Part shown: piece after piece, positions 1 to 64,000 of the stretch | Numbering within the stretch: the first letter of the stretch is position 1 | Layout of the letters: every line of letters begins with the position of its first letter | Assembly (NCBI RefSeq): GCF_032191465.1 | Contig: NZ_JAQOUE010000001.1 | Location: forward strand, 806,001-870,000 | DNA: 64,000 bases | Reading direction: 5' to 3' | Origin: Candidatus Nitronereus thalassa | GTDB taxonomy: Bacteria > Nitrospirota > Nitrospiria > Nitrospirales > UBA8639 | Program-made: the position numbers and the translations under genes | The notes under the pieces: model-generated | Told to the model about the DNA's origin: nothing | Databases searched by the model: none | What the model saw: the letters and a program-made list of their open reading frames with translations, nothing else

Positions 1-576
1 GGCATGCAGCGTGTTGTCTTCAATCCACAATTCCCCACCAGCCGCCCGTACACGTTCAAAACAAAACCCCAGATCAGTTTGGTTAAATTGCACCACACGT
101 TCATGCGTCGGGCCACCAAGCGAAATTTGAGGAGTGAGGCCGTGCTCACCAGCAATGACGTTCAAAATGTCAGCGTCGGTCACGGATTCAAAAATTCGGT
201 TTCGTATCAGCAGGCCAAAATCCGATAAACGATCCTCTGCGGTAATAACGATTTCCGGCGGATACGAAAGAGTGGTGTGTCCCTCAATGGCAGTAATCTG
301 CCCGGAAAAAAGAATCAGCGCCGAATCCCCGGATTTGACTCGAAACATGATCTTCCGCCCAAAATCTAGATATGCCTGATCAAAATAGAGAAAATTGGGT
401 TCCGAACTCGACGATGAACTTCCCCAATTCAGGAATCGAGCGGAAGCCACCGCATGGCCCTGCACGGAAGAGGTCAACTGCATTTCCAGAAGGTGTTCAC
501 CAAGCTTTTCGACCACCGTACCATCGATCAGAATTTCGGGTCGCAAGCTTACAGAAAAATCCGAGGTCTCTAACAT
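1..576 (-). CDS. Phage-tail hub / VgrG-like (late control gpD family) protein, C-terminus cut by window edge
   Basis: I translated the reverse strand by hand. An ATG at 576 sits behind a strong AGGAGG ribosome site, and the frame stays open for 192 codons to the left edge. The start is beta-rich (PEILIDGTVVEKLGEHLLEM). Further on come VKSGDSALILFSGQITAIEG and a segment with FNQTDLGF followed by ERVRAAGGELWIED. This pattern, a first beta domain and then 'YNQTDLxFLxRLxxxxG', is typical of T4 gp27/gpD/VgrG hub proteins of contractile tails and injection systems. In such machines the hub links tube and spike. Only the N-terminal half is visible. No other tail gene is inside the window, so prophage, extracellular injection system and type VI-like origin cannot be separated. 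The family call is fairly firm; the system is not. Confidence 0.68.
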   Translation of the reverse strand, partial: MLETSDFSVSLRPEILIDGTVVEKLGEHLLEMQLTSSVQGHAVASARFLNWGSSSSSSEPNFLYFDQAYLDFGRKIMFRVKSGDSALILFSGQITAIEGHTTLSYPPEIVITAEDRLSDFGLLIRNRIFESVTDADILNVIAGEHGLTPQISLGGPTHERVVQFNQTDLGFCFERVRAAGGELWIEDNTLHA

Positions 577-792
577 ACAAGGCCTCCTACGTTGTATATG
601 AAATTATTGAAAAACCAGGCGGTATTATAAGGAAAAAGAACTAACGATTCGAGGATTTATTCAGATAAACATTATTGATGGACTCTTTGGCATTCTCAAA
701 AAACAAAAAGCCGTTAATTCTGTTCTGTAAAAACTCAATTTACTAATCCTTCGTTCACTCTACCTTTTTATTGAAACAATTGGTTCGTAAAG

Positions 793-1131
793 TCACCATT
801 CCACTTGGATACGATTGTAAGTCCAATCTATGGAAAAGATTCCAAGCCCAATCTGAATAACCGCTGATACAAGGGCGGCCATCGCCAAAACCATGAACCA
901 GAACTGCGTTTTCCTATTCCTTCTCTCCTGCTCGTCAAGGAGGCGGCGCAGCAATATACTATGAATCGCGTCAGCCATAACAATAGCTTCATGCCTCACG
1001 TTTTCGTTAGGAATTCCTGTGTTCGCTAGCACACCAACAGCGGACTCTAACTCAGCGTTAGTTGCTGAATGGATTGAACGATTTCGAATTGCGTTCCGGA
1101 CGCTATTAAAGTCAACAAAATTGGACATCAT
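793..1131 (-). CDS. Small membrane protein of unknown function
   Basis: About 112 residues, not recognised. The N-terminal two thirds is polar and predicted helical, with a stretch ending in LLRRLLDEQERRNRK. It is followed by one long hydrophobic segment (FWFMVLAMAALVSAVIQIGLGIF) and a short tail, so a single C-terminal membrane anchor is likely. I chose the double ATG near 1126-1131 because AAGGA lies just upstream; an in-frame ATG at 1155 lacks a ribosome site. It lies between the tail-hub fragment and the broken modC copy, on the same strand as both but well separated, so no operon is implied. No function is proposed. Confidence 0.55.
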   Translation of the reverse strand: MMSNFVDFNSVRNAIRNRSIHSATNAELESAVGVLANTGIPNENVRHEAIVMADAIHSILLRRLLDEQERRNRKTQFWFMVLAMAALVSAVIQIGLGIFSIDWTYNRIQVEW

Positions 1132-1314
1132 ATTTCCTTGAAAATTACTTTTCATTCGGATTCTTTTGTTAATAAAAGGCTATAGCTTTACATGGGAAAA
1201 GATCAATATACGAACGGAAACGAAAACCATAATATTAACAAAAGTGGATTCCTGATTATAGATACCCTGTACGACCGAAAGATAGAAAAATTGCTAAATT
1301 ACTCCATTCCTTTT

Positions 1315-2319
1315 TCAAATCAACGCCACCGCTTTGAAGTGGGCATGGACTTTTTGGCCAGCGTGGAGGTTAAGTTCGTGGAAGGATTTTCTGGTGATCA
1401 TGGCGAGGAGCGGGCAGCCAACGTCTAGTTTTACTTCCATGGCGTATTGGTCGATTGGAGATTCTTCGATTTCAAGCACCGTGGCTTCCAAAGAATTGAG
1501 CACGCTGCTGGTTGCTGCGGGAGCGCCGACTACTAAACTGACATCGCGCGCGTGAATTTGCACTCGCAATGGTGCACCTACTCGCATTTCCTGTTTGGGA
1601 ATAAAGAGCGACCGTCCTTCGAACTCCACACGAGTTAATCCAAACTCGGGCTCGTGTTCGGCAACCTTGGTTTCGAGGATTGCGCCAACCATGTTTGGTT
1701 CCACCAAACCTGGTAGATCCAATCGGGCAAACACTTCTTGGATTGGGCCAGTGGCGACAACCTTCCCTTCCTTCAGCAAAACCATGTGATTTGCCAATTG
1801 TAAAATCTCATTGAGATCATGGCTGACATAGAGAACAGGAATTTGCAGATCTTGATTTAGCCGTTGGATGAAGGGAAGAATTTCTTTTTTCCGTTCCTGA
1901 TCAAGAGAGGCTAAGGGTTCATCCATTAACAGCAATTGAGGGCTAATGAGCAGCGCCCTCCCAATCGCCACCCGCTGCTGCTCCCCTCCTGACAACTGAT
2001 GCCCTCGACGTTCTAAAAGCTTTTCCAGGCCTAACAATTCAACTACTTGCTCAACGTGAATGTGTCGGTCGGAGAGCTGAATCCGTTTCATCCCATATTC
2101 AAGGTTTTGTTTGGCATTAAGATGCGGGAATAGGCGGGCATCCTGAAACACTATTCCTACCCGTCTTTTCTGAATGGGAAGAAAGGTGCTTTCATCTTGC
2201 CACATGTCTTGACCGAATTTGAGATACCCTTTCGATGCACGCGTGAGTCCAGCGATGCACCGTAACAATGTCGTTTTTCCACTCCCTGACGCTCCAAAGA
2301 TCGAGAAAAGGGTTGGGGG
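1315..2319 (-). pseudogene. 5'-truncated second copy of modC (molybdate ABC transporter ATPase)
   Basis: The frame encodes an ABC ATPase closely matching the intact ModC at 4850-5926, from just before the Walker A glycine loop (GASGSGKTT) to the last residue. It has the signature LSGGEQQRVAIGRAL, the Walker B LLLMDEPLASLD and the complete MOBE/TOBE domain. The first ~31 residues of ModC are replaced by unrelated sequence, and an in-frame stop lies at 2320-2322. The only plausible start downstream is TTG at 2268, beyond Walker A, so a protein made from it could not bind ATP normally. No frameshift or internal stop has accumulated, and the last ~180 bases are nearly identical to the intact copy. 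I infer a fairly recent or gene-converted partial duplication. Confidence 0.85.
1321..2303. repeat. Direct repeat copy 1 (modC 3' part)
   Basis: This block aligns without any length change to 4856-5838, in the same orientation and offset by exactly 3535 bases. Over the first 180 bases I count four mismatches. Farther along the identity falls to roughly 80-85 percent by eye. The match ends abruptly at both sides (before CAACGCCACC and after CTCCAAAGATCG). Confidence 0.9.
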
Positions 2320-2525
2320 TCAGGTCTTGCAATAACACATTCCCCTTGAGCGAATTCTTGCGGCTTCCCCTAAACCATTCAAGTGCGATGATTGAATGGC
2401 GAGATTCAGAAAAGATGGCCAAGGGCGATATGGCATTTCAAGACCTGCCCCTCGCGATGAGCGGGAAACGGGTTCTCAGGCCACCAACATTGCGATTGAT
2501 TCGTATTCTTTCGCGAACCCTCAGG

Positions 2526-3785
2526 CTATTTTTTTCTCTTTTGAGGTTTCCGTTTTTTCTTTTTTTCCCTTTGCTCCTCCTCATCCTTCTCTATTTCTTT
2601 TCGCAATTCCTCCATACTGGGTTCCCCGCTGGGATGTGTTACCGTCAAGGCGTAATCCTGTTTCGTGAGTTTGATGACATCGATCTCTTGATCTAAAAAC
2701 CCTTGAATCTCCTCAAGCCGTGGCTTTTCTTCTTTGCTGCAGAACGAAATCGCGATCCCCTTTTTGACGCCACGCCCGGTTCTTCCTACACGATGTACGT
2801 AGTTTTCTGCCTTATCTGGCAAGTCATAGTTCAGCACATAATGCACATCGGGAATGTCGATGCCGCGTGCGCTGACATCGGTGGCGATTAAAATCTGACA
2901 GGCCCCGGCTTTAAAGGCCTTCATCACCTCAGCCCGGTCATGCTGATCCTTTTCCCCATGAATCGTTAGCGTGTCTATCCCGACACGACCCATCGCCTTG
3001 GCGACCCGTTCCGCGCGTACTCGCGTCCGGACAAACACGATCACCCGGCTCTCAGGATTATCAGTCAAGAAACGCTCAAGGAAAAACCGTTTATCATCCA
3101 TTTCCACGAACATCACATAGTGCGAGACATTTTTAGAGACACGGTTGTCCGGCGAGATTTGAATCCGGATCGCCGATGTTCTCACCTGAGAATACGCCAG
3201 TTTTTTGATGTCGGCATTGATGGTTGCTGAGAAAAAGAGCGTTTGATGGTGGTGTCGCAGCTTTCTTTTGATCGCATGAATATCTCGAATAAATCCGAGA
3301 TCGAGCATGTGATCGGCTTCATCCAACACCAGGGTTCGCACATGATTCAGCAGCACATACCCCTGACTGATCAGATCAAACAGTCGGCCGGGTGTCGTAA
3401 TGAGCACATCAATGCCCTTCTGAAGTGTGTGTATCTGCGGGTCCTGCTCAACGCCGCCATACATGGCAAACGCCTTGACCTTGGTGTGTTTGGAAAGTTG
3501 AGCAAAGACCTCTCCGATCTGCATCGCCAGTTCGTGCGTTGGCACCATGACAATACATTGGATACCATTGGAACGTTGGCTCCTTTTCCACTGGTCGATC
3601 TGATTAATGATCGGGATGGCAAAGGCTGCCGTTTTCCCCGTTCCTGTTTGGGCAATGGCCAGGACATCTTCCCCCGCCATGATCGAGGGCATGGCTTTAA
3701 ATTGGATGTCCGTTGTTCTGACAAACCCGAGTCGGGACAGGTTATTTTTCAAAGCATCTGAAATGGGATATTTTTCAAACTTCAT
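2526..3785 (-). CDS. DEAD-box ATP-dependent RNA helicase (RhlE/RhlB type)
   Basis: A 419-residue protein with the full DEAD-box set. It has a Q motif around Gln28, motif I AQTGTGKT (45-52), a motif Ia variant PTHELAMQ, TPGR, motif II VLDEADHMLDLGF, motif III SAT, a second RecA domain with IVFVRTR and ATDVSARGID, and motif VI HRVGRTGR. The C-terminus is a short acidic-then-basic tail ending in KKKKRKPQKRKK, which probably adds non-specific RNA affinity. Such enzymes unwind short RNA duplexes in ribosome assembly and mRNA decay. The ATG at 3785 follows GGAAACACC. It stands alone between the two modC copies, followed upstream by the HEPN-like gene. The specific paralogue cannot be settled from the sequence alone. 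Confidence 0.93.
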   Translation of the reverse strand: MKFEKYPISDALKNNLSRLGFVRTTDIQFKAMPSIMAGEDVLAIAQTGTGKTAAFAIPIINQIDQWKRSQRSNGIQCIVMVPTHELAMQIGEVFAQLSKHTKVKAFAMYGGVEQDPQIHTLQKGIDVLITTPGRLFDLISQGYVLLNHVRTLVLDEADHMLDLGFIRDIHAIKRKLRHHHQTLFFSATINADIKKLAYSQVRTSAIRIQISPDNRVSKNVSHYVMFVEMDDKRFFLERFLTDNPESRVIVFVRTRVRAERVAKAMGRVGIDTLTIHGEKDQHDRAEVMKAFKAGACQILIATDVSARGIDIPDVHYVLNYDLPDKAENYVHRVGRTGRGVKKGIAISFCSKEEKPRLEEIQGFLDQEIDVIKLTKQDYALTVTHPSGEPSMEELRKEIEKDEEEQREKKKKRKPQKRKK

Positions 3786-3846
3786 GGTGTTTCCATACGT
3801 CTTCTTCTCATTAAATCCGGCACAACAGGGAAGATGAATCAGTCCA

Positions 3847-4623
3847 TCACTCAGAAAGTCTTGCGCCTAAGTGCTTCATGAAACTGGAAGCATGATTGTA
3901 TATCGCGAGCGCACCTGTGTCGTTATATTGTTCATGATTGTGTATCACAAAATTTCGATAGGCATCCTGTAAAAGGGTCAAGTGCATGGCCGCTTCTGAA
4001 TAGAATCGGTGGTCACTTTGCCAAATTTCAGGCGTGAACTCTTTAGGCAATTGATCAATTTCATGAATCTTGTCTTGGATTTTCTTCATGATCAACTCCC
4101 AGTTTATTTGTTCATCGGACAGGTGAAAATGTTTGGCAAGAACACGCAGTCCAATTTCTATAACGCGCATGAGATGGAATACGCATGCCGTGTTTCTTGA
4201 TGTTGCATAAGATTTACCCGCCTCTTCAATATCTTCTCTCGCAGACTCAAATCGAGAAACGTTTACGCCAAATGTTTCCAATGGTTTCAAATAGAACTGC
4301 TGTTTTTCCGTCGGGATGCACAGAAATAGTTTCTCTGAAATTTCATCATACAGGCACTTGTAGAATTCCTTGTATTGAAGAGCCAACTCATCATACGTAG
4401 GTGAACCATCAATAGTTTTTTCGATATCCTCGAGTTTAGTGACGCAACTCTTAAGTGGTACCCCCCTACAATCCTCCTTAATTTCCCCAACTTCCTCCCT
4501 CGACGAAGCCAATGTCTTGTCGTTGATTTTTTCATAACGATACTCTGCCCTCTCAATGAGCCGAATCACGCTCGTCAACCTGGAACTAATGGCAATATAC
4601 CGGTCTACTGAAAATTGAAGCAT
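3847..4623 (-). CDS. HEPN-like domain protein of unknown function
   Basis: A 258-residue, largely helical protein. The N-terminal half has coiled-coil character (residues ~1-120). The C-terminal half resembles HEPN helical bundles: a helix with ACVFHLMRVIEIGLRVLAKHF, then a final helix carrying RNFVIH (Arg223 to His228). That fits the R-x4-6-H motif that forms the RNase site in many HEPN proteins. HEPN domains occur in toxins, abortive infection proteins and defence RNases, but also in non-catalytic forms. No nucleotidyltransferase partner lies next to it; its neighbour is an RNA helicase on the same strand, 61 bases downstream. An RNA-related or defence role is inference only. Confidence 0.6.
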   Translation of the reverse strand: MLQFSVDRYIAISSRLTSVIRLIERAEYRYEKINDKTLASSREEVGEIKEDCRGVPLKSCVTKLEDIEKTIDGSPTYDELALQYKEFYKCLYDEISEKLFLCIPTEKQQFYLKPLETFGVNVSRFESAREDIEEAGKSYATSRNTACVFHLMRVIEIGLRVLAKHFHLSDEQINWELIMKKIQDKIHEIDQLPKEFTPEIWQSDHRFYSEAAMHLTLLQDAYRNFVIHNHEQYNDTGALAIYNHASSFMKHLGARLSE

Positions 4624-4849
4624 GTACTATACCCTCACCAATAAAGAAGGTTTATTGTTCTACAGAGCGGCCAACTTAGGGCAATCAGTTTCACATCATT
4701 TACAGGCACTTCCTCCTCAAGAATCACGACTGTATTCTCTCAGGATATAGGTGGCAACACCAACATAAACGTCACAGTAGAATATAAAAATATGAAAAAA
4801 CCTTCTGTGCAAGAGGTAAAAATCAAGAAGACACAATTCTTAACCTCGG

Positions 4850-5926
4850 CTAACTCAACGCCACCGCTTTGAAGTGGGCATGGACTTTTTGGCCGGCGTG
4901 GAGGTTAAGTTCGTGGAAGGATTTTCTGGTGATCATGGCGAGGAGCGGGCAGCCAACGTCTAGTTTTACTTCCATGGCGTATTGATCAATTGGAGATTCT
5001 TCGATTTCAATCACCGTGGCTTCCAAAGAATTGAGCACGCTGCTGGAAGCCGCTGGTGCTCCAACCACGACACTCACATCGCGGGCATGGATTTGGACTC
5101 GCAACAGGGAACCAACGGCCATTTCCTGTTTTGGGATGAAGAGTGATCGTCCGAAAAACTCCACACGGGTTAAACCAAACTCTGGCTCATGTTCCGCGAC
5201 CCTGGTTTCAAGAATGGCGCCGACCATGTTCGGTTCGACCAGTCCCGGCAGATCTAACCTCGCAAAGACTTCCTGAATCGTTCCAGTAGCTGCCACCTTT
5301 CCATTTTTGATTAAGACCATGTGATTGGCCAGTTGTAACATTTCGTTGAGATCATGGCTGACATAAAGCACGGGAATTTGTAAATCTTGATTGAGACGTT
5401 GAATGAACGGAAGGATTTCTTTTTTTCGTTCTTGATCAAGCGAGGCTAACGGTTCGTCCATCAAGAGCAATTGTGGGCTAGTGAGCAAGGCTCGGCCAAT
5501 TGCTACCCGCTGTTGCTCTCCTCCTGAAAGATGTTGGGTTCGACGGTCAAGAAGTTTGTCCAAACCTAACAAGTCGACCACTTGGTCAACGTGTATTTGT
5601 CGTTTGGATGGTTGAGTTCTCTTCATCCCATATTCAAGATTCTGTTTGGCATTGAGATGGGGAAACAATCGAGCATCTTGGAATACTAGCCCAACTCGTC
5701 TCTTTTGAATGGGAAGAAAGTTCTTTTCGTCTTGCCAAATATTCTTGCCGAATTTGAGATACCCTTTCGGCGCACGCGTTAATCCAGCGATGCATCGTAG
5801 TAATGTGGTTTTTCCACTCCCTGACGCTCCAAAGATCGCCACGGTTCCATCAAGCGGCATGATACATTCCACATTCAAATGGAAACCTGGATATTCAATC
5901 TGAAATTTGGCGTCGAGTTGATTCAT
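4850..5926 (-). CDS. modC: Molybdate/tungstate ABC transporter ATP-binding protein ModC
   Basis: A 358-residue cytoplasmic ATPase that powers molybdate import with ModB. Visible features are Walker A GASGSGKTT (33-41), Q-loop VFQDARLFPHLN, signature LSGGEQQRVAIGRAL, Walker B LLLMDEPLASLD, the H-loop VSHDL, and a C-terminal MOBE/TOBE domain (about 285-356) of the type that binds molybdate. The length is normal for ModC. Its start codon overlaps the modB stop (ATGA), so translation is coupled. It is the last gene of the porin-modA-modB-modC run. The 3' 983 bases are duplicated at 1321-2303. Confidence 0.95.
   Translation of the reverse strand: MNQLDAKFQIEYPGFHLNVECIMPLDGTVAIFGASGSGKTTLLRCIAGLTRAPKGYLKFGKNIWQDEKNFLPIQKRRVGLVFQDARLFPHLNAKQNLEYGMKRTQPSKRQIHVDQVVDLLGLDKLLDRRTQHLSGGEQQRVAIGRALLTSPQLLLMDEPLASLDQERKKEILPFIQRLNQDLQIPVLYVSHDLNEMLQLANHMVLIKNGKVAATGTIQEVFARLDLPGLVEPNMVGAILETRVAEHEPEFGLTRVEFFGRSLFIPKQEMAVGSLLRVQIHARDVSVVVGAPAASSSVLNSLEATVIEIEESPIDQYAMEVKLDVGCPLLAMITRKSFHELNLHAGQKVHAHFKAVALS
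4856..5838. repeat. Direct repeat copy 2 (inside intact modC)
   Basis: The partner of the repeat at 1321-2303, with same orientation and identical length. The two copies bracket the RNA helicase and HEPN-like genes. Homologous recombination between them would delete about 3.5 kb and leave one intact modC. Confidence 0.9.
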
Positions 5927-6606
5927 GCGACGTGAACCGGCAGTCGCCTATTAATCGTATACACAACCGTCAGAATGACAAAACTAAATATGAGCAGAAA
6001 CGCAGAAAGAAAATGCGCTTGGGAATATTCCAGCACTTCGACGTGGTCATAGATCGCAATCGAAAGAACTTTCGTCACGCCGGGAATATTGCCACCTACC
6101 ATCAGCACGACTCCGAATTCGCCAAGGGTATGCGCGAAACCCAAAACAATTGCGCTTAAATAACCACGGATCGCCATCGGCGAGGCTACGCTAAAGAAAG
6201 CGTCGAGCTTTGAAGCCCCCAATGCCCAGGCGGCTTCTAACGGTTTTTTGCCGACGGCTTCGAATGCTCCATGTAGAGGTTGCACCACAAAGGGCAAGGA
6301 ATAGAAGGACGAGGCGATTACCAACCCGGTAAAGGTAAAGGAAAGCGGTGATCCAGTTAGGTCCATCCAAAGTCCGCCAATGGGGCCAAGAGGTCCAAGG
6401 GCAATAAGAAGATAAAACCCGAGGACCGTCGGAGGTAACACCAGGGGGAGCGCCACGACCGCTTCGACCATGGTTCTGAATCGCGACTTCGTGAAGGCGA
6501 GCCACCATGCTAATGGTGTTCCGACAATCATTAAGACCAACACGGTCACTCCTGCTAATTGCATGGTGAGCCACAAGGGCCCCCAATCCATTTCAGGAAA
6601 ATTCAT
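5923..6606 (-). CDS. modB: Molybdate ABC transporter permease ModB
   Basis: A 227-residue inner-membrane permease with about five hydrophobic segments. It carries the ABC-permease EAA loop, seen here as PLEAAWALGASKLDAFFSVASPMAIRGYL, which docks on ModC. PLVLPPTVLGFYLL near residue 55 is typical of ModB/CysT. The ATG at 6606 follows AGGGGA. It starts 21 bases after modA and overlaps modC by four bases, so the three genes form one transcription unit. Molybdate or tungstate is the expected cargo from family membership. Confidence 0.95.
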   Translation of the reverse strand: MNFPEMDWGPLWLTMQLAGVTVLVLMIVGTPLAWWLAFTKSRFRTMVEAVVALPLVLPPTVLGFYLLIALGPLGPIGGLWMDLTGSPLSFTFTGLVIASSFYSLPFVVQPLHGAFEAVGKKPLEAAWALGASKLDAFFSVASPMAIRGYLSAIVLGFAHTLGEFGVVLMVGGNIPGVTKVLSIAIYDHVEVLEYSQAHFLSAFLLIFSFVILTVVYTINRRLPVHVA

Positions 6607-6627
6607 CCCATTCCCCTAGGAAAATTC

Positions 6628-7389
6628 TTATTCAACCCCATACCCCAACTGTTCAATGAGGGCTTGAGCTTTGGGGCTTTTGAGATAATGTACAAATTCA
6701 ATAGCGGCGATATTGCTTTTTCCTCTTGTCAGCAGCACCGCTTGTTGACCCAACGCATCATGAAAACTCTCCGGAACATCCCACCGGCTGCCCATGCCAT
6801 TGATCTTGGGGTCCAATACCTGCGCAAGGGCAACAAACCCAAGCTGCGCATTGCTTGAATAGACAAACTGAAAAACCTGTCCGATATTTTCGCCTTGAAC
6901 AAGTCGGCCCTTCAATTGATTCCACAGGCCCATCGCTTGTAGCGTAGTTTTCGCAGCCAAGCCGTAGGGGGCCGTTTTCGGATTCGCAATGGCCAAACGA
7001 TTAAACCCGCCTTTTGCCAAGACTGCCTTTCCATCACCTTTAATCAGATCAGGGTTTGCGCTCCACAAGGTCAGGCGTCCGACCGCATAGGTAAATCGGC
7101 TATGGGGTACTGCGAACCCCTCATCTTCGAGCACCGCTGGTCGTTGCGCGTCTGCAGACAAAAACACATCAAAAGGAGCACCATTTTTAATTTGCACATA
7201 TAGCTTGCCACTCGATCCCGAACTGACAAGTGTCTTATGCCCGCTATCTTCTTCAAAATGTCTCACAATTTCGTTTAGCGTAGATCGAAAATTGGCCGCG
7301 ACCGCAATTCGTACCTCTCCGGCATTGGCCATAACCGGAAGCCACTGAGAAACTGCTATAAGAATAACAACCAAATTTTTGATCAACAT
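6628..7389 (-). CDS. modA: Periplasmic molybdate-binding protein ModA
   Basis: A 253-residue exported binding protein. After a signal peptide (hydrophobic LVVILIAVSQWLPVMANA) the mature start VRIAVAANFRSTLNEIV is characteristic of ModA. So are the oxyanion-binding SSGSSGKLYVQI and GAPFDVFLSADAQRP segments, and a later FVALAQV stretch. It captures molybdate in the periplasm for ModB/ModC. The gene follows the barrel protein after 91 bases and precedes modB by 21 bases. The start ATG has no strong ribosome site. Tungstate binding is possible and not distinguishable here. Confidence 0.95.
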   Translation of the reverse strand: MLIKNLVVILIAVSQWLPVMANAGEVRIAVAANFRSTLNEIVRHFEEDSGHKTLVSSGSSGKLYVQIKNGAPFDVFLSADAQRPAVLEDEGFAVPHSRFTYAVGRLTLWSANPDLIKGDGKAVLAKGGFNRLAIANPKTAPYGLAAKTTLQAMGLWNQLKGRLVQGENIGQVFQFVYSSNAQLGFVALAQVLDPKINGMGSRWDVPESFHDALGQQAVLLTRGKSNIAAIEFVHYLKSPKAQALIEQLGYGVE

Positions 7390-7480
7390 GTGATGTGTTA
7401 GCGTACAAAGGCCTCAGGATTAAGGATGAGAATAATTTATAACTGGCAATTTGTCGGCCCTACACCTATCGATTTGATTA

Positions 7481-9019
7481 TTAAATTCGAAATGTTGTTT
7501 GAAAATAAAAATAATCCGTATCGATATTTCCCCCCACGGGCAATCCCGCCGAGGCAGGGAGCCGGTCAAAATAACTTCCCTTAAACCAATGAAAATACCC
7601 TGCATCGAATTCTAAATTCTTATTCACGGTCCACTGAGCTCGCAGCTCCACATCATGGCCCAAGAAATTTCCGGAGCCACCAGTAGCATCAAAGACACCG
7701 CCATTGGTGGCCGTGACAATAGGGGAGATGCCAAACGCACCTCGAGATGTGGCCAGATACCAGACCCTATGCTTAAGTTGAACTTTCCAACCCTTGGAGG
7801 GCTCTACAATCACCCGCCAGCCTGGCGAACTGATATTGGTACGAAAAAATGGGCCCAAATTACCCGTGGGCATGTATTCAAACCGTCTCCCGCCAAAGAG
7901 CGTATCAAAGGCCGAACTTTGACTATCGCCCGCATTGCGATCTCCACTCGCATAATCATAATGAATCACCACACGAGGCGACCACGGCAGATTAAACGTA
8001 TACCCAAGGTCAATATGTTGAAAGTGCGCAAAATGATCGATGCTTCCCCGCTTGCCGGTTTGCCACACGGTCTCAACTTCGTAATCGGCACGACCGATTT
8101 CCGGCTCTTCATAGACACGAAGACCAAAGGTGGAAAATGTTCTTTGTTGGTTCAATGCCGGACTCTGCTGATCATTCAGACCAAAATAATAGACATTCAA
8201 TCGCATCCAGGGCATTTGCAAAGTTTCGCCATACACTCCCCAGAAGAGATTCCGTTGGGATTGTTCATCTAGCCGTACATCATCCCGCAAAACCGGCTCA
8301 ACGAGAAAGATCCGCACACGCCAGTCTTGGCCCTTGGCCAATTGTCCATGCATTCCATCAAACGCATTGGTGGTATTGCGATATCCATTTCTCGCAATCA
8401 ACCGTCGGCGACCGAAATCCATGGTAAGACGTCCAAAATGGAAATCGGCCCGAAGCCCAGTGGCCAAAAAATTATTGGCTGTCGCCGACACCATCAACTG
8501 CAGAATATCCATTTCATTCCGGATCGAATCGTTCACAAAATCTCCAGGGTCGTCGAGATGCGTACGGGAATCTTGCCCCTCGAAAAGAAATTTAAAGGGT
8601 CCACCTTGGAGCCCCACCCGGACCCGAGATCGTTGTTCAATTTGCCCATCGGTCTGGCCCATAGCCTGGCTGGGCCGCCACGGATGGTCGTACACTTCAA
8701 ACCGTGTTCGATGTTCAAACCCCAGATCCAACCACTGTGGCAGATGTAAAGCCGCCTTCACATAACGGTTCCACTGCCAATCTCTGGGTCGAACCAGCAC
8801 GGCATCAGCCGATTCCGCAAGAGGCATCGAGGATGACCCTTGAATTCTCTCCACCATGCTCTGAGGAAAAAGATTCGGGCTTGGTGAAGAAACTTCTTGC
8901 GCAATTTCGCCTTCTGCGCCAGATCCCAATGCAGGAGGCACAGAAGGCAAGCCGAAAAATACACTCCAACAAAACACGACATATGTGGCGATTCGGTTAC
9001 CACACAAAAGTCTTCTCAT
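7481..9019 (-). CDS. Outer-membrane beta-barrel protein, alginate-export superfamily
   Basis: About 512 residues with a signal peptide (hydrophobic IATYVVFCWSVFFGLPSV) and a proline-rich linker. A long barrel domain follows from LDLGFEHRTRFEVYDHPW. Alternating strands such as RSRVRVGLQGGPFKFLFEGQ, the GRLTMDFGRRRLIARNGYRNT segment and a C-terminal FYFQTTFRI-type strand ending in Ile are typical of the alginate-export (AlgE-like) fold. Members are porin-like channels with varied cargo. I chose the ATG at 9019, preceded by GGGG at six bases; an ATG at 9031 is possible. It heads the modABC run, so I infer a molybdate-linked outer-membrane channel. Alginate export is not supported by any neighbour. 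Confidence 0.85.
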   Translation of the reverse strand: MRRLLCGNRIATYVVFCWSVFFGLPSVPPALGSGAEGEIAQEVSSPSPNLFPQSMVERIQGSSSMPLAESADAVLVRPRDWQWNRYVKAALHLPQWLDLGFEHRTRFEVYDHPWRPSQAMGQTDGQIEQRSRVRVGLQGGPFKFLFEGQDSRTHLDDPGDFVNDSIRNEMDILQLMVSATANNFLATGLRADFHFGRLTMDFGRRRLIARNGYRNTTNAFDGMHGQLAKGQDWRVRIFLVEPVLRDDVRLDEQSQRNLFWGVYGETLQMPWMRLNVYYFGLNDQQSPALNQQRTFSTFGLRVYEEPEIGRADYEVETVWQTGKRGSIDHFAHFQHIDLGYTFNLPWSPRVVIHYDYASGDRNAGDSQSSAFDTLFGGRRFEYMPTGNLGPFFRTNISSPGWRVIVEPSKGWKVQLKHRVWYLATSRGAFGISPIVTATNGGVFDATGGSGNFLGHDVELRAQWTVNKNLEFDAGYFHWFKGSYFDRLPASAGLPVGGNIDTDYFYFQTTFRI

Positions 9020-9060
9020 TTCCGGCCCCATTCCCCATTAAGATTTAGGTCTCAGACAAA

Positions 9061-9108
9061 GAAAAAAATTGTAATTTATTAAAGACATATTATCAAGTTT
9101 AAATTACA
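9061..9108 (-). promoter_or_regulatory. Predicted promoter and operator of the porin-modABC operon
   Basis: Read on the minus strand, TTGATA (9091-9096) and TACAAT (9068-9073) are separated by exactly 17 bases, a good sigma-70 promoter. A perfect 9-base inverted repeat, TGTAATTTA (9070-9078) and TAAATTACA (9100-9108), has one arm on the -10 box and the other just upstream of the -35 box. A regulator bound there would be expected to repress. The core ATTGTAAT recurs at the promoter of the adjacent regulator gene. Confidence 0.6.
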
Positions 9109-9290
9109 TTATTCATTTTTATGGTTTGCGCCAAAAAGTGCACCTAGAAAAACTGTAGATAGATCAGGAATAAGTACTGAGAAAGAAGTAGGACCTCAGG
9201 TAAACAGAGAGGTCAAAGATGGATTATTTGAGAAAGGATGGGCAACAGAGAATAAGAGGGAATAGTGGGTAATCAACTGCCGACTCAGGT

Positions 9291-10475
9291 TTACTCAATA
9301 ATTTTCCCAATTTCCTTGGAATCATATCCCCCTAACGCATCAATTTCTTGTCGAAACCCATGAGTCACGAGCGTATCCAAAAACATCTGCATGCCAGGAT
9401 GGACACGAAGATACCTTGTCGGGATCACGAGATCATAACGTTCTTCTTGCAACGGAATAAAATCGAGGTCAAAAAAGTGCCCAACGCCTTGCGCACCAAT
9501 TCCCACATCGGCCTTTCCCTCGACGATGGCCCGGCCCACACCCAGCTGGGAGGAGCACTGTGCGTCGTATCCACGCACCACACGACTGGCAATTCCAGAT
9601 TTTTCCAATAAATAGTCCAGCAAGAGCCTGGCTCCGGCCCCCGGCTCACGATTCATCATGCGCAGATCCGGTCTGGCTAAATCTTCAATACCACGAACCG
9701 TTTTAGGATTCCCCTTTTTGAGCAATAGCCCCTCTTGCCATGCAGCGAATCGTACGACCGTCACGGCATGACCCTTTAAATACTTACGCAAGAACGGCAG
9801 ATTGAAATCGCCGGATCGGTGATCCACCACATGGATACCCGCGACGTGCACTTCGCCTCGCTTTAACGCCTGCAAGGCCGCCAAGCTTCCCATGGTCCAA
9901 CCCAGCACCGACGCATCTCCCCCATGCTGACGGATATGTTCCCCGGCTAAAAATATGGCTGGATCGCATCCTGCGACCACCACTTGATGTTCAATGTCTC
10001 GTTGAGGTCTTAACAACTGGATATATACGCGCTTTGGATTTTGGGGGGCACAAGATTGCGTCCCCACCCGCCCTAGCTGCAGCCCATCGGCAGGCACGGT
10101 ATAATTCAACATTTCCCCCAAATCAGACACCGGCTTGGCCAACAATCGTCCATCAACAGACGCGACTTTCACCCTAGCCCTTTCCCCCATCTTCGATTCG
10201 CCACCCACCATCTCCGCCTCAATAATGTCCACGTCGGATTCAAAGGAAAATAAATCCTCCACGGTACACCCCAGATGGGACGCCAAGCGTAATGCAACTT
10301 CTGTCCCAGGAAGATATTGGTTCATCTCGATCGCATACAGGGCTTGACGAGTGATTTTTGTCCTCGCCGCCAGTTCTCCTTGGGAAAATCCGACTGCCAC
10401 ACGACGTTCGCGCAATCGATTCGTCACGCCGGCAGCTTGAATAGATTTTTGTTTGCCTTTTGAGGTTTTAGTCAT
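9291..10475 (-). CDS. XRE-type HTH regulator with periplasmic-binding-like sensor domain
   Basis: A 394-residue one-component regulator. Residues ~17-70 form a Cro/XRE helix-turn-helix (VAVGFSQGELAARTKITRQA ... LASHLGCTVEDLF). From ~185 onward there is a type II periplasmic-binding-like domain (AGCDPAIFLAGEHIRQHGG, later DLARPDLRMMNREPGAGARL and GIGAQGVGHFFDLDFIPL) without signal peptide, so it probably senses an intracellular ligand. I prefer ATG 10475 over upstream starts because a predicted promoter begins transcription there. It lies directly upstream of the porin-modABC operon on the same strand and shares an operator core with it. Control of molybdate uptake is inferred; the domain type is firm. 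Confidence 0.85.
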   Translation of the reverse strand: MTKTSKGKQKSIQAAGVTNRLRERRVAVGFSQGELAARTKITRQALYAIEMNQYLPGTEVALRLASHLGCTVEDLFSFESDVDIIEAEMVGGESKMGERARVKVASVDGRLLAKPVSDLGEMLNYTVPADGLQLGRVGTQSCAPQNPKRVYIQLLRPQRDIEHQVVVAGCDPAIFLAGEHIRQHGGDASVLGWTMGSLAALQALKRGEVHVAGIHVVDHRSGDFNLPFLRKYLKGHAVTVVRFAAWQEGLLLKKGNPKTVRGIEDLARPDLRMMNREPGAGARLLLDYLLEKSGIASRVVRGYDAQCSSQLGVGRAIVEGKADVGIGAQGVGHFFDLDFIPLQEERYDLVIPTRYLRVHPGMQMFLDTLVTHGFRQEIDALGGYDSKEIGKIIE

Positions 10476-10481
10476 GATTTT

Positions 10482-10511
10482 ATTGTAATGTTTACTTACC
10501 ATTTTTACAAT
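10482..10511 (-). promoter_or_regulatory. Predicted promoter and operator of the HTH-PBP regulator
   Basis: On the minus strand TTGTAA (10505-10510) and TACAAT (10482-10487) are 17 bases apart. A perfect 7-base inverted repeat, ATTGTAA (10482-10488) and TTACAAT (10505-10511), coincides with both boxes. The A of the ATG at 10475 is seven bases past the -10 box, so the mRNA may be leaderless, in line with the missing ribosome site. Autoregulation is the simplest reading. Confidence 0.5.
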
Positions 10512-10679
10512 TAAAAATAATATTACTGATCTCCCCACCCGCCATCATTTATCCAACACCATGCCGCCCCTCCTGTTGGCTACGTACCGAGGCTTCCCAC
10601 TTGACCTAACAACGCTATTGGCATAAAAACGTCTCCGACCAATTAATCATTTATCCCTTGACACAAAGAGGTTTCCTGC

Positions 10680-12461
10680 ATGCCCGCTAAAGCGACAGCT
10701 CCAACACGCCTCCCTCAATGGACCTTAAAAGATCTACTGGCCAATCCGGACAAAGACCTGGAAACGATCTCCCAAAACCTCAACAAAAACATCACGGCGC
10801 TGGAAAAGCTTCGCCCATCTCTCAATAACCACACCTCCCCAAAAACATTTCTCAAGGGGCTTTCCCTTATCGAAGAAATTGCCGCCTTGAGTTCTCGATT
10901 AGGAGCCTACTCAAGCCTCTGGTTTGCTCAAAACACGACCAACCAAAAAGCGCGCGCCTTTGATGCCACCGTCAAGGATAGATTAGCCAATGTGTCCAAT
11001 CGAGTGCTCTTTTTCGACCTTTGGTGGCAAAAACATCGCGGCAAAGCCGCAAAACAACTACTGACGCATACTAATTCCATTCGCTATTATCTCACCTCGC
11101 TACGTCGGCTTACCCCGCACACGCTGACCGAACCCGAGGAACGAATTATCAATATTAAAAACACCACGGGCCGTTCGGCACTCGATACACTGTACGATGT
11201 TCTGACCAATGCCTTAACCTTCAAATCTCCTGAAAAAGAAGCACGAACGCCCCTTTCACGCGAGCAACTGTCTGTCTTCTTTCGCCACCCCTCGGCAATC
11301 AAACGCAAACAAGCTTACCAGGAATTGCTGAGCGTCTATTCGGGCCATGCCGACATGTTGGGAGAAATTTACAAATCACTCGTCATTGATTGGAAAAACG
11401 AAGGCATTGACCTCCGGCATCACGCTTCCCCTGTGGCCGTACGCAATACCTACAATGATATTCCCAATGAAGCCGTCACGACCCTCCTGGGCTGTTGCAG
11501 AAAAAACCGCCACATTTTCCAAGAGTTTTTTCGCCTGAAAGCAAAAATCTGCAAGATCAAGAAATTGTCACGCTATGATATTTACGCCCCGACCAAAAGT
11601 GAAAAAATTTCCTATCCGTTTGAAGAGGCCAAGAAACTGGTCTTCCAAGCCTATAAGGGCTTTTCACCAAAATTGGCGACCCTTGCTCAACAGGTCTTTG
11701 AAGATCGACATATCGATGCTGCCACCACTCCCGGCAAGGCCGGCGGGGCATTTTGTTACAGCGTCCTACCAAAGCTCACCCCCTACGTGATGCTGAATTA
11801 CACGGGGGATGCCCGTGACGTCGCCACGCTTGCCCACGAACTCGGACATGCCGTGCATGGCATGATGGCCAGACACCACTCCATCTTTACCTTTCATTCA
11901 ACCCTGCCCCTCGCAGAAACAGCGTCGGTATTTGGCGAACAACTCCTCTCGCAAGCCTTGCTCCAAGAAGTCTCGAATCCTCGCATGAAGCAACGCTTGC
12001 TCCTTGGGCAACTCGATGACCTTTATGCCACCATCCTGCGACAGGCCTATTTTGTCGAATTCGAAAACCAAGCCCACGAACAGATCGCCCAAGGGGCCAC
12101 CGTCAACGGCCTTGCCAACACCTATCGGAATTTGCTGAAGGAACAATTCGGCCGAGTCGTGACCGTTCCAGATGAATTTCAATGGGAGTGGATTTCCATT
12201 CCCCACATCTATCGAAGCCCGTTTTACTGCTATGCCTATAGTTTCGGGAACCTGCTGGTCTTAGCTCTGTACCAGCGGTATCAGAAGGAAGGAAAGTCTT
12301 TCATTCCTAAGTATTTGGAACTATTGGCGGGCGGTGGTTCTAAAAGCCCTCAAGACTTGCTCAAACCACTCAGACTCGACATGTGTGCGGAAAAATTTTG
12401 GCAATCCGGATTCGACCGTATTGAGGGCATGGTCGAAGATCTAGAGAAAACGATACGGTAA
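10680..12461 (+). CDS. pepF: Oligoendopeptidase F, M3 family zinc metallopeptidase
   Basis: A 593-residue cytoplasmic metallopeptidase that cuts short peptides. The zinc-binding HELGH is at about residue 386 within LAHELGHAVHGMMA, with the third ligand Glu in LPLAETASVFGEQLL about 27 residues later. An upstream GGAFCYSVLPKLTPYVMLNY segment is typical of the PepF branch. Length fits the family (about 600). The ATG at 10680 follows AGAGG at a good distance. It is divergent from the HTH-PBP regulator, with 141 bases between them from the ends given here to hold both promoters. Confidence 0.95.
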   Translation: MPAKATAPTRLPQWTLKDLLANPDKDLETISQNLNKNITALEKLRPSLNNHTSPKTFLKGLSLIEEIAALSSRLGAYSSLWFAQNTTNQKARAFDATVKDRLANVSNRVLFFDLWWQKHRGKAAKQLLTHTNSIRYYLTSLRRLTPHTLTEPEERIINIKNTTGRSALDTLYDVLTNALTFKSPEKEARTPLSREQLSVFFRHPSAIKRKQAYQELLSVYSGHADMLGEIYKSLVIDWKNEGIDLRHHASPVAVRNTYNDIPNEAVTTLLGCCRKNRHIFQEFFRLKAKICKIKKLSRYDIYAPTKSEKISYPFEEAKKLVFQAYKGFSPKLATLAQQVFEDRHIDAATTPGKAGGAFCYSVLPKLTPYVMLNYTGDARDVATLAHELGHAVHGMMARHHSIFTFHSTLPLAETASVFGEQLLSQALLQEVSNPRMKQRLLLGQLDDLYATILRQAYFVEFENQAHEQIAQGATVNGLANTYRNLLKEQFGRVVTVPDEFQWEWISIPHIYRSPFYCYAYSFGNLLVLALYQRYQKEGKSFIPKYLELLAGGGSKSPQDLLKPLRLDMCAEKFWQSGFDRIEGMVEDLEKTIR

Positions 12462-12599
12462 AACGGTCAAGAGAACTGAAACCACTATCTTGAGGAAGGG
12501 AAACCTCCTTGATTTAGAGGGTTCGGTTGCGTTAGCCTTCCCCGTTTGTTGTATCGCCTAGGGAAAAACCTTTCGTTAGCGTCACAGGGAGTCCAGTAC

Positions 12600-12842
12600 A
12601 TGATGGAAAGTGCCTATGTGCTCATTAACGTGCTTCCAGGCCAAACGGCCAATGTCAAAAATTTACTGTCACAAATTCCTGAGATCAAAGTGATTGATGC
12701 CTGCTGGGGCAAACCGGATATTTTTGCCCGTGTCGAGGTGACGAGCCAAGAAGCCCTCACCCAACTGGTCCTAACCCGTATTCATGCCATCGAAGGTGTC
12801 TCCCAAACAGACACACACCTCGTCTATACGCTTCCGGAATAG
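12600..12842 (+). CDS. Stand-alone Lrp/AsnC ligand-binding (RAM) domain protein
   Basis: About 80 residues with the alpha/beta RAM fold of Lrp/AsnC regulators: SAYVLINVLPGQTANVKNLL, then EIKVIDACWGKPDIFARVEV and a final VSQTDTHLVY strand. No DNA-binding domain is present. Such single-domain proteins bind amino acids or act as partners of full regulators. A double ATG at 12600/12603 follows CAGGGA, which fits better than the upstream in-frame start at 12546. It follows pepF on the same strand, 138 bases later, which hints at a link with amino acid or peptide metabolism, though this is inference. Confidence 0.82.
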   Translation: MMESAYVLINVLPGQTANVKNLLSQIPEIKVIDACWGKPDIFARVEVTSQEALTQLVLTRIHAIEGVSQTDTHLVYTLPE

Positions 12843-12940
12843 ATTTTAAACATGAAGCGGAAAAATTAGCGGCGGCGCTGAGCCTCCACGCCGGCTCCTT
12901 TATCCTTTGTATTTTTCACGCTTCACGTAACCGGCTTGCC

Positions 12941-13402
12941 TCAGTAGATACCCGCTTCACGCTGCAGCCACCGAACATACTGAATTACCAACTGCACATC
13001 ATCTGAAGACGCACCTTCGATTTTTGGCATATTGCCAAATTCCCAATGATGCGCCCGCACCCCCTGAGCCGCAGCACGAAGAAAGGCAATATCCGCATGA
13101 TGTGAGGGCTCATAAATCTTGTGCACCAACGGCGGCCCATTCGTTGTTCCCCGGGCATGAACTCCATGACAACGGGCACAGAAGGTATTGAACCGTTCTT
13201 CTCCAGATTGAAACTCCTTTGGCACCTCGATATCCGCACTCTCCGATACCACAACTCCAGCAGATGTTGCCCCATTTTTTTCCATAACCGCATGAGAGGG
13301 ATGGTCCCCCTCATCAGCCTGGGAGCAACCCAAACCTAGCCCGCAAACGAAGACAACACCCAAGCACCAACTTTGCCAATGATGTAATTGTTCTTTTCTC
13401 AC
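12941..13402 (-). CDS. Cytochrome c lipoprotein, single heme
   Basis: A 153-residue exported protein. The signal peptide ends in a lipobox (GLGLGC, Cys26), so the protein is probably lipid-anchored in the periplasm. The heme motif CARCH (75-79) is followed by GTTNGPPLV, and a probable axial methionine lies in FGNMPKIEG (about 122), as in small class I cytochromes c. A spacer of about 45 residues separates lipid and heme domain. Likely role: electron carrier, partner unknown. Its neighbours are on the same strand (queC 135 bases upstream) but unrelated in function. Confidence 0.9.
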   Translation of the reverse strand: MRKEQLHHWQSWCLGVVFVCGLGLGCSQADEGDHPSHAVMEKNGATSAGVVVSESADIEVPKEFQSGEERFNTFCARCHGVHARGTTNGPPLVHKIYEPSHHADIAFLRAAAQGVRAHHWEFGNMPKIEGASSDDVQLVIQYVRWLQREAGIY

Positions 13403-13537
13403 CTTAAAACCTCAACATTTCAGTGAAAAACAGCATAGAGAAAAATAGAAACAGGCGGTCTTTTGTGTTCTATACTTTCCCGATCATGAGTCCCATATCC
13501 ACAAATAGAACCAATGTCTGACCTATCTGCCAAAATC

Positions 13538-14221
13538 CTACCCAACCTGATATGACACTGGATCTTTTTTCCCAGCCTGTCGGAATCCTTCCAATCGAAT
13601 AAGACAACTATCACATTGCCCACAGGCCACCCCTTCTTCATTCGGATCATAACAGCTATGAGTAAGTTCGAAGGGCACGCCCAACTCGATCCCCCGTTGA
13701 ATGATTTGTGCCTTGCTGAGTTGAAGGAGTGGGGCCTTGATTTCAACGGAGCTCCCTTCCACGCTCATTTTTGTTCCCAGTCGTGCGACCTGTTGAAAGG
13801 CTTGCAAAAATTCTGGCCGACAATCAGGATAACCTGAATAATCCAACACATTCGCTCCGATAAAAATGCTTTTGGCTTTGGACACTTCGGCATAGGCCAA
13901 GGCCAATGAGAGAAAAATCGTATTCCTGGCCGGGACGTAGGTATTAGGAATCCCTTGCTTTCGATCCTTTTCTGATCGATGCTTGGGAACCGTGCCTTGC
14001 CCGACGAGTGCCGACCCTCCAAACACGCTTAAATCCAGGTGTAGAATCTTGTGCTCTTTGGCCCCGATCCAAGCCGCGATTTTCTTAGCACAGGCAATTT
14101 CAACATGATGCCGCTGGCCATATCCTACAGTGACCAAAAACAGAGCCCAGCCTTCCTCTTTGGCGATGGCTGCGGCTACCGTGGAGTCCAGCCCTCCGCT
14201 GGCTAGCACTACTGCGTTCAC
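13538..14221 (-). CDS. queC: 7-cyano-7-deazaguanine synthase QueC
   Basis: A 227-residue enzyme that converts 7-carboxy-7-deazaguanine to preQ0 with ATP and ammonia, in queuosine synthesis. The N-terminus has the PP-loop ASGGLDSTVAAAIA (7-20). The zinc site near the C-terminus is seen as SCYDPNEEGVACGQCDSC with four cysteines. VPARNTIFLSLALAYAE is diagnostic. Length is normal. It follows the DksA-like gene by 271 bases on the same strand; no other queuosine gene is in the window. Confidence 0.96.
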   Translation of the reverse strand: MNAVVLASGGLDSTVAAAIAKEEGWALFLVTVGYGQRHHVEIACAKKIAAWIGAKEHKILHLDLSVFGGSALVGQGTVPKHRSEKDRKQGIPNTYVPARNTIFLSLALAYAEVSKAKSIFIGANVLDYSGYPDCRPEFLQAFQQVARLGTKMSVEGSSVEIKAPLLQLSKAQIIQRGIELGVPFELTHSCYDPNEEGVACGQCDSCLIRLEGFRQAGKKDPVSYQVG

Positions 14222-14492
14222 CGGACCCTCTCACCAATGGCGAGTTTGCCACAATCCTGCGGATCAGTGTTTCTATCATAGAAGAAAACGTCACACGTCC
14301 ACGTCATAAAATCAGAGTAAAGATTCCTCTTTCGATTAGCAATGGGAACACGGATTCACGAGAATACGAGAAAAAACCGGCGTGGAAAGGAGGAGGATTA
14401 ACTAGGAAATCAGGGATTTCGTGAAAAGTATTAGGACAGACCTGGAAGGCCCAGCCAGAGGAGTAACTATTCTAAAGCACAAAGCACAAGGA

Positions 14493-15119
14493 TCAAATTC
14501 GTTGCTCTCCTTTTTCAATTTTTTCCAGCAATTCCATGCGAGATTGGCATTCGATACAATAACGAGCAAACGGGAGCGCGGCCAAACGTTTCTCACTGAT
14601 TTCCGCATCACATTCCGCACATTTCCCGTAGGTGCCTTCATCCAAACTTGATAAGGCTTCTTCGATCATCTGCCGCTCACGATTCCGCATTTCTTGTAAT
14701 GAAATCCCCATCTCACGCTCAAGATCAAACAATGCCTGATCCCCGCTATCCATTGCCGATTCCAATCGACGCTGTTGATCATCAGTCAACGATTGCCCCA
14801 ATTGTTCACGCATTTGTTTCATCACGGCATCCCGTTTGGCCAACAATATCGTCCGCAAGGCCTTGGCACGAGCGCCCAACACCACAGGACGCTTGGTTTG
14901 GGTGGCCACATCATTCGCAGGTCGAGGCGAGGAAGACTCGGCCTTGGTTTTGGGCTTGGGCTTTGACTTTGGTTCAGAAGAGGATTTGGTCACGGGTTTA
15001 GAAGATGGTGTTCGTTTGGCCACGGCCTTGGAAGTTTTGGTTGCAGCGGTTTTCACACTTCCAGCCTTGGTCGATTTACTGGTAGCCGCCGTGGTTTTTT
15101 TCGCGGGTTTGGCTTTCAT
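14493..15119 (-). CDS. DksA/TraR-family zinc-finger protein with long basic N-terminal tail
   Basis: 208 residues. The first ~75 are Lys/Ala/Ser/Thr-rich with repeated KPK and SKP units, resembling eukaryotic histone H1 tails. Residues ~85-200 form the DksA/TraR fold: a coiled coil (LLAKRDAVMKQMREQLGQSL ... EREMGISLQEMRNRERQMIEEALSSLDEGTYG) followed by a zinc finger with CAEC and CIEC pairs. DksA-like proteins enter the RNA polymerase secondary channel. The acidic coiled-coil-tip residues of true DksA are not evident, so activity in ppGpp response is uncertain. The basic tail might bind DNA or polyphosphate. Upstream is apt, same strand. Confidence 0.88.
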   Translation of the reverse strand: MKAKPAKKTTAATSKSTKAGSVKTAATKTSKAVAKRTPSSKPVTKSSSEPKSKPKPKTKAESSSPRPANDVATQTKRPVVLGARAKALRTILLAKRDAVMKQMREQLGQSLTDDQQRRLESAMDSGDQALFDLEREMGISLQEMRNRERQMIEEALSSLDEGTYGKCAECDAEISEKRLAALPFARYCIECQSRMELLEKIEKGEQRI

Positions 15120-15239
15120 TCCTCGTCTCCTTTAACGAACACGCTTCCCTGAAACGACGCGTAACGAGTTCTTCATATTCCTTTCAACAATTCCCAATCT
15201 CTAAGGGTCGGCCTGCGGAAGTCGCGCATCATACCTGAT

Positions 15240-15758
15240 CTAGTGATAGGACAGCAAGGAATGGACCGGACATCCATCCAACTTGGCCCGGCCCTCTAAA
15301 GCTAACAGTTCCACCAGAAACGTACATCCGACGATTTCCGCCCCTAATTGCCTCAATAAGTGTACCGTGGCCGCTGCGGTTCCCCCCGTCGCCAAGAGAT
15401 CATCGACGACCAACACCCGTTCACCCATTTCGATGGCATCCCGATGAATGGCCAAAGAATTCGATCCATATTCCAGGTTATATTTTACTTCAAACACATC
15501 GGCGGGCAATTTTCCTGGCTTGCGAACTGGCACAAACCCCGCATTGAGATTAAAGGCCAGGGGCCCACCCAAGATAAACCCTCTCGATTCAATCCCCACC
15601 ACCTTGCTGATTTGGTCATTTCGGTAATGATCGGTCAAGTCCTGAACGATCTTCTGAAAACCTGATGAATTTTTGAGTAGCGTCGTGATGTCATAGAATA
15701 AAATACCAGATTTTGGAAAATCGGGAATTTCTCGAATCAAACTTTTATAATCCATCAA
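15240..15758 (-). CDS. apt: Adenine phosphoribosyltransferase
   Basis: A 172-residue purine salvage enzyme, making AMP from adenine and PRPP. The PRPP-binding loop VLVVDDLLATGGTAAA lies near residues 115-130. The family-specific GIESRGFILGGPLAF and FVPVRKPGKLP are present. The start MDYKSLIREIPDFPKSGILFYDITTLL is typical. It sits between acylphosphatase and the DksA-like gene on the same strand. Nothing unusual. Confidence 0.96.
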   Translation of the reverse strand: MMDYKSLIREIPDFPKSGILFYDITTLLKNSSGFQKIVQDLTDHYRNDQISKVVGIESRGFILGGPLAFNLNAGFVPVRKPGKLPADVFEVKYNLEYGSNSLAIHRDAIEMGERVLVVDDLLATGGTAAATVHLLRQLGAEIVGCTFLVELLALEGRAKLDGCPVHSLLSYH

Positions 15759-15822
15759 TCAGTCCTTTCTTCCATCAAATACCATGAACCTAAATAAGTA
15801 CCGACCGAATTGGCTCCGACTG

Positions 15823-16113
15823 TTAATATTTCACTTCGAACGTAGATTCCTGATCCTGCGGTTCAATCCATTCCACGCTGACCTCCCTCACATTGGATAA
15901 TGCCGGACCTTGCTCCAAATCTACGAGAAACTTTTCCACTGACTCACGCAAGCCCTGGGCTTCCAACTCCACACGGCCATCTTGTACATTCCGGACCCAC
16001 CCGTTTACCTGATGGGATTTCGCCTGACGAGCCGTAAATGCTCGAAAACCCACGCCCTGCACATGCCCCTGAACGAACACATGAACACGAACCATGTGAG
16101 ACAAATCCGCCAT
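15823..16113 (-). CDS. acyP: Acylphosphatase
   Basis: A 96-residue enzyme that hydrolyses acyl phosphates. The catalytic loop GHVQGVGFRAF contains the phosphate-binding arginine, and NGWVRNVQDGRVELEAQG contains the catalytic asparagine. Both match the family signature. It lies 30 bases downstream of hemG and 64 bases upstream of apt on the minus strand, so a shared transcript with hemG is likely. The start at 16113 has AAGG almost touching the ATG; the second Met (residue 7) is an alternative. Confidence 0.93.
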   Translation of the reverse strand: MADLSHMVRVHVFVQGHVQGVGFRAFTARQAKSHQVNGWVRNVQDGRVELEAQGLRESVEKFLVDLEQGPALSNVREVSVEWIEPQDQESTFEVKY

Positions 16114-16143
16114 CCTTTTTAGACTTCCGCACCAGCAACAAAC

Positions 16144-17610
16144 TTATGACGCATTCTTCCACAACATGGCGCTAAGGGATTGGGCCGTCTCTTTCCCATC
16201 ACGAATACAATCAGGAATTCCCAACCCCTCATATGCTGCGCCGGTCACATATAAACCTGGGCTAGCTGCGAGGCGTTGCCGAAGGTTCTTCACCCGAGCA
16301 CGATGCCCAATCACATATTGCGGCATGGCCTGCGCCCATCGAAATACGTGTGCCGACTGTGGGGAGGCCTTAATCCCGATCATTTCCCCTAATTCCGCCA
16401 AGGCAACCGCCACTAAACGGGAATCATCCTCCTTAAGAATGGATTCACGTCCTCGGCCCCCCAGGTAACACCGAATCAGGCTTTCATCAGGGTTGGCGCG
16501 CCCAGCCCATTTCAAGGACGACCAGGTCGCGGCAATCAATTTCCGTTGCTCCACTCGAGGAACCACAAACCCAAACCCCTGTAATTGTGACTGCACCTCT
16601 GCTTTCCGAAACGCAAGGGACGCGGTGACCGTGGAAGCATAGGGTATTTCCGATAACAAACCAGCCACTTCGGGATGACACTCTTCCAAAATCCGAGAGG
16701 ACACAAAGGCTGGGGTGGCCAGGACGACACCATCCGCCTCAACCACTTCGCCGTTCGCTAAGCTCACTCTCCACATTCCGTGGCCATCGGAAACGGGCAC
16801 CCGATTCACATGATGCACTGCCTTTCCAAGCAATAAGGTGATCCCCTGTTTGGTGAGGACCTCCACCAACCTGGTGACCAGCTCATCCAACCCATGCTGC
16901 AGGGTGACGAATAATGTACGGGGTGTGCCACTTTTCCCTTGAGGAGCTCGCCTGGCCCGTTGCTGTGCCAACGCACCTTTGATTAATCCCCCATGTTGAA
17001 TTTCTAAATCGACAAATTGAGGAAAGGTCGCAGAGACACTGAGTTCCCTGGCATCCCCCGCATAAATGCCCGCGACCAGGGGTTCGATCAATCGATCAAA
17101 GGCTTCCTGCCCAAACCGACGAGTAAAAAAACTTGCCAATGATTCTTCCGGTGCATCAGCAGAGCGAGCAGGAATAAACCAATCCCCTCCCATCCGCAAA
17201 ATTCCCGGCCAAGACACCAGCCCGCTTTTAAATAAGGGCCCCATTTTGGTGGGTACCATGGAAACTAACCCTTGGGGAAATTCCCGAAGCCGTCCACGGG
17301 AGTAAGCAAAGGTTTTGTTGTGACCCTGATTTGTATTGATGAGTTGCGAACTCAAGCCCAGTTTTTCGCACAATTCCAGGGCCCATGGTTTGATAGAGAG
17401 AAATGAATCAGGCCCGCCTTCCACGATTAAGCCATCGACTCGAGTCGTGGAAATTTTGCCGCCCCAACTTGATCCAGCCTCCAGGATTGTACAGTGAACG
17501 GCCTGGTTGAATTTCTGCGATTCTTCCGCGAGCGTAAACGCGGTCGAAAGGCCGGCGATACCTCCGCCTACAATGACAACGCGTTTAACAGAAGTGGAAG
17601 GTCGAGTCAT
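16144..17610 (-). CDS. hemG: Protoporphyrinogen oxidase (FAD-dependent, HemY type)
   Basis: A 488-residue flavoprotein for the penultimate step of heme synthesis. The N-terminal FAD dinucleotide motif is VVIVGGGIAGLSTAF (about 11-25), followed by GSSWGGKISTTRVDGLIVEGGPDSF. The C-terminus has LYVTGAAYEGLGIPDCIRDG, the second flavin-binding motif of this family. It follows hemE after about 170 bases, so two heme steps are adjacent. A coproporphyrinogen oxidase of the same superfamily cannot be fully excluded; terminal heme genes outside the window would decide. Confidence 0.92.
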   Translation of the reverse strand: MTRPSTSVKRVVIVGGGIAGLSTAFTLAEESQKFNQAVHCTILEAGSSWGGKISTTRVDGLIVEGGPDSFLSIKPWALELCEKLGLSSQLINTNQGHNKTFAYSRGRLREFPQGLVSMVPTKMGPLFKSGLVSWPGILRMGGDWFIPARSADAPEESLASFFTRRFGQEAFDRLIEPLVAGIYAGDARELSVSATFPQFVDLEIQHGGLIKGALAQQRARRAPQGKSGTPRTLFVTLQHGLDELVTRLVEVLTKQGITLLLGKAVHHVNRVPVSDGHGMWRVSLANGEVVEADGVVLATPAFVSSRILEECHPEVAGLLSEIPYASTVTASLAFRKAEVQSQLQGFGFVVPRVEQRKLIAATWSSLKWAGRANPDESLIRCYLGGRGRESILKEDDSRLVAVALAELGEMIGIKASPQSAHVFRWAQAMPQYVIGHRARVKNLRQRLAASPGLYVTGAAYEGLGIPDCIRDGKETAQSLSAMLWKNAS

Positions 17611-17779
17611 GAGCAGTCATTGACGAGTTTTGAGAAATTGGTGGTGTAAAGATTGTGATAGGTTTAATGGGGATAAAGTGATTGGATTCGGAACCGGAAT
17701 AAGGTGTTACGGATCACGACCTCCCCCTTTCTACCCTTTGCTCTTACTCATCATCACACATTGCATCACGGGTTACGTT

Positions 17780-18823
17780 TCAGGAATGTCGACCATATTT
17801 GTGAACAGAAGCAATCGCCGCATCAACATGGGCAACTGGCGTTTGAGGAAGAATGCCATGACCCAAGTTAAAAATATGTCCAGGACGTTGATTAGCACGA
17901 GTCAGGATGTCTTTAACCCGTCGGTCGATTTCTTCAACCGGGGCATACAGGACAACGGGATCAAGATTTCCCTGCACAGCCACATCGTAGCCCAGACGGG
18001 CCCAAGCTTCATCCAACTGAACATGCCAATCTAGCCCAACCACATCACTTCCGGCCTTTTTCATGAGCGGCAAGAGGGTCGATGTGCCAGTTCCAAAATA
18101 AATGAGGGGCACCCCCGCAGACCGCAAGCGATCTATAATGCGTGTCACATGGGGAAGGGCATATTCTTCGTAATCACCTGGTGAAAGACATCCAACCCAA
18201 CTATCAAATAATTGAATAGCTTGCGCTCCTGCATCGATTTGTACCAGAAGATAGTTCGTCACCACATCGGAAAATTTTTCTAACAAGGCATGCCACAATT
18301 TCGGCTGGGAAAACATAAGGCGCTTGGTTGTGATGTAGGAGCGAGAACTCCCGCCTTCAATGGCATAACTCGCCAACGTAAAGGGACCACCGGCAAATCC
18401 AATGAGTGGGACTCGCCCGGCCAATCGTTGAATCGTTAAGGACATGGCATCATGAGAAAAGGTAAATGCCTGACCATCCACCACACGCAACCGCTCCACA
18501 TCCTCGACACTTCTCACAGGATTGGCGATCACCGGCCCTTTGTCCTCAACAAACGATAATTGAAGTCCCATTGGTTCAAGGGGCAACAGAATATCTGCAA
18601 AGATAATGGCGGCATCTAAAGGAAACCGTTCAATAGGTTGAAGAGTGACTTCGGCAGCTAACTCCGGGGTTTTACACACATCCAAGATACTATGTTTCTT
18701 TCGAATTGCCTGATACTCCGCCATATAGCGTCCTGCTTGCCGCATAAACCAGACGGGAGTTCGGTCAACGGGTTGCCTTCTGCAGGCTCGAAGAAAACGA
18801 TCATTCGTCAAAGGAGGCGTCAT
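17780..18823 (-). CDS. hemE: Uroporphyrinogen decarboxylase
   Basis: A 347-residue enzyme that decarboxylates uroporphyrinogen III to coproporphyrinogen III. The N-terminal signature TPVWFMRQAGRYMAEYQAIR carries the invariant arginines. The GFAGGPFTLASYAIEG segment and the later VVGLDWHVQLDEAWARLG and GHGILPQTPVAHVDA are diagnostic. Length is normal. It is upstream of hemG on the same strand, giving a small heme cluster. Confidence 0.97.
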   Translation of the reverse strand: MTPPLTNDRFLRACRRQPVDRTPVWFMRQAGRYMAEYQAIRKKHSILDVCKTPELAAEVTLQPIERFPLDAAIIFADILLPLEPMGLQLSFVEDKGPVIANPVRSVEDVERLRVVDGQAFTFSHDAMSLTIQRLAGRVPLIGFAGGPFTLASYAIEGGSSRSYITTKRLMFSQPKLWHALLEKFSDVVTNYLLVQIDAGAQAIQLFDSWVGCLSPGDYEEYALPHVTRIIDRLRSAGVPLIYFGTGTSTLLPLMKKAGSDVVGLDWHVQLDEAWARLGYDVAVQGNLDPVVLYAPVEEIDRRVKDILTRANQRPGHIFNLGHGILPQTPVAHVDAAIASVHKYGRHS

Positions 18824-18887
18824 GATAACCGTGGCCTTATGGGGAGTAAATAAAATGGATCGTGATTACTGATCACACTAAATTTCA

Positions 18888-19364
18888 TTAAAACCATTCC
18901 TGGTCACTCGTTTTCGATTCAGTCGGAGACGCCTCAAGCTTAGAGACGAGAGTGTCTCTCAAACGGTCGCTAATTTCATCAAATTCCCCGGTATTCCCAG
19001 GTTCAACAATCCAGGCATCACCTTCAGCCAATTCAATGCGATAGTGATCCTGGTCTAAGGAAAACCATTCAAAATAGGGATGCGGATCCAAAAGAGGGTG
19101 AGGGTCAAATGAAATGAGACTCACAGTACCAAGTTGAGGAATCGCAAAATCGCTTAACCGGTGACCGGCTATCGCATCGTCAGAAAATTGCGAATTACAA
19201 AGTGCGATGACCTGCCCTAAAATATCCGACTTAAAGTCCCCTTTTAGGCACACATCCACAGAACCGATAGCGGCAAATGTCAGTCGTCCAATAACTAAGC
19301 CAGTGGTTCGATTATCCAAATAGCCTTCCTTGAACCATCGCGAACCACCGAACTTTTCAGCCAC
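18888..19364 (-). CDS. Conserved-looking protein of unknown function
   Basis: A 158-residue soluble protein I do not recognise. It uses a GTG start at 19364. The sequence is mixed alpha/beta with no signal peptide, and ends in a Ser/Thr/Glu-rich tail. A central DPHPLLDPHPYFEWF stretch, with paired DPHP units, stands out. It is 64 bases upstream of hemE on the same strand and may share its transcript; a heme-related role would be a guess. Confidence 0.6.
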   Translation of the reverse strand: MAEKFGGSRWFKEGYLDNRTTGLVIGRLTFAAIGSVDVCLKGDFKSDILGQVIALCNSQFSDDAIAGHRLSDFAIPQLGTVSLISFDPHPLLDPHPYFEWFSLDQDHYRIELAEGDAWIVEPGNTGEFDEISDRLRDTLVSKLEASPTESKTSDQEWF

Positions 19365-19473
19365 CTTTCGGCCCTCTGAACAAAAAGGCCAATCCTGTGT
19401 TCAATATAATGGAGTTCATGATCTTGAGTGCGGATAAAGGAAGGAACCGATCCTGAATACATCGAAGAGCGAG

Positions 19474-19677
19474 CTAAGGCTTACAAATAGGACATTTAAG
19501 CTGTTGTGTCGTACCCGTTTGTTCAAGCGCATCCAGGGCTGTTTCTTTGTCTGGATATTCAAACCAGCCGCCCTCCCAATGGTCGGACCGCCCAGCCGAG
19601 GTGGGAATTTGGATACAGCGCTCCCGATGAAGCACGGCCTGATCAAGCGACCGTCGAATATTTATCCATAGCCCCAT
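19474..19677 (-). CDS. Small protein with C-terminal CPIC
   Basis: 67 residues with a charged, aromatic middle (WEGGWFEYPDKETALDALEQ) and a terminal KCPICKP. One CxxC cannot form a full zinc ribbon, so metal binding would need a dimer or partner. I prefer this frame over the overlapping frame at 19416-19646 because its composition looks protein-like and the tail is motif-like. It lies in a run of small minus-strand genes before hemE. Function unknown. Confidence 0.55.
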   Translation of the reverse strand: MGLWINIRRSLDQAVLHRERCIQIPTSAGRSDHWEGGWFEYPDKETALDALEQTGTTQQLKCPICKP

Positions 19678-19731
19678 AATTGCTTCACCATCCTACCTAG
19701 TTGTGTAAAAAGATACACAAGTCAGGAATTC

Positions 19732-19911
19732 TTAGTCGTCCACCAACTGCCATTCGTCTTTTTCGATTTTTACCTTTTGTCCAGATTGAATCTTTTTCAC
19801 ATCTTCACGGTCAAAAAGTTTCATATATCGCTCGATACGATCATCCTCATCAATGCGTTCCTCTTGCTGCATTCCATTGGCAAGCTTGTACCGTCTGATC
19901 AAAACTGCCAT
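19732..19911 (-). CDS. Small charged protein of unknown function
   Basis: 59 residues, rich in Asp, Glu, Lys and Arg (QQEERIDEDDRIERYMKLFD). The ATG at 19911 follows GGAGGA at four bases, clearly better than an upstream in-frame start at 19926. It begins with MAVLIRRYKLANG and ends WQLVDD. No membrane segment and no known motif. It is the first gene of the minus-strand run leading to hemE. Confidence 0.62.
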   Translation of the reverse strand: MAVLIRRYKLANGMQQEERIDEDDRIERYMKLFDREDVKKIQSGQKVKIEKDEWQLVDD

Positions 19912-20117
19912 GCCGTCCTCCACCACGTTAAAGATTGTTCGAAAACCCCAAACTTAAATAGTCTAAAGAAGTGCGTATTTGTCCGTCAAGGCAAGAGAAA
20001 CCTGGACAAGAATAGTCCGTCAATAATTATTTTCCCCAGAAGTTGGCAAGCGACAAATTCATTCGGCTATAATGGAAAGGTTATTTGGGACACCACAACA
20101 AAGGAGTGAATGTCGCT

Positions 20118-20429
20118 ATGCCGGTGTATGAATATCAATGCCAATCCTGCGAGCACAAGTTTGAGCTCATGCAATCGATGAACGCCAGATCGGAAGAGAC
20201 GAGTTGCCCACGTTGCAACGAAACCAAAGCCCACCGATTGATGTCAGCCTTTGCATCCCAGATCAAGGGCGATCACAAGCCAGGCTTTGCTGAAATGAAA
20301 GCCTACGATATGTACAATGATCGTATGGACCGATTTAAAAAGCTTCCCCCCCTCATGGGCGGTGCGAGAGCGATGCCCGGGGAACCGGCCATGACCCAAG
20401 CACCTGATCCTGGTGCAGGAGAAGGCTAA
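20118..20429 (+). CDS. FmdB-family zinc-ribbon protein
   Basis: 103 residues. The N-terminus MPVYEYQCQSCEHKFELMQS with the second pair CPRC is the FmdB-type regulatory zinc ribbon (four cysteines). The remaining ~60 residues are a Met/Pro/Gly-rich tail. ATG 20118 follows AAGGAGTG. FmdB proteins are named from a regulator of formamidase genes, but their function is mostly unknown. It stands alone, divergent from the small-gene run. Confidence 0.88.
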   Translation: MPVYEYQCQSCEHKFELMQSMNARSEETSCPRCNETKAHRLMSAFASQIKGDHKPGFAEMKAYDMYNDRMDRFKKLPPLMGGARAMPGEPAMTQAPDPGAGEG

Positions 20430-20593
20430 TTTTTCATTCGGCGTTTACGCTCAGGTTCTATTCACTATTTGATCCGCTTCAAGATGAGGAGGAAAAAGAA
20501 AATTTCAAGTGGGTCACCGTCTTCACCTTCCCCTCCTTTAATAACTTTGTACAATACATTACATGATCAATCCTGCTTTACATCCAAACACTT

Positions 20594-21472
20594 ATGAATA
20601 GCATTTTGCCCAGAAAACTCTTCATCCTCATGACCTCTATATTAGCCCTGGTCCTGGGAAACGCTCTGGCCTATTCAGAAACACAAGAACTCACTGGCCG
20701 TTGCCTCGTGATTGGAAATGGGCCGGAACGCTATGCTATCGAAGCCCTCGCCAAAGACTTTGAGTCCCTTCATCCAAAAACCTCCCTTGACTTTTTTTGG
20801 CACCAAAATGCTCGCCCGGTAGAAGAGGTCAGAAAAGGAAATGCACATATCGCCATCACAGGAATGTTAGAAAAAGATCTTCCTTCAACGATTGTGGCCT
20901 GGGATGGGATTGCCGTCATCACGAATTTTGCCAACCCCATTGAGGATATTTCCACGGCCCAACTCAAGCAAATATTTGAAGGAAAACTTAAATTTTGGTC
21001 GCAGGTTTACGAGGAAGGGCCTGAGGCTAAAATCCGTATTTTTCAAAGGACATGGAATCAAAATATTCGCCAGAGTTTTGAACAGCACATCAACCTGGAA
21101 AATTCTAAGGACTCCAGAGTTCCAGTGGTTGAAAAAGAAGAACACACCTTTAAAGCCGTCAATGGGGACATTTATTCCATCTCCTACGTGTCCATGGGCC
21201 CGGCATTGCAAGCCCACAAGGATGGCTATGGAGTAACCTTGCTGTTCATCGATGGGATTGAACCGGAATACCAGACCGTCCTGGACGGCACCTACCCCCT
21301 CCGACGCCCAGTCGTCTTCGTACAGGGGAAAAAACCCAATCCCGTGGCTAAAGCGTTCCTAGAATTTGTACTGTCTCCGGCTGGTCAAAGAGCGGTGAAA
21401 GCCGGCGCCAGCGGACTTTTTCAGGATCGAACCAGCTCCGTAATCAAGTATTATCCCCTGAAGAACGAATAA
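20594..21472 (+). CDS. Exported PstS-like substrate-binding protein
   Basis: 292 residues with an N-terminal signal peptide (LFILMTSILALVLGNALAYS). The mature part follows the phosphate-binding (PstS-like) fold: LVIGNGPERYAIEALAKDF, VRKGNAHIAITG, WDGIAVITNFANPI, then AQLKQIFEGKLKFWSQV and a C-terminal FLEFVLSPAGQRAVKAG. The classical phosphate loop residues are not obvious and no pst genes are next to it, so phosphate is not certain. It may be a solitary sensor or binding protein. Confidence 0.83.
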   Translation: MNSILPRKLFILMTSILALVLGNALAYSETQELTGRCLVIGNGPERYAIEALAKDFESLHPKTSLDFFWHQNARPVEEVRKGNAHIAITGMLEKDLPSTIVAWDGIAVITNFANPIEDISTAQLKQIFEGKLKFWSQVYEEGPEAKIRIFQRTWNQNIRQSFEQHINLENSKDSRVPVVEKEEHTFKAVNGDIYSISYVSMGPALQAHKDGYGVTLLFIDGIEPEYQTVLDGTYPLRRPVVFVQGKKPNPVAKAFLEFVLSPAGQRAVKAGASGLFQDRTSSVIKYYPLKNE

Positions 21473-21664
21473 ACCTGTCCAGGGTCATCGTTCCATCCTC
21501 TTGACATCTGCCCAACCCCCCATGCTACATACCCCAGCAATCCACAAGCTAAACCCCTTCCCTGGCTACTGACTTTCCTAGGAACAACGTTCCTCGTCGG
21601 CCTCGAGTCATTTCGTGATCCCAGGGTGCGGACCTTTTTTTTACTATCGATAAAAGGATCGTGG

Positions 21665-23083
21665 ATGTTTAAAAAAATCCTGGTGGCCAATCGCGGTGAA
21701 ATTGCCATGCGCGTGATCCGCGCGTGCAGGGAGTTGAATATTGCTACCGTTGCAATTTACGCTGAATGCGACGCCACGGCCATTTATGTCAAAAAGGCCA
21801 ATGAAGCCTACTTGGTCGGACCAGGCCCGGTTCAGGGATTTCTAGATGCCAAACAGATCGTGAACCTTGCCAAACGGGTTGGAGCTGATGCCATCCACCC
21901 TGGTTATGGGTTCTTGGCAGAGAATGCTGAGTTCGCACAATTATGCGAGGATGCGGGAATCACGTTCATCGGACCTTCTCCACGCGCCCTCCACTTGCTG
22001 GGGGATAAGGTCCAGGCCCGGGAACTCGCGAAACAAGTTGGGGTACCGGTGGTACCCGGAACCGACGGCCCTGTGGCCGACTATGAAGAAGGTCTGAAAT
22101 TTTGCCATTCGATTGGTTACCCAGTCATGGTCAAAGCCAGTGCTGGGGGTGGAGGACGCGGGCTTCGCGTGGTTCATACTGATGAAGAGCTTAAAGATGC
22201 CATGGAATCCGGTGCCCGTGAGGCCAATGCCGCCTTTGGAAACCCGGAATTATTTATTGAGAAGTATGTGGAGCGCCCCCATCATATCGAGTTCCAATTA
22301 CTGGCGGATAAGTACGGATATGTGGTCCATTTAGGCGAGCGGGATTGCTCCATTCAGCGACGCCATCAAAAGATCATCGAAATTGCCCCTTCTCTGGTCC
22401 TCACTCCACGGCTTCGCGCGCAAATGGGAGAAGCCGCCATCTCACTAGCCCGCGCCGCTGAGTTTTATAATGCCGGCACCATCGAATTTCTCTTGGACCA
22501 AGACGGGCGGTACTATTTCATTGAGATGAACCCTCGAATCCAAGTGGAACATACGGTCACTGAGCAAATCACCACCGTCGATATTGTTCAAACGCAAATC
22601 TGGATCGCCGCAGGTCGCCCCTTAGTGTTCGGGCAACATGAAATCAGCCTCCAAGGTTATGCCATTCAATGTCGAATTAATGCCGAAGACCCGCAAAATG
22701 GATTCCGGCCATCCTCCGGAAAAGTCACGGCCTATTTATCTCCAGGCGGCATTGGGGTGCGTATCGATGGGGTGGTTTATAAAGATTACACCGTTCCTCC
22801 CTATTATGACGCCCTTCTAGCCAAAATGACGGTTCAAGGACGAACCTGGGATGAAACCGTTCGACGCACCCACCGGTCCCTGGAAGAATTCGTGTTACGA
22901 GGCGTGAAAACCACGATCCCATTCATGATGCGCATCATGGAAGAACCTGATTTTCGAGCGGGACGCTTTGACACCTCCTATTTAGACACCCATACAAATT
23001 TATTTGAATATGAGCATGCCCTGGAAGCAGAAGATATGGTGGTCGCACTATCAGCCGCCATCGCAGCCTATGAAGGACTGTAA
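21665..23083 (+). CDS. pycA: Biotin carboxylase subunit of pyruvate carboxylase (subunit A)
   Basis: A 472-residue ATP-grasp enzyme that carboxylates biotin. MFKKILVANRGEIAMRVIRA is the typical start, at ATG 21665 behind AAGGA. The glycine-rich ATP loop is SAGGGGRGLRVV, and catalytic segments HLGERDCSIQRRHQKIIE and FIEMNPRIQVEHTVTE are intact. An acetyl-CoA carboxylase AccC is very similar. The gene directly downstream is a carboxyltransferase of the pyruvate/oxaloacetate type, so I favour pyruvate carboxylase, which supplies oxaloacetate. Confidence 0.93.
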   Translation: MFKKILVANRGEIAMRVIRACRELNIATVAIYAECDATAIYVKKANEAYLVGPGPVQGFLDAKQIVNLAKRVGADAIHPGYGFLAENAEFAQLCEDAGITFIGPSPRALHLLGDKVQARELAKQVGVPVVPGTDGPVADYEEGLKFCHSIGYPVMVKASAGGGGRGLRVVHTDEELKDAMESGAREANAAFGNPELFIEKYVERPHHIEFQLLADKYGYVVHLGERDCSIQRRHQKIIEIAPSLVLTPRLRAQMGEAAISLARAAEFYNAGTIEFLLDQDGRYYFIEMNPRIQVEHTVTEQITTVDIVQTQIWIAAGRPLVFGQHEISLQGYAIQCRINAEDPQNGFRPSSGKVTAYLSPGGIGVRIDGVVYKDYTVPPYYDALLAKMTVQGRTWDETVRRTHRSLEEFVLRGVKTTIPFMMRIMEEPDFRAGRFDTSYLDTHTNLFEYEHALEAEDMVVALSAAIAAYEGL

Positions 23084-23129
23084 ACGGCCATTGACGATCT
23101 AAACATTTTTTCAAACACAAAGGCATCTT

Positions 23130-25076
23130 ATGGCGCAAAAACCAACATCACCAGGCAAGAAAAAAACGGACTCCGCGCCTGTTGAGAAAAAGGCACCTTC
23201 CAAGAAACGTTCCGACTCGTTTGAACTGGAACCCTCTCAGGGTCGAAAAATCCATTTGACTGATGTCGCGTTACGTGATGGACACCAATCCCTCTTGGCT
23301 ACACGGATGCGTTCTGAAGATCTCATCCCCGCAGCCGAGGAACTCGACAAAGTGGGGTTTTGGTCACTCGAAGTGTGGGGTGGCGCCACCTTTGATGCCT
23401 GTTTGCGATTCCTAAAGGAAGATCCCTGGGAGCGCCTCAAAGCTTTCCGAAAAGCCGCCCCCAATACACGCCTTCAAATGTTGCTCCGCGGGCAAAATCT
23501 CGTGGGATACCGCCATTACGCCGACGACGTCCTGGAACAATTCATTGTGAAATCGGCCGAACATGGAATTGACGTATTTCGTATTTTTGATGCCCTCAAT
23601 GATATCCGGAATATTAAACCGGCCATGAAGGTGGTCAAGCAATGCAAAAAACATGTTGAGGCCACTATCTGTTACACCGTGAGCCCCGTACACAGTCTGC
23701 ATCACTATGTAGAACAAGCCAAGGAACTGGAAGACCTCGGGGCTGACACGATTTGCATCAAGGATATGGCAGGGTTACTCCCGCCATTTGAGGCCTATGA
23801 ATTAATCAGGCGCATGAAGGCAGCGGTACGCACCCCGATCCATCTGCATACACATTACACTTCCGGCATGGCCTCAATGTCTTCGCTGATGGCCATTCTC
23901 GGTGGTCTGGATATTTTAGACACCGCCATGTCCCCACTCTCTGGCGGGACATCTCACCCACCGACGGAAACATTTATTGCGGCACTCAAAAACACGCCGT
24001 ATGACACTGGGTTAGATTTAAGTCAACTGACCCCCGTGGCAGGCAAACTTCGTGAAGCTCGAAAAAAATATCACCAGTTCGAAAGCGATTTTACTGGCGT
24101 CGATACGGATATCCTGCTATCCCAAGTGCCGGGAGGCATGCTTTCCAACCTAGCCTCACAATTGGCGGAACAAAACGCCATTAACAAAATGCAGGAAGTC
24201 CTGGAAGAAATTCCCCGCGTGCGCAAAGATATGGGCTACCCGCCGCTCGTCACACCCAGCAGCCAAATCGTGGGAAGCCAAGCCACGATGAATGTGTTGA
24301 CGGGAGACCGATACAAAGTCATTACCAATGAGACTAAAAATTACTTCCTCGGATACTATGGCAAACCACCAGGATCCCTAGATTCGCAAACACGGCAAAA
24401 AGCGATTGCCGGGGCAAAACCCATCACAGGAAGACCGGCTGATAATCTGGACCCTGAACTCACTGTCGCGAAGAAAGAACTATCCGATCATAAGGTGTCG
24501 ATCGAAGATGTGTTGTCCTATGCCTTATTCCCTTCGGTCGCGTTACAATTCATCGATGAACGAGAACGAGGCGAGCTGAAGCCAGAAATTCTCGAACCTC
24601 TTGCCCAAGGGGGCAAGCCTCCATCTTCCCATGATCTGCATCTCGCACCCGTGGAATTTCGCGTCATGTTGCATGGCGAAACCTACCACATTCACGTCTC
24701 CGGCTCGGGCCAAACTGTGGATGGGCGCAAACCTTATTACATTAAGGTCGATGACAAATTGGAAGAGGTCTACCTAGAACCCCTCCAAGAGGTGTTAGCT
24801 GGTGGCCCGGAAGCCCCAATCAGCTCGGGCACAGCCAAGGGAGGAAGACCAACACCCAGCGGTCCAGGGGATATCACTACCCCCATGCCCGGTCGTGTCG
24901 TCAAGGTGCTTGTGGCGGAGGGAGACCAGGTCTCCACTGGAGATTCGGTTTTAGTGATTGAAGCCATGAAAATGGAAAACCAAGTGACTGCCCCCATTGA
25001 TGGAACGGTCAAGGCCATTCATGTGAAAGAAGGAGATCAGGTCAATTCTGACGAAACATTGGTCCAAATTGAGTAA
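23130..25076 (+). CDS. pycB: Pyruvate carboxylase subunit B (carboxyltransferase with biotinyl domain)
   Basis: 648 residues. After a Lys/Pro-rich leader of ~35 residues comes the HMGL-like TIM barrel, starting ALRDGHQSLLATRMRSEDLI, with the metal ligands in LHTHYTSGMASM. A conserved carboxylase domain follows (FLGYYGKPPG). The C-terminus is a lipoyl-type domain with the biotin lysine in EAMKMENQV. Oxaloacetate decarboxylase alpha has the same architecture, but no sodium-pump beta or gamma subunit is present and a biotin carboxylase lies 46 bases upstream. I therefore infer the anaplerotic direction. Confidence 0.93.
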   Translation: MAQKPTSPGKKKTDSAPVEKKAPSKKRSDSFELEPSQGRKIHLTDVALRDGHQSLLATRMRSEDLIPAAEELDKVGFWSLEVWGGATFDACLRFLKEDPWERLKAFRKAAPNTRLQMLLRGQNLVGYRHYADDVLEQFIVKSAEHGIDVFRIFDALNDIRNIKPAMKVVKQCKKHVEATICYTVSPVHSLHHYVEQAKELEDLGADTICIKDMAGLLPPFEAYELIRRMKAAVRTPIHLHTHYTSGMASMSSLMAILGGLDILDTAMSPLSGGTSHPPTETFIAALKNTPYDTGLDLSQLTPVAGKLREARKKYHQFESDFTGVDTDILLSQVPGGMLSNLASQLAEQNAINKMQEVLEEIPRVRKDMGYPPLVTPSSQIVGSQATMNVLTGDRYKVITNETKNYFLGYYGKPPGSLDSQTRQKAIAGAKPITGRPADNLDPELTVAKKELSDHKVSIEDVLSYALFPSVALQFIDERERGELKPEILEPLAQGGKPPSSHDLHLAPVEFRVMLHGETYHIHVSGSGQTVDGRKPYYIKVDDKLEEVYLEPLQEVLAGGPEAPISSGTAKGGRPTPSGPGDITTPMPGRVVKVLVAEGDQVSTGDSVLVIEAMKMENQVTAPIDGTVKAIHVKEGDQVNSDETLVQIE

Positions 25077-25112
25077 CGCTACCCTACAATAAACTTTACC
25101 ACGAACTCTCTC

Positions 25113-26123
25113 ATGCCTTTCATCTCGTTATGGAAAAGGCGTGAGGATTTATCTATAGATTCTCTTCCCGCGAACGGCATGACATATCTTGCACCTCTGC
25201 TGGTCCAGATGCTGTTCATCACCCTACTTGTGACAAGCTGTACGACCTCCACACCAACAAGACCACAGACCATTAACCTTGCACACCGCCATACGGTGCA
25301 AACGACTACGATGCTTGGTCATACCCTGGCATACCTCGATGAAGGCCAGGGCCCTCCGATCATTCTTCTCCATGGTTTCGGTGGATCTATGTGGCAATGG
25401 GAACATCAACAAGAGGCCCTGGCAAAAGATCATCGCGTCATTACTCCTGATATGTTGGGCTCCGGACTCTCGGACAAACCAGACATCGATTACTCCCCCA
25501 CTTTCCTACTCAACGCCTTCACTGAATTTATGGATAACCTTGGCATTCCACAGGCCACGCTTGTCGGAAATTCCATGGGTGCAGCCTTGGCAATCGGCAT
25601 GGCACTCACGCATCCAGAACGAGTCTCCAAACTAGTACTTATCAGCGGGTTTCCGGCAAAAATCGCCGAGAGTATCGCTTCGTCTTCATATAAAAGGTTT
25701 ATCGACTCACGCCCTCCGATTTGGCTGGCACGCATAGGCCTTTGGCTCACAGGCCGTTGGGCTACCAAACGCATTTTGAGTGAAATCATTCATGATCCCA
25801 CATTAGTCACCCCAATCGTCATTGAGCGGTCATACCAAAACCGGAAAGCATCGGACTTTCTCCCACCGCTATATTCTCAAATCGAACACATACCTGACTG
25901 GGAAAAAGACTTCGGGCCACGATTAAAGGACATAACACAACCAACATTTATTATTTGGGGAGATCAGGATCGCGTTTTTCCCAGCGCCGTCGGTCACACC
26001 ATGCACGACACAATACCTCACAGCATGTTTTTCCAAGTCTCCAACTCAGGTCATATTCCACAATGGGAACGTCCAGAAATCGTCAACCCCGCACTGCTAC
26101 AATTTTTTAACCAAAATCACTAG
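25113..26123 (+). CDS. Alpha/beta hydrolase, probable lipoprotein
   Basis: 336 residues. A hydrophobic N-terminal segment ends in LLVTSC, a plausible lipobox, followed by a Thr/Pro-rich linker. The hydrolase core has the oxyanion region LLHGFGGSMWQWE, the nucleophile elbow GNSMGAA, the acid in WGDQDRVFP and the histidine in NSGHIPQWE. All three catalytic residues are present. The true start may be ATG 25113 or an internal Met nearer the lipobox (MTYLAPLL). Substrate unknown; esterase or C-C hydrolase activity is possible. It begins 37 bases after pycB. Confidence 0.9.
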   Translation: MPFISLWKRREDLSIDSLPANGMTYLAPLLVQMLFITLLVTSCTTSTPTRPQTINLAHRHTVQTTTMLGHTLAYLDEGQGPPIILLHGFGGSMWQWEHQQEALAKDHRVITPDMLGSGLSDKPDIDYSPTFLLNAFTEFMDNLGIPQATLVGNSMGAALAIGMALTHPERVSKLVLISGFPAKIAESIASSSYKRFIDSRPPIWLARIGLWLTGRWATKRILSEIIHDPTLVTPIVIERSYQNRKASDFLPPLYSQIEHIPDWEKDFGPRLKDITQPTFIIWGDQDRVFPSAVGHTMHDTIPHSMFFQVSNSGHIPQWERPEIVNPALLQFFNQNH

Positions 26124-26478
26124 CCTCAGTTGATAGAAATAAATTTCAATATACGTCACATGACGTAGATCTCATTTGCGATATTGAACGACCTTTGAGA
26201 TTTTAAGGAAGATAGCGTCATGCGCGGTGAAGTCTCTCCCAATTTTGCCTTTTGGCAAAAGCTGTCTAAGCGAAGCAAGTTTAGCACTATCTTATTCGAG
26301 TTAGAGGGGTAGGACCGAAGGCCGGTGACGCGCCACACCATGGATTTTGGTCCTTTTTCCAAAACAAAAGAGCTTGTCCTGAGCCAACGCCGAAGGAACC
26401 TCGTCGCGCGGGACCGAAACCCCGTATAAAAAAATTCCCAACCTTGACCCTGACAAACATGCTCAGTAGGATCACAGC
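26124..26478. repeat. Intergenic stretch with REP-like dispersed sequence
   Basis: No convincing gene. It holds a TTTTGCC/GGCAAAA hairpin at about 26245-26263 and, near 26370-26430, the phrase GAGCTTGTCCTGAGC followed by CGAAGGA. This resembles a short repeat phrase common in intergenic regions of many bacterial genomes. The reverse-strand frame at 26156-26563 crosses into a real gene and has no protein-like character. Confidence 0.4.
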
Positions 26479-26757
26479 ATGGCACGTTTTCCTTTTGACC
26501 CTCGAGCGTTTTCTGGCAAGCCAGGGCGCATGCGTCCACAACAAGCGCCTCAAGGCGATCCAAATGAGCAATTCCGGTCGCTTAACGCCTCTCTTTTGTA
26601 TTGCCCAACTTGCAAAGAAGCCACTCCTGCTCGGGAACGGCTACTGTTGGTCCTACCTTCAGGGAACAAATTTGAATATGTCTGTTCCTACTGCGGTTCA
26701 TCCACGGGTGAAAAGACCGATCAAGACCAACAGGACACTCAGATCTTCATTCCATAA
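26479..26757 (+). CDS. Small zinc-ribbon protein
   Basis: 92 residues. A disordered Pro/Arg/Gln-rich start is followed by YCPTCKEATPARERLLLVLP, a short FEYVCSYCGS segment and a polar tail. Two CxxC pairs form a likely zinc ribbon. ATG 26479 follows AGGATCACAGC. The middle resembles uncharacterised small ribbons of environmental bacteria. Function unknown; RNA or protein binding is plausible. Confidence 0.7.
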   Translation: MARFPFDPRAFSGKPGRMRPQQAPQGDPNEQFRSLNASLLYCPTCKEATPARERLLLVLPSGNKFEYVCSYCGSSTGEKTDQDQQDTQIFIP

Positions 26758-26828
26758 ACCCGAATTTCAAGTTTCAATTTTCGGATTTTATCCATCAACG
26801 GAAACAACGGAAATTTCGTGAAGACCTT

Positions 26829-28718
26829 CTAGGGGGATTCCTGTTTCGGAACCGGCAAGCCTTCCATGGCCATAATGCGAAGAGCATTGGTAGTGGGACA
26901 AGGACCGGGACGGAGTTGGTAGTCAAACTGTAATTCCTTCTCCCCAACGGTCTCTTGAAAATGGACATTGATAATGCCAGGCAACTCGTCTTCTAATCGG
27001 GCTAATTCCAAATCATGGGTGGTGACAAGTCCTAACCCATGACCTTTCGTCAATTCACGAATAAAAGCTTCACTTCCAAGTAACCGTTCGCGGTTATTGG
27101 TTCCTTTGAAAATTTCGTCAATGAGAAAAAGTACGGGATAATGTTCAGCCCCACTCACAGAGGCCAAAATGCTTTTCAGCCGTTTGACCTCGGCATAAAA
27201 ATAGGACAGTCCTTCTTCAAGGGAATCTCCCACACGAAGGCAGGTCAGGATACGCATCCAAGACCAATCCCAGGATTCAGCACAGACCGGCGCTCCGGCT
27301 TGCGCCAAACAGACATTGATCCCAATGGTGCGTAAAAATGTGCTTTTTCCTGACATATTCGATCCGGTCACCAAAAACAGTTGGCCAACCGCCCGAAGCT
27401 CAAAATCATTCCTAATCCGTTGTTCATGTGGCAAGAGGGGGTGGCCCATGGCAGTAGCCGCAACTCCGGCATCCTTTGCCGAAAGACTTTCTCGCCGCTT
27501 CGGCCACGCATAGTGAGGATTCAGATACGCAAACGTGCTCAGAGCCATGCCAGCATCGATAGTCGCGAAATGGTCAAGCCAACTGGGCAACAGGGGACGC
27601 AACCGACCACAGACCTTTTGCAAGTACCAGGTCCATACGGCATCCCAGGGTCCGATCAGGTGGATGGCGATATGAATCAATGGATGGCCCTTGACACTCA
27701 GGCCACTACACACTTTTGCCAAGTGTTTGATAGCGACAGAGGGTAGCCCTTCGCCCGCACGGAAAGGTTCGGTCACCTGACTAATCGCCGACACAGCCCT
27801 AAACGATCGTTTTTCCAATAGGCCAATCACGGCTGCGAGTTTATGTAATTCCATATGCAAATCGAGGGTTCGCTCAAAGACATGACTGAGCCGTCCCCCA
27901 ACCATCAACATCAAGAAGGCATAGGGGAGAAAAGAAATTAACCAATAGCCTGGCCCGAGCCCTAGCGCCCATACCAAAAACAACACGACATTAGTTGTGG
28001 CCAACCCGCCGGTGACTCCCAGAATGAGAGCCAAATGAGGTATTTCCAATGAATCTTTCAAAAGGACATTTATCCGATCACCATTAAGGAGTGTATGACT
28101 CACACGTTTGGCCTCCAGCTGAATGCGATCTCGAAGTCCAGAAAGCTGTGTTAATTCTTTCACCAACTCTTGGCGAAAGGTCCATTCAGAAAAAGACTGG
28201 GGATGATCATTTTGATGCGCCACCCACGACACCAAACGTGTTTGCCCCTCGTTGGAGACCGAGGTATCCAATAATTTGAGCAGGGAATGTCCACCAGCGA
28301 TATCCAAATCCACTCCATAGGGATGGTCAGAAGGCAACACAATGTGTGAGTCGGGAATGTCTTTCCAATTCAGTTGCAGCCGAGCCAAATTCGTTTGTTT
28401 GATTTGTATCCAGAGTCGAAGTTTAGTCAATCCGTCCTCTAGCCGGTTATGGTAATGCGCAACTCCTATGAACACGACCACCCAGCCAACCAAGACCCAA
28501 TTTCCCGTCACAAACCATTCATGGTTGTAGAGAATGGCGCAAACAATGATGGCGAGAAGAACGATTCCCATGCGCACTCGACTGAACATCGCGCTCCGTT
28601 GTTCACACTGCACACATAGGCGTGTACCGCGATCGATACCACGAATTATTGCCGTTTCACGATTCTGCCTGTGATTCCACGTCTCCATCATTGTGACCGC
28701 GGACGATACTTGGTACAT
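26829..28718 (-). CDS. Membrane-anchored MutS-family ATPase
   Basis: About 629 residues. There is no mismatch-recognition domain. Residues ~50-90 hold two hydrophobic segments (MGIVLLAIIVCAILYN and WVLVGWVVVFIGVAH), and another pair lies near residue 230-270. The C-terminal MutS ATPase has Walker A GSNMSGKSTFLRTIG (about 449), SYFYAEVKRLKSIL, Walker B LFLIDEIFKGTNNRERL and the switch VTTHDLELA. Known proteins with this layout are of unknown function and differ from MutS1 and MutS2. ATG 28718 is used; later starts (28691 or Met near MFSRVRMG) are possible, since only 18 bases separate it from divergent prmA. Confidence 0.85.
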   Translation of the reverse strand: MYQVSSAVTMMETWNHRQNRETAIIRGIDRGTRLCVQCEQRSAMFSRVRMGIVLLAIIVCAILYNHEWFVTGNWVLVGWVVVFIGVAHYHNRLEDGLTKLRLWIQIKQTNLARLQLNWKDIPDSHIVLPSDHPYGVDLDIAGGHSLLKLLDTSVSNEGQTRLVSWVAHQNDHPQSFSEWTFRQELVKELTQLSGLRDRIQLEAKRVSHTLLNGDRINVLLKDSLEIPHLALILGVTGGLATTNVVLFLVWALGLGPGYWLISFLPYAFLMLMVGGRLSHVFERTLDLHMELHKLAAVIGLLEKRSFRAVSAISQVTEPFRAGEGLPSVAIKHLAKVCSGLSVKGHPLIHIAIHLIGPWDAVWTWYLQKVCGRLRPLLPSWLDHFATIDAGMALSTFAYLNPHYAWPKRRESLSAKDAGVAATAMGHPLLPHEQRIRNDFELRAVGQLFLVTGSNMSGKSTFLRTIGINVCLAQAGAPVCAESWDWSWMRILTCLRVGDSLEEGLSYFYAEVKRLKSILASVSGAEHYPVLFLIDEIFKGTNNRERLLGSEAFIRELTKGHGLGLVTTHDLELARLEDELPGIINVHFQETVGEKELQFDYQLRPGPCPTTNALRIMAMEGLPVPKQESP

Positions 28719-28736
28719 TGACAATCGTCAACACAC

Positions 28737-29597
28737 ATGAGTGACTATACAATTGACATTCTCATTCTTACCTCCGTTGATGCCAATGAATTGACAGGCT
28801 TGCTCCATCACCCCGGCCTCTTAGGAACATGGGTCGACAATCACACGATTCATGTGTACTGGGACCCCACGCATTGGTCCTCGGATATTCCTGAGTTGAT
28901 CCAGATTGCTCTGCAGACCTTAGGCATCACTCCCTCCAAAGATATGCTGTGCATATGCACGATTCCTTCTCAAGATTGGAATGCCATCTGGGCGAGTCAG
29001 GTACAACCCATTCGAATCGGACAACGTGTACGCATCCGGCCAAGTTGGGTCCCTGCCTCAACCAACCCACAGGACATTGATTTGGTCCTTGACCCCAAGC
29101 AGGCTTTTGGAACCGGCCATCATGCGACTACGCAGCTTTTGACTGAATGGCTCGAAGACACCATTCAAGGCGGTGAGGTCATACTCGATGTCGGAACAGG
29201 TTCAGGCATTCTGGCCATGGTAGGGATTCGGTTGGGAGCCGAGCGCGCACAAGGATTCGATTGCGATACCCAAGCCATTGACTGTGCTCGCGAATATGCC
29301 CAACTGAATGGATTTGGAGAGGAACTTGTCTTCTCCGTTGCGACGCTTGATCAATATCCACGAGCAACAATAGATGTGATTGTCGCCAATGTGGACCGTC
29401 GTACGCTGCTGGAAATTGCAAACCCTTTGAAACAATTCCTTGCGCCAGACGGGCGACTTTTTCTTTCAGGTCTTTTGGTGGACGACCAAGAAGAAATCAG
29501 TGCAGCATTTGAAGAACACGGATGGACGATGTTGGAGAGTAGAACTCGTGGAGAATGGCTGGCATTGAAATTTACTCATCAGTACAAGTTGTCGTAG
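28737..29597 (+). CDS. prmA: Ribosomal protein L11 methyltransferase-like protein
   Basis: 286 residues. The N-terminal ~120 residues form the substrate-recognition part, and IDLVLDPKQAFGTGHHATTQ is the PrmA signature. The SAM site is VILDVGTGSGILAMVG (about 150-160), and the catalytic-region motif reads VIVANVDRRTLLE, where many PrmA have NILAxPL. It probably methylates L11, though the altered motif leaves some doubt. It is divergent from the MutS-like gene and its 3' end overlaps the convergent gene at 29572 by 26 bases. Confidence 0.88.
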   Translation: MSDYTIDILILTSVDANELTGLLHHPGLLGTWVDNHTIHVYWDPTHWSSDIPELIQIALQTLGITPSKDMLCICTIPSQDWNAIWASQVQPIRIGQRVRIRPSWVPASTNPQDIDLVLDPKQAFGTGHHATTQLLTEWLEDTIQGGEVILDVGTGSGILAMVGIRLGAERAQGFDCDTQAIDCAREYAQLNGFGEELVFSVATLDQYPRATIDVIVANVDRRTLLEIANPLKQFLAPDGRLFLSGLLVDDQEEISAAFEEHGWTMLESRTRGEWLALKFTHQYKLS

Positions 29598-29964
29598 GTT
29601 CTTCTGGTCGATGTTCCAAATACTCAATCAGGGCCCTGTAGGTCAGGTCACGCACCCGGGACTTAGTCGAAGGCTCACCATCGAGATTTCGCTGCAACCA
29701 TACTGTCCCCTCCACTTCTGCATTAGCCTCGTTACAAAGGGTCCACATCTGGTGGAGAAACTCCACGGGCAACCCGACTTGGACACCCTCTGATTCGATC
29801 CGATCGTCTAAAATCGCTAAAAGGTCAGAAATGGCTTGATCTGATCGATAAGCCTGGGAAGCAAATCCAAATGTCTGGGTTGTGGCTTCATCTTGTTTGG
29901 CCTGCTCCACGAGATCGTGCATATATTCTTTAAGTAATCCGATTTGTCTCCCCGAGAGTCGCAT
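29572..29964 (-). CDS. Protein of unknown function
   Basis: 130 soluble residues, mostly helical, with no signal peptide. It begins MRLSGRQIGLLKEYMHDLVE. It carries DLLAILDDRIESEGVQVGLP and a tail rich in Thr and Glu. No family is recognised. Codon use looks coding and a longer frame on the other strand is absent. It is convergent with prmA and overlaps its last codons. Confidence 0.6.
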   Translation of the reverse strand: MRLSGRQIGLLKEYMHDLVEQAKQDEATTQTFGFASQAYRSDQAISDLLAILDDRIESEGVQVGLPVEFLHQMWTLCNEANAEVEGTVWLQRNLDGEPSTKSRVRDLTYRALIEYLEHRPEEPTTTCTDE

Positions 29965-30225
29965 GGCAAACCCTTTTTTAATGCAGTATGATAGTAATAT
30001 TGAACCTTAGCGAACCCCTAGGCCAGGAGCAAGATCCCCCCATAAATAACCATTAGCTGTTGAATTTTTGCCACATTTTTGCAAAAACCAAACAGTCCAT
30101 CGAGGAAAATAATCAATATTATTCAAGGTTTTACCGATTTAAGAAAGAGTTGGTTTGGGCATTGATTTTGCCTATTTTTTTCATTACGGTAAGGGATTGC
30201 GTCTCACTCAATGAAGGAAATATTC

Positions 30226-30873
30226 ATGAAACATCTTTTACATTCCGTCCTTATCCCCTTTATTCTCATGAGTTGCCTGATCCCTCAGGTCTTGTTGGCC
30301 AAGGAAACCGCAAAAGACCTGGCCTCAGAATCGATGGAGGAATGTCAACGTGGTCGCTCAGCCGATGCACGGCATATCCGGCTTGCCCACTTTGAACGAG
30401 CACAAGAACTCGCCGAACGGGCCGTTGCTTTAAATGATCAACTGCCCGATGCCCACTACTCGCTCTTCTGCACCCTTGGGGAACAATTACGGATTGATGG
30501 GGAAAATCTCATGTCGGCATTTGGTTTTCCCAAAATGATGGCGGAATTGAATCGGACCTTGGAGTTAAATCCTAACCATCTGAGCGCGATTTCTTCCAAA
30601 GCGACCTTCCTAGTAAGACTACCGAGCCTTTTTGGAGGGGACGTCAAAAAAGGCAAAGAACTTCTTCGACGGGTCATTCGCGAAGACCCCAAGTGCATCA
30701 ATGCCCGGTTGACCTTGGCTCAAGTTCTCGCCGATGATGGGGAATACGCCGAGGCTATTGCCTTAGCCACCACGGCACTGAAATTCTCAGAAGAATCTGG
30801 ACAACAAGATTTTATTAAGGATTCGAAACGGATGTTGGCTCGATTGCAATCGAAACATCTTGTTTCTCGGTAA
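30226..30873 (+). CDS. Exported TPR-like repeat protein
   Basis: 215 residues. A signal peptide (MKHLLHSVLIPFILMSCLIP ... LLA) is followed by tetratricopeptide-like helices: ERAVALNDQLPDAHYSLF, LNRTLELNPNHLSAISSKA, LRRVIREDPKCINARLTLAQVL and a last EYAEAIALATTAL. ATG 30226 follows GAAGGAAAT at a good spacing. The spacing between repeats resembles TatT-like components of TRAP-linked systems, but no transporter lies nearby. A scaffold role in the periplasm is likely. Confidence 0.75.
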   Translation: MKHLLHSVLIPFILMSCLIPQVLLAKETAKDLASESMEECQRGRSADARHIRLAHFERAQELAERAVALNDQLPDAHYSLFCTLGEQLRIDGENLMSAFGFPKMMAELNRTLELNPNHLSAISSKATFLVRLPSLFGGDVKKGKELLRRVIREDPKCINARLTLAQVLADDGEYAEAIALATTALKFSEESGQQDFIKDSKRMLARLQSKHLVSR

Positions 30874-30927
30874 GTCGTTCAGGCAACTCCAACTATTACC
30901 AGTCTTTCCTTACCCCAATCCTTTTTT

Positions 30928-31584
30928 TCATTCTTTTTCAGGACGGATAAGAATAGCTCTCACAGGAGCACCCTCGACATTTTCCAGCGGTATAGGAAAT
31001 CCAGAAAACTCATATAGGTCTTCTGCAATGGCCCTCAACTGCAAACACACAAACACAGGGATATTGGCCTGAGCCAAAATCGTATGGGCAGGAAACGCGT
31101 CCAAGTTCTCTGAAGAATCCAGGCTATAATAATCCCACCCAATTGAAAGGGGCTTTAATGTCGTGAGATATTGCGCGGCCTGGCTTGATAGAACACATCG
31201 TTCCTTCAAAAAGACTTGCCCATTCAATAGAGTCCCGTTGTCCGTCTTGAAAAAGATATGATGTCGGGGTGGGATCGCCTTCTTTTCCACATCCGCTTTA
31301 TCAATAATTCGTTTGCCCTCTTGTCCAATCACCAATGCCTGTCCGTAAAAGCACGACAGCGGCAACTCATCCACCATCATTCCTTGAGACAAAAAATGAC
31401 CGGGAGCATCCACATGCGTCCCCACATGGCAACCCATGCTCACCCTTGACACCGTTAGAGAATTACCCTGCTTGAGGTCTGACACACGTTGGATTTCAGG
31501 AGGTAAATCTCCTGGGAATACTAACGTGCGGTCTGATAAGGGAAGGGTGATATCAAGGAGTTTTCGCGGGGAGCATGACACCAA
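30928..31584 (-). CDS. Cyclase/kynurenine formamidase-like metal hydrolase
   Basis: About 218 residues of the cyclase family. The metal-binding signature HVGTHVDAPGHF lies near residue 53. The family start LLDITLPLSDRTLVFPGD and a C-terminal PVRAILI fit. Such enzymes hydrolyse N-formylkynurenine or other amides and lactones; substrate is not visible. The start is unclear: TTG at 31584 or GTG at 31581, neither with a strong ribosome site. It is downstream of msrA on the same strand. Confidence 0.82.
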   Translation of the reverse strand: MVSCSPRKLLDITLPLSDRTLVFPGDLPPEIQRVSDLKQGNSLTVSRVSMGCHVGTHVDAPGHFLSQGMMVDELPLSCFYGQALVIGQEGKRIIDKADVEKKAIPPRHHIFFKTDNGTLLNGQVFLKERCVLSSQAAQYLTTLKPLSIGWDYYSLDSSENLDAFPAHTILAQANIPVFVCLQLRAIAEDLYEFSGFPIPLENVEGAPVRAILIRPEKE

Positions 31585-31629
31585 GAGAAACTACCACATC
31601 CGGACGGTGAAGAAAACCTCCACGGTCGC

Positions 31630-32253
31630 CTAGGCTTTTCCCCATAACTCCGCCAATCGCGCATCCCGACCACACGCCAACCGATAGAATTTATAACGAA
31701 TCGGGTTCGTTTGATAATAGTTTTGATGATAGTCCTCAGCCGGGTAGAAGGTTGTCGCTTTGGTAATTTTCGTCACAATAGGCTGCGGGAATGTTTTGAT
31801 GTCTTCGATCTCCTTCTTGGATTCTTCGGCCTGCTTTTGCTGTTCTTCGTTGTGATAAAAAATCTCGGGTCTGTACTGCGTCCCATGATCACAAAATTGT
31901 GCATCCGATACCGTCGGGTCGGTATTTCGCCAATAGACTTTTAACAATTCCCGATAGGTGATTTTTTTCGGATCATACACAATTTGTACGGCCTCGGTGT
32001 GGCCAGTCCCTCCCGCCGATACTTCCGGATATGTAGGATTCTCTTTGTGTCCTCCGGTGTAACCCGAGGTAGTCGACACCACGCCTTCCAGTTCATCAAA
32101 CGGATGTTCCATACACCAGAAACACCCACCAGCAAAGGTCGCCTTGGCAAATTCCCCTTCGGCTTTAGGGTTCTGGCTCATTGTAGGTAGAGAGAAACAC
32201 AACACCAACAAGCCACTCAACCCAAGCCACCCAAGCCATTTATAAAGTTTCAT
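31630..32253 (-). CDS. msrA: Peptide methionine sulfoxide reductase MsrA, exported form
   Basis: 207 residues. The catalytic motif GGCFWCMEHPFDELEGV has the reactive Cys44, with a typical TSGYTGG and the EVVxIxYDP-like AVQIVYDPKKITY. A hydrophobic N-terminus (WLGWLGLSGLLVLCFSLPT) predicts export, so it would repair oxidised methionine in envelope proteins. No MsrB domain is fused. It is divergent from the uracil-DNA glycosylase gene and 45 bases upstream of the cyclase gene. Confidence 0.94.
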   Translation of the reverse strand: MKLYKWLGWLGLSGLLVLCFSLPTMSQNPKAEGEFAKATFAGGCFWCMEHPFDELEGVVSTTSGYTGGHKENPTYPEVSAGGTGHTEAVQIVYDPKKITYRELLKVYWRNTDPTVSDAQFCDHGTQYRPEIFYHNEEQQKQAEESKKEIEDIKTFPQPIVTKITKATTFYPAEDYHQNYYQTNPIRYKFYRLACGRDARLAELWGKA

Positions 32254-32429
32254 TTTTGCCCTCCTTGTTAATACAGCACTCTACGGTCTATACAGATTTT
32301 GCTGTCAACATTTTGTCACTGTGGTTGCTTCTTCTACCACATCATATTTACAGTCTTAAACTCGGGACCAGCGTTACAGTCGTACATAGAGTATTCTACC
32401 ATGTTGAAAGTCTCATCTCGGAACCCCTA

Positions 32430-32993
32430 ATGGCGTCTTCCCCCCCTAGTGGTTTATTGCCGGATCATATCCGCCCAGGAGTCAAGGTGCTATTTGTTGG
32501 TATAAACCCGGGATTACGATCGTCTCAATTAGGCCACCATTATGCGGGACATTCCAACCGGTTCTGGAAATTACTTTATGAGGCTAACTGCGTACCCTCC
32601 CCTCTTACCTATCATCAGGATGGACAACTGCCCACCTGGGGCTATGGCCTGACCAACATCGTGGATCGGCCAACCTCAGGTACCCATGAGCTGACGGCTC
32701 TGGATTTTTCCAAGGGCCGTCAAGCACTCTTGAAAAAAGTGATGCGATACCGGCCCAAACTGGTTGCGTTACTAGGACTCACTATCAGGAAGGCATTGTT
32801 TTCAGCAATTCACACAACGAAGCCTGGAAAAAATAAGCCGAACTCTCGACCCACGGTGGGCCTCCAAACAGAAAAGTTTGGGGGAGCTTTGGTGTTCGTA
32901 CTCCCCAATCCCAGTGGCAGGAACGCCCACTACTCATATCACGAAATGCTGAGACTATTCCGCCAGCTTCATCGCCTGAACCGACGCCTCTAA
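32430..32993 (+). CDS. mug: Mismatch-specific uracil/thymine-DNA glycosylase (Mug/TDG family)
   Basis: 187 residues from the ATG at 32430. VLFVGINPGLRSSQLGHHYA carries the catalytic GINPG motif with Asn, and LPNPSGRNAHYSYHEML is the second conserved loop that flips the base. The PTSGTHELT segment also matches. It excises uracil or thymine from G mismatches. The frame is open upstream to 32256, but the extra residues look random and lie across the divergent promoter. Confidence 0.9.
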   Translation: MASSPPSGLLPDHIRPGVKVLFVGINPGLRSSQLGHHYAGHSNRFWKLLYEANCVPSPLTYHQDGQLPTWGYGLTNIVDRPTSGTHELTALDFSKGRQALLKKVMRYRPKLVALLGLTIRKALFSAIHTTKPGKNKPNSRPTVGLQTEKFGGALVFVLPNPSGRNAHYSYHEMLRLFRQLHRLNRRL

Positions 32994-33006
32994 CCTAAAG
33001 GTACCT

Positions 33007-34635
33007 CTAAGAAAACTCTACCAAGTTGGGTTTGACATAAAACAAAAGGATCAGTCCTACCAGCATCATTGCCGCAATGGAAAAAACCCCAGCCATTCGA
33101 TCATAGGGTGCCGCCAAACGAATTTCCAACCAACGTCCACATCCCAATAGCACCCCCAACACCCCCATGGACACATGTGTACTCTGAAGAAGAAATTCCT
33201 CCTTGAGTTCGCCAACACTATGTGAATGAGTCAGCAAAATGATGCCGCCCACAATACATAAAATGGGAAATACAAATTGTACCTGTTGATGTTTCAGGAC
33301 TTCATTTCGAGCCCGCCATTCAAACCATCCTAGTCCAAATACCACAAGGGCCGCTAGCCAATGCTGAACAACTTCCGTGTCCTGCACACTATCAATAAAT
33401 CCAATTGGACCAATTGGCCAATGGTCTGGATTGGCAAAGACAAATATCAATACCGAAAACCCAATAAACATCAACGGCCAAACACGGGCCCAGCGAAATC
33501 CTCCCAACCGATCGAATAACGCGACCATGGCCATGGCAATTACCACAACCCCTGAAAAATTATGGTTGAACCGATCCCAACTCATATCTTCCTTCTTACC
33601 CATCTCACCCGTTCGTAAGTCCGTTAATTCCGGGGCGTCAATAAAAATTAATTCAGGCCCGGCTAACCTTGGAACCTTGGGGTTATACATCGTCCACATT
33701 TCCGCTGGTGTCGCAGTTGCTTCGGAAACATCAACAGAAGGAGGGAATCCGGTCAATGAAGCAGCGGTAAAGAGTAAGCCTATGGCCAAAATAATCTCCA
33801 CCTCAATATAGGCTGGCACACGTTGAATCATGATGGCTAATTGACCTGAACGTTTCCATTCTCGAGCCGCAAAAAAATTCAAAGCCGCCAACACTATCAC
33901 GCAAAAGAACAACCCGACTTTGACCGCCACCATATTGCCGTATCCTGTCCCGATCAACTCACTCCACCCACCCACATAGCTCCATGCCAAATACACTCCA
34001 GGAGCCATAATAAGAACAACGCAAGCCATTCCTACCGGAGAAAATCTCGACACCAACTCCGCCCAAACTTCAGGATCACTCTTCCCAAGACCTTGCCTTA
34101 ACAGCAATAAATGGGCAATGCCACCTGCCCAGACCGTTGCGCCAAAGACATGAATGACCGTCGCCACCATTAAGGGTCCCCCCCCCTCAAGCCGACTCGC
34201 GGCATGGCTAAGCCACCCTTCGTTCACCAGTAATGCAATAACCCAGACAAAAACTCCAAGCCAACCACTCCAAGAGAGCAAATGCTTATTAACGAAACCT
34301 AAAGATCCCGCTAACCCAAGGAGGAGCACCACACTAATCACGCTATACTGAAAAACCTGGGTCTGGGAAAATGCGGTAAACGCTGAACTGCCCATGACAT
34401 GGGATAGGGCCAAGGGTTTCAGCAGGAGCTGAAGCCCACGAAGTCCCGCGAGACACAAGGTACCAACGAAGGTAACGGTTAGCACACGGTGAGCACCTGC
34501 ACCAAGGACGGCACGATTGTCATGGGTGATTCGAAGGACAGCTAGGACACAGGCAATTCCCCCCAATACTAAGGCAAGGGCAATAAGGGCTACGCCATCA
34601 AGCAAGGCGCTGATGAATTCTAGAAGATCTGACAT
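33007..34635 (-). CDS. CopD-domain copper transport membrane protein with extended C-terminus
   Basis: 542 residues and about 13 hydrophobic segments. The first ~310 residues match CopD/YcnJ proteins (eight segments, WLSHAA and HVFGATVWAGGIAHLLLL with conserved His). A further ~230 residues hold four or more helices with several histidines (DRFNHNFSG, QHWLAAL, LTHSHSVG, LQSTHVSMG), an extension not usual in CopD. Only nine bases separate it from copC, so the pair is one unit. Likely role: movement of copper across the inner membrane. Confidence 0.88.
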   Translation of the reverse strand: MSDLLEFISALLDGVALIALALVLGGIACVLAVLRITHDNRAVLGAGAHRVLTVTFVGTLCLAGLRGLQLLLKPLALSHVMGSSAFTAFSQTQVFQYSVISVVLLLGLAGSLGFVNKHLLSWSGWLGVFVWVIALLVNEGWLSHAASRLEGGGPLMVATVIHVFGATVWAGGIAHLLLLRQGLGKSDPEVWAELVSRFSPVGMACVVLIMAPGVYLAWSYVGGWSELIGTGYGNMVAVKVGLFFCVIVLAALNFFAAREWKRSGQLAIMIQRVPAYIEVEIILAIGLLFTAASLTGFPPSVDVSEATATPAEMWTMYNPKVPRLAGPELIFIDAPELTDLRTGEMGKKEDMSWDRFNHNFSGVVVIAMAMVALFDRLGGFRWARVWPLMFIGFSVLIFVFANPDHWPIGPIGFIDSVQDTEVVQHWLAALVVFGLGWFEWRARNEVLKHQQVQFVFPILCIVGGIILLTHSHSVGELKEEFLLQSTHVSMGVLGVLLGCGRWLEIRLAAPYDRMAGVFSIAAMMLVGLILLFYVKPNLVEFS

Positions 34636-34644
34636 GGAATCCGT

Positions 34645-35010
34645 TTATTCGGCGAGAATGGTAAATCGAATGGACCCTTCGGTCACATGACCATCGGTAG
34701 CGAGTACCTGAAAATTTACACGGTACACTCCAGGCAACAAGGGAGGAACTGTTGCGACAATACGCTCCACCGTCGAATCTTTGGTAATCGTTAAGGCTTG
34801 TATGTGATTTTCAATGTCAACCAACGACACTTGAGTAATGGAAGGCTCTAGCGCGGCATTGAAACGCAACGATATGAGGGTTGGCGAGGTCTTAAGAATC
34901 GCCCCATGGGATGGGGACGATTCAATGAGGACGCCATGTCCCCATGAAAGCGTCCAGAAGCTCGAGGCCAAAAGCAAACTCGCCAAACCAGAGACCCACG
35001 GGGACATCAT
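34645..35010 (-). CDS. copC: Periplasmic copper-binding protein CopC
   Basis: 121 residues. A signal peptide ends before HGVLIESSPSHGAIL, so the first mature residue is probably His25, as in CopC where the free N-terminus binds Cu(II). The C-terminal DGHVTEGSIRFTI contains the conserved Asp and His ligands. No methionine-rich Cu(I) loop is seen, so a Cu(II)-only site is likely. It precedes the CopD-type gene. Confidence 0.92.
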   Translation of the reverse strand: MMSPWVSGLASLLLASSFWTLSWGHGVLIESSPSHGAILKTSPTLISLRFNAALEPSITQVSLVDIENHIQALTITKDSTVERIVATVPPLLPGVYRVNFQVLATDGHVTEGSIRFTILAE

Positions 35011-35294
35011 CGCTCACCCTCCAGAATTATGAGTGATACATCGAGCCAAGACATTGATGGAATTGAACGCTGCCTGTCCAATAGTTTCTTAGGCTCACCA
35101 AATGTTCTACAATCAGAAAGGGGCATTGATAATTTTCGAAAATCTCGTTTTCCTGGCTCGGCGAAGACTACTGAACCGTTCATATCGAATACAAGTAAGA
35201 TATCGATTTTGAAAAAATATTCAATTACCCCTTCTGCAATGAAAAACTGAAATCAAAACACAACACCAGGCACCTACTTTCAGAGGATCCCTGT

Positions 35295-36311
35295 ATGCGA
35301 ATTAGAAACCAAACCCACATCCTTCTTTCTTGCACCCTGCTCTTAATCGGCCTTCTGCCAATAATGGCCATCGGAGCGGAGCCCTCATTATTATCAATTG
35401 CCGCAGAAAAGGCCAGACATGCCACCGTGGGCATTTTAAGCCCAGAGGAGGAACGCGCCACTATTTCCGGTCCCGCACCTTTTTCCGTTAGAGGATCCGG
35501 AACCCACATTGGCCAAGGCTATATCCTGACTGCACGCCATGCCATTGAACATCAGAAAGGTGGCAAAACTCTTGCCGCCGAAGCGATACAGGTCATTACA
35601 GAGCATTTTCACGAACTCACAGCTACATTTATTGGCATCAATGAATTTCTTGATGTCGCCCTCTATCGAGTCCCAGAAGACACTCTTCCCGACATTCCAG
35701 GACAAGTCACCTTTGCTGAAAGTGAAGCTTACTCAGGGGATAATGTTTTCACCGTGGGCTATCCATTGGGGTGGGGGCCAGCTTTAAGCTTTGGACGCAT
35801 CGGCAATCCCCATACGTTTCTTACCACTATTCAATCCAGGCTCCTGCAAGTGGACTTGTCCGCATGTAGTGGAAACTCCGGTGGGGGACTCTTCAATACC
35901 AAAGGTGAAATAGTCGGAGTGGTCCATGCCATCATTCAAACCGAACATACGCAAGGAGAACGCCGTTGCAGTCGTTTTGCCTTTGCCGTTCCAGGCCTTA
36001 TTGTGCAAAAAATTGTTCAATCTCTTATCGAGGGTCACTCACTGAAATTTTCTACACTTGGCATTTCCCTCAACGTTGTTAAACAAGACCGACACTGGGC
36101 CATTGCAGTGAAAAATGCCACGGGTCCAGCTCGACGAGCCGGTTTCAAAAAAGGGGATATTCTTCTGGCAATCAATCACCAACCCATTCACTCCGCCGCA
36201 CAATTAAAAAATTATTTAATTGAACATACCCAACCAGAACAGAACATCACGATTACCATTCTCCGAGAACAGGAGACTCTCAATTTAAACGTCATATTAG
36301 GGGAATCATAA
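35295..36311 (+). CDS. Exported trypsin-like serine protease with PDZ domain
   Basis: 338 residues with a signal peptide (LLSCTLLLIGLLPIMAIGA). The catalytic triad can be seen: His82 in ILTARHAIEH, Asp120 in FLDVALYRV and Ser195 in CSGNSGGGLF. One PDZ domain follows (about 240-335) with ARRAGFKKGDILLAINHQPI. This is the HtrA/DegP layout with a single PDZ, so a periplasmic quality-control role is expected. ATG 35295 is preceded by AGAGGA. It is divergent from copC. Confidence 0.93.
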   Translation: MRIRNQTHILLSCTLLLIGLLPIMAIGAEPSLLSIAAEKARHATVGILSPEEERATISGPAPFSVRGSGTHIGQGYILTARHAIEHQKGGKTLAAEAIQVITEHFHELTATFIGINEFLDVALYRVPEDTLPDIPGQVTFAESEAYSGDNVFTVGYPLGWGPALSFGRIGNPHTFLTTIQSRLLQVDLSACSGNSGGGLFNTKGEIVGVVHAIIQTEHTQGERRCSRFAFAVPGLIVQKIVQSLIEGHSLKFSTLGISLNVVKQDRHWAIAVKNATGPARRAGFKKGDILLAINHQPIHSAAQLKNYLIEHTQPEQNITITILREQETLNLNVILGES

Positions 36312-36613
36312 GCTCTCCTCCCCGTGTCATCGCCGGGAAAAACCAAGGGCGATTCTCCCTATACCAACCCACGCATAAAACTATTTTTCCATCACCAACT
36401 CACAGGATTTCATAATATCTTGTTTTAAAGACGGCTAACCTTCCTCAAAGAGAGTTCTCATGAGCCTCTTGCTCACCAAGTTTATCCTAGCTCTGCTAAA
36501 GATCAATTTATAACTATCCGAAAATAAAAGGGAATTTGAATTTATGATTAGGATTTCTCTCTAAACTTTTACAATGAACCTACCTTGCCACAAAAATTTT
36601 CGATAGTTTGAAT
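36312..36613. other. Non-coding spacer
   Basis: About 300 bases between the protease and HDOD genes. It is AT-rich near its end. I see no gene, no strong hairpin and no clear promoter boxes. Confidence 0.5.
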
Positions 36614-38200
36614 ATGGCCTCAATCACCACATACGGACTTCCTCCCCGGATTGAAGAAATCCTCGCGACAAATGGAGAAGATCTTCCCATTCTTCGTCAA
36701 TCCTGCAAAAGTATCCTGGAATGTACGGACCGCGAAAATTCAAATGCCAGTGATGTCAGCCAAGTGGTCATGCGCGACCAAGCTCTCATGACCAAAGTCA
36801 TCAAATTAGCCAACAGTGTGGTGTATGCCACCATGACGTCAGTGACCACGGCATTCCAAGCCGTAAGAATCGTGGGATTCGATGTGATTCGAGCCATTGC
36901 GATTGGGGCAGAATTAGTAGAACAAGCAGATGAACGAGGAGGAAATTCCAGGGAATTAAAACGGCTTTTGGCACAAGCCTTGGTGTCGGCGACCGCCGCC
37001 ATGGAATTGGAAGAGGCCAGTCGACATAAAAACAGCAATCTGTTTACCAGTACTATGCTCTATACATTGGGTGATCTCGTGCTTGCACATTATGTCCCGG
37101 ATGTGTACCACCGGTTGGAAGTCGCCCGGCAAACAGACCCCACGAATGTTTCGGCCCTGGAAAAAGAAGTATTGGGCATACCGTTAAAAGGGCTTGCCAC
37201 CATTATTTCTAAGGAATGGGGATTACCAGCCAATATCATTCAGGTAATTCAAGCCACACCTCCACCCATGGGGAAAATGTGGGGAAACCCACAGGAAAAA
37301 CTTGTTGGGATTGTCTATTCGGCCAATGAATTAGGACGATGTTGGTTATCCCCACCCTCGCCATTCAATCAATCAACCATGAGAAAATTAATCGAAAAAA
37401 TTCCTCAGTCCCTGGCTCTTCCTCCCCAGGCCATGAAGACCATTATACTAAACACTTTTACCAAAGCTGCCCAATTTGCTGAAGCCGTGAATATCGAGCG
37501 AAAATTTTTTCTGCCGCATAGCCAATGGGGAAAGTTGCCACCCCCAAATCCTTATGTTGGCTTGATGACAGACATTGCCAAAGTGACAAAGGTCCTCAAA
37601 CAGCGTGTAGAAAAACATGGGTTGCCGCCCCTCAGTCATGAAATCGAGGCCAGTTCCGCAGCGTCAGTCGCACCATTACCCAGACAAGATCTTTTTGTCT
37701 GGTTGCAAGAGTTTAGTTTACAAGCCCTTGGGACACAAGACGCCAATCGAATTCTCCATCTCGGAGCGGAAGGATTGCACAAAGCCGGTCAATTTGAACG
37801 TGTGGCTCTCGTTCTTCTTTCACCAGAAACCGGAATGCTTGAACCTCGTACTGGCCTTGGTGCTGGCGTCAAAGAGCTGTTACCGCTTTTTCGATGCCCT
37901 CTGCACAGCCAACACCTGCTCGCAACAGCATTTAAGGGGTATGAGCCAAGGAAAATCGATGACCTCAAGGCCGAGGTTCAAATGGGAAGACTTTCCGAAA
38001 CTTTTCTCAATCAATGGGGAGAGACAACTTGCTTAATTGGTCCGCTCATTGCCAAAGCAAAACCTGTTGGGGTCATCGTGGCAGATCGAGGCATCACGAA
38101 AACCCCCATTACCGAAAATGATTACTCCACCTTTATGATGGTTCTTGCACAAATCAATATGAACTTAACTCGACTTGCGACAGGCTCCCACTCCAACTAA
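36614..38200 (+). CDS. HDOD-domain signalling protein with C-terminal GAF-like domain
   Basis: 528 residues. Residues ~10-210 form an HDOD domain: LPPRIEEILATNGEDLPILR, ANSVVYATMTSVTTAFQAVRIVGFDVIRAIAI and LYTLGDLVLAHYVPDVY. The HD metal residues are missing, as is usual for HDOD. Residues ~375-525 look like a GAF domain (LHKAGQFERVALVLLSPETG ... GVIVADRG). Such proteins transmit signals in motility or stress regulation without known enzymatic activity. The ATG at 36614 is preferred over the TTG two codons upstream. Confidence 0.85.
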   Translation: MASITTYGLPPRIEEILATNGEDLPILRQSCKSILECTDRENSNASDVSQVVMRDQALMTKVIKLANSVVYATMTSVTTAFQAVRIVGFDVIRAIAIGAELVEQADERGGNSRELKRLLAQALVSATAAMELEEASRHKNSNLFTSTMLYTLGDLVLAHYVPDVYHRLEVARQTDPTNVSALEKEVLGIPLKGLATIISKEWGLPANIIQVIQATPPPMGKMWGNPQEKLVGIVYSANELGRCWLSPPSPFNQSTMRKLIEKIPQSLALPPQAMKTIILNTFTKAAQFAEAVNIERKFFLPHSQWGKLPPPNPYVGLMTDIAKVTKVLKQRVEKHGLPPLSHEIEASSAASVAPLPRQDLFVWLQEFSLQALGTQDANRILHLGAEGLHKAGQFERVALVLLSPETGMLEPRTGLGAGVKELLPLFRCPLHSQHLLATAFKGYEPRKIDDLKAEVQMGRLSETFLNQWGETTCLIGPLIAKAKPVGVIVADRGITKTPITENDYSTFMMVLAQINMNLTRLATGSHSN

Positions 38201-38341
38201 ACCTGCCTTCCCTTGTCCACGCACTAATGTCTCTTTTTAGTATATTTTTTAAGGAAAGGCATGGAAGGAGATAACTCGCAATGTGAAAACGAGGATGAGA
38301 CTTTTTCTGGCGATTCGAAGTTGTTAGTTATCCGTTAAAAT

Positions 38342-38800
38342 CTAGCGCCCCTCATTGGGGTCTGGGACATACTCGTCCACTCGATCGATAAACCATAGCC
38401 CCTCTTCACCCTTCACTAGAGAATACAACTCATCTTTATTAGCCGACCCCATCCAAGAAGAAACCCGAACACGTAGTATGACTCGAGCCTGCTCGCCTCG
38501 TATGTCTTCATAAAGGACGCGACCCTTGCCATACTTCATCTTCAGCCCTTTGAGAATGAGTTCCTGGCCTTCAATCCAATCTTGTCGTGAAATCCCCTGT
38601 CGAAAAGTCAAGGTTGTCATATTCGCCGCCCGGTCCAAATTGTCTGGATAGACCGTCAGCCACAATTGCACAACCTCACTAGGGGTTAACGAGGACGGCT
38701 GTGACCAACCGCCTACAGGGACTACACACAGGATGAGCAGGGTGCAGACAACGACAAGTTGCCAGCTTGGGGAGAAATATCGGTCTTGTGCTTCGATCAT
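38342..38800 (-). CDS. Exported protein of unknown function, NTF2-like
   Basis: 152 residues with a hydrophobic N-terminal segment (LVVVCTLLILCVVPVGGW) likely acting as signal peptide. The rest reads like a small exported NTF2/DUF4878-type domain: PSEVVQLWLTVYPDNLDRAA, LILKGLKMKYGK and VKGEEGLWFIDRVDEYVP. The call is weak. It is convergent with the HDOD gene. Confidence 0.6.
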   Translation of the reverse strand: MIEAQDRYFSPSWQLVVVCTLLILCVVPVGGWSQPSSLTPSEVVQLWLTVYPDNLDRAANMTTLTFRQGISRQDWIEGQELILKGLKMKYGKGRVLYEDIRGEQARVILRVRVSSWMGSANKDELYSLVKGEEGLWFIDRVDEYVPDPNEGR

Positions 38801-38952
38801 AGCTCAATGACCCCTTGGTAAAGATACCACTGATTCCTTGTTCTTTTACCCTAACACCTCTCAGGTCTGAACACCAAACCCATTTACTGCCAAGCCCCAT
38901 ATTGTGTTTCTTCCTATCGACATACGACTCAAGGGATACATAGCCAGTATCC

Positions 38953-39270
38953 TCATCGGAGGGTTTGTTGCAGCGCTTTCATCTCTGGGACAAGGTCTCC
39001 TCCCCCACTCGACCGACCAGAGACCGCCGCATCAATGCCAGCCTTGAGTATTTCGTGGGCTTCTTCCTTTCTTCCCAATCCTGCTAATGCACGACCCAAC
39101 GCAAAATGTGAAGCCACATGGATGGGATCAAGTTGCACAGCCACCTGAAGATGCTCCACAGCCTCGAGTAAATCTCCGCCGGTTTGCATAATTTTATCAC
39201 CCAATCCATAGCGTCCCAAAAATCCATCAGGCTTCTTGGCAACCATTTCTCGAAATATCTGAATATCCAT
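38953..39270 (-). CDS. Small TPR protein
   Basis: 105 residues with two tetratricopeptide-like repeats (LLEAVEHLQVAVQLDPIHVA, HFALGRALAGLGRKEEAHEIL). ATG 39270 follows GGGAGG at four bases, better than the upstream in-frame start at 39282. There is no signal peptide, so it is probably cytosolic. It may be a scaffold; partner unknown. Confidence 0.78.
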   Translation of the reverse strand: MDIQIFREMVAKKPDGFLGRYGLGDKIMQTGGDLLEAVEHLQVAVQLDPIHVASHFALGRALAGLGRKEEAHEILKAGIDAAVSGRSSGGGDLVPEMKALQQTLR

Positions 39271-39458
39271 GAACCCTCCCAAAGGAAAATATTAAGGGTC
39301 ATCATAGCATCATTCCAAAGAATTCATCTAGAAAATCAGACACACGATTATTCAGATACGATAGGATGAGACTCTCCCCTTTACCTTGACCCTCCTGCTA
39401 AGCGACCAGTATAGTCCTCAAAATTACGATCGCCTCATTTTTAACTTTGGTAGTTGTT

Positions 39459-39788
39459 ATGGCACCCCTTGAAGGAAAAAAACTCGGGCTCCTGCTCTCC
39501 ACGCCTCCCAGCCATCCTAATGCTGAAACGGTGTCACAACTTAGCAAAACTGCTCAACAAGCCAAGGTACAAGTCTACTTGTATTTAATTGATGAGGGAG
39601 TGAAGAATCTTGAAAATCCAATTATTCGGGAGCTGACACATTCTGGGGTTAAATTGAGCGTCTGCGCATATGGATGCCAACAACACAAGGTTTCTACTGA
39701 AGGCTATGGCCAAGATGTGACATTTTGTGGCTTGGTGGTTCTCTCCCAAATTGTCTCTGGATGTGATCAGTTTATTGCCTTCAATTGA
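39459..39788 (+). CDS. DsrE/DsrF-like small protein
   Basis: 109 residues with the Rossmann-like DsrE fold: KLGLLLSTPPSHPNAETVSQ, VQVYLYLIDEGVKNL, then VKLSVCAYGCQQH and GLVVLSQIVSGCDQFIAF. The Cys in VCAYGC sits at the place used by sulfur-carrier DsrE/TusD proteins. Sulfur relay function is possible but no dsr or tus genes are nearby. It is convergent with the PIN gene. Confidence 0.75.
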   Translation: MAPLEGKKLGLLLSTPPSHPNAETVSQLSKTAQQAKVQVYLYLIDEGVKNLENPIIRELTHSGVKLSVCAYGCQQHKVSTEGYGQDVTFCGLVVLSQIVSGCDQFIAFN

Positions 39789-39889
39789 CCTCCCCACAAC
39801 GCTCTCCAATATAATGGAGTCCTTATTTCAGGCTTCACGAACGCTAGGAAATTTTAAAAAAATAGGCAATTATCCCCTCACGGCATGTA

Positions 39890-40543
39890 TTAGGTAGGTT
39901 TATCTAGTTTATTTTCTTCGGTTGGGGGTTGATCTTTTACTACGCTCTCTATTATTTCCTCTAGGATTTCTTCGTCAATTTCTTCTTCCGTATCCTCCTC
40001 AGACGATTCTTCACTTTGAGCGTCTTTAAAAAGGTCTGTTTGAGCTTCTTCTGGACGTAATGGCAATGCCGACAAACCAATTACGTTAATTCCTTTTTTC
40101 TTGGCAAATTTATCAATATTTTCATCATCAGAATATATCGTTGTTGCACCCTCCACTTTTGCTATTGCTACAATTTGTCGATCATATTTGATTTTTGCCC
40201 ATGTTCCTGCTCCACCATCTTTTTTATCTCCACTATTCAATGCGGCCTTAGTCATAGCTGCTACTTCAATGGCAGCCTTAATATCAAAAGGAATTATGCG
40301 AAAAGCAGCACTAGAGTTTAATTTGGAAAGGTAGCCTGGACCAGCCTTGTCACTATGAACTAATAATTCACTTAAAACAGGCGTTGGAACAATGATCTTA
40401 GTTTTTTGCTTTTCCAGCTTTTCGACAAGATAATCGACGCGTTCTTTTGCATCTTCGATTGGGTTTTTAGTCGCAGGATCTATAGGCGCAGAAGTATCAG
40501 GGGAAAAGAGCAGTAAAAGAATGGCTGTATCAAAAACAACCAT
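39890..40543 (-). CDS. PIN-domain nuclease-like protein with acidic tail
   Basis: 217 residues. The PIN pattern can be read: Asp5 in MVVFDTAILLLLF, Glu59 in VLSELL, Asp121 in KIKYDRQIVAIAKVEG and Asp139/140 in IYSDDENIDKF, giving the expected acidic metal site of an RNase. Residues ~165-217 are a very acidic tail (EESSEEDTEEEIDEE) that is unusual for VapC toxins and could mimic nucleic acid. The start codon shares one base with the stop of the upstream gene (TAATG), so translation is coupled. Toxin of a toxin-antitoxin pair is the likely reading. Confidence 0.78.
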   Translation of the reverse strand: MVVFDTAILLLLFSPDTSAPIDPATKNPIEDAKERVDYLVEKLEKQKTKIIVPTPVLSELLVHSDKAGPGYLSKLNSSAAFRIIPFDIKAAIEVAAMTKAALNSGDKKDGGAGTWAKIKYDRQIVAIAKVEGATTIYSDDENIDKFAKKKGINVIGLSALPLRPEEAQTDLFKDAQSEESSEEDTEEEIDEEILEEIIESVVKDQPPTEENKLDKPT

Positions 40544-41325
40544 TAAGGCTCCTCGTTATCATTGCGAAGACGCTCTATCTCTTCCCAAGGATTACTTATC
40601 TTGTCCCATTGGCTACCCTTTACATTCCGAAGCTGTGCCACCACAGCACTTAATGGTTGGCTGTCTAATTCCTCGAAACTATCTATCTTAAATGTCTCTA
40701 GAAGCCATTCTCCATCTTCATTGCGAGACCATTTCCCTGTTCCCTTTACTCGCAATTCTTGGCCAAACATATAATGCCCCAATTCTCTAGCCACGTTCCG
40801 CGTTGCTTCACAATGTTCATAAATAATGTCACCGGATTGAAGATGTACGGGGACTAACTCCCTTTTTCCTCCAATTCGTATAACAATCCCATCAAGAAAA
40901 CCTTCTTCTCTGAATGGGCCAAATTTTTCTTTCTGTGGAGTATCACGGCCTGGAAATTGAATGATTTTGGCTCCACCTTCTTCCAGAACAGCCCCAATTC
41001 CATTGTCATCTCGGAGTCTATTATTAATTCGTTCATATGCCTTCATTGCATCTTGCGGTCCTTCTAGGGTCCCAACTTTCCTCATCCGTTCTTGAACTTT
41101 GGGGAACGCCTCATAATCTACTCGCTGGATTAATTGAATACTTCCACTTTCTAGTCGATCAAAATGGACATACGGCTCTTCCCCAAGCATATTAGCCAAA
41201 TCACCCATATACTCGACTAAGCGAGCCATGGGTATAGTGTCTGGCGTATAAGCGTCTATAGTAAATCGTATTTCGCGCCACTTCTTCATAGACAGATGTT
41301 TGGAGTTAGTGTCTTCCGTTTCCAT
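40543..41325 (-). CDS. Partner protein of the PIN gene, family not recognised
   Basis: 260 residues without signal peptide. It has alternating strands and helices: REIRFTIDAYTPDTIPMARL, LESGSIQLIQRVDYEAFPKV, then FLDGIVIRIGGKRELVPVHL and a C-terminal half with VKGTGKWSRNEDGEWLLETF. No DNA-binding motif of usual antitoxins is visible. It immediately precedes and is coupled to the PIN gene, so I infer a partner or antitoxin of unusual size. It could also be an RNA-binding or sensor component. Confidence 0.7.
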   Translation of the reverse strand: METEDTNSKHLSMKKWREIRFTIDAYTPDTIPMARLVEYMGDLANMLGEEPYVHFDRLESGSIQLIQRVDYEAFPKVQERMRKVGTLEGPQDAMKAYERINNRLRDDNGIGAVLEEGGAKIIQFPGRDTPQKEKFGPFREEGFLDGIVIRIGGKRELVPVHLQSGDIIYEHCEATRNVARELGHYMFGQELRVKGTGKWSRNEDGEWLLETFKIDSFEELDSQPLSAVVAQLRNVKGSQWDKISNPWEEIERLRNDNEEP

Positions 41326-41333
41326 AATTTTCC

Positions 41334-41369
41334 CCTACGCTAGACGAAGTTTTATATTACGTGCTATCA
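41334..41369. repeat. Imperfect direct repeat, left copy
   Basis: Reads CCTACGCTAG ... TTACGTGCTATCA on the plus strand and matches 42392-42426 (CCTACACTAA ... TTACGTGCTGTCA) in the same orientation. Each copy lies just upstream of a minus-strand gene start, so it may be a shared promoter or regulatory region. Confidence 0.6.
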
Positions 41370-41401
41370 TCAGTTTTTAAGATAGCCGCATAGGGTGAGC
41401 A

Positions 41402-41551
41402 ATGAGACAAGAAACAAAGAAGAAAAAAACAGAGGAGGCTAAATCAGTGCCAGCTGGTTCAGCCCCTCTTACGAAGGAGTCATTTAACTCTTTTCTTCGG
41501 AAGGTCACTCAGCCCTTGCCGAAGTCACAACCCGCGAAACAAACGCATTAA
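41402..41551 (+). CDS. 49-residue basic protein, possibly IS-associated
   Basis: I read an ATG at 41402 behind AGGGTGA, encoding 49 residues: a Lys/Glu-rich start (ETKKKKTEEAKS), then APLTKESFNSFLRKVTQPLP and a short basic end. It overlaps the transposase 3' end by 47 bases on the opposite strand. Small LTKxxF...LRKV proteins of this kind may accompany IS1595-type elements, but this link is from memory and weak. Real translation is plausible, not proven. Confidence 0.45.
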   Translation: MRQETKKKKTEEAKSVPAGSAPLTKESFNSFLRKVTQPLPKSQPAKQTH

Positions 41552-42374
41552 ACATCCCCGCCGGATTGTCCCGTCTATTATACCGGAAAGCATATTCGTC
41601 AAGATAGTTCTGAAGGTACTTATCGCTCACTGCGTGATAAACTCCATTAATTCCACGCTTTACCAAACTCCAAAAGCCTTCAATGTTGTTGGTGTGAATA
41701 TCGCCCATCACATAGACCTTGCTGGCATGATGAATGCGCCGATGGTCATACCCCATCTTCGGTAATTTATTGTAACTCGGTAGTTCATCTGTGTATACGA
41801 TAGTCTTAGGTAGCACTCGCTCCGTGACAAAGGGAACAAGAGTGTTTGCTTTAACATTCTCTACCTTCTTGGCTACAACTTTGCCTTTTCGCTGAACGGC
41901 ACCGACCACAATAGATTTCCCTTCGGCTCCGCGTCCACGTTTGCCTTTTCGCTTTCCGCCAATATAGGTCTCATCAACCTCAACTGATGAACCCTCCAAG
42001 TTGTAGTCTTCGCCAAGCATGGAACGAATTTGCTTGTACATTCTCCATGCCGTTTTATAAGTGACGCCAGTTTCACGTTCAATTTGTTTGGCCGAAACCC
42101 CACACCGAGTAGACGCCATTAGATACATGGCATAAAACCAGTTATAGAGTGAGGTAGAGGATTTTTCGAGGATGGTTCCAGCCAGTGGAGAAACATGGTT
42201 TCCACAAAACTGACAGGAATATTTAGGCCGATTGGTTAACCGATGATGCTTGGTGACTCGATTACATTTCTTGCAATGAATCCCATTAGGCCAACGGGAC
42301 TGCATGAGCCATTCCAGACAGGCTTCATCATTGGGAAAATCTTTTTGAAATTGTTTGAGCGTGTAGGTTTTCAC
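41505..42374 (-). CDS. IS1595-family transposase
   Basis: 289 residues with the ISXO2/IS1595 layout. An N-terminal zinc ribbon (CKKC and CQFC), a helix-turn-helix-like part (VSAKQIERETGVTYKTAWRM) and the DDE-type core follow: VDETYIGGKRKGK, VYTDELPSYNKL and HTNNIEGFWSLVKRGI. All catalytic acidic positions appear intact, so it may be active. I could not find terminal inverted repeats or target-site duplications, so the element limits are unknown. Confidence 0.9.
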   Translation of the reverse strand: MKTYTLKQFQKDFPNDEACLEWLMQSRWPNGIHCKKCNRVTKHHRLTNRPKYSCQFCGNHVSPLAGTILEKSSTSLYNWFYAMYLMASTRCGVSAKQIERETGVTYKTAWRMYKQIRSMLGEDYNLEGSSVEVDETYIGGKRKGKRGRGAEGKSIVVGAVQRKGKVVAKKVENVKANTLVPFVTERVLPKTIVYTDELPSYNKLPKMGYDHRRIHHASKVYVMGDIHTNNIEGFWSLVKRGINGVYHAVSDKYLQNYLDEYAFRYNRRDNPAGMFNAFVSRVVTSARAE

Positions 42375-42391
42375 TTTCTTGCCCTCCGTTA

Positions 42392-42426
42392 CCTACACTA
42401 ATAACAAATACGTTACGTGCTGTCAA
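42392..42426 (-). promoter_or_regulatory. Predicted transposase promoter, right copy of direct repeat
   Basis: On the minus strand TTGACA (42421-42426) and TATTAG (42398-42403) are 17 bases apart, a good sigma-70 promoter facing the transposase. The region is also the right copy of the direct repeat at 41334-41369. Confidence 0.5.
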
Positions 42427-42526
42427 GGGATAATTACCAAAAAATATACTGACTTAATCGAGAGAAATTTGTTCATTTGAGATGGCATTGAAAAACTTGC
42501 GGGAATATCCCGTAGGAGGCCGGAAA

Positions 42527-42898
42527 TTACGATAAGGCGGAAAAGGTCGAATAATCTTCGTTGGTCTGAAACATTGGAATGAGTTTGGAAAAATTTACAT
42601 TTTCCAAAATATTTCTTACCGTGTCTTGGGGATTCACGACAATCACATTTCCCTTAAAATCCTGGAAAGCCTTCACCATGAGAGCTAATACCCCTAAACC
42701 AGCACTATCAATAAAAGAAACCCCTCGCATATCTACAATCACTCGCCTCGTTTGGGCTTCCTGATATTTTTCCATGACATCCTTTAACCCGTTCCTTGCA
42801 AACATATCCAGCCTTCCTGAAAGAACAAGGACGGGCACTCCCTGGGTTTCTCGCTCTTTTATCACCATGGCAACTTTAAAGTTCCATTGTTGGTTCAT
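42527..42898 (-). CDS. STAS-domain anti-sigma factor antagonist
   Basis: 123 residues. A SpoIIAA-like STAS domain: VPVLVLSGRLDMFARNGLKD, VIVDMRGVSFIDSAGLGVLA with the phosphorylatable Ser65, and FKGNVIVVNP. Such proteins bind anti-sigma kinases and release a sigma factor. No kinase or phosphatase partner is adjacent, so it acts in trans. The transposase lies 152 bases downstream. Confidence 0.9.
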   Translation of the reverse strand: MNQQWNFKVAMVIKERETQGVPVLVLSGRLDMFARNGLKDVMEKYQEAQTRRVIVDMRGVSFIDSAGLGVLALMVKAFQDFKGNVIVVNPQDTVRNILENVNFSKLIPMFQTNEDYSTFSALS

Positions 42899-43120
42899 CC
42901 AGTCTGCTTAAGCGATATAGCCATATTTTCGTATCTAGAAATACTTATCGGCCTGCCATGCCCATTCTTAATTTTTTCAAGAGGTTATTTAAATTCGGAC
43001 AAACACATTTTCCCATTGGCTCAAAAATAAAGCTAAACTTCCCTTTATTTTCAACATGTTAGAAGAGCATGCTTATAACAAAATGAGAAAGGGAATATAA
43101 ACCTGGTAACCAATAAGGGA

Positions 43121-44812
43121 CTAGGCTCGATGGCCATAGAGGAAGGTAATATTAATTCGACGCGATTCATAGTCATCGCGAAAATGACAGGTATCGGACT
43201 CATGAAAAAGATCAGAGTTAAAAATCAACGCACGATTTTCTCGATAAGGAACCGTCACGGGCCTGGCACCACTCGACTGTAAAAATTCCATAATTTTTGG
43301 TTTATATTTTGTATTATTGTAGATTTTAAAGTCCCAATCTTTGGGTGGCTCTTTATCCCAAACCGTCAACCCTCCGCAGGAAAGATCTAAATTGGCCTCA
43401 TTGGGTGTAATCCAAAAGTTCACATTCACGGCCGCAGCATCGGCATGAATGTTGAGCGGTCGCCGTTGACTATCTTGTTTGAACGCCCAAGCCTGAAGCA
43501 ACGGATGGTTGTGAAAAATTCCAGGAAACTCTTGCCGCAACTCTTCAGCCACTTGCAATAACAAGGGCGAAGAAAACCCATCACCTAACATCGCCCCAAC
43601 ATATCCCTCCACATAGTCTTTTTTCCAAATGGTCGACTCTAAACAAAACCGACGCAACGAAGTTAACGCTTCAGGCCTGAGCAACTCATCGATACAGATA
43701 ATTTCAGGATGACTCTTCTGATATCGCCGCTGAATATCTTCTCGATCAAGATGAGGATTTAAGGCTCCATTAGGTATCGCAGGGCTTTCAGCAAAATGCA
43801 AAATTCGGTTAAAGGAAGGAGCAAGAGTCTCTGCCTGAGAAGCACTCACCGCAAATGGATGATTTCCTTCCTCATCACTCACCACATGCTGCTTTAACAC
43901 CTGTAGCATTTCCGAATAAGACTCTTTCGTGGATAAGGAAATACCCTGACGATGGAGATAGTCCAGTTGCTCTGCATCATGTTTTATTCTGGAGGGGTAT
44001 ACATGGGTCAGGCGGACGGAATGCCCATGATTTTGTATAAGATCTGCTGATTTTCTAAATTGCTTTAACGCATTGTCTCGCTGACCTTGACATAACTGCA
44101 TCAAACCTAAATTTTGATGAGCCTTGGCATACCCTGGGTTGATCTCAATGGCTTTTTGAAATTCGGTGATAGCACTCTCACATTGACCACGTTCGGCATA
44201 CACCATTCCAATATTATTATGGGATTCAGCATTGTGAGGATTTACCCGTAAAGCCTGCTGATATGCATCAATAGCACCATCAAGGTCGTGTTTTTCTTTT
44301 AACGCCACCCCCAAATTATTGAATCCCCCTGCATAGTCTGGCTGTATTTGGATCACCTGCTCAAAAGTGGATACGGCCGCATCAAGATTTCCTTGTTCGC
44401 GATAAACATTCCCCAGATTACTACGCGCTTCCACATAATTGGGCTTAAGATGAATAGCTTGGTGGTAGGCCTGTACCGCATCCTCCAGATTTCCTAACTT
44501 TTCACAAGCCAAGCCAAGATTATAATGATACAAGGGGGTTTTTTTGTTGTGTCGAATTGCATCTTCTATGAGAGTCCTCGCCAGACCATACTCACCCTGT
44601 TGATAAGTAGCTAATCCAAGCAAATGCAAGGCATCCGGATGTGTCGAGTTTTCTTCGAGAACCTGGCGATATAACGCTTCAGCTTGTTTAAAACGACCTT
44701 CACGATGATGAGACCTTGCCTCTTTTAGCCATTGAGCAACAGGCTTGGGATCCTTCCTTATCCCCGCTTTTGCACTGAGACGTCCCTGGCGCCTTCTTTC
44801 CGCACGATTCAT
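43121..44812 (-). CDS. TPR protein with C-terminal 2-oxoglutarate/Fe(II) oxygenase-like domain
   Basis: 563 residues. A basic N-terminus (MNRAERRRQGRLSAKAG) is followed by about seven TPR units (~30-270; for example HYNLGLACEKLGNLEDAVQA, AHQNLGLMQLCQGQRDNALK). The last ~200 residues look like a 2OG-Fe(II) dioxygenase: an iron ligand pair in NIHADAAAVNVNFWITP, distal histidine in FNSDLFHESD and an arginine in RRINITFLYG. Substrate is unknown; prolyl or other protein hydroxylation, or modification of a carrier-bound residue, is possible. Its only neighbours are STAS and rpoD genes. Confidence 0.8.
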   Translation of the reverse strand: MNRAERRRQGRLSAKAGIRKDPKPVAQWLKEARSHHREGRFKQAEALYRQVLEENSTHPDALHLLGLATYQQGEYGLARTLIEDAIRHNKKTPLYHYNLGLACEKLGNLEDAVQAYHQAIHLKPNYVEARSNLGNVYREQGNLDAAVSTFEQVIQIQPDYAGGFNNLGVALKEKHDLDGAIDAYQQALRVNPHNAESHNNIGMVYAERGQCESAITEFQKAIEINPGYAKAHQNLGLMQLCQGQRDNALKQFRKSADLIQNHGHSVRLTHVYPSRIKHDAEQLDYLHRQGISLSTKESYSEMLQVLKQHVVSDEEGNHPFAVSASQAETLAPSFNRILHFAESPAIPNGALNPHLDREDIQRRYQKSHPEIICIDELLRPEALTSLRRFCLESTIWKKDYVEGYVGAMLGDGFSSPLLLQVAEELRQEFPGIFHNHPLLQAWAFKQDSQRRPLNIHADAAAVNVNFWITPNEANLDLSCGGLTVWDKEPPKDWDFKIYNNTKYKPKIMEFLQSSGARPVTVPYRENRALIFNSDLFHESDTCHFRDDYESRRINITFLYGHRA

Positions 44813-44980
44813 TTATCTCTCTCCCAGGTTTCTATCTACAAGCAAGAAAGAGTAACTCCCGAAGAATATAGAACATAATAATTTTTTAAATAATTGAGAC
44901 AAAAATTTCCCGCATAAATTTCCGAAGCCACCTTCAGGACCTCTATAGTATCCCAAATCCCATGTCTCCTTAAAGAAGGT

Positions 44981-45023
44981 TTAAAAAAAAGGTGGCCTTG
45001 CACAATGCGTACAAGGCCACCTT
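44981..45023 (-). terminator. Rho-independent terminator after rpoD
   Basis: A perfect 12-base stem AAGGTGGCCTTG/CAAGGCCACCTT with an 11-base loop (44989-45023). On the minus strand it is followed by a run of eight T. It lies 47 bases past the rpoD stop. Confidence 0.93.
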
Positions 45024-45069
45024 CATAATTAACCGGGACTGAATCCCTGAATCTAAGACGGGATAAGTC

Positions 45070-46893
45070 CTAAAATCCTTCTGCGAAACTGCGAAGTTTT
45101 CGACTTTGGCTTGGATGCCGCAACTTGCGCAACGCCTTGGCTTCAATCTGCCGAATCCGCTCACGCGTGACATCAAAGTCCTGCCCCACTTCCTCGAGCG
45201 TATGGTCCGTGGCCTCCCCGATCCCAAACCGCTTGCGAATAATTTTCTCTTCTCGCGGAGTTAAAGCTCCCAAGGCAGTTGAAATTTGTCGTTGCAGATC
45301 ATAGCGGGTCGCTGCCTCTAAAGGAGAGACGGCCTTCTTATCCTCGATGAAATCACCTAAATGACTATCCTCTTCCTCCCCAATCGGCGTCTCCAGTGAG
45401 ATCGGCTCCTTCGCAATCTTTAAGATCTTCCGCACCTTCTCCAGCGGCATTTCCATCCGCTCCCCAATCTCCTCTGGCGTCGGCTCCCGCCCTAACTGCT
45501 GCACCAGGTGCCGTGAGGTTCGGACGAGCTTATTGATTGTCTCGATCATGTGCACTGGTACACGAATTGTTCTGGCTTGATCGGCAATCGCACGCGTGAT
45601 CGCCTGCCGAATCCACCACGTCGCATACGTACTGAATTTATATCCCCGCTGATACTCAAACTTATCCACCGCCTTCATCAACCCGACATTGCCTTCTTGA
45701 ATCAAGTCCAAAAATTGGAGCCCCCGATTCGTGTATTTCTTGGCAATACTCACCACCAGCCGCAGATTGGCTTCAATCAATTCCGCCTTTCCCCGCTTCA
45801 TCTTCTCTTCGGCACGCTCTAGGATCAGAAACGCACCTTTGAATTCTATGGAGGGCAGCAAGACTTCTTCTTGTTCAATCCGCCGCACCGTCGCCTGTCC
45901 ATCTTGAAAGGAAGAAATCAGTTTTTCTAAGGCCTCATCGCTATAGCCAGTCTTGCGTCGTACAGTGGTATAAACCGTGCGATCCCGCCCCATCTGCCGA
46001 AGAACTTTGCCCGCTTCATCCTTGGGTTTGCCAATCCGCCGGCAACAATCCTCCACGACCCGCTCGGCACTTCGTAGCGAAACACCCTTCTCTTTAATCC
46101 GACGCAACAACTCTTCCCGCACTTCAGGTTGTAAGTTCAATGCTTCCAGCCGCTCGACAATCTGTAATTGAATGCTCTGGAGCTGCTTAGCCAGACGGGC
46201 CTGCTGCGTTTGTGGCGCTTTCCGTCGCTTGGCATAGAGGGTCAGCAAGCTTTTACCCAAGCGTCGGGTTTTTTCAAGCTCAGCCAAGGTACGCAACTTT
46301 AATTCTTCTTCATCTTGATCGTCTTCAACCTCTTCTTCGTCAAGCTCTTCCTCTTCCGTCGCCTCTTGGACAAAGACCAAGTCCCGAACGCGCAATTCGC
46401 CTTTCTTCATGGCCAGTCGCAGCGCATCCAGATAGGTCAGGGTCATGGGCATCCCGGCCACAGCCAAGGCTAATTCATGCTTGCCCTCTTCGATCCGTTT
46501 GGCTAACTCGATTTCCCCTTCGCGCGTTAACAGCGACACACTCGCCATTTCATTGAGATACAACCGAACGGGATCATCGATTCGGCTCAAGGCACCAGGT
46601 GTAAGATCAATTTCCTTTTCATTGTCTTCAGGAGAGTCATCAACCTCCTCTACCGTCTCGCTTTCTCCGGATTCGTCATTATTTTTTTGATTGGCAGATT
46701 CTGGCTCATGGTTGTGATCAGAAGAACCTTCAATGGTGTCATCTCCAAAGGCCGTAAATAACGTGGAAAGTTGATCGGAGGAGTCGGAATCAACGGCCAA
46801 GGGGCCGCGTAATTCATCGTAATGCAGTTGATCCGAGTCTTTATCCATTCCCGAAAGCGGTTTGACATTCCCTAAAAGGCTGTGCTTAGACAT
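45070..46893 (-). CDS. rpoD: Primary sigma factor RpoD (sigma-70)
   Basis: 607 residues. Region 2 is complete ([20 protein letters not shown] ... [19 protein letters not shown]), followed by region 3 ([14 protein letters not shown]) and region 4 with its HTH ([20 protein letters not shown]). An acidic, variable N-terminal stretch and a long non-conserved region ([18 protein letters not shown]) lie before region 2. ATG 46893 follows GGGAGA at four bases. It is the housekeeping sigma factor. Upstream is a long non-coding region and downstream a strong terminator. Confidence 0.97.
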
Positions 46894-47717
46894 TATCTCT
46901 CCCAAAAATTTCTAATGATTATATATGGTTTTTTTGCATGGGCCCCAGGGGCAAAACTAATATTCTCGAGGTTACACTAATAAGCCCAAAGGACTCCCCG
47001 TTGAAAAAGCACAATTATATGATCTTGCCAGTTGGACCAAGCGACACACAATACGTAAAATATCTTAATACGTTATTTTACAAAGAAATCGGTCGACGAG
47101 ACTAACCACCAGGACCATGAATCCTGTGGTTTTACATTTGAAGCGAGACTTATGAATATTAAAACTTTAAAATTTGATCGAGGCTTTTAAGTCCTCTATG
47201 TCGAAAAATGTAGGAGCGCCTCACAAAATGGCAGGCGCTCCATAGGGAAAAAACCAATTTATCAAATATTTAGCAAATCAAAAAATTATCTGCACAATTG
47301 AAACACTAACTTGCTATTGCCCTGATGGCAAACCGTTATTGTATACCAGAGTGGCTAATGATATTTCAAGGATAATCGGTCACTTTCAGTATTAGCATAA
47401 CTACCCCCGCAACAAAGTGCTTCATCCTGTAATCACTACTATCAAAACCCATAAATTTCGCAGGGTACATTGTTGGCCCCACCCAAAAGCACTGTCGACT
47501 TTGATCTATTAATCACCTTTTAGGGATGATATATCATGGACCACTCTGCCTCCCATCCCTAGGGAATCAATTCAGTAAAACTCTCCTGGTCAAGAATATT
47601 AAAGAAGCCAAAAAGAAAAGTTGCTAGCGATTAACCAAGAAATACCTAACTTTTCAACCACACATTCAGAAAATCTGACCAAACCCTACCTCTAATTATT
47701 AAGGACGAACACCCCTA
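46894..47717. other. Long non-coding region between rpoD and a membrane protein gene
   Basis: About 820 bases without a credible gene. It holds an 8-base inverted repeat GTAAAATA/TATTTTAC (47055-47062, 47074-47081), a perfect 9-base hairpin GGAGCGCCT/AGGCGCTCC (47213-47221, 47233-47241) with TTTTT shortly after on the minus strand, and a weaker hairpin at 47104-47138. It probably includes the rpoD leader and perhaps a small RNA; I cannot decide. Confidence 0.5.
47213..47241 (-). terminator. Possible attenuator or small-RNA terminator upstream of rpoD
   Basis: A perfect 9-base stem with an 11-base loop, followed on the minus strand by CTACATTTTT. It lies about 320 bases upstream of the rpoD start and would sit inside its leader if transcription begins farther upstream, or end a separate small RNA. 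Confidence 0.4.
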
Positions 47718-49040
47718 ATGCATCAAAAGCAGCCAGAGACATATAGCAGCCCAAGTATGCTCATTGCGTCTACATGGATGCCCTTAGCAGCCAGTTGGCT
47801 ACTCATGGGTTTGGAAAGACCTATCGTGGGTGCCTTTATGGCCAGACTCGCCGCACCAGAAATAAATCTCGCCGCATTTGCGAGTGTGGTGTTTCCTTTA
47901 TCCTTGATTATCGAGTCTCCCATTATCATGCTCTTGGCCGCTTCAACGGCATTATCAAAAGACTGGGAATGGTATCGCCTACTGCGGAACTTTATGGTTG
48001 GGCTGGCATTTATGTTAACCGCTATTCATATGATCGTAGCCTTCACTCCGGTTTTTGATTTTTTGGTAACTACCGTCCTTAACATTCCAGCCCCGATTAT
48101 CGAACCCGCACGAATTGGCATGATGATCATGACTCCCTGGACCGCTTCCATCGCCATACGCCGATTTTACCAGGGAATATTAATTCGATATGGGCAGTCG
48201 CGCTGGGTGGGTGTAGGCACAGCGATCCGACTCCTTGCTCTAATGGTGGGGCTCCTTTGGGGAGTAGGAATGGAATCACTCACAGGCATCGTCATAGGAA
48301 CATTCGCCATTGTATTAGGCGTCCTGAGTGAAGCTGCCGTCATTCGCTTTTATTCCCACCCTATTCTTAAAAAATTGCAACAAATGCCTCCCATTCAAAC
48401 CGAGCCACCAAGTTTTAAAAAATTTCTAAAATTTTATATCCCACTGGCCTGGACCCCGCTGATCACGTTACTGGCACTTCCGATTGCCAGCGCTGCACTC
48501 AGCCGAATGCCTTCTCCCATAGAAAGTTTTGCGGTATGGCCGATTCTCGGAGGGCTTGTCTTTTTATTTCAGGGAATTGGACTGGCTTACCAGGAAGTTG
48601 TGGTGGCCTTAATCGAAAAACCCACCTACTTTTTGCCTTTACGCCGATTCGCCTTTCAATTGGCCATAGGCAATAGTGCGGTGCTACTCTTCATTGCGAT
48701 GAGCCCCCTTGCAGAGTTTTGGTTTATGACACTGTCCGGCCTTTCCCAAGAACTCACGACCTTGGGAAGATCCACCCTATGGCTGGCCATTTTGTTTCCG
48801 GCATTAACGGTGCTCGAGAGCTGGTTCCGAGGCATCCTCGTCCATGCTCATGCAACACGGGGGATCATTGAAGCAGTGGCCTTGTATCTTATCGTCTGCA
48901 CCCTCATCCTGGGATTTGGGATTTATCTTGGAACGGTCACAGGCATCTACATGGGTTACACCGCAGCACTCTGCGGATTAGCTATGCAAACCCTTTGGCT
49001 GAAATTCCGGTGTCAGCAGTTCCAGAAACGTAAGGCGTAA
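47718..49040 (+). CDS. Multi-pass MOP/ANKH-like membrane transporter
   Basis: 440 residues with about ten to twelve hydrophobic segments and a basic end (FQKRKA). The pattern MLIASTWMPLAASWLLMGLE followed by ARLAAPEINLAAFASVVFPL resembles MATE/MOP-type flippases, and especially the progressive ankylosis (ANKH) family, where PWTASIAIRRFYQGILIRYG is a typical stretch. Human ANKH exports pyrophosphate or citrate/ATP; bacterial relatives are uncharacterised. Its substrate is unknown. AAGGAC lies about a dozen bases before the ATG. Confidence 0.72.
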   Translation: MHQKQPETYSSPSMLIASTWMPLAASWLLMGLERPIVGAFMARLAAPEINLAAFASVVFPLSLIIESPIIMLLAASTALSKDWEWYRLLRNFMVGLAFMLTAIHMIVAFTPVFDFLVTTVLNIPAPIIEPARIGMMIMTPWTASIAIRRFYQGILIRYGQSRWVGVGTAIRLLALMVGLLWGVGMESLTGIVIGTFAIVLGVLSEAAVIRFYSHPILKKLQQMPPIQTEPPSFKKFLKFYIPLAWTPLITLLALPIASAALSRMPSPIESFAVWPILGGLVFLFQGIGLAYQEVVVALIEKPTYFLPLRRFAFQLAIGNSAVLLFIAMSPLAEFWFMTLSGLSQELTTLGRSTLWLAILFPALTVLESWFRGILVHAHATRGIIEAVALYLIVCTLILGFGIYLGTVTGIYMGYTAALCGLAMQTLWLKFRCQQFQKRKA

Positions 49041-49078
49041 TCCGCTCGTCACAAACAGAGGGAACGGGGACGATAAGA

Positions 49079-49546
49079 TCAGTCGCTGGGAGGTTCGAAA
49101 TGTCCTGAAGGGCGGGTTTGCCAGGGAACCGTCGCCGTACGCGCCTGCTTGAGCAAACTTCGGAGATTGACTTCCGCAGCGCGTAACAACTTAGGCTCTC
49201 CATGACGGAGCAAAGAGGTCAGAAGCACGTACATCTCGCGATCCGATTGATGACCACGAAGAATGCGTTCCGTCACAGGATCTGGAGAATCAAGGTCAGG
49301 ATAGACGGACTCTTCACCATCGGGATCTCCCAATAACAATTCAATGGCCTTGGGTGTACTGTAAAGCCAGGCGGGGGGAATAGCCAGCCCCTTGGCCAAG
49401 GCCTCGACTATCGATACCAATGGATCAAGCACTCCGGCTTCAATCTCCTCAATCGTCGAACCTTCAACTCCAGAATCAGAAGACAATTTGGAAATTGAAT
49501 ATTGCCTAGCCTTACGCCAAGCTTGAAGAGATTGATTAAGTGGCAT
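49079..49546 (-). CDS. XRE-type helix-turn-helix protein
   Basis: 155 residues. Residues ~5-62 match a Cro/XRE domain (LQAWRKARQYSISKLSSDSG, STIEEIEAGVLDPLVSIVEA, LAKGLAIPPAWLY). The rest has LLRHGEPKLLRAAEVNLRSLLKQAR and a polar tail without a recognised domain. It is convergent with the ANKH-like gene and divergent from the PEP-CTERM genes, which it might regulate. Confidence 0.75.
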   Translation of the reverse strand: MPLNQSLQAWRKARQYSISKLSSDSGVEGSTIEEIEAGVLDPLVSIVEALAKGLAIPPAWLYSTPKAIELLLGDPDGEESVYPDLDSPDPVTERILRGHQSDREMYVLLTSLLRHGEPKLLRAAEVNLRSLLKQARTATVPWQTRPSGHFEPPSD

Positions 49547-50016
49547 AATGCGGGATCATAACGAAGGAGCACTGCCTTCGTCTACCTCTGGACAATGGAC
49601 GGTCCGCCACAAAGTTCTCAGAACCCTGATGAACCTCCCAAGAAAGGAGGGTGTCAAAAGAATTCATACTTTAATCGATGACTAGAATGACAGTTAGTAA
49701 CACTTCGGTATCATTTCATGATTGTGTGTTCACCATGAAGAGGATTCTTTAAGTTCCTGAAATTTTCCCTGTCGGAAATCTTGACATTTTCAAGATTAAT
49801 TCATTTTTTTCATTTGTGTTGTCTTGTTTCAGATTTCAGTTTACTCCTGACTATTGCAGAAAATTCATAATTTTTCCCCGTCAAAATTTTTGTCAGTTTT
49901 TTTCATACGACAAAAGTTTTTTCACCAATTGCTAAACATATAATTCCCAATAACTCTCCGCATTATCAATGACTTGCTCATGATGATACAGAGCAATTCT
50001 GTCAATTTCCTGACAC
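49547..50016. other. AT-rich non-coding upstream region with palindromes
   Basis: No gene seen. It contains TTTTGTC/GACAAAA near 49885-49920 and a TGTCA-6-TGACA palindrome (50000-50015) directly before the sigma-54 promoter. This is a candidate enhancer region for a sigma-54 activator. Confidence 0.4.
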
Positions 50017-50032
50017 TGGCATAAGGTTTGCT
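50017..50032 (+). promoter_or_regulatory. Sigma-54 (-24/-12) promoter of the first PEP-CTERM gene
   Basis: TGGCATAAGGTTTGCT has the GG (-24) and GC (-12) pairs with the required ten bases between, and matches TGGCAC-N5-TTGCW except for the tolerated T at the sixth base. It lies 84 bases before the ATG at 50116. The paralogue at 51211 has the same element. Confidence 0.85.
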
Positions 50033-50115
50033 CTATCACACAACAAGGAAGCTAACGGAATGTAAAAATCTTTACTACTAACCCCACACATTTTACAAAA
50101 GGAGAAAGCAATACG

Positions 50116-50676
50116 ATGAACTACTTTATGAAACACCTCACATTAGGAGCCGTCTTAGGATTGGCTGTCATGGTCAGCGGCGTCGGACAAGCCAACGCCT
50201 TGTTGCTCGGTGAAACTATTCAAACCACCACTGAAAACACAACCTTTGGGATTGTCGATGGTCCAGATAACTCCGTAGTCGGCGTTGGCGTCGAACTCCC
50301 TAATTTTACTGGCCTGGTCGACATTGATTTCTCGGACACCATGATCAAACTAACGGCAACCAGTGACCACACTTTCCTCACTCTACCTTTCAATGGCCTG
50401 CACTTTTTTGATTTCAACGGAACCATTCCCAGTTGGACGGCGTCCCTCAACCTCGGCCTGACCACTGGCGATGTCTCCGGGGCGATCGTCACATTTGACA
50501 ACAATAACATTTACGTCAATGTGTCTGGTCTGACCATTACCGGTGGAGAAAGCATGTTGGTCTTGAATATCGGCGAGACAATCCCTCAACCGGTTCCTGA
50601 ACCCAGCACTCTGCTCCTCTTGGGCACAGGCTTGGCCGGGGTGATTGCCTGGCGGAAACGCACCTCCCAAGTGTAG
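50116..50676 (+). CDS. PEP-CTERM sorting-domain protein 1
   Basis: 186 residues. A signal peptide (LGAVLGLAVMVSGVGQANA) is followed by ~125 residues of beta-rich, Thr/Asn/Asp-rich sequence without cysteine. The C-terminus is the PEP-CTERM signal: VPEPS, a hydrophobic LLLLGTGLAGVIAW and RKR. Exosortase cleaves this signal and the protein is moved to the surface, often with exopolysaccharide. GGAGAAAGCAATACG precedes the ATG. A sigma-54 promoter lies upstream and a terminator after it. Confidence 0.93.
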   Translation: MNYFMKHLTLGAVLGLAVMVSGVGQANALLLGETIQTTTENTTFGIVDGPDNSVVGVGVELPNFTGLVDIDFSDTMIKLTATSDHTFLTLPFNGLHFFDFNGTIPSWTASLNLGLTTGDVSGAIVTFDNNNIYVNVSGLTITGGESMLVLNIGETIPQPVPEPSTLLLLGTGLAGVIAWRKRTSQV

Positions 50677-50726
50677 CCCTGGACTCCTAGATACCACTAT
50701 CGCCTAGGGACCTACTTAAAACACCA

Positions 50727-50769
50727 CGGGCCTCATTTGAAAAACCAAATGAGGCCCGATCGTTTTTTT
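50727..50769 (+). terminator. Rho-independent terminator after PEP-CTERM gene 1
   Basis: A 13-base stem CGGGCCTCATTTG/CAAATGAGGCCCG, then ATCG and seven T on the plus strand. Confidence 0.92.
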
Positions 50770-51119
50770 CTCCACCAAAGTGAAACATGTATGTGAATTC
50801 GTTACCCGTATTTCGTGGAGATCCTTTGTAGTTTCTTCTTTTTTGGGACCAGTAAAGTCCCTTTCCTGAACAGTCGGCGATTTTTACAACAATGTGATCA
50901 GCCGGATATGTTCGGTTGCACTTCTTTGCTACCACTCCTTAATCTTTCCAAGATAATTTAAATTTTCCTTATATCCTTACCCGTCGAACGCTTTTACATC
51001 TTTACTTCTGAGCCCCACGCGGCCTTAGAGATGACCCCTACTTCACCACACGTGAATTTCCCTTCTCAATCAATCGCCTAGACCGAAAATTTCCATGCGA
51101 CCATTCGTCGCTTCCCCCC
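50770..51119. other. Spacer between PEP-CTERM genes
   Basis: About 350 bases with no credible gene. The minus-strand frame at 50687-50935 crosses the terminator and lacks protein-like features. Nothing else is evident before the second sigma-54 promoter. Confidence 0.5.
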
Positions 51120-51135
51120 TGGCATACGCTTTGCT
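51120..51135 (+). promoter_or_regulatory. Sigma-54 (-24/-12) promoter of the second PEP-CTERM gene
   Basis: TGGCATACGCTTTGCT, with the same -24/-12 pattern as at 50017-50032 and only the spacer differing. It lies 76 bases before the ATG at 51211. Confidence 0.85.
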
Positions 51136-51210
51136 ACGTATACCAAACATAAAGACAAAACCCGGGGGCGCCACCCCGGAATAAACTACCCACACTAAGG
51201 AGGATTCACC

Positions 51211-51765
51211 ATGAAACATTTCATCAAACACATCACGCTCGGAGCAGTCTTAGGATTAGCCATGTTGGTCAGCGGTACTGGCCAAGCCCATGCCTTATTG
51301 TTAGGAGAAGACATTCGAACTGATTTTCTCGCTCCTAATACCAGCACTGTTCAGTTCTCTGATGTACAAACCGTTGTTGACCCTGGAGTGGAATATGCAG
51401 ATTTCGCAAACTTAGGCCGCGTGGAGATCGACTTTTCCGCCAATTTGATTAAATTGACAGCCTTAATTGATTATACATTTGATAGCCTCCCCTTCAATGG
51501 CCTGCGCTTCTCAGATGAAAACAGCACCATCCCCAGCTGGATTGCCTCAGTCAATGTCGGGATGACCAGTGCTGGATTATTGGGAAATTTTGGCCTTTCC
51601 CATAGCGACAACGAAATTCTCCTTAATGTCCAAGGTCTCACGGTGAATGCTGGCGAGATGATCGCCTTGAATGTGAAGCCAGTGCCGGAACCCAGCACCC
51701 TGCTCCTCTTGGGCACAGGCTTGGCGGGCGTGATCGCTTGGCGGAAGCGACAGGCCAACGTGTAA
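51211..51765 (+). CDS. PEP-CTERM sorting-domain protein 2
   Basis: 184 residues, a paralogue of the upstream protein. The signal peptide is nearly the same (LGAVLGLAMLVSGTGQAHA), and so are the LPFNGLRF and STIPSWIASVNVG segments and the tail VPEPSTLLLLGTGLAGVIAW followed by RKR. The central region has diverged. AAGGAGG precedes the ATG. A second sigma-54 promoter drives it, so the two genes are tandem duplicates under the same control but separate transcripts. Confidence 0.93.
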   Translation: MKHFIKHITLGAVLGLAMLVSGTGQAHALLLGEDIRTDFLAPNTSTVQFSDVQTVVDPGVEYADFANLGRVEIDFSANLIKLTALIDYTFDSLPFNGLRFSDENSTIPSWIASVNVGMTSAGLLGNFGLSHSDNEILLNVQGLTVNAGEMIALNVKPVPEPSTLLLLGTGLAGVIAWRKRQANV

Positions 51766-51813
51766 GCTGACACACTAACGAAACACAGTAATTCTATACC
51801 TCAATGAAAATAC

Positions 51814-51849
51814 CACGGGCCTCATTCTGAAAACCGAATGAGGCCCGTG
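51814..51849. terminator. Shared hairpin between convergent PEP-CTERM gene 2 and NRPS gene
   Basis: A 14-base stem CACGGGCCTCATTC/GAATGAGGCCCGTG with an 8-base loop. The GGGCCTCAT core is the same as in the terminator of PEP-CTERM gene 1. No clear T run follows on the plus strand; on the minus strand GGTATTTTC follows. It may act in both directions. Confidence 0.6.
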
Positions 51850-51908
51850 ATTCATTCCTACCTTCTTATTTATTTAGAAAAAGATAAGTTATAGAAATAC
51901 CTATACAG

Positions 51909-54900
51909 CTATTCTTTTCGAAGACTCCGCGGAACCGTTTCTATTGTATTCCTCAAAAATTCCGCAAGAACTTGCACATTGGGTTCTTGTAGAAGATGCT
52001 CATGCTTTCCCAGAACAGTCTTCACTTCAAGTCCCCCCCAAGCCACTTCGCTCCACCCCAACCCTTCTTGACTCGAAAATGTTTCATCGCACTGAAAAAT
52101 TGTCAGTGGCCCAGCATAGGGACGAACTTTATAACCCGCTTTCGCTTCTTCACTTGTCACGTAAAGCATATAGTGACTTCTCATGGACAAAGGAATAGGA
52201 AGTCTTAATACCCGCCATGTATAGCACATCCAACGTCGGGCCCTTGGCACTGTGCGACTCCACCAACTCCTCATCATTTCTTTGATACGACTCCAAACAT
52301 AGTGCCCCTTACTGGAACTACTCAACCTCCCCACATTTTCTAAATGGCGACCAAACCATTTTTTAAAAGGTTCCTTTATTCGTTCAGAAGTGGCACGTCG
52401 TCGATAGTTCGGCCCAGGAGTATCAAACAACATGAGCACCGCTACCGTCTGCCCTATTTCTTGGAGTTGCTGGGCCATTTCATAGGCAACAACCCCTCCA
52501 AACGAATATCCCCCCAAAAGATATGGACCCTCTGGTTGGATCCGACGCATTTCATGAAGGTAGGCCTTCGCCATCTCTTCCACTGACGAATGAAAATCTT
52601 TCTTTCCATCAAGCCCTTGCGCCTGAAAACCATACAATGGCTGATTACTCCCAAGGTATTTACCAAGATATCGTAAATACAACCCAGTATCCCCTGCTCC
52701 GGGCACAACAAACATGGGAGTCTGGCCTCCGCCTGGTTGCACTTCTACCACAAATTCCCAATGGGGGGCTTTTCCTTGCTCACGTATAGCCAGGGCGAGT
52801 TGAGCAATAGTTGGAGACCGATACAGAAGAGAAAGAGGCAGGGATTGCCCTAATAAACTTTCCATTCGTGCCCAGAGTCTCACGGCTAAAAGACTATGCC
52901 CCCCGAGTTCAAAAAAATTATCGTGGACACTGATAGGCTTCACCCCCAAGGCCCCCTCCCAAAGACAGACTAATTGGGCCTCTAATGAATCACTTGGCGC
53001 TACAATTGAGTGGTGTGTTCCATAGGATTCAGCATTCAGCTTGGGCAATGCCCGGTAGTCGGTTTTCCCATTTAACGAAAGTGGGACGCGGGCAATTGAT
53101 AAAAAATTTGAAGGAATCATGTACATCGGCAACCACTGCTGGAGAAAGGCTTGCAAGTCAGTCACTAAAGTCGAGGGAATGCCCCCCGACTCTTGAGCAA
53201 TCTTATTTCGCTTTTGCTCCGCCGAGGGGGAAAGGACCATATAGGCGATTATCGCCGGGTGCTCTAACTGCTCATTCAATACAACCACGGATTCCTGAAC
53301 GGCTGGATGAGTTGAAAGCACACCTTCCACTTCAGCCAACTCAATTCGAAAACCTCGCAGTTTTACTTGGCGATCTACCCGGCCTAAAAATTCAATGTTC
53401 CCATCCGCACGGTATCGGCACCGATCACCTGTCTTATAGAGCCTCGCCGTTGCATCTTCCTTGAAGGGATTTGGAACAAACATCTGATCGGTCAGGTCTG
53501 GTTGGTTGAAATACCCCCGTGCCAATCCATGCCCTCCAATATACAATTCCCCTGGCACCCCAATAGGAACCGGTTCTTGACAACGGTTTAAAATATACAG
53601 TTGCACATTGGAAATAGGGCGGCCAATGGGCAGCAAGTCTGATTGCATTTCCTTTATAGGCACTTCATACACGCAACATCCCACGGATGCTTCCGTGGGA
53701 CCATATTCGTTTACCACAATCACTTCGGGATCCTGAATTCTCCAGACATTGATGGTACGCCCCCGTAGAGCTTCCCCACCGACAATGAATCGCTTAACGC
53801 ACCCATCCCGCCCAGGCATTCGATAGGCCAACATATCCATATGGCCCGGAGTCACTTTCAAAAAACTCCATCCCCGTTGACTGGTAAGAACCTGGGGCAG
53901 CGTATCCACTTCTGTAGATTCTGGAAGAAACGTCACTGAATTCCCAACTAACAGTGGCGCAAAAAGACTTGTAACAGCCATGTCAAAACCAATAGAAGAG
54001 TGCACTAAAGAACCTATGCCACCCTTGAGGTGATAGGCTCGGGAACACCAGAACAGATAATTTACCAACCCTCGATGAGGAATCATTACCCCCTTGGGGT
54101 TCCCGGTGGTTCCGGAAGTATAGATGACATAGGCAAGATTATCTGGAGTGGCTAGGGAAGAGGGGTTTGTGTTTGGTTCCTGTTCCAATTCATGATCCAT
54201 CCCGTCTAGACAGACAACCCGTGGCCAAGCCCCTTTTTCTGTTTTTTCGTATTCGACGGCGATGAATTCTGAGTGCGCCTCCTGAGAGCCATCTTGACTT
54301 GGATAGGAATTAGGAGAAGGAATTTTTCCAGATAACGAATTCTCTGTGAAAAGCACAAGCATTTCGCTTTCAGTGATAATCTTTCTGATCCGCTCGGTAG
54401 GAGATGAAAGATCTATTGGCACATAGGCCCCACCAGCCTTCAACACGCCCAGAAGTACAACCATCATATCAATCGACCGATTCAGAAAAATACCGACGAG
54501 TGCATCGGGTCCCACACCAGCCTTCCGGAGATAATGGGCGACCCGATTTGCTCGTTGGTTTAGCTCATCATAGGTCATTTGGAAATCCTCAAAAATGACA
54601 GCTGTGTCATTTGGTGTCTGTATCACTTGCGCTTCAATCAATTCTTGAAGACAGCAATTTGGGTATTCATGCTGTGTGTTATTCCACTCCACAAGAACTT
54701 GGTGCCGCTCTTCCTGAGACAAGAGCGGCAAGGACATGACGGGCTTTTGGGGGCTTTCAACAATCCCCTTCAACAACACCTCAAAATGCCTAGCCATACG
54801 CTGGATCGTTTCCTCTTCGAATAAATCCTTACGATACTCGATGGCACCATTGAGACCATTGACCGTTTCTTCAACAAACATGGTGAGATCGAATTTCGCA

Positions 54901-56261
54901 GTCTGCTGTGCAAGATTAATGGGGGCAACCGTCAGGCCAGAGATTCCCTCGACGACAGGACCTTGGCCTAAAGAAAAATTATGATAGGCGAACATCACTT
55001 GAAATAAGGGACTATGGCTTAAAGTTCGTTCGGGTTGGAGAGCCGTGACCACCTGTTCAAAAGGAATATCTTGATTGCCAAAGGCTTCTACCACCACTCT
55101 CCGCGTTTGCGTTAATATATCGTCGTATGAAGGCAAACCTGAAAAATTCACTCGAAGGGCTAAGGTATTGACAAATAAGCCCATTACACCAGCCACTTCT
55201 TGGATCGTTCTCCCAGCTATTGGCACCCCGACTAAAAATTCTTCTTGTTCTGAATACCGAAAAAGCAGCGTTTGAAAAGCTGCTAACAAGACCATAAATA
55301 TAGTCGCTCCTTCTCGACTTCCCAATTCAGCCAGGTCCACAGCATTTTTTTGAGAAAGGTTGAAAGAAACTTTTCCACCCTCAAAATTTTGAATGGATGG
55401 CCGGGTACGATCGGTTGGGAGATCCAAAAACATGGGACATCCGGAAAGTTGGTTTCTCCAATACTCCAACTGTGGCTCCAACCGTTTCTGATGAATAGCT
55501 TGTCTTTGCCAAAGAGCAAAGTCTCCATACTGAAAAGGCAATGGCGAAAGTGCTAAAGGATGTCTCCCAAGATTCGCGTTATACAACCCTACAAACTCGC
55601 GAAAAAAGATATCCAGCGACCAGGCGTCAGCCACAATATGATGGATAACAAAAATCAACACCCACCGATGTTCCCCTTCCCGAATGAGGGTAAATTTCCA
55701 TAGCGGCCCCTCACCAAGTCGGAAAGACGTTTGAGCCTCTCGCTCAAGTAATTGTCGGGTGGCCTCTTCCTGCTCTTGTTTAGGAAGATGCCTCAGATCC
55801 TCAAGATGCACGACAGCATCTAGGTCGGAGGAAACCTTTTGGATAGGACTCCCAGCAACTAGAGGAAACGTCGTCCGAAGGACTTCATGTCGTTGAACGA
55901 GTTCTCGAAGGGATTGCTCGAGCAACCGAATTTGCAGATCCCCTGAAAGAGAGAAGGCCGAGGAAATGTTGTAGGCAGGATTCCCTGGTTGTAATTGGTC
56001 AAAAAACCAGAGACGTTCTTGGGCAAAGGTAAGTGGAAGCGGATCTTGTCTTACCACCCTGCCAATCGAAGGTTCCGCGTGGCCACCTGACTGTGATGTT
56101 ACCCGCAAGAGTTTCACGAGTTCTTCTTTGGACTCACGAATCCGCAACTCAAGCTCAGGAGTTAGTATGCCTTTGGGTGCATTCACCCGGACATGGCTCC
56201 CTTCGGCCCAGATTTTCACATCCTTTTGACGAAGGAGATCTAGCAAGTCAACGGTGGTCAT
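51909..56261 (-). CDS. Non-ribosomal peptide synthetase, terminal module (docking-C-A-PCP-TE)
   Basis: 1450 residues. Residues 1-55 match the TubC-type N-terminal docking domain (MTTVDLLDLLRQKDVKIWAE ... APKGILTPELELRI). Then a condensation domain (~70-510; HHIVADAWS), an adenylation domain (~540-1050; YTSGTTGNPKG, YKTGDRCRYRADG), a carrier (~1085-1155; FELGGHSLLAVRLW) and a thioesterase (~1180-1440; GYSFGGVVAYEMAQ). Pocket residues read D-M-T-K-I-G-E-V-G, close to the asparagine code DLTKLGEVGK. It adds the last residue and releases the chain by hydrolysis or cyclisation. The start overlaps the upstream stop by ATGA, so the two proteins are co-translated. No epimerisation domain is present. 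Confidence 0.93.
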   Translation of the reverse strand: MTTVDLLDLLRQKDVKIWAEGSHVRVNAPKGILTPELELRIRESKEELVKLLRVTSQSGGHAEPSIGRVVRQDPLPLTFAQERLWFFDQLQPGNPAYNISSAFSLSGDLQIRLLEQSLRELVQRHEVLRTTFPLVAGSPIQKVSSDLDAVVHLEDLRHLPKQEQEEATRQLLEREAQTSFRLGEGPLWKFTLIREGEHRWVLIFVIHHIVADAWSLDIFFREFVGLYNANLGRHPLALSPLPFQYGDFALWQRQAIHQKRLEPQLEYWRNQLSGCPMFLDLPTDRTRPSIQNFEGGKVSFNLSQKNAVDLAELGSREGATIFMVLLAAFQTLLFRYSEQEEFLVGVPIAGRTIQEVAGVMGLFVNTLALRVNFSGLPSYDDILTQTRRVVVEAFGNQDIPFEQVVTALQPERTLSHSPLFQVMFAYHNFSLGQGPVVEGISGLTVAPINLAQQTAKFDLTMFVEETVNGLNGAIEYRKDLFEEETIQRMARHFEVLLKGIVESPQKPVMSLPLLSQEERHQVLVEWNNTQHEYPNCCLQELIEAQVIQTPNDTAVIFEDFQMTYDELNQRANRVAHYLRKAGVGPDALVGIFLNRSIDMMVVLLGVLKAGGAYVPIDLSSPTERIRKIITESEMLVLFTENSLSGKIPSPNSYPSQDGSQEAHSEFIAVEYEKTEKGAWPRVVCLDGMDHELEQEPNTNPSSLATPDNLAYVIYTSGTTGNPKGVMIPHRGLVNYLFWCSRAYHLKGGIGSLVHSSIGFDMAVTSLFAPLLVGNSVTFLPESTEVDTLPQVLTSQRGWSFLKVTPGHMDMLAYRMPGRDGCVKRFIVGGEALRGRTINVWRIQDPEVIVVNEYGPTEASVGCCVYEVPIKEMQSDLLPIGRPISNVQLYILNRCQEPVPIGVPGELYIGGHGLARGYFNQPDLTDQMFVPNPFKEDATARLYKTGDRCRYRADGNIEFLGRVDRQVKLRGFRIELAEVEGVLSTHPAVQESVVVLNEQLEHPAIIAYMVLSPSAEQKRNKIAQESGGIPSTLVTDLQAFLQQWLPMYMIPSNFLSIARVPLSLNGKTDYRALPKLNAESYGTHHSIVAPSDSLEAQLVCLWEGALGVKPISVHDNFFELGGHSLLAVRLWARMESLLGQSLPLSLLYRSPTIAQLALAIREQGKAPHWEFVVEVQPGGGQTPMFVVPGAGDTGLYLRYLGKYLGSNQPLYGFQAQGLDGKKDFHSSVEEMAKAYLHEMRRIQPEGPYLLGGYSFGGVVAYEMAQQLQEIGQTVAVLMLFDTPGPNYRRRATSERIKEPFKKWFGRHLENVGRLSSSSKGHYVWSRIKEMMRSWWSRTVPRARRWMCYTWRVLRLPIPLSMRSHYMLYVTSEEAKAGYKVRPYAGPLTIFQCDETFSSQEGLGWSEVAWGGLEVKTVLGKHEHLLQEPNVQVLAEFLRNTIETVPRSLRKE

Positions 56262-59200
56262 AGGACATTGTCTTCCCGGTCACTAGAGGTCACATAAGGA
56301 TTTAACGATTGGGTTTCCGCCAACCAACGCATCGTCTCGATGTATTTGGCTAAATGCTCAATCGTGGGCCGTTCAAAAAATGTAGAGACGGACACTTCAA
56401 TCCCCTGATCAGTAAACACTCGCGCGAGCATATGATTGGCTAACAATGAATGGCCACCCAATTCAAAAAAGTTATCATTCACACCAACACAAGAGACGCC
56501 CAACATTTTCATCCAGAGCTGAACCAATTTTCCCTGAAGTGAGTTCTGGGCTGGGACATACGTTGTTGGAAGATAGGAGGGTTCCTCGGGATGGGGAAGA
56601 TTGTGACGGTCAATTTTCCCATTTGGGGTAAGGGGGAATTTATCAAGCACCACAAAGCGCGAGGGCACCATGAAATCAGGGAGACTCTTCTTCACAAAAT
56701 CTCGCAACTCAGCCATACGAGATGGTTCCACTAGTGATTCATGTTGAACACCATTCGCAACTTCATGTGGCTTGAGCAAATCCTGCATCAACAGATAGGC
56801 GACAAGTTGCATATCCTGATCAACGGACTCATATGAACGAACATGGTTGTCGGATTCTTGCTCACGCACAACCACGACTGACACCTGAACCAAAGGGTGT
56901 GAATTCAAGACCGCTTCAATCTCCTCCAACTCAACCCGAAATCCTCGTATTTTGGTTTGGGAATCCAACCGACCTAAAAACTCGATTGTGCCATCTGAAC
57001 GATACTTCGTCAGATCTCCGGTTTTATAGAGTTTGGTCTTCGATTCTTTCCTAAAAGGATTTGGCACGAAATTTTTTGACGTCAGATCCGGTTGGTTCAA
57101 ATAACCAAGCGCCAAACCTGCGCCCCCAATATACAATTCCCCAGATATTCCAATTGGTACTGGATGGAGATTTGCATCTAGGATATACAGCTGAGTATTG
57201 GCAATCGGATGCCCGATCGGAACAACCTCATCTCCAGGGACGACACGATGGGTAGCCGACCAAATGGTCGTTTCCGTCGGCCCATAGAGATTCCAAAGTT
57301 CCACCCCTTTGGCTAATAATTGATTGGCTAGAGCCCTCGATAATGCCTCACCTCCACAAAATGCACGAAATCCTTTTGTCGGCATCCACCCAGCCTGAAC
57401 CAACAACTGCCAGGTCGTGGGAGTTGCTTGCATGACCGTGGCCCGAGATTCCTCGAGGAGCCGGTTCAACTTATTCCCATCGGCGGACGTCTCCCGACTT
57501 GCCAGGACAACTTGAGCCCCAACCACCAGTGGAAGAAACAACTCAAGAATAGAAATATCAAAAGAGAGATTCGTCACCGCCAGCAACCGATCATGTATTC
57601 CCAAACCGGGCTCATGCTGCATAGCATGCATGAAATTGGCCAGCGCTCGATGGGAAATGAGGACACCCTTCGGTTGACCGGTTGACCCCGAGGTATACAT
57701 CACATAGGCCGGAGTCCCAGAACTGATGGCGACATCAGGATTGTCGCTGGACTCCTGAGTCCATTTTCCATTCGACATGGTTACCACCACAGGTCCGGCA
57801 TAGGATCGAGCAGAACCATTCGATATGGAGGAAAAAGTAGGAAGGCGAGAAAGGAGAGAGTCCTGGGTCAGAACGAGGGGTACCTGAGAATCCTTCAACA
57901 TAGCCAATACGCGATCTTCAGGATAGGCAGGATCCAAGGGCACATACGCACCTCCAGCCTTGAGCACCCCAAGAAGGGCGATGAGCATGTCCACTGACCG
58001 ATCTAAAAATATTCCGACCAAGGACTCAGAAACAATACCCAATTTTCGAAGATGATGTGCGACCTTATTGGCTTGCTGATTGAGTTCACTATACGTCAAC
58101 GACACCTCCCCACAGACTATAGCGACCCTATCGGAAGTCCGTTTTGCCTGAGATTCAAACATTTGCTGGAGAAGACATTCGCTTGAATGGTCCGCAACCG
58201 TATCATTCCAATCCACGAGTAATTGCTGGCGTTCTGCTTCGGTCAGCATAGCCGCCTCACCAATGGAACAATCGAAATCCTCGATCATATGCTGAAGAAG
58301 GGTTTGATAATGTCCCTGCATCCGCTTGATGGTATCAACTTCAAAAAGATCGGCATTGTACTCCAAGATCACCTCATGACCTTGTCCCGGAATGTCCGGA
58401 ACATACATGGTCAAATCAAACTGCGCGCCTCCCCGATCCAATGGCAACACTTCAACGCTCACATCTTTAAGCTGCAATGTTGGCATGGGAACATTTGGCA
58501 TCGAAAACATGACTTGGAAAAGCGGCGTACGACTTAAGTCTCGTTGCGGTTGCAGCGCTTCAACCAATCGTTCCACGGGTAAGTCCTGATGTGCATAAGC
58601 CTCAAGCGTACGCTCCTTCACCCTTGCCAATAAGTTACGAAACGAGGGGTCCCCCGAAAGGTCCGTACGCAACACTAACGTATTGACAAAGGGACCAATC
58701 AGCTTTTCAGCATCAAGCCAACGCCGATTGGCCACAGGAATCCCTACCAGCACATCATCCTGTCCTGTATACCGAAATAAGAGAACTTTGAATGCCGCCA
58801 ACAACACCATGAAGAATGTCACACCTTCCTGGCGACATATTGTCATGATTTGTTCGACCAGCTGAGATGGCAATGCCTGAGTTTCTCGTGCCCCGCGAAA
58901 GGTTTGTCGAACAGGCCGTGGGTAATCAGTGGGCAACCTGAGCACCGATGAGGCATTGGCTAAACGATCGGTCCAATAGGCTAATTGTGTTTCGAGTTCC
59001 CCCCCTCGCAACCACTCCCGTTGCCAATGCGCATAATCCGTATATTGAAACGCCAACTTCGGAAGTGGGGATGGTAACCCAGCGCAAAAAGCCGGATATA
59101 GGGCTCCTAATTCTTGAAAAAAGAGGCTCAATGACCAGGTGTCGGTGATAAGATGATGCATGTTCACGAACAACACATGATCGTTGTCATGAAAACGAAA

Positions 59201-62200
59201 CAAGGTGATTCGAGCTAAAGGCCCGCGGCCCACATCAAACGGCTGTTGAATCTCTTGTTTCACCCGACGTTGAAGTTCCGATTCCTTCTCGTGGGCAGGA
59301 ATATCCGGAAGGTCCACCAATGTCAGAGGGGTTGCCTCGAAGGGGTGGATCAACAGAATCGGCAAGCCGTTTTTGGTTTGAATTGTGGTGCGTAATACTT
59401 CATGCCGACGGAAAATCTCATGAATGCTGGCTTTAAAAATTTGTAGCTGAAGAGGCCCTGTTAATCGAACCGCAAGGGGCAAGGCATAGGCACGACCATC
59501 CTGGTCGAGTTGACTAAGAAACCATATCCGCTCTTGAGAGAAAGATAAGGCCTTTTCCCCCTCCTGCGATACAGTTTCCGACGGATGCTTAAGGGCTTTG
59601 TGGGACTGTTGTTGGGTCTCAATCACACGGGCCGAAAACCCCTCCAGCGTGGGATTCTCAAATAGACTCCGAACGGGGAGTTCCACATGAAACACACTTT
59701 TCACCCTCGAAAGGACCTGAATCGCCAAAAGGGAATGTCCTCCGAGATTAAAGAAATTATCCTCAAGCCGGATTTCAGCAAGGCCTAGCACATCACGCCA
59801 GATTTCCGAAATCGATTCTTCGATGGGATCACGAGGGCGCCGGGACAATCCAGAAGACTGGGATGCTGCCCTATCGGGAAGAGGAAGCGCTTGGCGATCC
59901 ACTTTCTTGTTCGGCAAACGCGGAAGTTGTTCGAGCACCATCGTCCACACCGGAATCATATGGCTCGGCAACTTCGACTTAAGAAAATTTTGCAGGGTCG
60001 TATTCGAAAGAGTTGACTCCCCTTCCACAAGCACGACATAAGCCACGAACCCTTGTTCATTGAGATGGGCAGAATTATCGTTTTCGGCCAACGTATGACG
60101 TGGAATTTCCTTGTACGCCACGATGGCTTCTTGAATATTCGGATGCTGCCGAATACTTGCTTCCACTTCCTGCAACTCCACACGATGCCCACGCACCTTC
60201 ACTTGCAGATCGACTCGTCCCCGAAATTCCATCACCCCGTCTTCCCGGTAACAGGCCATATCTCCTGTTTTGTATAAACGAGCCCCTAGCGAATCGTTCG
60301 GCGACTCACTGTGCCCCGTCAACGGATGCGAAATAAATCGTTCGGCGGTAAGATCAGGGCGTTGGAGATATCCCAAGGCAAGTCCATCTCCTCCAATATA
60401 TAGTTCACCTACTACACCCACCGGCACGGGTTGGAGATGCGCATCCAAAATATAGACTTGGGTATTTGCAATAGGACGTCCAATGGGAACAGAATTTTCC
60501 TCAAGCCCGTTCCCCTGCATCCCATAACAACAGGTATAGGTAGTATTTTCCGTTGGTCCATATCCATTCACCAATCGACAACGGGGTAAAGCCTTGAGCG
60601 CCTTTCGCACATGAGAGGCCGACAACACATCACCACCCACAATCAATTGATGAAGCGGAGTGAGAACTTGCACTCGAGTCTCAACTATTCGATGGAACAT
60701 ATCCGTTGGCAAGCGCATGGTCGTAATCTCATGCGCAAGAATGATACGACCTAATTCATCAAAGGTGGGGGGATGTGGAGGAAACAACACCAATCGAGCG
60801 CCGTTTAGCAACGCCCCCCAAATTTCAAAGGTTGAGGGATCAAACGCCACCGGAGCTAATTGGAGAAAAACCTGGTCCGGATCGAACTGCACAAAATCCG
60901 TACCTTTGACCAAACTCACCACCCCTCGATGAGGAATACACACTCCTTTGGGACTTCCGGTGGATCCTGAGGTATACATGACATAGGCCAAGCCCTCTGA
61001 AGAAACAGTGCAAGGTAAATTGGCAATTGGGAACCTTTCAAAATGTTTCCATTCCAAGTCCAGGCATATAAGGTCAAGGGCGTCATGAGTCAATCGGGAT
61101 CGAAACTGTTCTTGTGTAAGAAGAACCTCCAGGCAGGCGTCTTCAATCATAAAACGCAATCGTTCTTCGGGATATTCCGGGTCGAGTGGAACATAGGCAC
61201 CGCCCGCTTTGAGAATGCCGAGCATTCCAATGATCATTTCCAACGACCGTTCGAAGCAGATACCCACCAACTGTCCAGGCTTGACTCCCCGTTCTTGGAG
61301 ACTATAGCCAACTTGGTTGGCCCGATCATTCAGCTCACCATATGTAAGAGTATCGCCCTCGAAAATCACGGCCGCACGATCAGGCTGTTCTCGAACTCGA
61401 TCTTCAAAGATTTCCTGGATACTTGAGAATTTGGGATACTCGGTTTGGGTCTGATTCCAATCAACAATCATTCGTTGTTGCTCTGTGGTAGAGAGCAAGG
61501 AAATTTCCGACAGTCGTGCCGTAGGGGAGGCAACCATGGCCTCACATAATGTTTCCCATTGTCTGGCCATCCGTTCGATTCGTGCAGGAGTAAACAGGGC
61601 CGCACGATATTGAATTGCAGCTTGGATCTCGCCATTCACCTCTGTAATGATCAGCGAGACATCCATTTCAGAGGAACGCCGTTTCAAGGGATAAGGAGTC
61701 AATTCGGTATTGCCGAATTTTATCCGGGCATCGGATTCTCCAAGGATAAAACTGGAAAAACCTTCTTGCGTCATGCGCTGGGGCCGTTCATGAACCAGCA
61801 TGACCTGACATAAGGGCGGCACATTTGGGTCCCGCTTCAGTGCCATCCTCTCGACCAATAAGGGAAATGGAAAATCTTGGTGATCCAATCCTCGGATCAC
61901 CGTCTGATGATTCCGGGCAATTAGGGAAGCAAAGGAAGGATTATCGTCCAGACGAGCTCGGAAAGGCAGAATATTTACAAAATAGCCAATGACTGGCTCA
62001 AACTCCGATTTAGTCCGTCCCGCCACCGGCGATCCAACCAGAATATCATCTTGCCCTGATAACCGAGACAGTAATACCTGCAAAGCAGACAACAACACGA
62101 CATACAACGTAGTTCCCTGTTGCCTTGCTAAGGTGTGTAATTTTTGAGTGAGCGATGCAGAAAGCCTAAAGGAATGGGTAGCTCCTTCGACATTATGGTC

Positions 62201-64000
62201 TGACGCTCGCGGGTAATCCAAAGGTAGCGGCAGGACGGGAATGGCTCCATGGAGTTGCTCACGCCAATACTCCCACAACCGTTCACCATCTGGGCCAGTT
62301 AGACGATCAGCTTGCCACCGGACAAAGTTGGAATAGTTCGACCCCACAGGCTCAAGGGAGGATTCGCACCCATGTTTTTCAGCGACATACAGTTGGCGAA
62401 GTTCGTCGACCAATATCGACATGGACCACATATCCATCACCAAATGATGGACCGCGATGAAAAGAATGGCTTCCTGATCCCCACGACAAAACACGTGCAC
62501 TCGAAACACAGGCCCGTGCTCTAAATCAAAGGGTCGATACGCCTCCTCTTCAAGCCTCGCCTGAAACACTTCAGGAGAATCTTCAGAGGCATCAATGAGA
62601 TTAAACATTTCATCGTGATACGGTCCCACCGTTTGCCGAAGAAGTCCTCCTGTTTCCAGAAAGGTAGTTCGCAACACGGAATGTCGAGCAATGAGGGTCT
62701 GTACGGCCTTCTGAAAAGCCGGTACGTCGAACGCACCAGATACCCGGGCGGTAAAACGAATTTGATAGACATCGATTTCTGGTTGTTCTCGCTGAAGGAT
62801 CCAAAGTCCTTGTTGACCATAGGAAAGCGACTCGTCAGGGATCATGGGTGGGGAATCTTGACCCGGGCTGACAGTCCCTTCAAAGGACACATCTCTCTGA
62901 ACCATGCGCTGATGAGATGGAACGGTAAGGCCATCAGCAGCAGAATAATTTATTTGGCATTCAATCTCGTGAGCTAACTCATTGAGGGAAACTTCATCCA
63001 TCAACAGAGAAAACGGCACCATCACTCCGAAACCTTTTTCAATATGCTGTCTGAGGGAAAATAGCATCAAGGAATCCAATCCAAGCGTCACCAGTTTTTC
63101 ATGGACAGGCACATTGTGAGTACTCTGGTGAAGAAGGCGGGCAAGGATGTATTGAAGGTGGTCCTGAATTGTTGCCCTTCGATCCTTGGTCGAAAGGGTG
63201 AGCAGTTCATGCACCGAGAGATGAACCGCCTCCTCTGTGGTACTGGAGGGACTCACTCTATTCTCGACAATGACGTGCAATTGTCCAGCCAGATAGGCCT
63301 GACGACAAGCCTGACGTTGGACCTTGCCGCTGGACGTTTTGGGAATCGTTCCTGCACGCACCAACACGACTGCCAAGGTGTGAAGATGATGTTCCTCAGC
63401 CACGGATCGTCGAATAGTCTCAACGATTTTATCCGTGTCTTGTCCTTTCCCCTCACGCCTGAGTTCTTGCACGATGACGAGTTTTTCTTCGCCATCTTGT
63501 TCAATGGAGAACGCAATTCCCGCTCCTTGGCGCAAAGATTCATGACTCCGTTCAACGGTACGTTCTATATCCTGCGGATAAAAATTGCTGCCGCGGATAA
63601 TGATGAGATCTTTCAATCGCCCGGTGACAAACAACTGGTCATCACGAAGGAATCCGAGATCACCTGTACGCAGGAATGGACCCTGCAGCCTATCAGCCAG
63701 AAAAGCGTTATAGGTATGGGTGGTTTCCTGTTCCCGATTCCAATATCCTTTCGCGACACTGGGACCAGCCACCCAAATTTCACCCACTGTGCCAGAGATA
63801 CACGGGTGCAAGGTGACTGGATCCACGATCTCCACCTTCATCCCGAAATCAACTCGCCCACTCCCCACAAGAGCTTTGCCCAAAGGATCATTGGATTCCA
63901 CCTCCAGAACCTGATTCATTTCCAGTGCCTGAGAGCTAACCGTGATGGTGGGAGGAATCTCCGACTTTGGCTTCGCTGACACTTTCAAGGTAGATTCCGC
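56258..64000 (-). CDS. Lipopeptide synthetase (FAAL-ACP-C-A-PCP-C-A-PCP), N-terminus cut by window edge
   Basis: At least 2580 residues, open to the right edge, so the start is outside. The visible start AESTLKVS matches the C-terminal part of a fatty-acyl-AMP ligase (GPFLRTGDLGFLRDDQLFVT, TIPKTSSGKVQRQACR). An acyl carrier follows (LGLDSLMLF, ~303), then C (HHLVMDMWS, ~514), A1 (YTSGSTGSPKG, ~1006), PCP (GGHSLLAIQ, ~1416), C (HHLITDTWS, ~1612), A2 (YTSGSTGQPKG, ~2099) and PCP (GGHSLLANHM, ~2513). A1 pocket: D-P-F-R-I-G-G-T-Y, not assigned. A2 pocket: D-I-L-Q-F-G-L-I-W, one step from the glycine code DILQLGLIWK. A fatty acid is activated, joined to residue 1 and then glycine, and passed to the Asn-type protein. 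Confidence 0.93.
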   Translation of the reverse strand, partial: AESTLKVSAKPKSEIPPTITVSSQALEMNQVLEVESNDPLGKALVGSGRVDFGMKVEIVDPVTLHPCISGTVGEIWVAGPSVAKGYWNREQETTHTYNAFLADRLQGPFLRTGDLGFLRDDQLFVTGRLKDLIIIRGSNFYPQDIERTVERSHESLRQGAGIAFSIEQDGEEKLVIVQELRREGKGQDTDKIVETIRRSVAEEHHLHTLAVVLVRAGTIPKTSSGKVQRQACRQAYLAGQLHVIVENRVSPSSTTEEAVHLSVHELLTLSTKDRRATIQDHLQYILARLLHQSTHNVPVHEKLVTLGLDSLMLFSLRQHIEKGFGVMVPFSLLMDEVSLNELAHEIECQINYSAADGLTVPSHQRMVQRDVSFEGTVSPGQDSPPMIPDESLSYGQQGLWILQREQPEIDVYQIRFTARVSGAFDVPAFQKAVQTLIARHSVLRTTFLETGGLLRQTVGPYHDEMFNLIDASEDSPEVFQARLEEEAYRPFDLEHGPVFRVHVFCRGDQEAILFIAVHHLVMDMWSMSILVDELRQLYVAEKHGCESSLEPVGSNYSNFVRWQADRLTGPDGERLWEYWREQLHGAIPVLPLPLDYPRASDHNVEGATHSFRLSASLTQKLHTLARQQGTTLYVVLLSALQVLLSRLSGQDDILVGSPVAGRTKSEFEPVIGYFVNILPFRARLDDNPSFASLIARNHQTVIRGLDHQDFPFPLLVERMALKRDPNVPPLCQVMLVHERPQRMTQEGFSSFILGESDARIKFGNTELTPYPLKRRSSEMDVSLIITEVNGEIQAAIQYRAALFTPARIERMARQWETLCEAMVASPTARLSEISLLSTTEQQRMIVDWNQTQTEYPKFSSIQEIFEDRVREQPDRAAVIFEGDTLTYGELNDRANQVGYSLQERGVKPGQLVGICFERSLEMIIGMLGILKAGGAYVPLDPEYPEERLRFMIEDACLEVLLTQEQFRSRLTHDALDLICLDLEWKHFERFPIANLPCTVSSEGLAYVMYTSGSTGSPKGVCIPHRGVVSLVKGTDFVQFDPDQVFLQLAPVAFDPSTFEIWGALLNGARLVLFPPHPPTFDELGRIILAHEITTMRLPTDMFHRIVETRVQVLTPLHQLIVGGDVLSASHVRKALKALPRCRLVNGYGPTENTTYTCCYGMQGNGLEENSVPIGRPIANTQVYILDAHLQPVPVGVVGELYIGGDGLALGYLQRPDLTAERFISHPLTGHSESPNDSLGARLYKTGDMACYREDGVMEFRGRVDLQVKVRGHRVELQEVEASIRQHPNIQEAIVAYKEIPRHTLAENDNSAHLNEQGFVAYVVLVEGESTLSNTTLQNFLKSKLPSHMIPVWTMVLEQLPRLPNKKVDRQALPLPDRAASQSSGLSRRPRDPIEESISEIWRDVLGLAEIRLEDNFFNLGGHSLLAIQVLSRVKSVFHVELPVRSLFENPTLEGFSARVIETQQQSHKALKHPSETVSQEGEKALSFSQERIWFLSQLDQDGRAYALPLAVRLTGPLQLQIFKASIHEIFRRHEVLRTTIQTKNGLPILLIHPFEATPLTLVDLPDIPAHEKESELQRRVKQEIQQPFDVGRGPLARITLFRFHDNDHVLFVNMHHLITDTWSLSLFFQELGALYPAFCAGLPSPLPKLAFQYTDYAHWQREWLRGGELETQLAYWTDRLANASSVLRLPTDYPRPVRQTFRGARETQALPSQLVEQIMTICRQEGVTFFMVLLAAFKVLLFRYTGQDDVLVGIPVANRRWLDAEKLIGPFVNTLVLRTDLSGDPSFRNLLARVKERTLEAYAHQDLPVERLVEALQPQRDLSRTPLFQVMFSMPNVPMPTLQLKDVSVEVLPLDRGGAQFDLTMYVPDIPGQGHEVILEYNADLFEVDTIKRMQGHYQTLLQHMIEDFDCSIGEAAMLTEAERQQLLVDWNDTVADHSSECLLQQMFESQAKRTSDRVAIVCGEVSLTYSELNQQANKVAHHLRKLGIVSESLVGIFLDRSVDMLIALLGVLKAGGAYVPLDPAYPEDRVLAMLKDSQVPLVLTQDSLLSRLPTFSSISNGSARSYAGPVVVTMSNGKWTQESSDNPDVAISSGTPAYVMYTSGSTGQPKGVLISHRALANFMHAMQHEPGLGIHDRLLAVTNLSFDISILELFLPLVVGAQVVLASRETSADGNKLNRLLEESRATVMQATPTTWQLLVQAGWMPTKGFRAFCGGEALSRALANQLLAKGVELWNLYGPTETTIWSATHRVVPGDEVVPIGHPIANTQLYILDANLHPVPIGISGELYIGGAGLALGYLNQPDLTSKNFVPNPFRKESKTKLYKTGDLTKYRSDGTIEFLGRLDSQTKIRGFRVELEEIEAVLNSHPLVQVSVVVVREQESDNHVRSYESVDQDMQLVAYLLMQDLLKPHEVANGVQHESLVEPSRMAELRDFVKKSLPDFMVPSRFVVLDKFPLTPNGKIDRHNLPHPEEPSYLPTTYVPAQNSLQGKLVQLWMKMLGVSCVGVNDNFFELGGHSLLANHMLARVFTDQGIEVSVSTFFERPTIEHLAKYIETMRWLAETQSLNPYVTSSDREDNVL

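Follow-up and report, generated by a model that had tools for sequence, protein, structure and literature searches.

A candidate one-component regulator of molybdate uptake and a conserved composite element at the porin-modABC promoter of Candidatus Nitronereus thalassa

The key enzyme of nitrite-oxidizing Nitrospira, nitrite oxidoreductase, is a molybdenum enzyme, and our literature search found no report on the control of molybdate uptake in these bacteria. The 64-kb stretch of the Candidatus Nitronereus thalassa genome analyzed here (the "window") carries a molybdate importer operon downstream of a gene that encodes a putative DNA-binding regulator. Which protein controls this operon, and through which DNA sequence? 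The genes concerned are:

9291..10475, minus strand: regulator, HTH_3 (residues 21–75) and PBP_like PF12727 (residues 179–369) (Pfam)
7481..9031, minus strand: outer-membrane porin-like protein, Alginate_exp PF13372 (Pfam, 8.8e-61)
6628..7389, minus strand: modA (TIGR01256, 2.1e-63, above the curated cut-off)
5923..6606, minus strand: modB (TIGR02141, 2.5e-70, above the curated cut-off)
4850..5926, minus strand: modC with TOBE domain PF03459 (TIGR02142, 6.1e-129, above the curated cut-off)

The porin gene, followed by modA, modB and modC, lies downstream of the regulator gene, and its place beside modABC suggests that the porin takes part in molybdate entry. In the regulator, an HTH_3 domain (E 5.7e-11, 42.7 bits) is joined to a PF12727 domain (E 1e-59, 201 bits against a cut-off of 27). 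The nearest solved relative of the HTH is CylR2 (2xiu, E 5.7e-15; phmmer to CylR2, 7.6e-9); CylR2 and the small Cro/C1 repressors share this type of DNA-binding domain with the regulator but have no ligand domain. Recognition-helix residues T42, R43, Q44 and A45 are invariant across two families, that of the window and Nitrospiraceae proper (f3). Residues 94–393 align with the C-terminal part (model positions 351–644) of the MoeA-type molybdopterin protein PRK14498 (E 1.4e-60), which is a MoeA with a C-terminal PF12727 domain; DVU0951 is such a protein (PMC10102598). Unlike MoeA, the regulator has no Mo-insertase domain, and a DNA-binding domain stands in its place. In the AlphaFold (AF2) model of the regulator (mean pLDDT 85.5), residues 162–388 align best with ModA (3gzg; Z 17.4, rmsd 3.0, 211 aligned), but phosphate-binding proteins tie with ModA to within 1 Z unit and sulfate-binding proteins also score close. 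When sequence profiles of the ligand domain and ModA were compared, the match was not significant, and the ModA ligand residues could not be mapped by profile alignment. The structure match thus supports a tetrahedral-oxyanion fold and leaves the ligand undecided; from this predicted fold together with the gene context we infer that the protein senses molybdate.

The two promoters of the locus had drawn attention in a preliminary description because of inverted repeats and a shared 8-mer:

9096-9068, minus strand: porin promoter TTGATA-17-TACAAT
9070-9078/9100-9108: 9+9 inverted repeat, TGTAATTTA
10510-10482, minus strand: regulator promoter TTGTAA-17-TACAAT
10482-10488/10505-10511: 7+7 inverted repeat, ATTGTAA

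The 17-base spacers, the TACAAT -10 boxes and both repeats are present exactly where that description placed them. The 8-mer ATTGTAAT, which it took for the operator core, occurs only twice on the two strands of the 64 kb (at 9068 and 10482), and each copy is an ATTACAAT -10 region read on the opposite strand. When these AT-rich 60-base stretches were dinucleotide-shuffled 5,000 times, a 9+9 repeat arose in 6% (P=0.06), a 7+7 repeat in 40% (P=0.40), both together in 2.3%, and any 8-mer common to both stretches in 70% (0.70). Repeats and a shared 8-mer in a single genome are therefore weak evidence, not clearly above chance alone, and were rejected as proof by themselves. Comparison with relatives separates the two repeats: the 9+9 repeat sits on a conserved dyad axis (below), whereas the 7+7 repeat is lost in a same-genus relative, which has TTGCAA there. 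The 7+7 repeat, mostly near-complementarity of -35 and -10 (TTGTAA and TACAAT), was for these reasons rejected as an operator. Nor did ATTGTAAT hold as an operator core, since the exact 8-mer is not conserved and most relatives have ATTACTAT. Because of the 7+7 repeat (10482-10511), TTGTAA-17-TACAAT reads the same on either strand, and the promoter could also drive transcription toward the divergent oligopeptidase gene at 10680. Two further 9+9 inverted repeats lie in AT-rich stretches at 42561-43080.

What is conserved at these promoters is a longer pattern. When 25 distinct promoters from the family, each in front of porin or modA and each with a 17-base spacer, were anchored on -35 and -10, they had in common a 40-bp composite element consisting of GTAA, TTGACa, a GTAA in the spacer, and then TTAC(T/A)AT. 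The upstream GTAA starts 11 bases before the -35, and its G (u11) is kept in 20 of the 25; the second copy occupies spacer positions 5–8, with its G (s5) also kept in 20/25; and the TTAC overlaps the -10, whose usual hexamer is TACTAT and whose C is kept in 19/25. Conservation at u11 and s5, which lie outside the promoter boxes, comes close to that of the -35 G and C, and neither u11 nor s5, nor the -10 C, would be expected to be conserved in a plain sigma-70 promoter. A distance of 21 bases (∼2 helical turns) separates the two GTAA copies. On the best dyad axis the upstream GTAA is matched with the -10 TTAC, and it is on this axis that the 9+9 repeat lies; the second-best pairs the spacer GTAA with the same TTAC. 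The conserved candidate operator, as judged from the alignment, is this 40-bp composite element and not the exact 8-mer or the 7+7 repeat. In the window it appears twice:

9068..9107, minus strand: porin-mod promoter with composite element; GTAA 9107-9104, -35 TTGATA 9096-9091, GTct 9086-9083, TTAC 9074-9071, -10 TACAAT 9073-9068
10482..10521, minus strand: regulator promoter with weaker element copy; -35 TTGTAA 10510-10505, GTAA 10499-10496 and 10495-10492, TTAC 10488-10485, -10 TACAAT 10487-10482

At the regulator promoter, AAGTAAACATTACAAT is identical in the window and in the same-genus relative G002 (genus g1), with diverged flanks; TAAACATTACAAT is found in the G001 porin promoter too. 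With its ATG 6 bases past the -10 box (10475-10487), the regulator gene is predicted to give a leaderless mRNA, and in most of 38 Nitrospiraceae orthologs (L094–L131) the ATG is 5–11 bases past the -10 (mode 6–7).

A weight matrix trained with the window's genus left out was scanned over both strands of the window. It placed the porin promoter at the top (26.0 bits) and the regulator promoter as second-best locus (14.3 bits), and the best unrelated site reached 4.3; this ranking sets aside a reverse-strand match (17.0) that overlaps the porin site and belongs to it. When the -35 and -10 columns were masked, the remaining bases shuffled and the non-promoter columns scored, P was 2e-5 for the porin and 0.0037 for the regulator promoter, and 2e-5 and 8e-5, respectively, in G002. 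The porin promoter thus has a strong element and the regulator promoter a weaker, though still significant, one, and the earlier idea of an element shared by both survives in the form of the conserved composite (matrix ranks 1 and 2), not of the exact 8-mer. In genome-wide searches by sequence pattern, the porin promoter was the only exact match to the composite pattern in the 4.0-Mb genome; a search of 11 relatives that allowed one mismatch gave six matches, of which five lay at mod promoters, and no control matches. A pattern built from the two window sites matched exactly those two only, a post hoc result that is not counted as a test. A genome scan with a single sequence gave no match, and an alignment-based scan gave matches.

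Regulator matches are present in 39/49 genomes of the family and 192/270 of the class, and the named records among them are nearly all Nitrospira- or Nitrospirales-type MAGs. Mod genes lie at most 8 kb from the regulator in 40 of the 46 testable ortholog loci (those where 5 kb or more flank it on either side); the order is regulator, porin, modABC in genera g1 and g2 and convergent in g9, and in g10 the regulator is mostly unlinked to mod genes, yet the g10 mod promoters keep the element. With a leave-one-genus-out matrix the mod promoter outscored the rest of the locus wherever placed, weakly in L034. In g1, g2 and g8, 11 of 13 loci had their best site, the mod promoter aside, in the regulator upstream region (g2 scores there being low); by the same matrix this region was not the best remaining site in g9, g10, g4 or g6, and in g9 and g10 the regulator's own upstream region carries no element, so having both sites is not general. 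The self-regulation first suggested would therefore be lineage-specific, fitting g1, g2 and g8 only, where the regulator immediately precedes the mod operon, and neither g9 nor g10. In g2 (L034–L043) the sequence upstream of the regulator holds a long palindrome, perfect or nearly so (up to TATACATGACATATGTCATGTATA). In L049 (G041), from a genus with an unlinked or distant regulator, an element of 25.9 bits at 2384-2423 lies ∼170 bases before modBC of the same contig. In Nitrospiraceae proper, an element precedes the regulator, and the regulator leads the mod cluster. The regulator-promoter motif there differs, being a differently spaced GACA-type element, GaCATaATAC-TTGACA-(GACA)-TTGCTATA; since TRQA is invariant in both families, the half-site may tolerate GTAA and GACA, or the operator logic may have shifted.

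How does this regulator compare with known systems? It would resemble ModE in role (control of modABC by internal molybdate) but has other DNA-binding and sensor domains. The proposal that control does not lie with ModE was supported: the genome has no match to TIGR00637, searched for the ModE N-terminal winged HTH, although the same search was positive in an E. coli control, and the 64 kb hold no ModE box of the E. coli type, even when 3 mismatches are allowed. ModE was rejected on both counts, as was riboswitch control, because an Rfam search of window positions 3000-15000 found no Moco riboswitch or other element at the gathering threshold. The regulator appears nearest to the TaoR kind, which PMC11980592 describes as one-component HTH + PBP-like regulators of tungsto/molybdo genes; the TaoR work of Rajeev et al. 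2019 is cited there and in PMC10102598. Both join an HTH to a PBP-like domain in one component and are associated with Mo/W genes. According to PMC11980592, TaoR-like proteins carry HTH_17, an excisionase-type domain; the protein here has HTH_3 (the XRE or Cro/C1 type), and HTH_17 is not among its matches. Compared with TaoR by description, it further differs in its targets (porin and modABC), its GTAA/TTAC candidate operator and its occurrence in Nitrospirota. Since the DNA-binding domain differs, the protein is not filed as a TaoR member, though it would work like one. PF12727 and HTH_17 searches found no TaoR-type HTH_17+PBP protein in the genome: there is only one strong PF12727 protein, and all HTH_17 matches above the cut-off fall in frames of 71–124 aa. 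A TaoR-type protein as the regulator here was rejected accordingly.

The simplest alternative, that two strong, AT-rich sigma-70 promoters happen to share a -10 box and that there is no operator, fits the frequency of the shared 8-mer and the 7+7 repeat in shuffles and the symmetrical promoter that the latter forms on both strands. It is nevertheless very improbable, because u11 and s5 are conserved nearly like the -35 G and C, the columns left after masking of the -35 and -10 are significant at both promoters in both genomes, and the composite pattern is nearly unique per genome. A real element might instead be bound by another protein while the HTH-PBP protein controls something else; it is by location only that the two are paired. 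In G011 (L092) no regulator was detected at the syntenic place, yet the porin-mod operon is kept. Its mod promoter has TTTACT for TTGACT, has lost the upstream G, and still scores 14.9 (scores are low, too, at sister promoters that have the regulator), which leaves room for another factor at the element; the unlinked regulators and element-bearing mod promoters of g10 point the same way. Against this stand the conserved regulator-mod linkage, the second occurrence of the element, in g1, g2 and g8, at the promoter of the regulator itself, and the finding of no ModE, TaoR-type protein or known RNA element in the searches above, and we regard a different binder as improbable.

A less distant alternative, though still rather unlikely, is that the regulator does bind the element and acts as an activator, or that its ligand is a different oxyanion (phosphate, sulfate or tungstate only) or a Mo-cofactor precursor. 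The tie between phosphate-binding folds and ModA and the MoeA match of the C-terminal part would suit this, as would TaoR, which reportedly activates one target and represses another. The overlap of the element with the core promoter, on the other hand, makes repression most likely, and the gene context is molybdate uptake.

We therefore favor the reading in which the protein with a Cro/C1 HTH and a ModA-like domain binds the composite element and represses porin-modABC and itself, probably in response to molybdate or tungstate, and consider it likely. The one-component regulator, its internal ligand domain, the porin-modABC link and the shared element of the preliminary description are retained, and the ATTGTAAT core and 7+7 operator are not. 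Conserved across related genera, the element is the DNA most likely bound by the regulator. In the mechanism that we infer, a cytoplasmic regulator would bind GTAA/TTAC half-sites that lie beside and across the core promoter of porin-modABC (-35, spacer and -10), and molybdate (or tungstate) on its PBP domain would alter how tightly it binds this composite operator. Ample internal molybdate (or tungstate) would lead to repression of porin and ModABC synthesis, limiting uptake across both the outer and inner membranes; in the window's genus the regulator would also bind the weaker copy at its own promoter and so limit itself.

The result is a candidate regulator with a defined candidate operator and a single main target, which makes it directly testable. 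In Nitrospira-type nitrite oxidizers this regulator probably controls the molybdate-uptake genes in place of ModE. Whether this unnamed Cro/C1 HTH + ModA-like class is the standard Mo-uptake regulator of nitrite-oxidizing Nitrospirales, with an operator unlike that of ModE and with porin and ABC importer jointly controlled, seems to us an evenly balanced matter; if it is, a dedicated porin would belong to high-affinity molybdate uptake.
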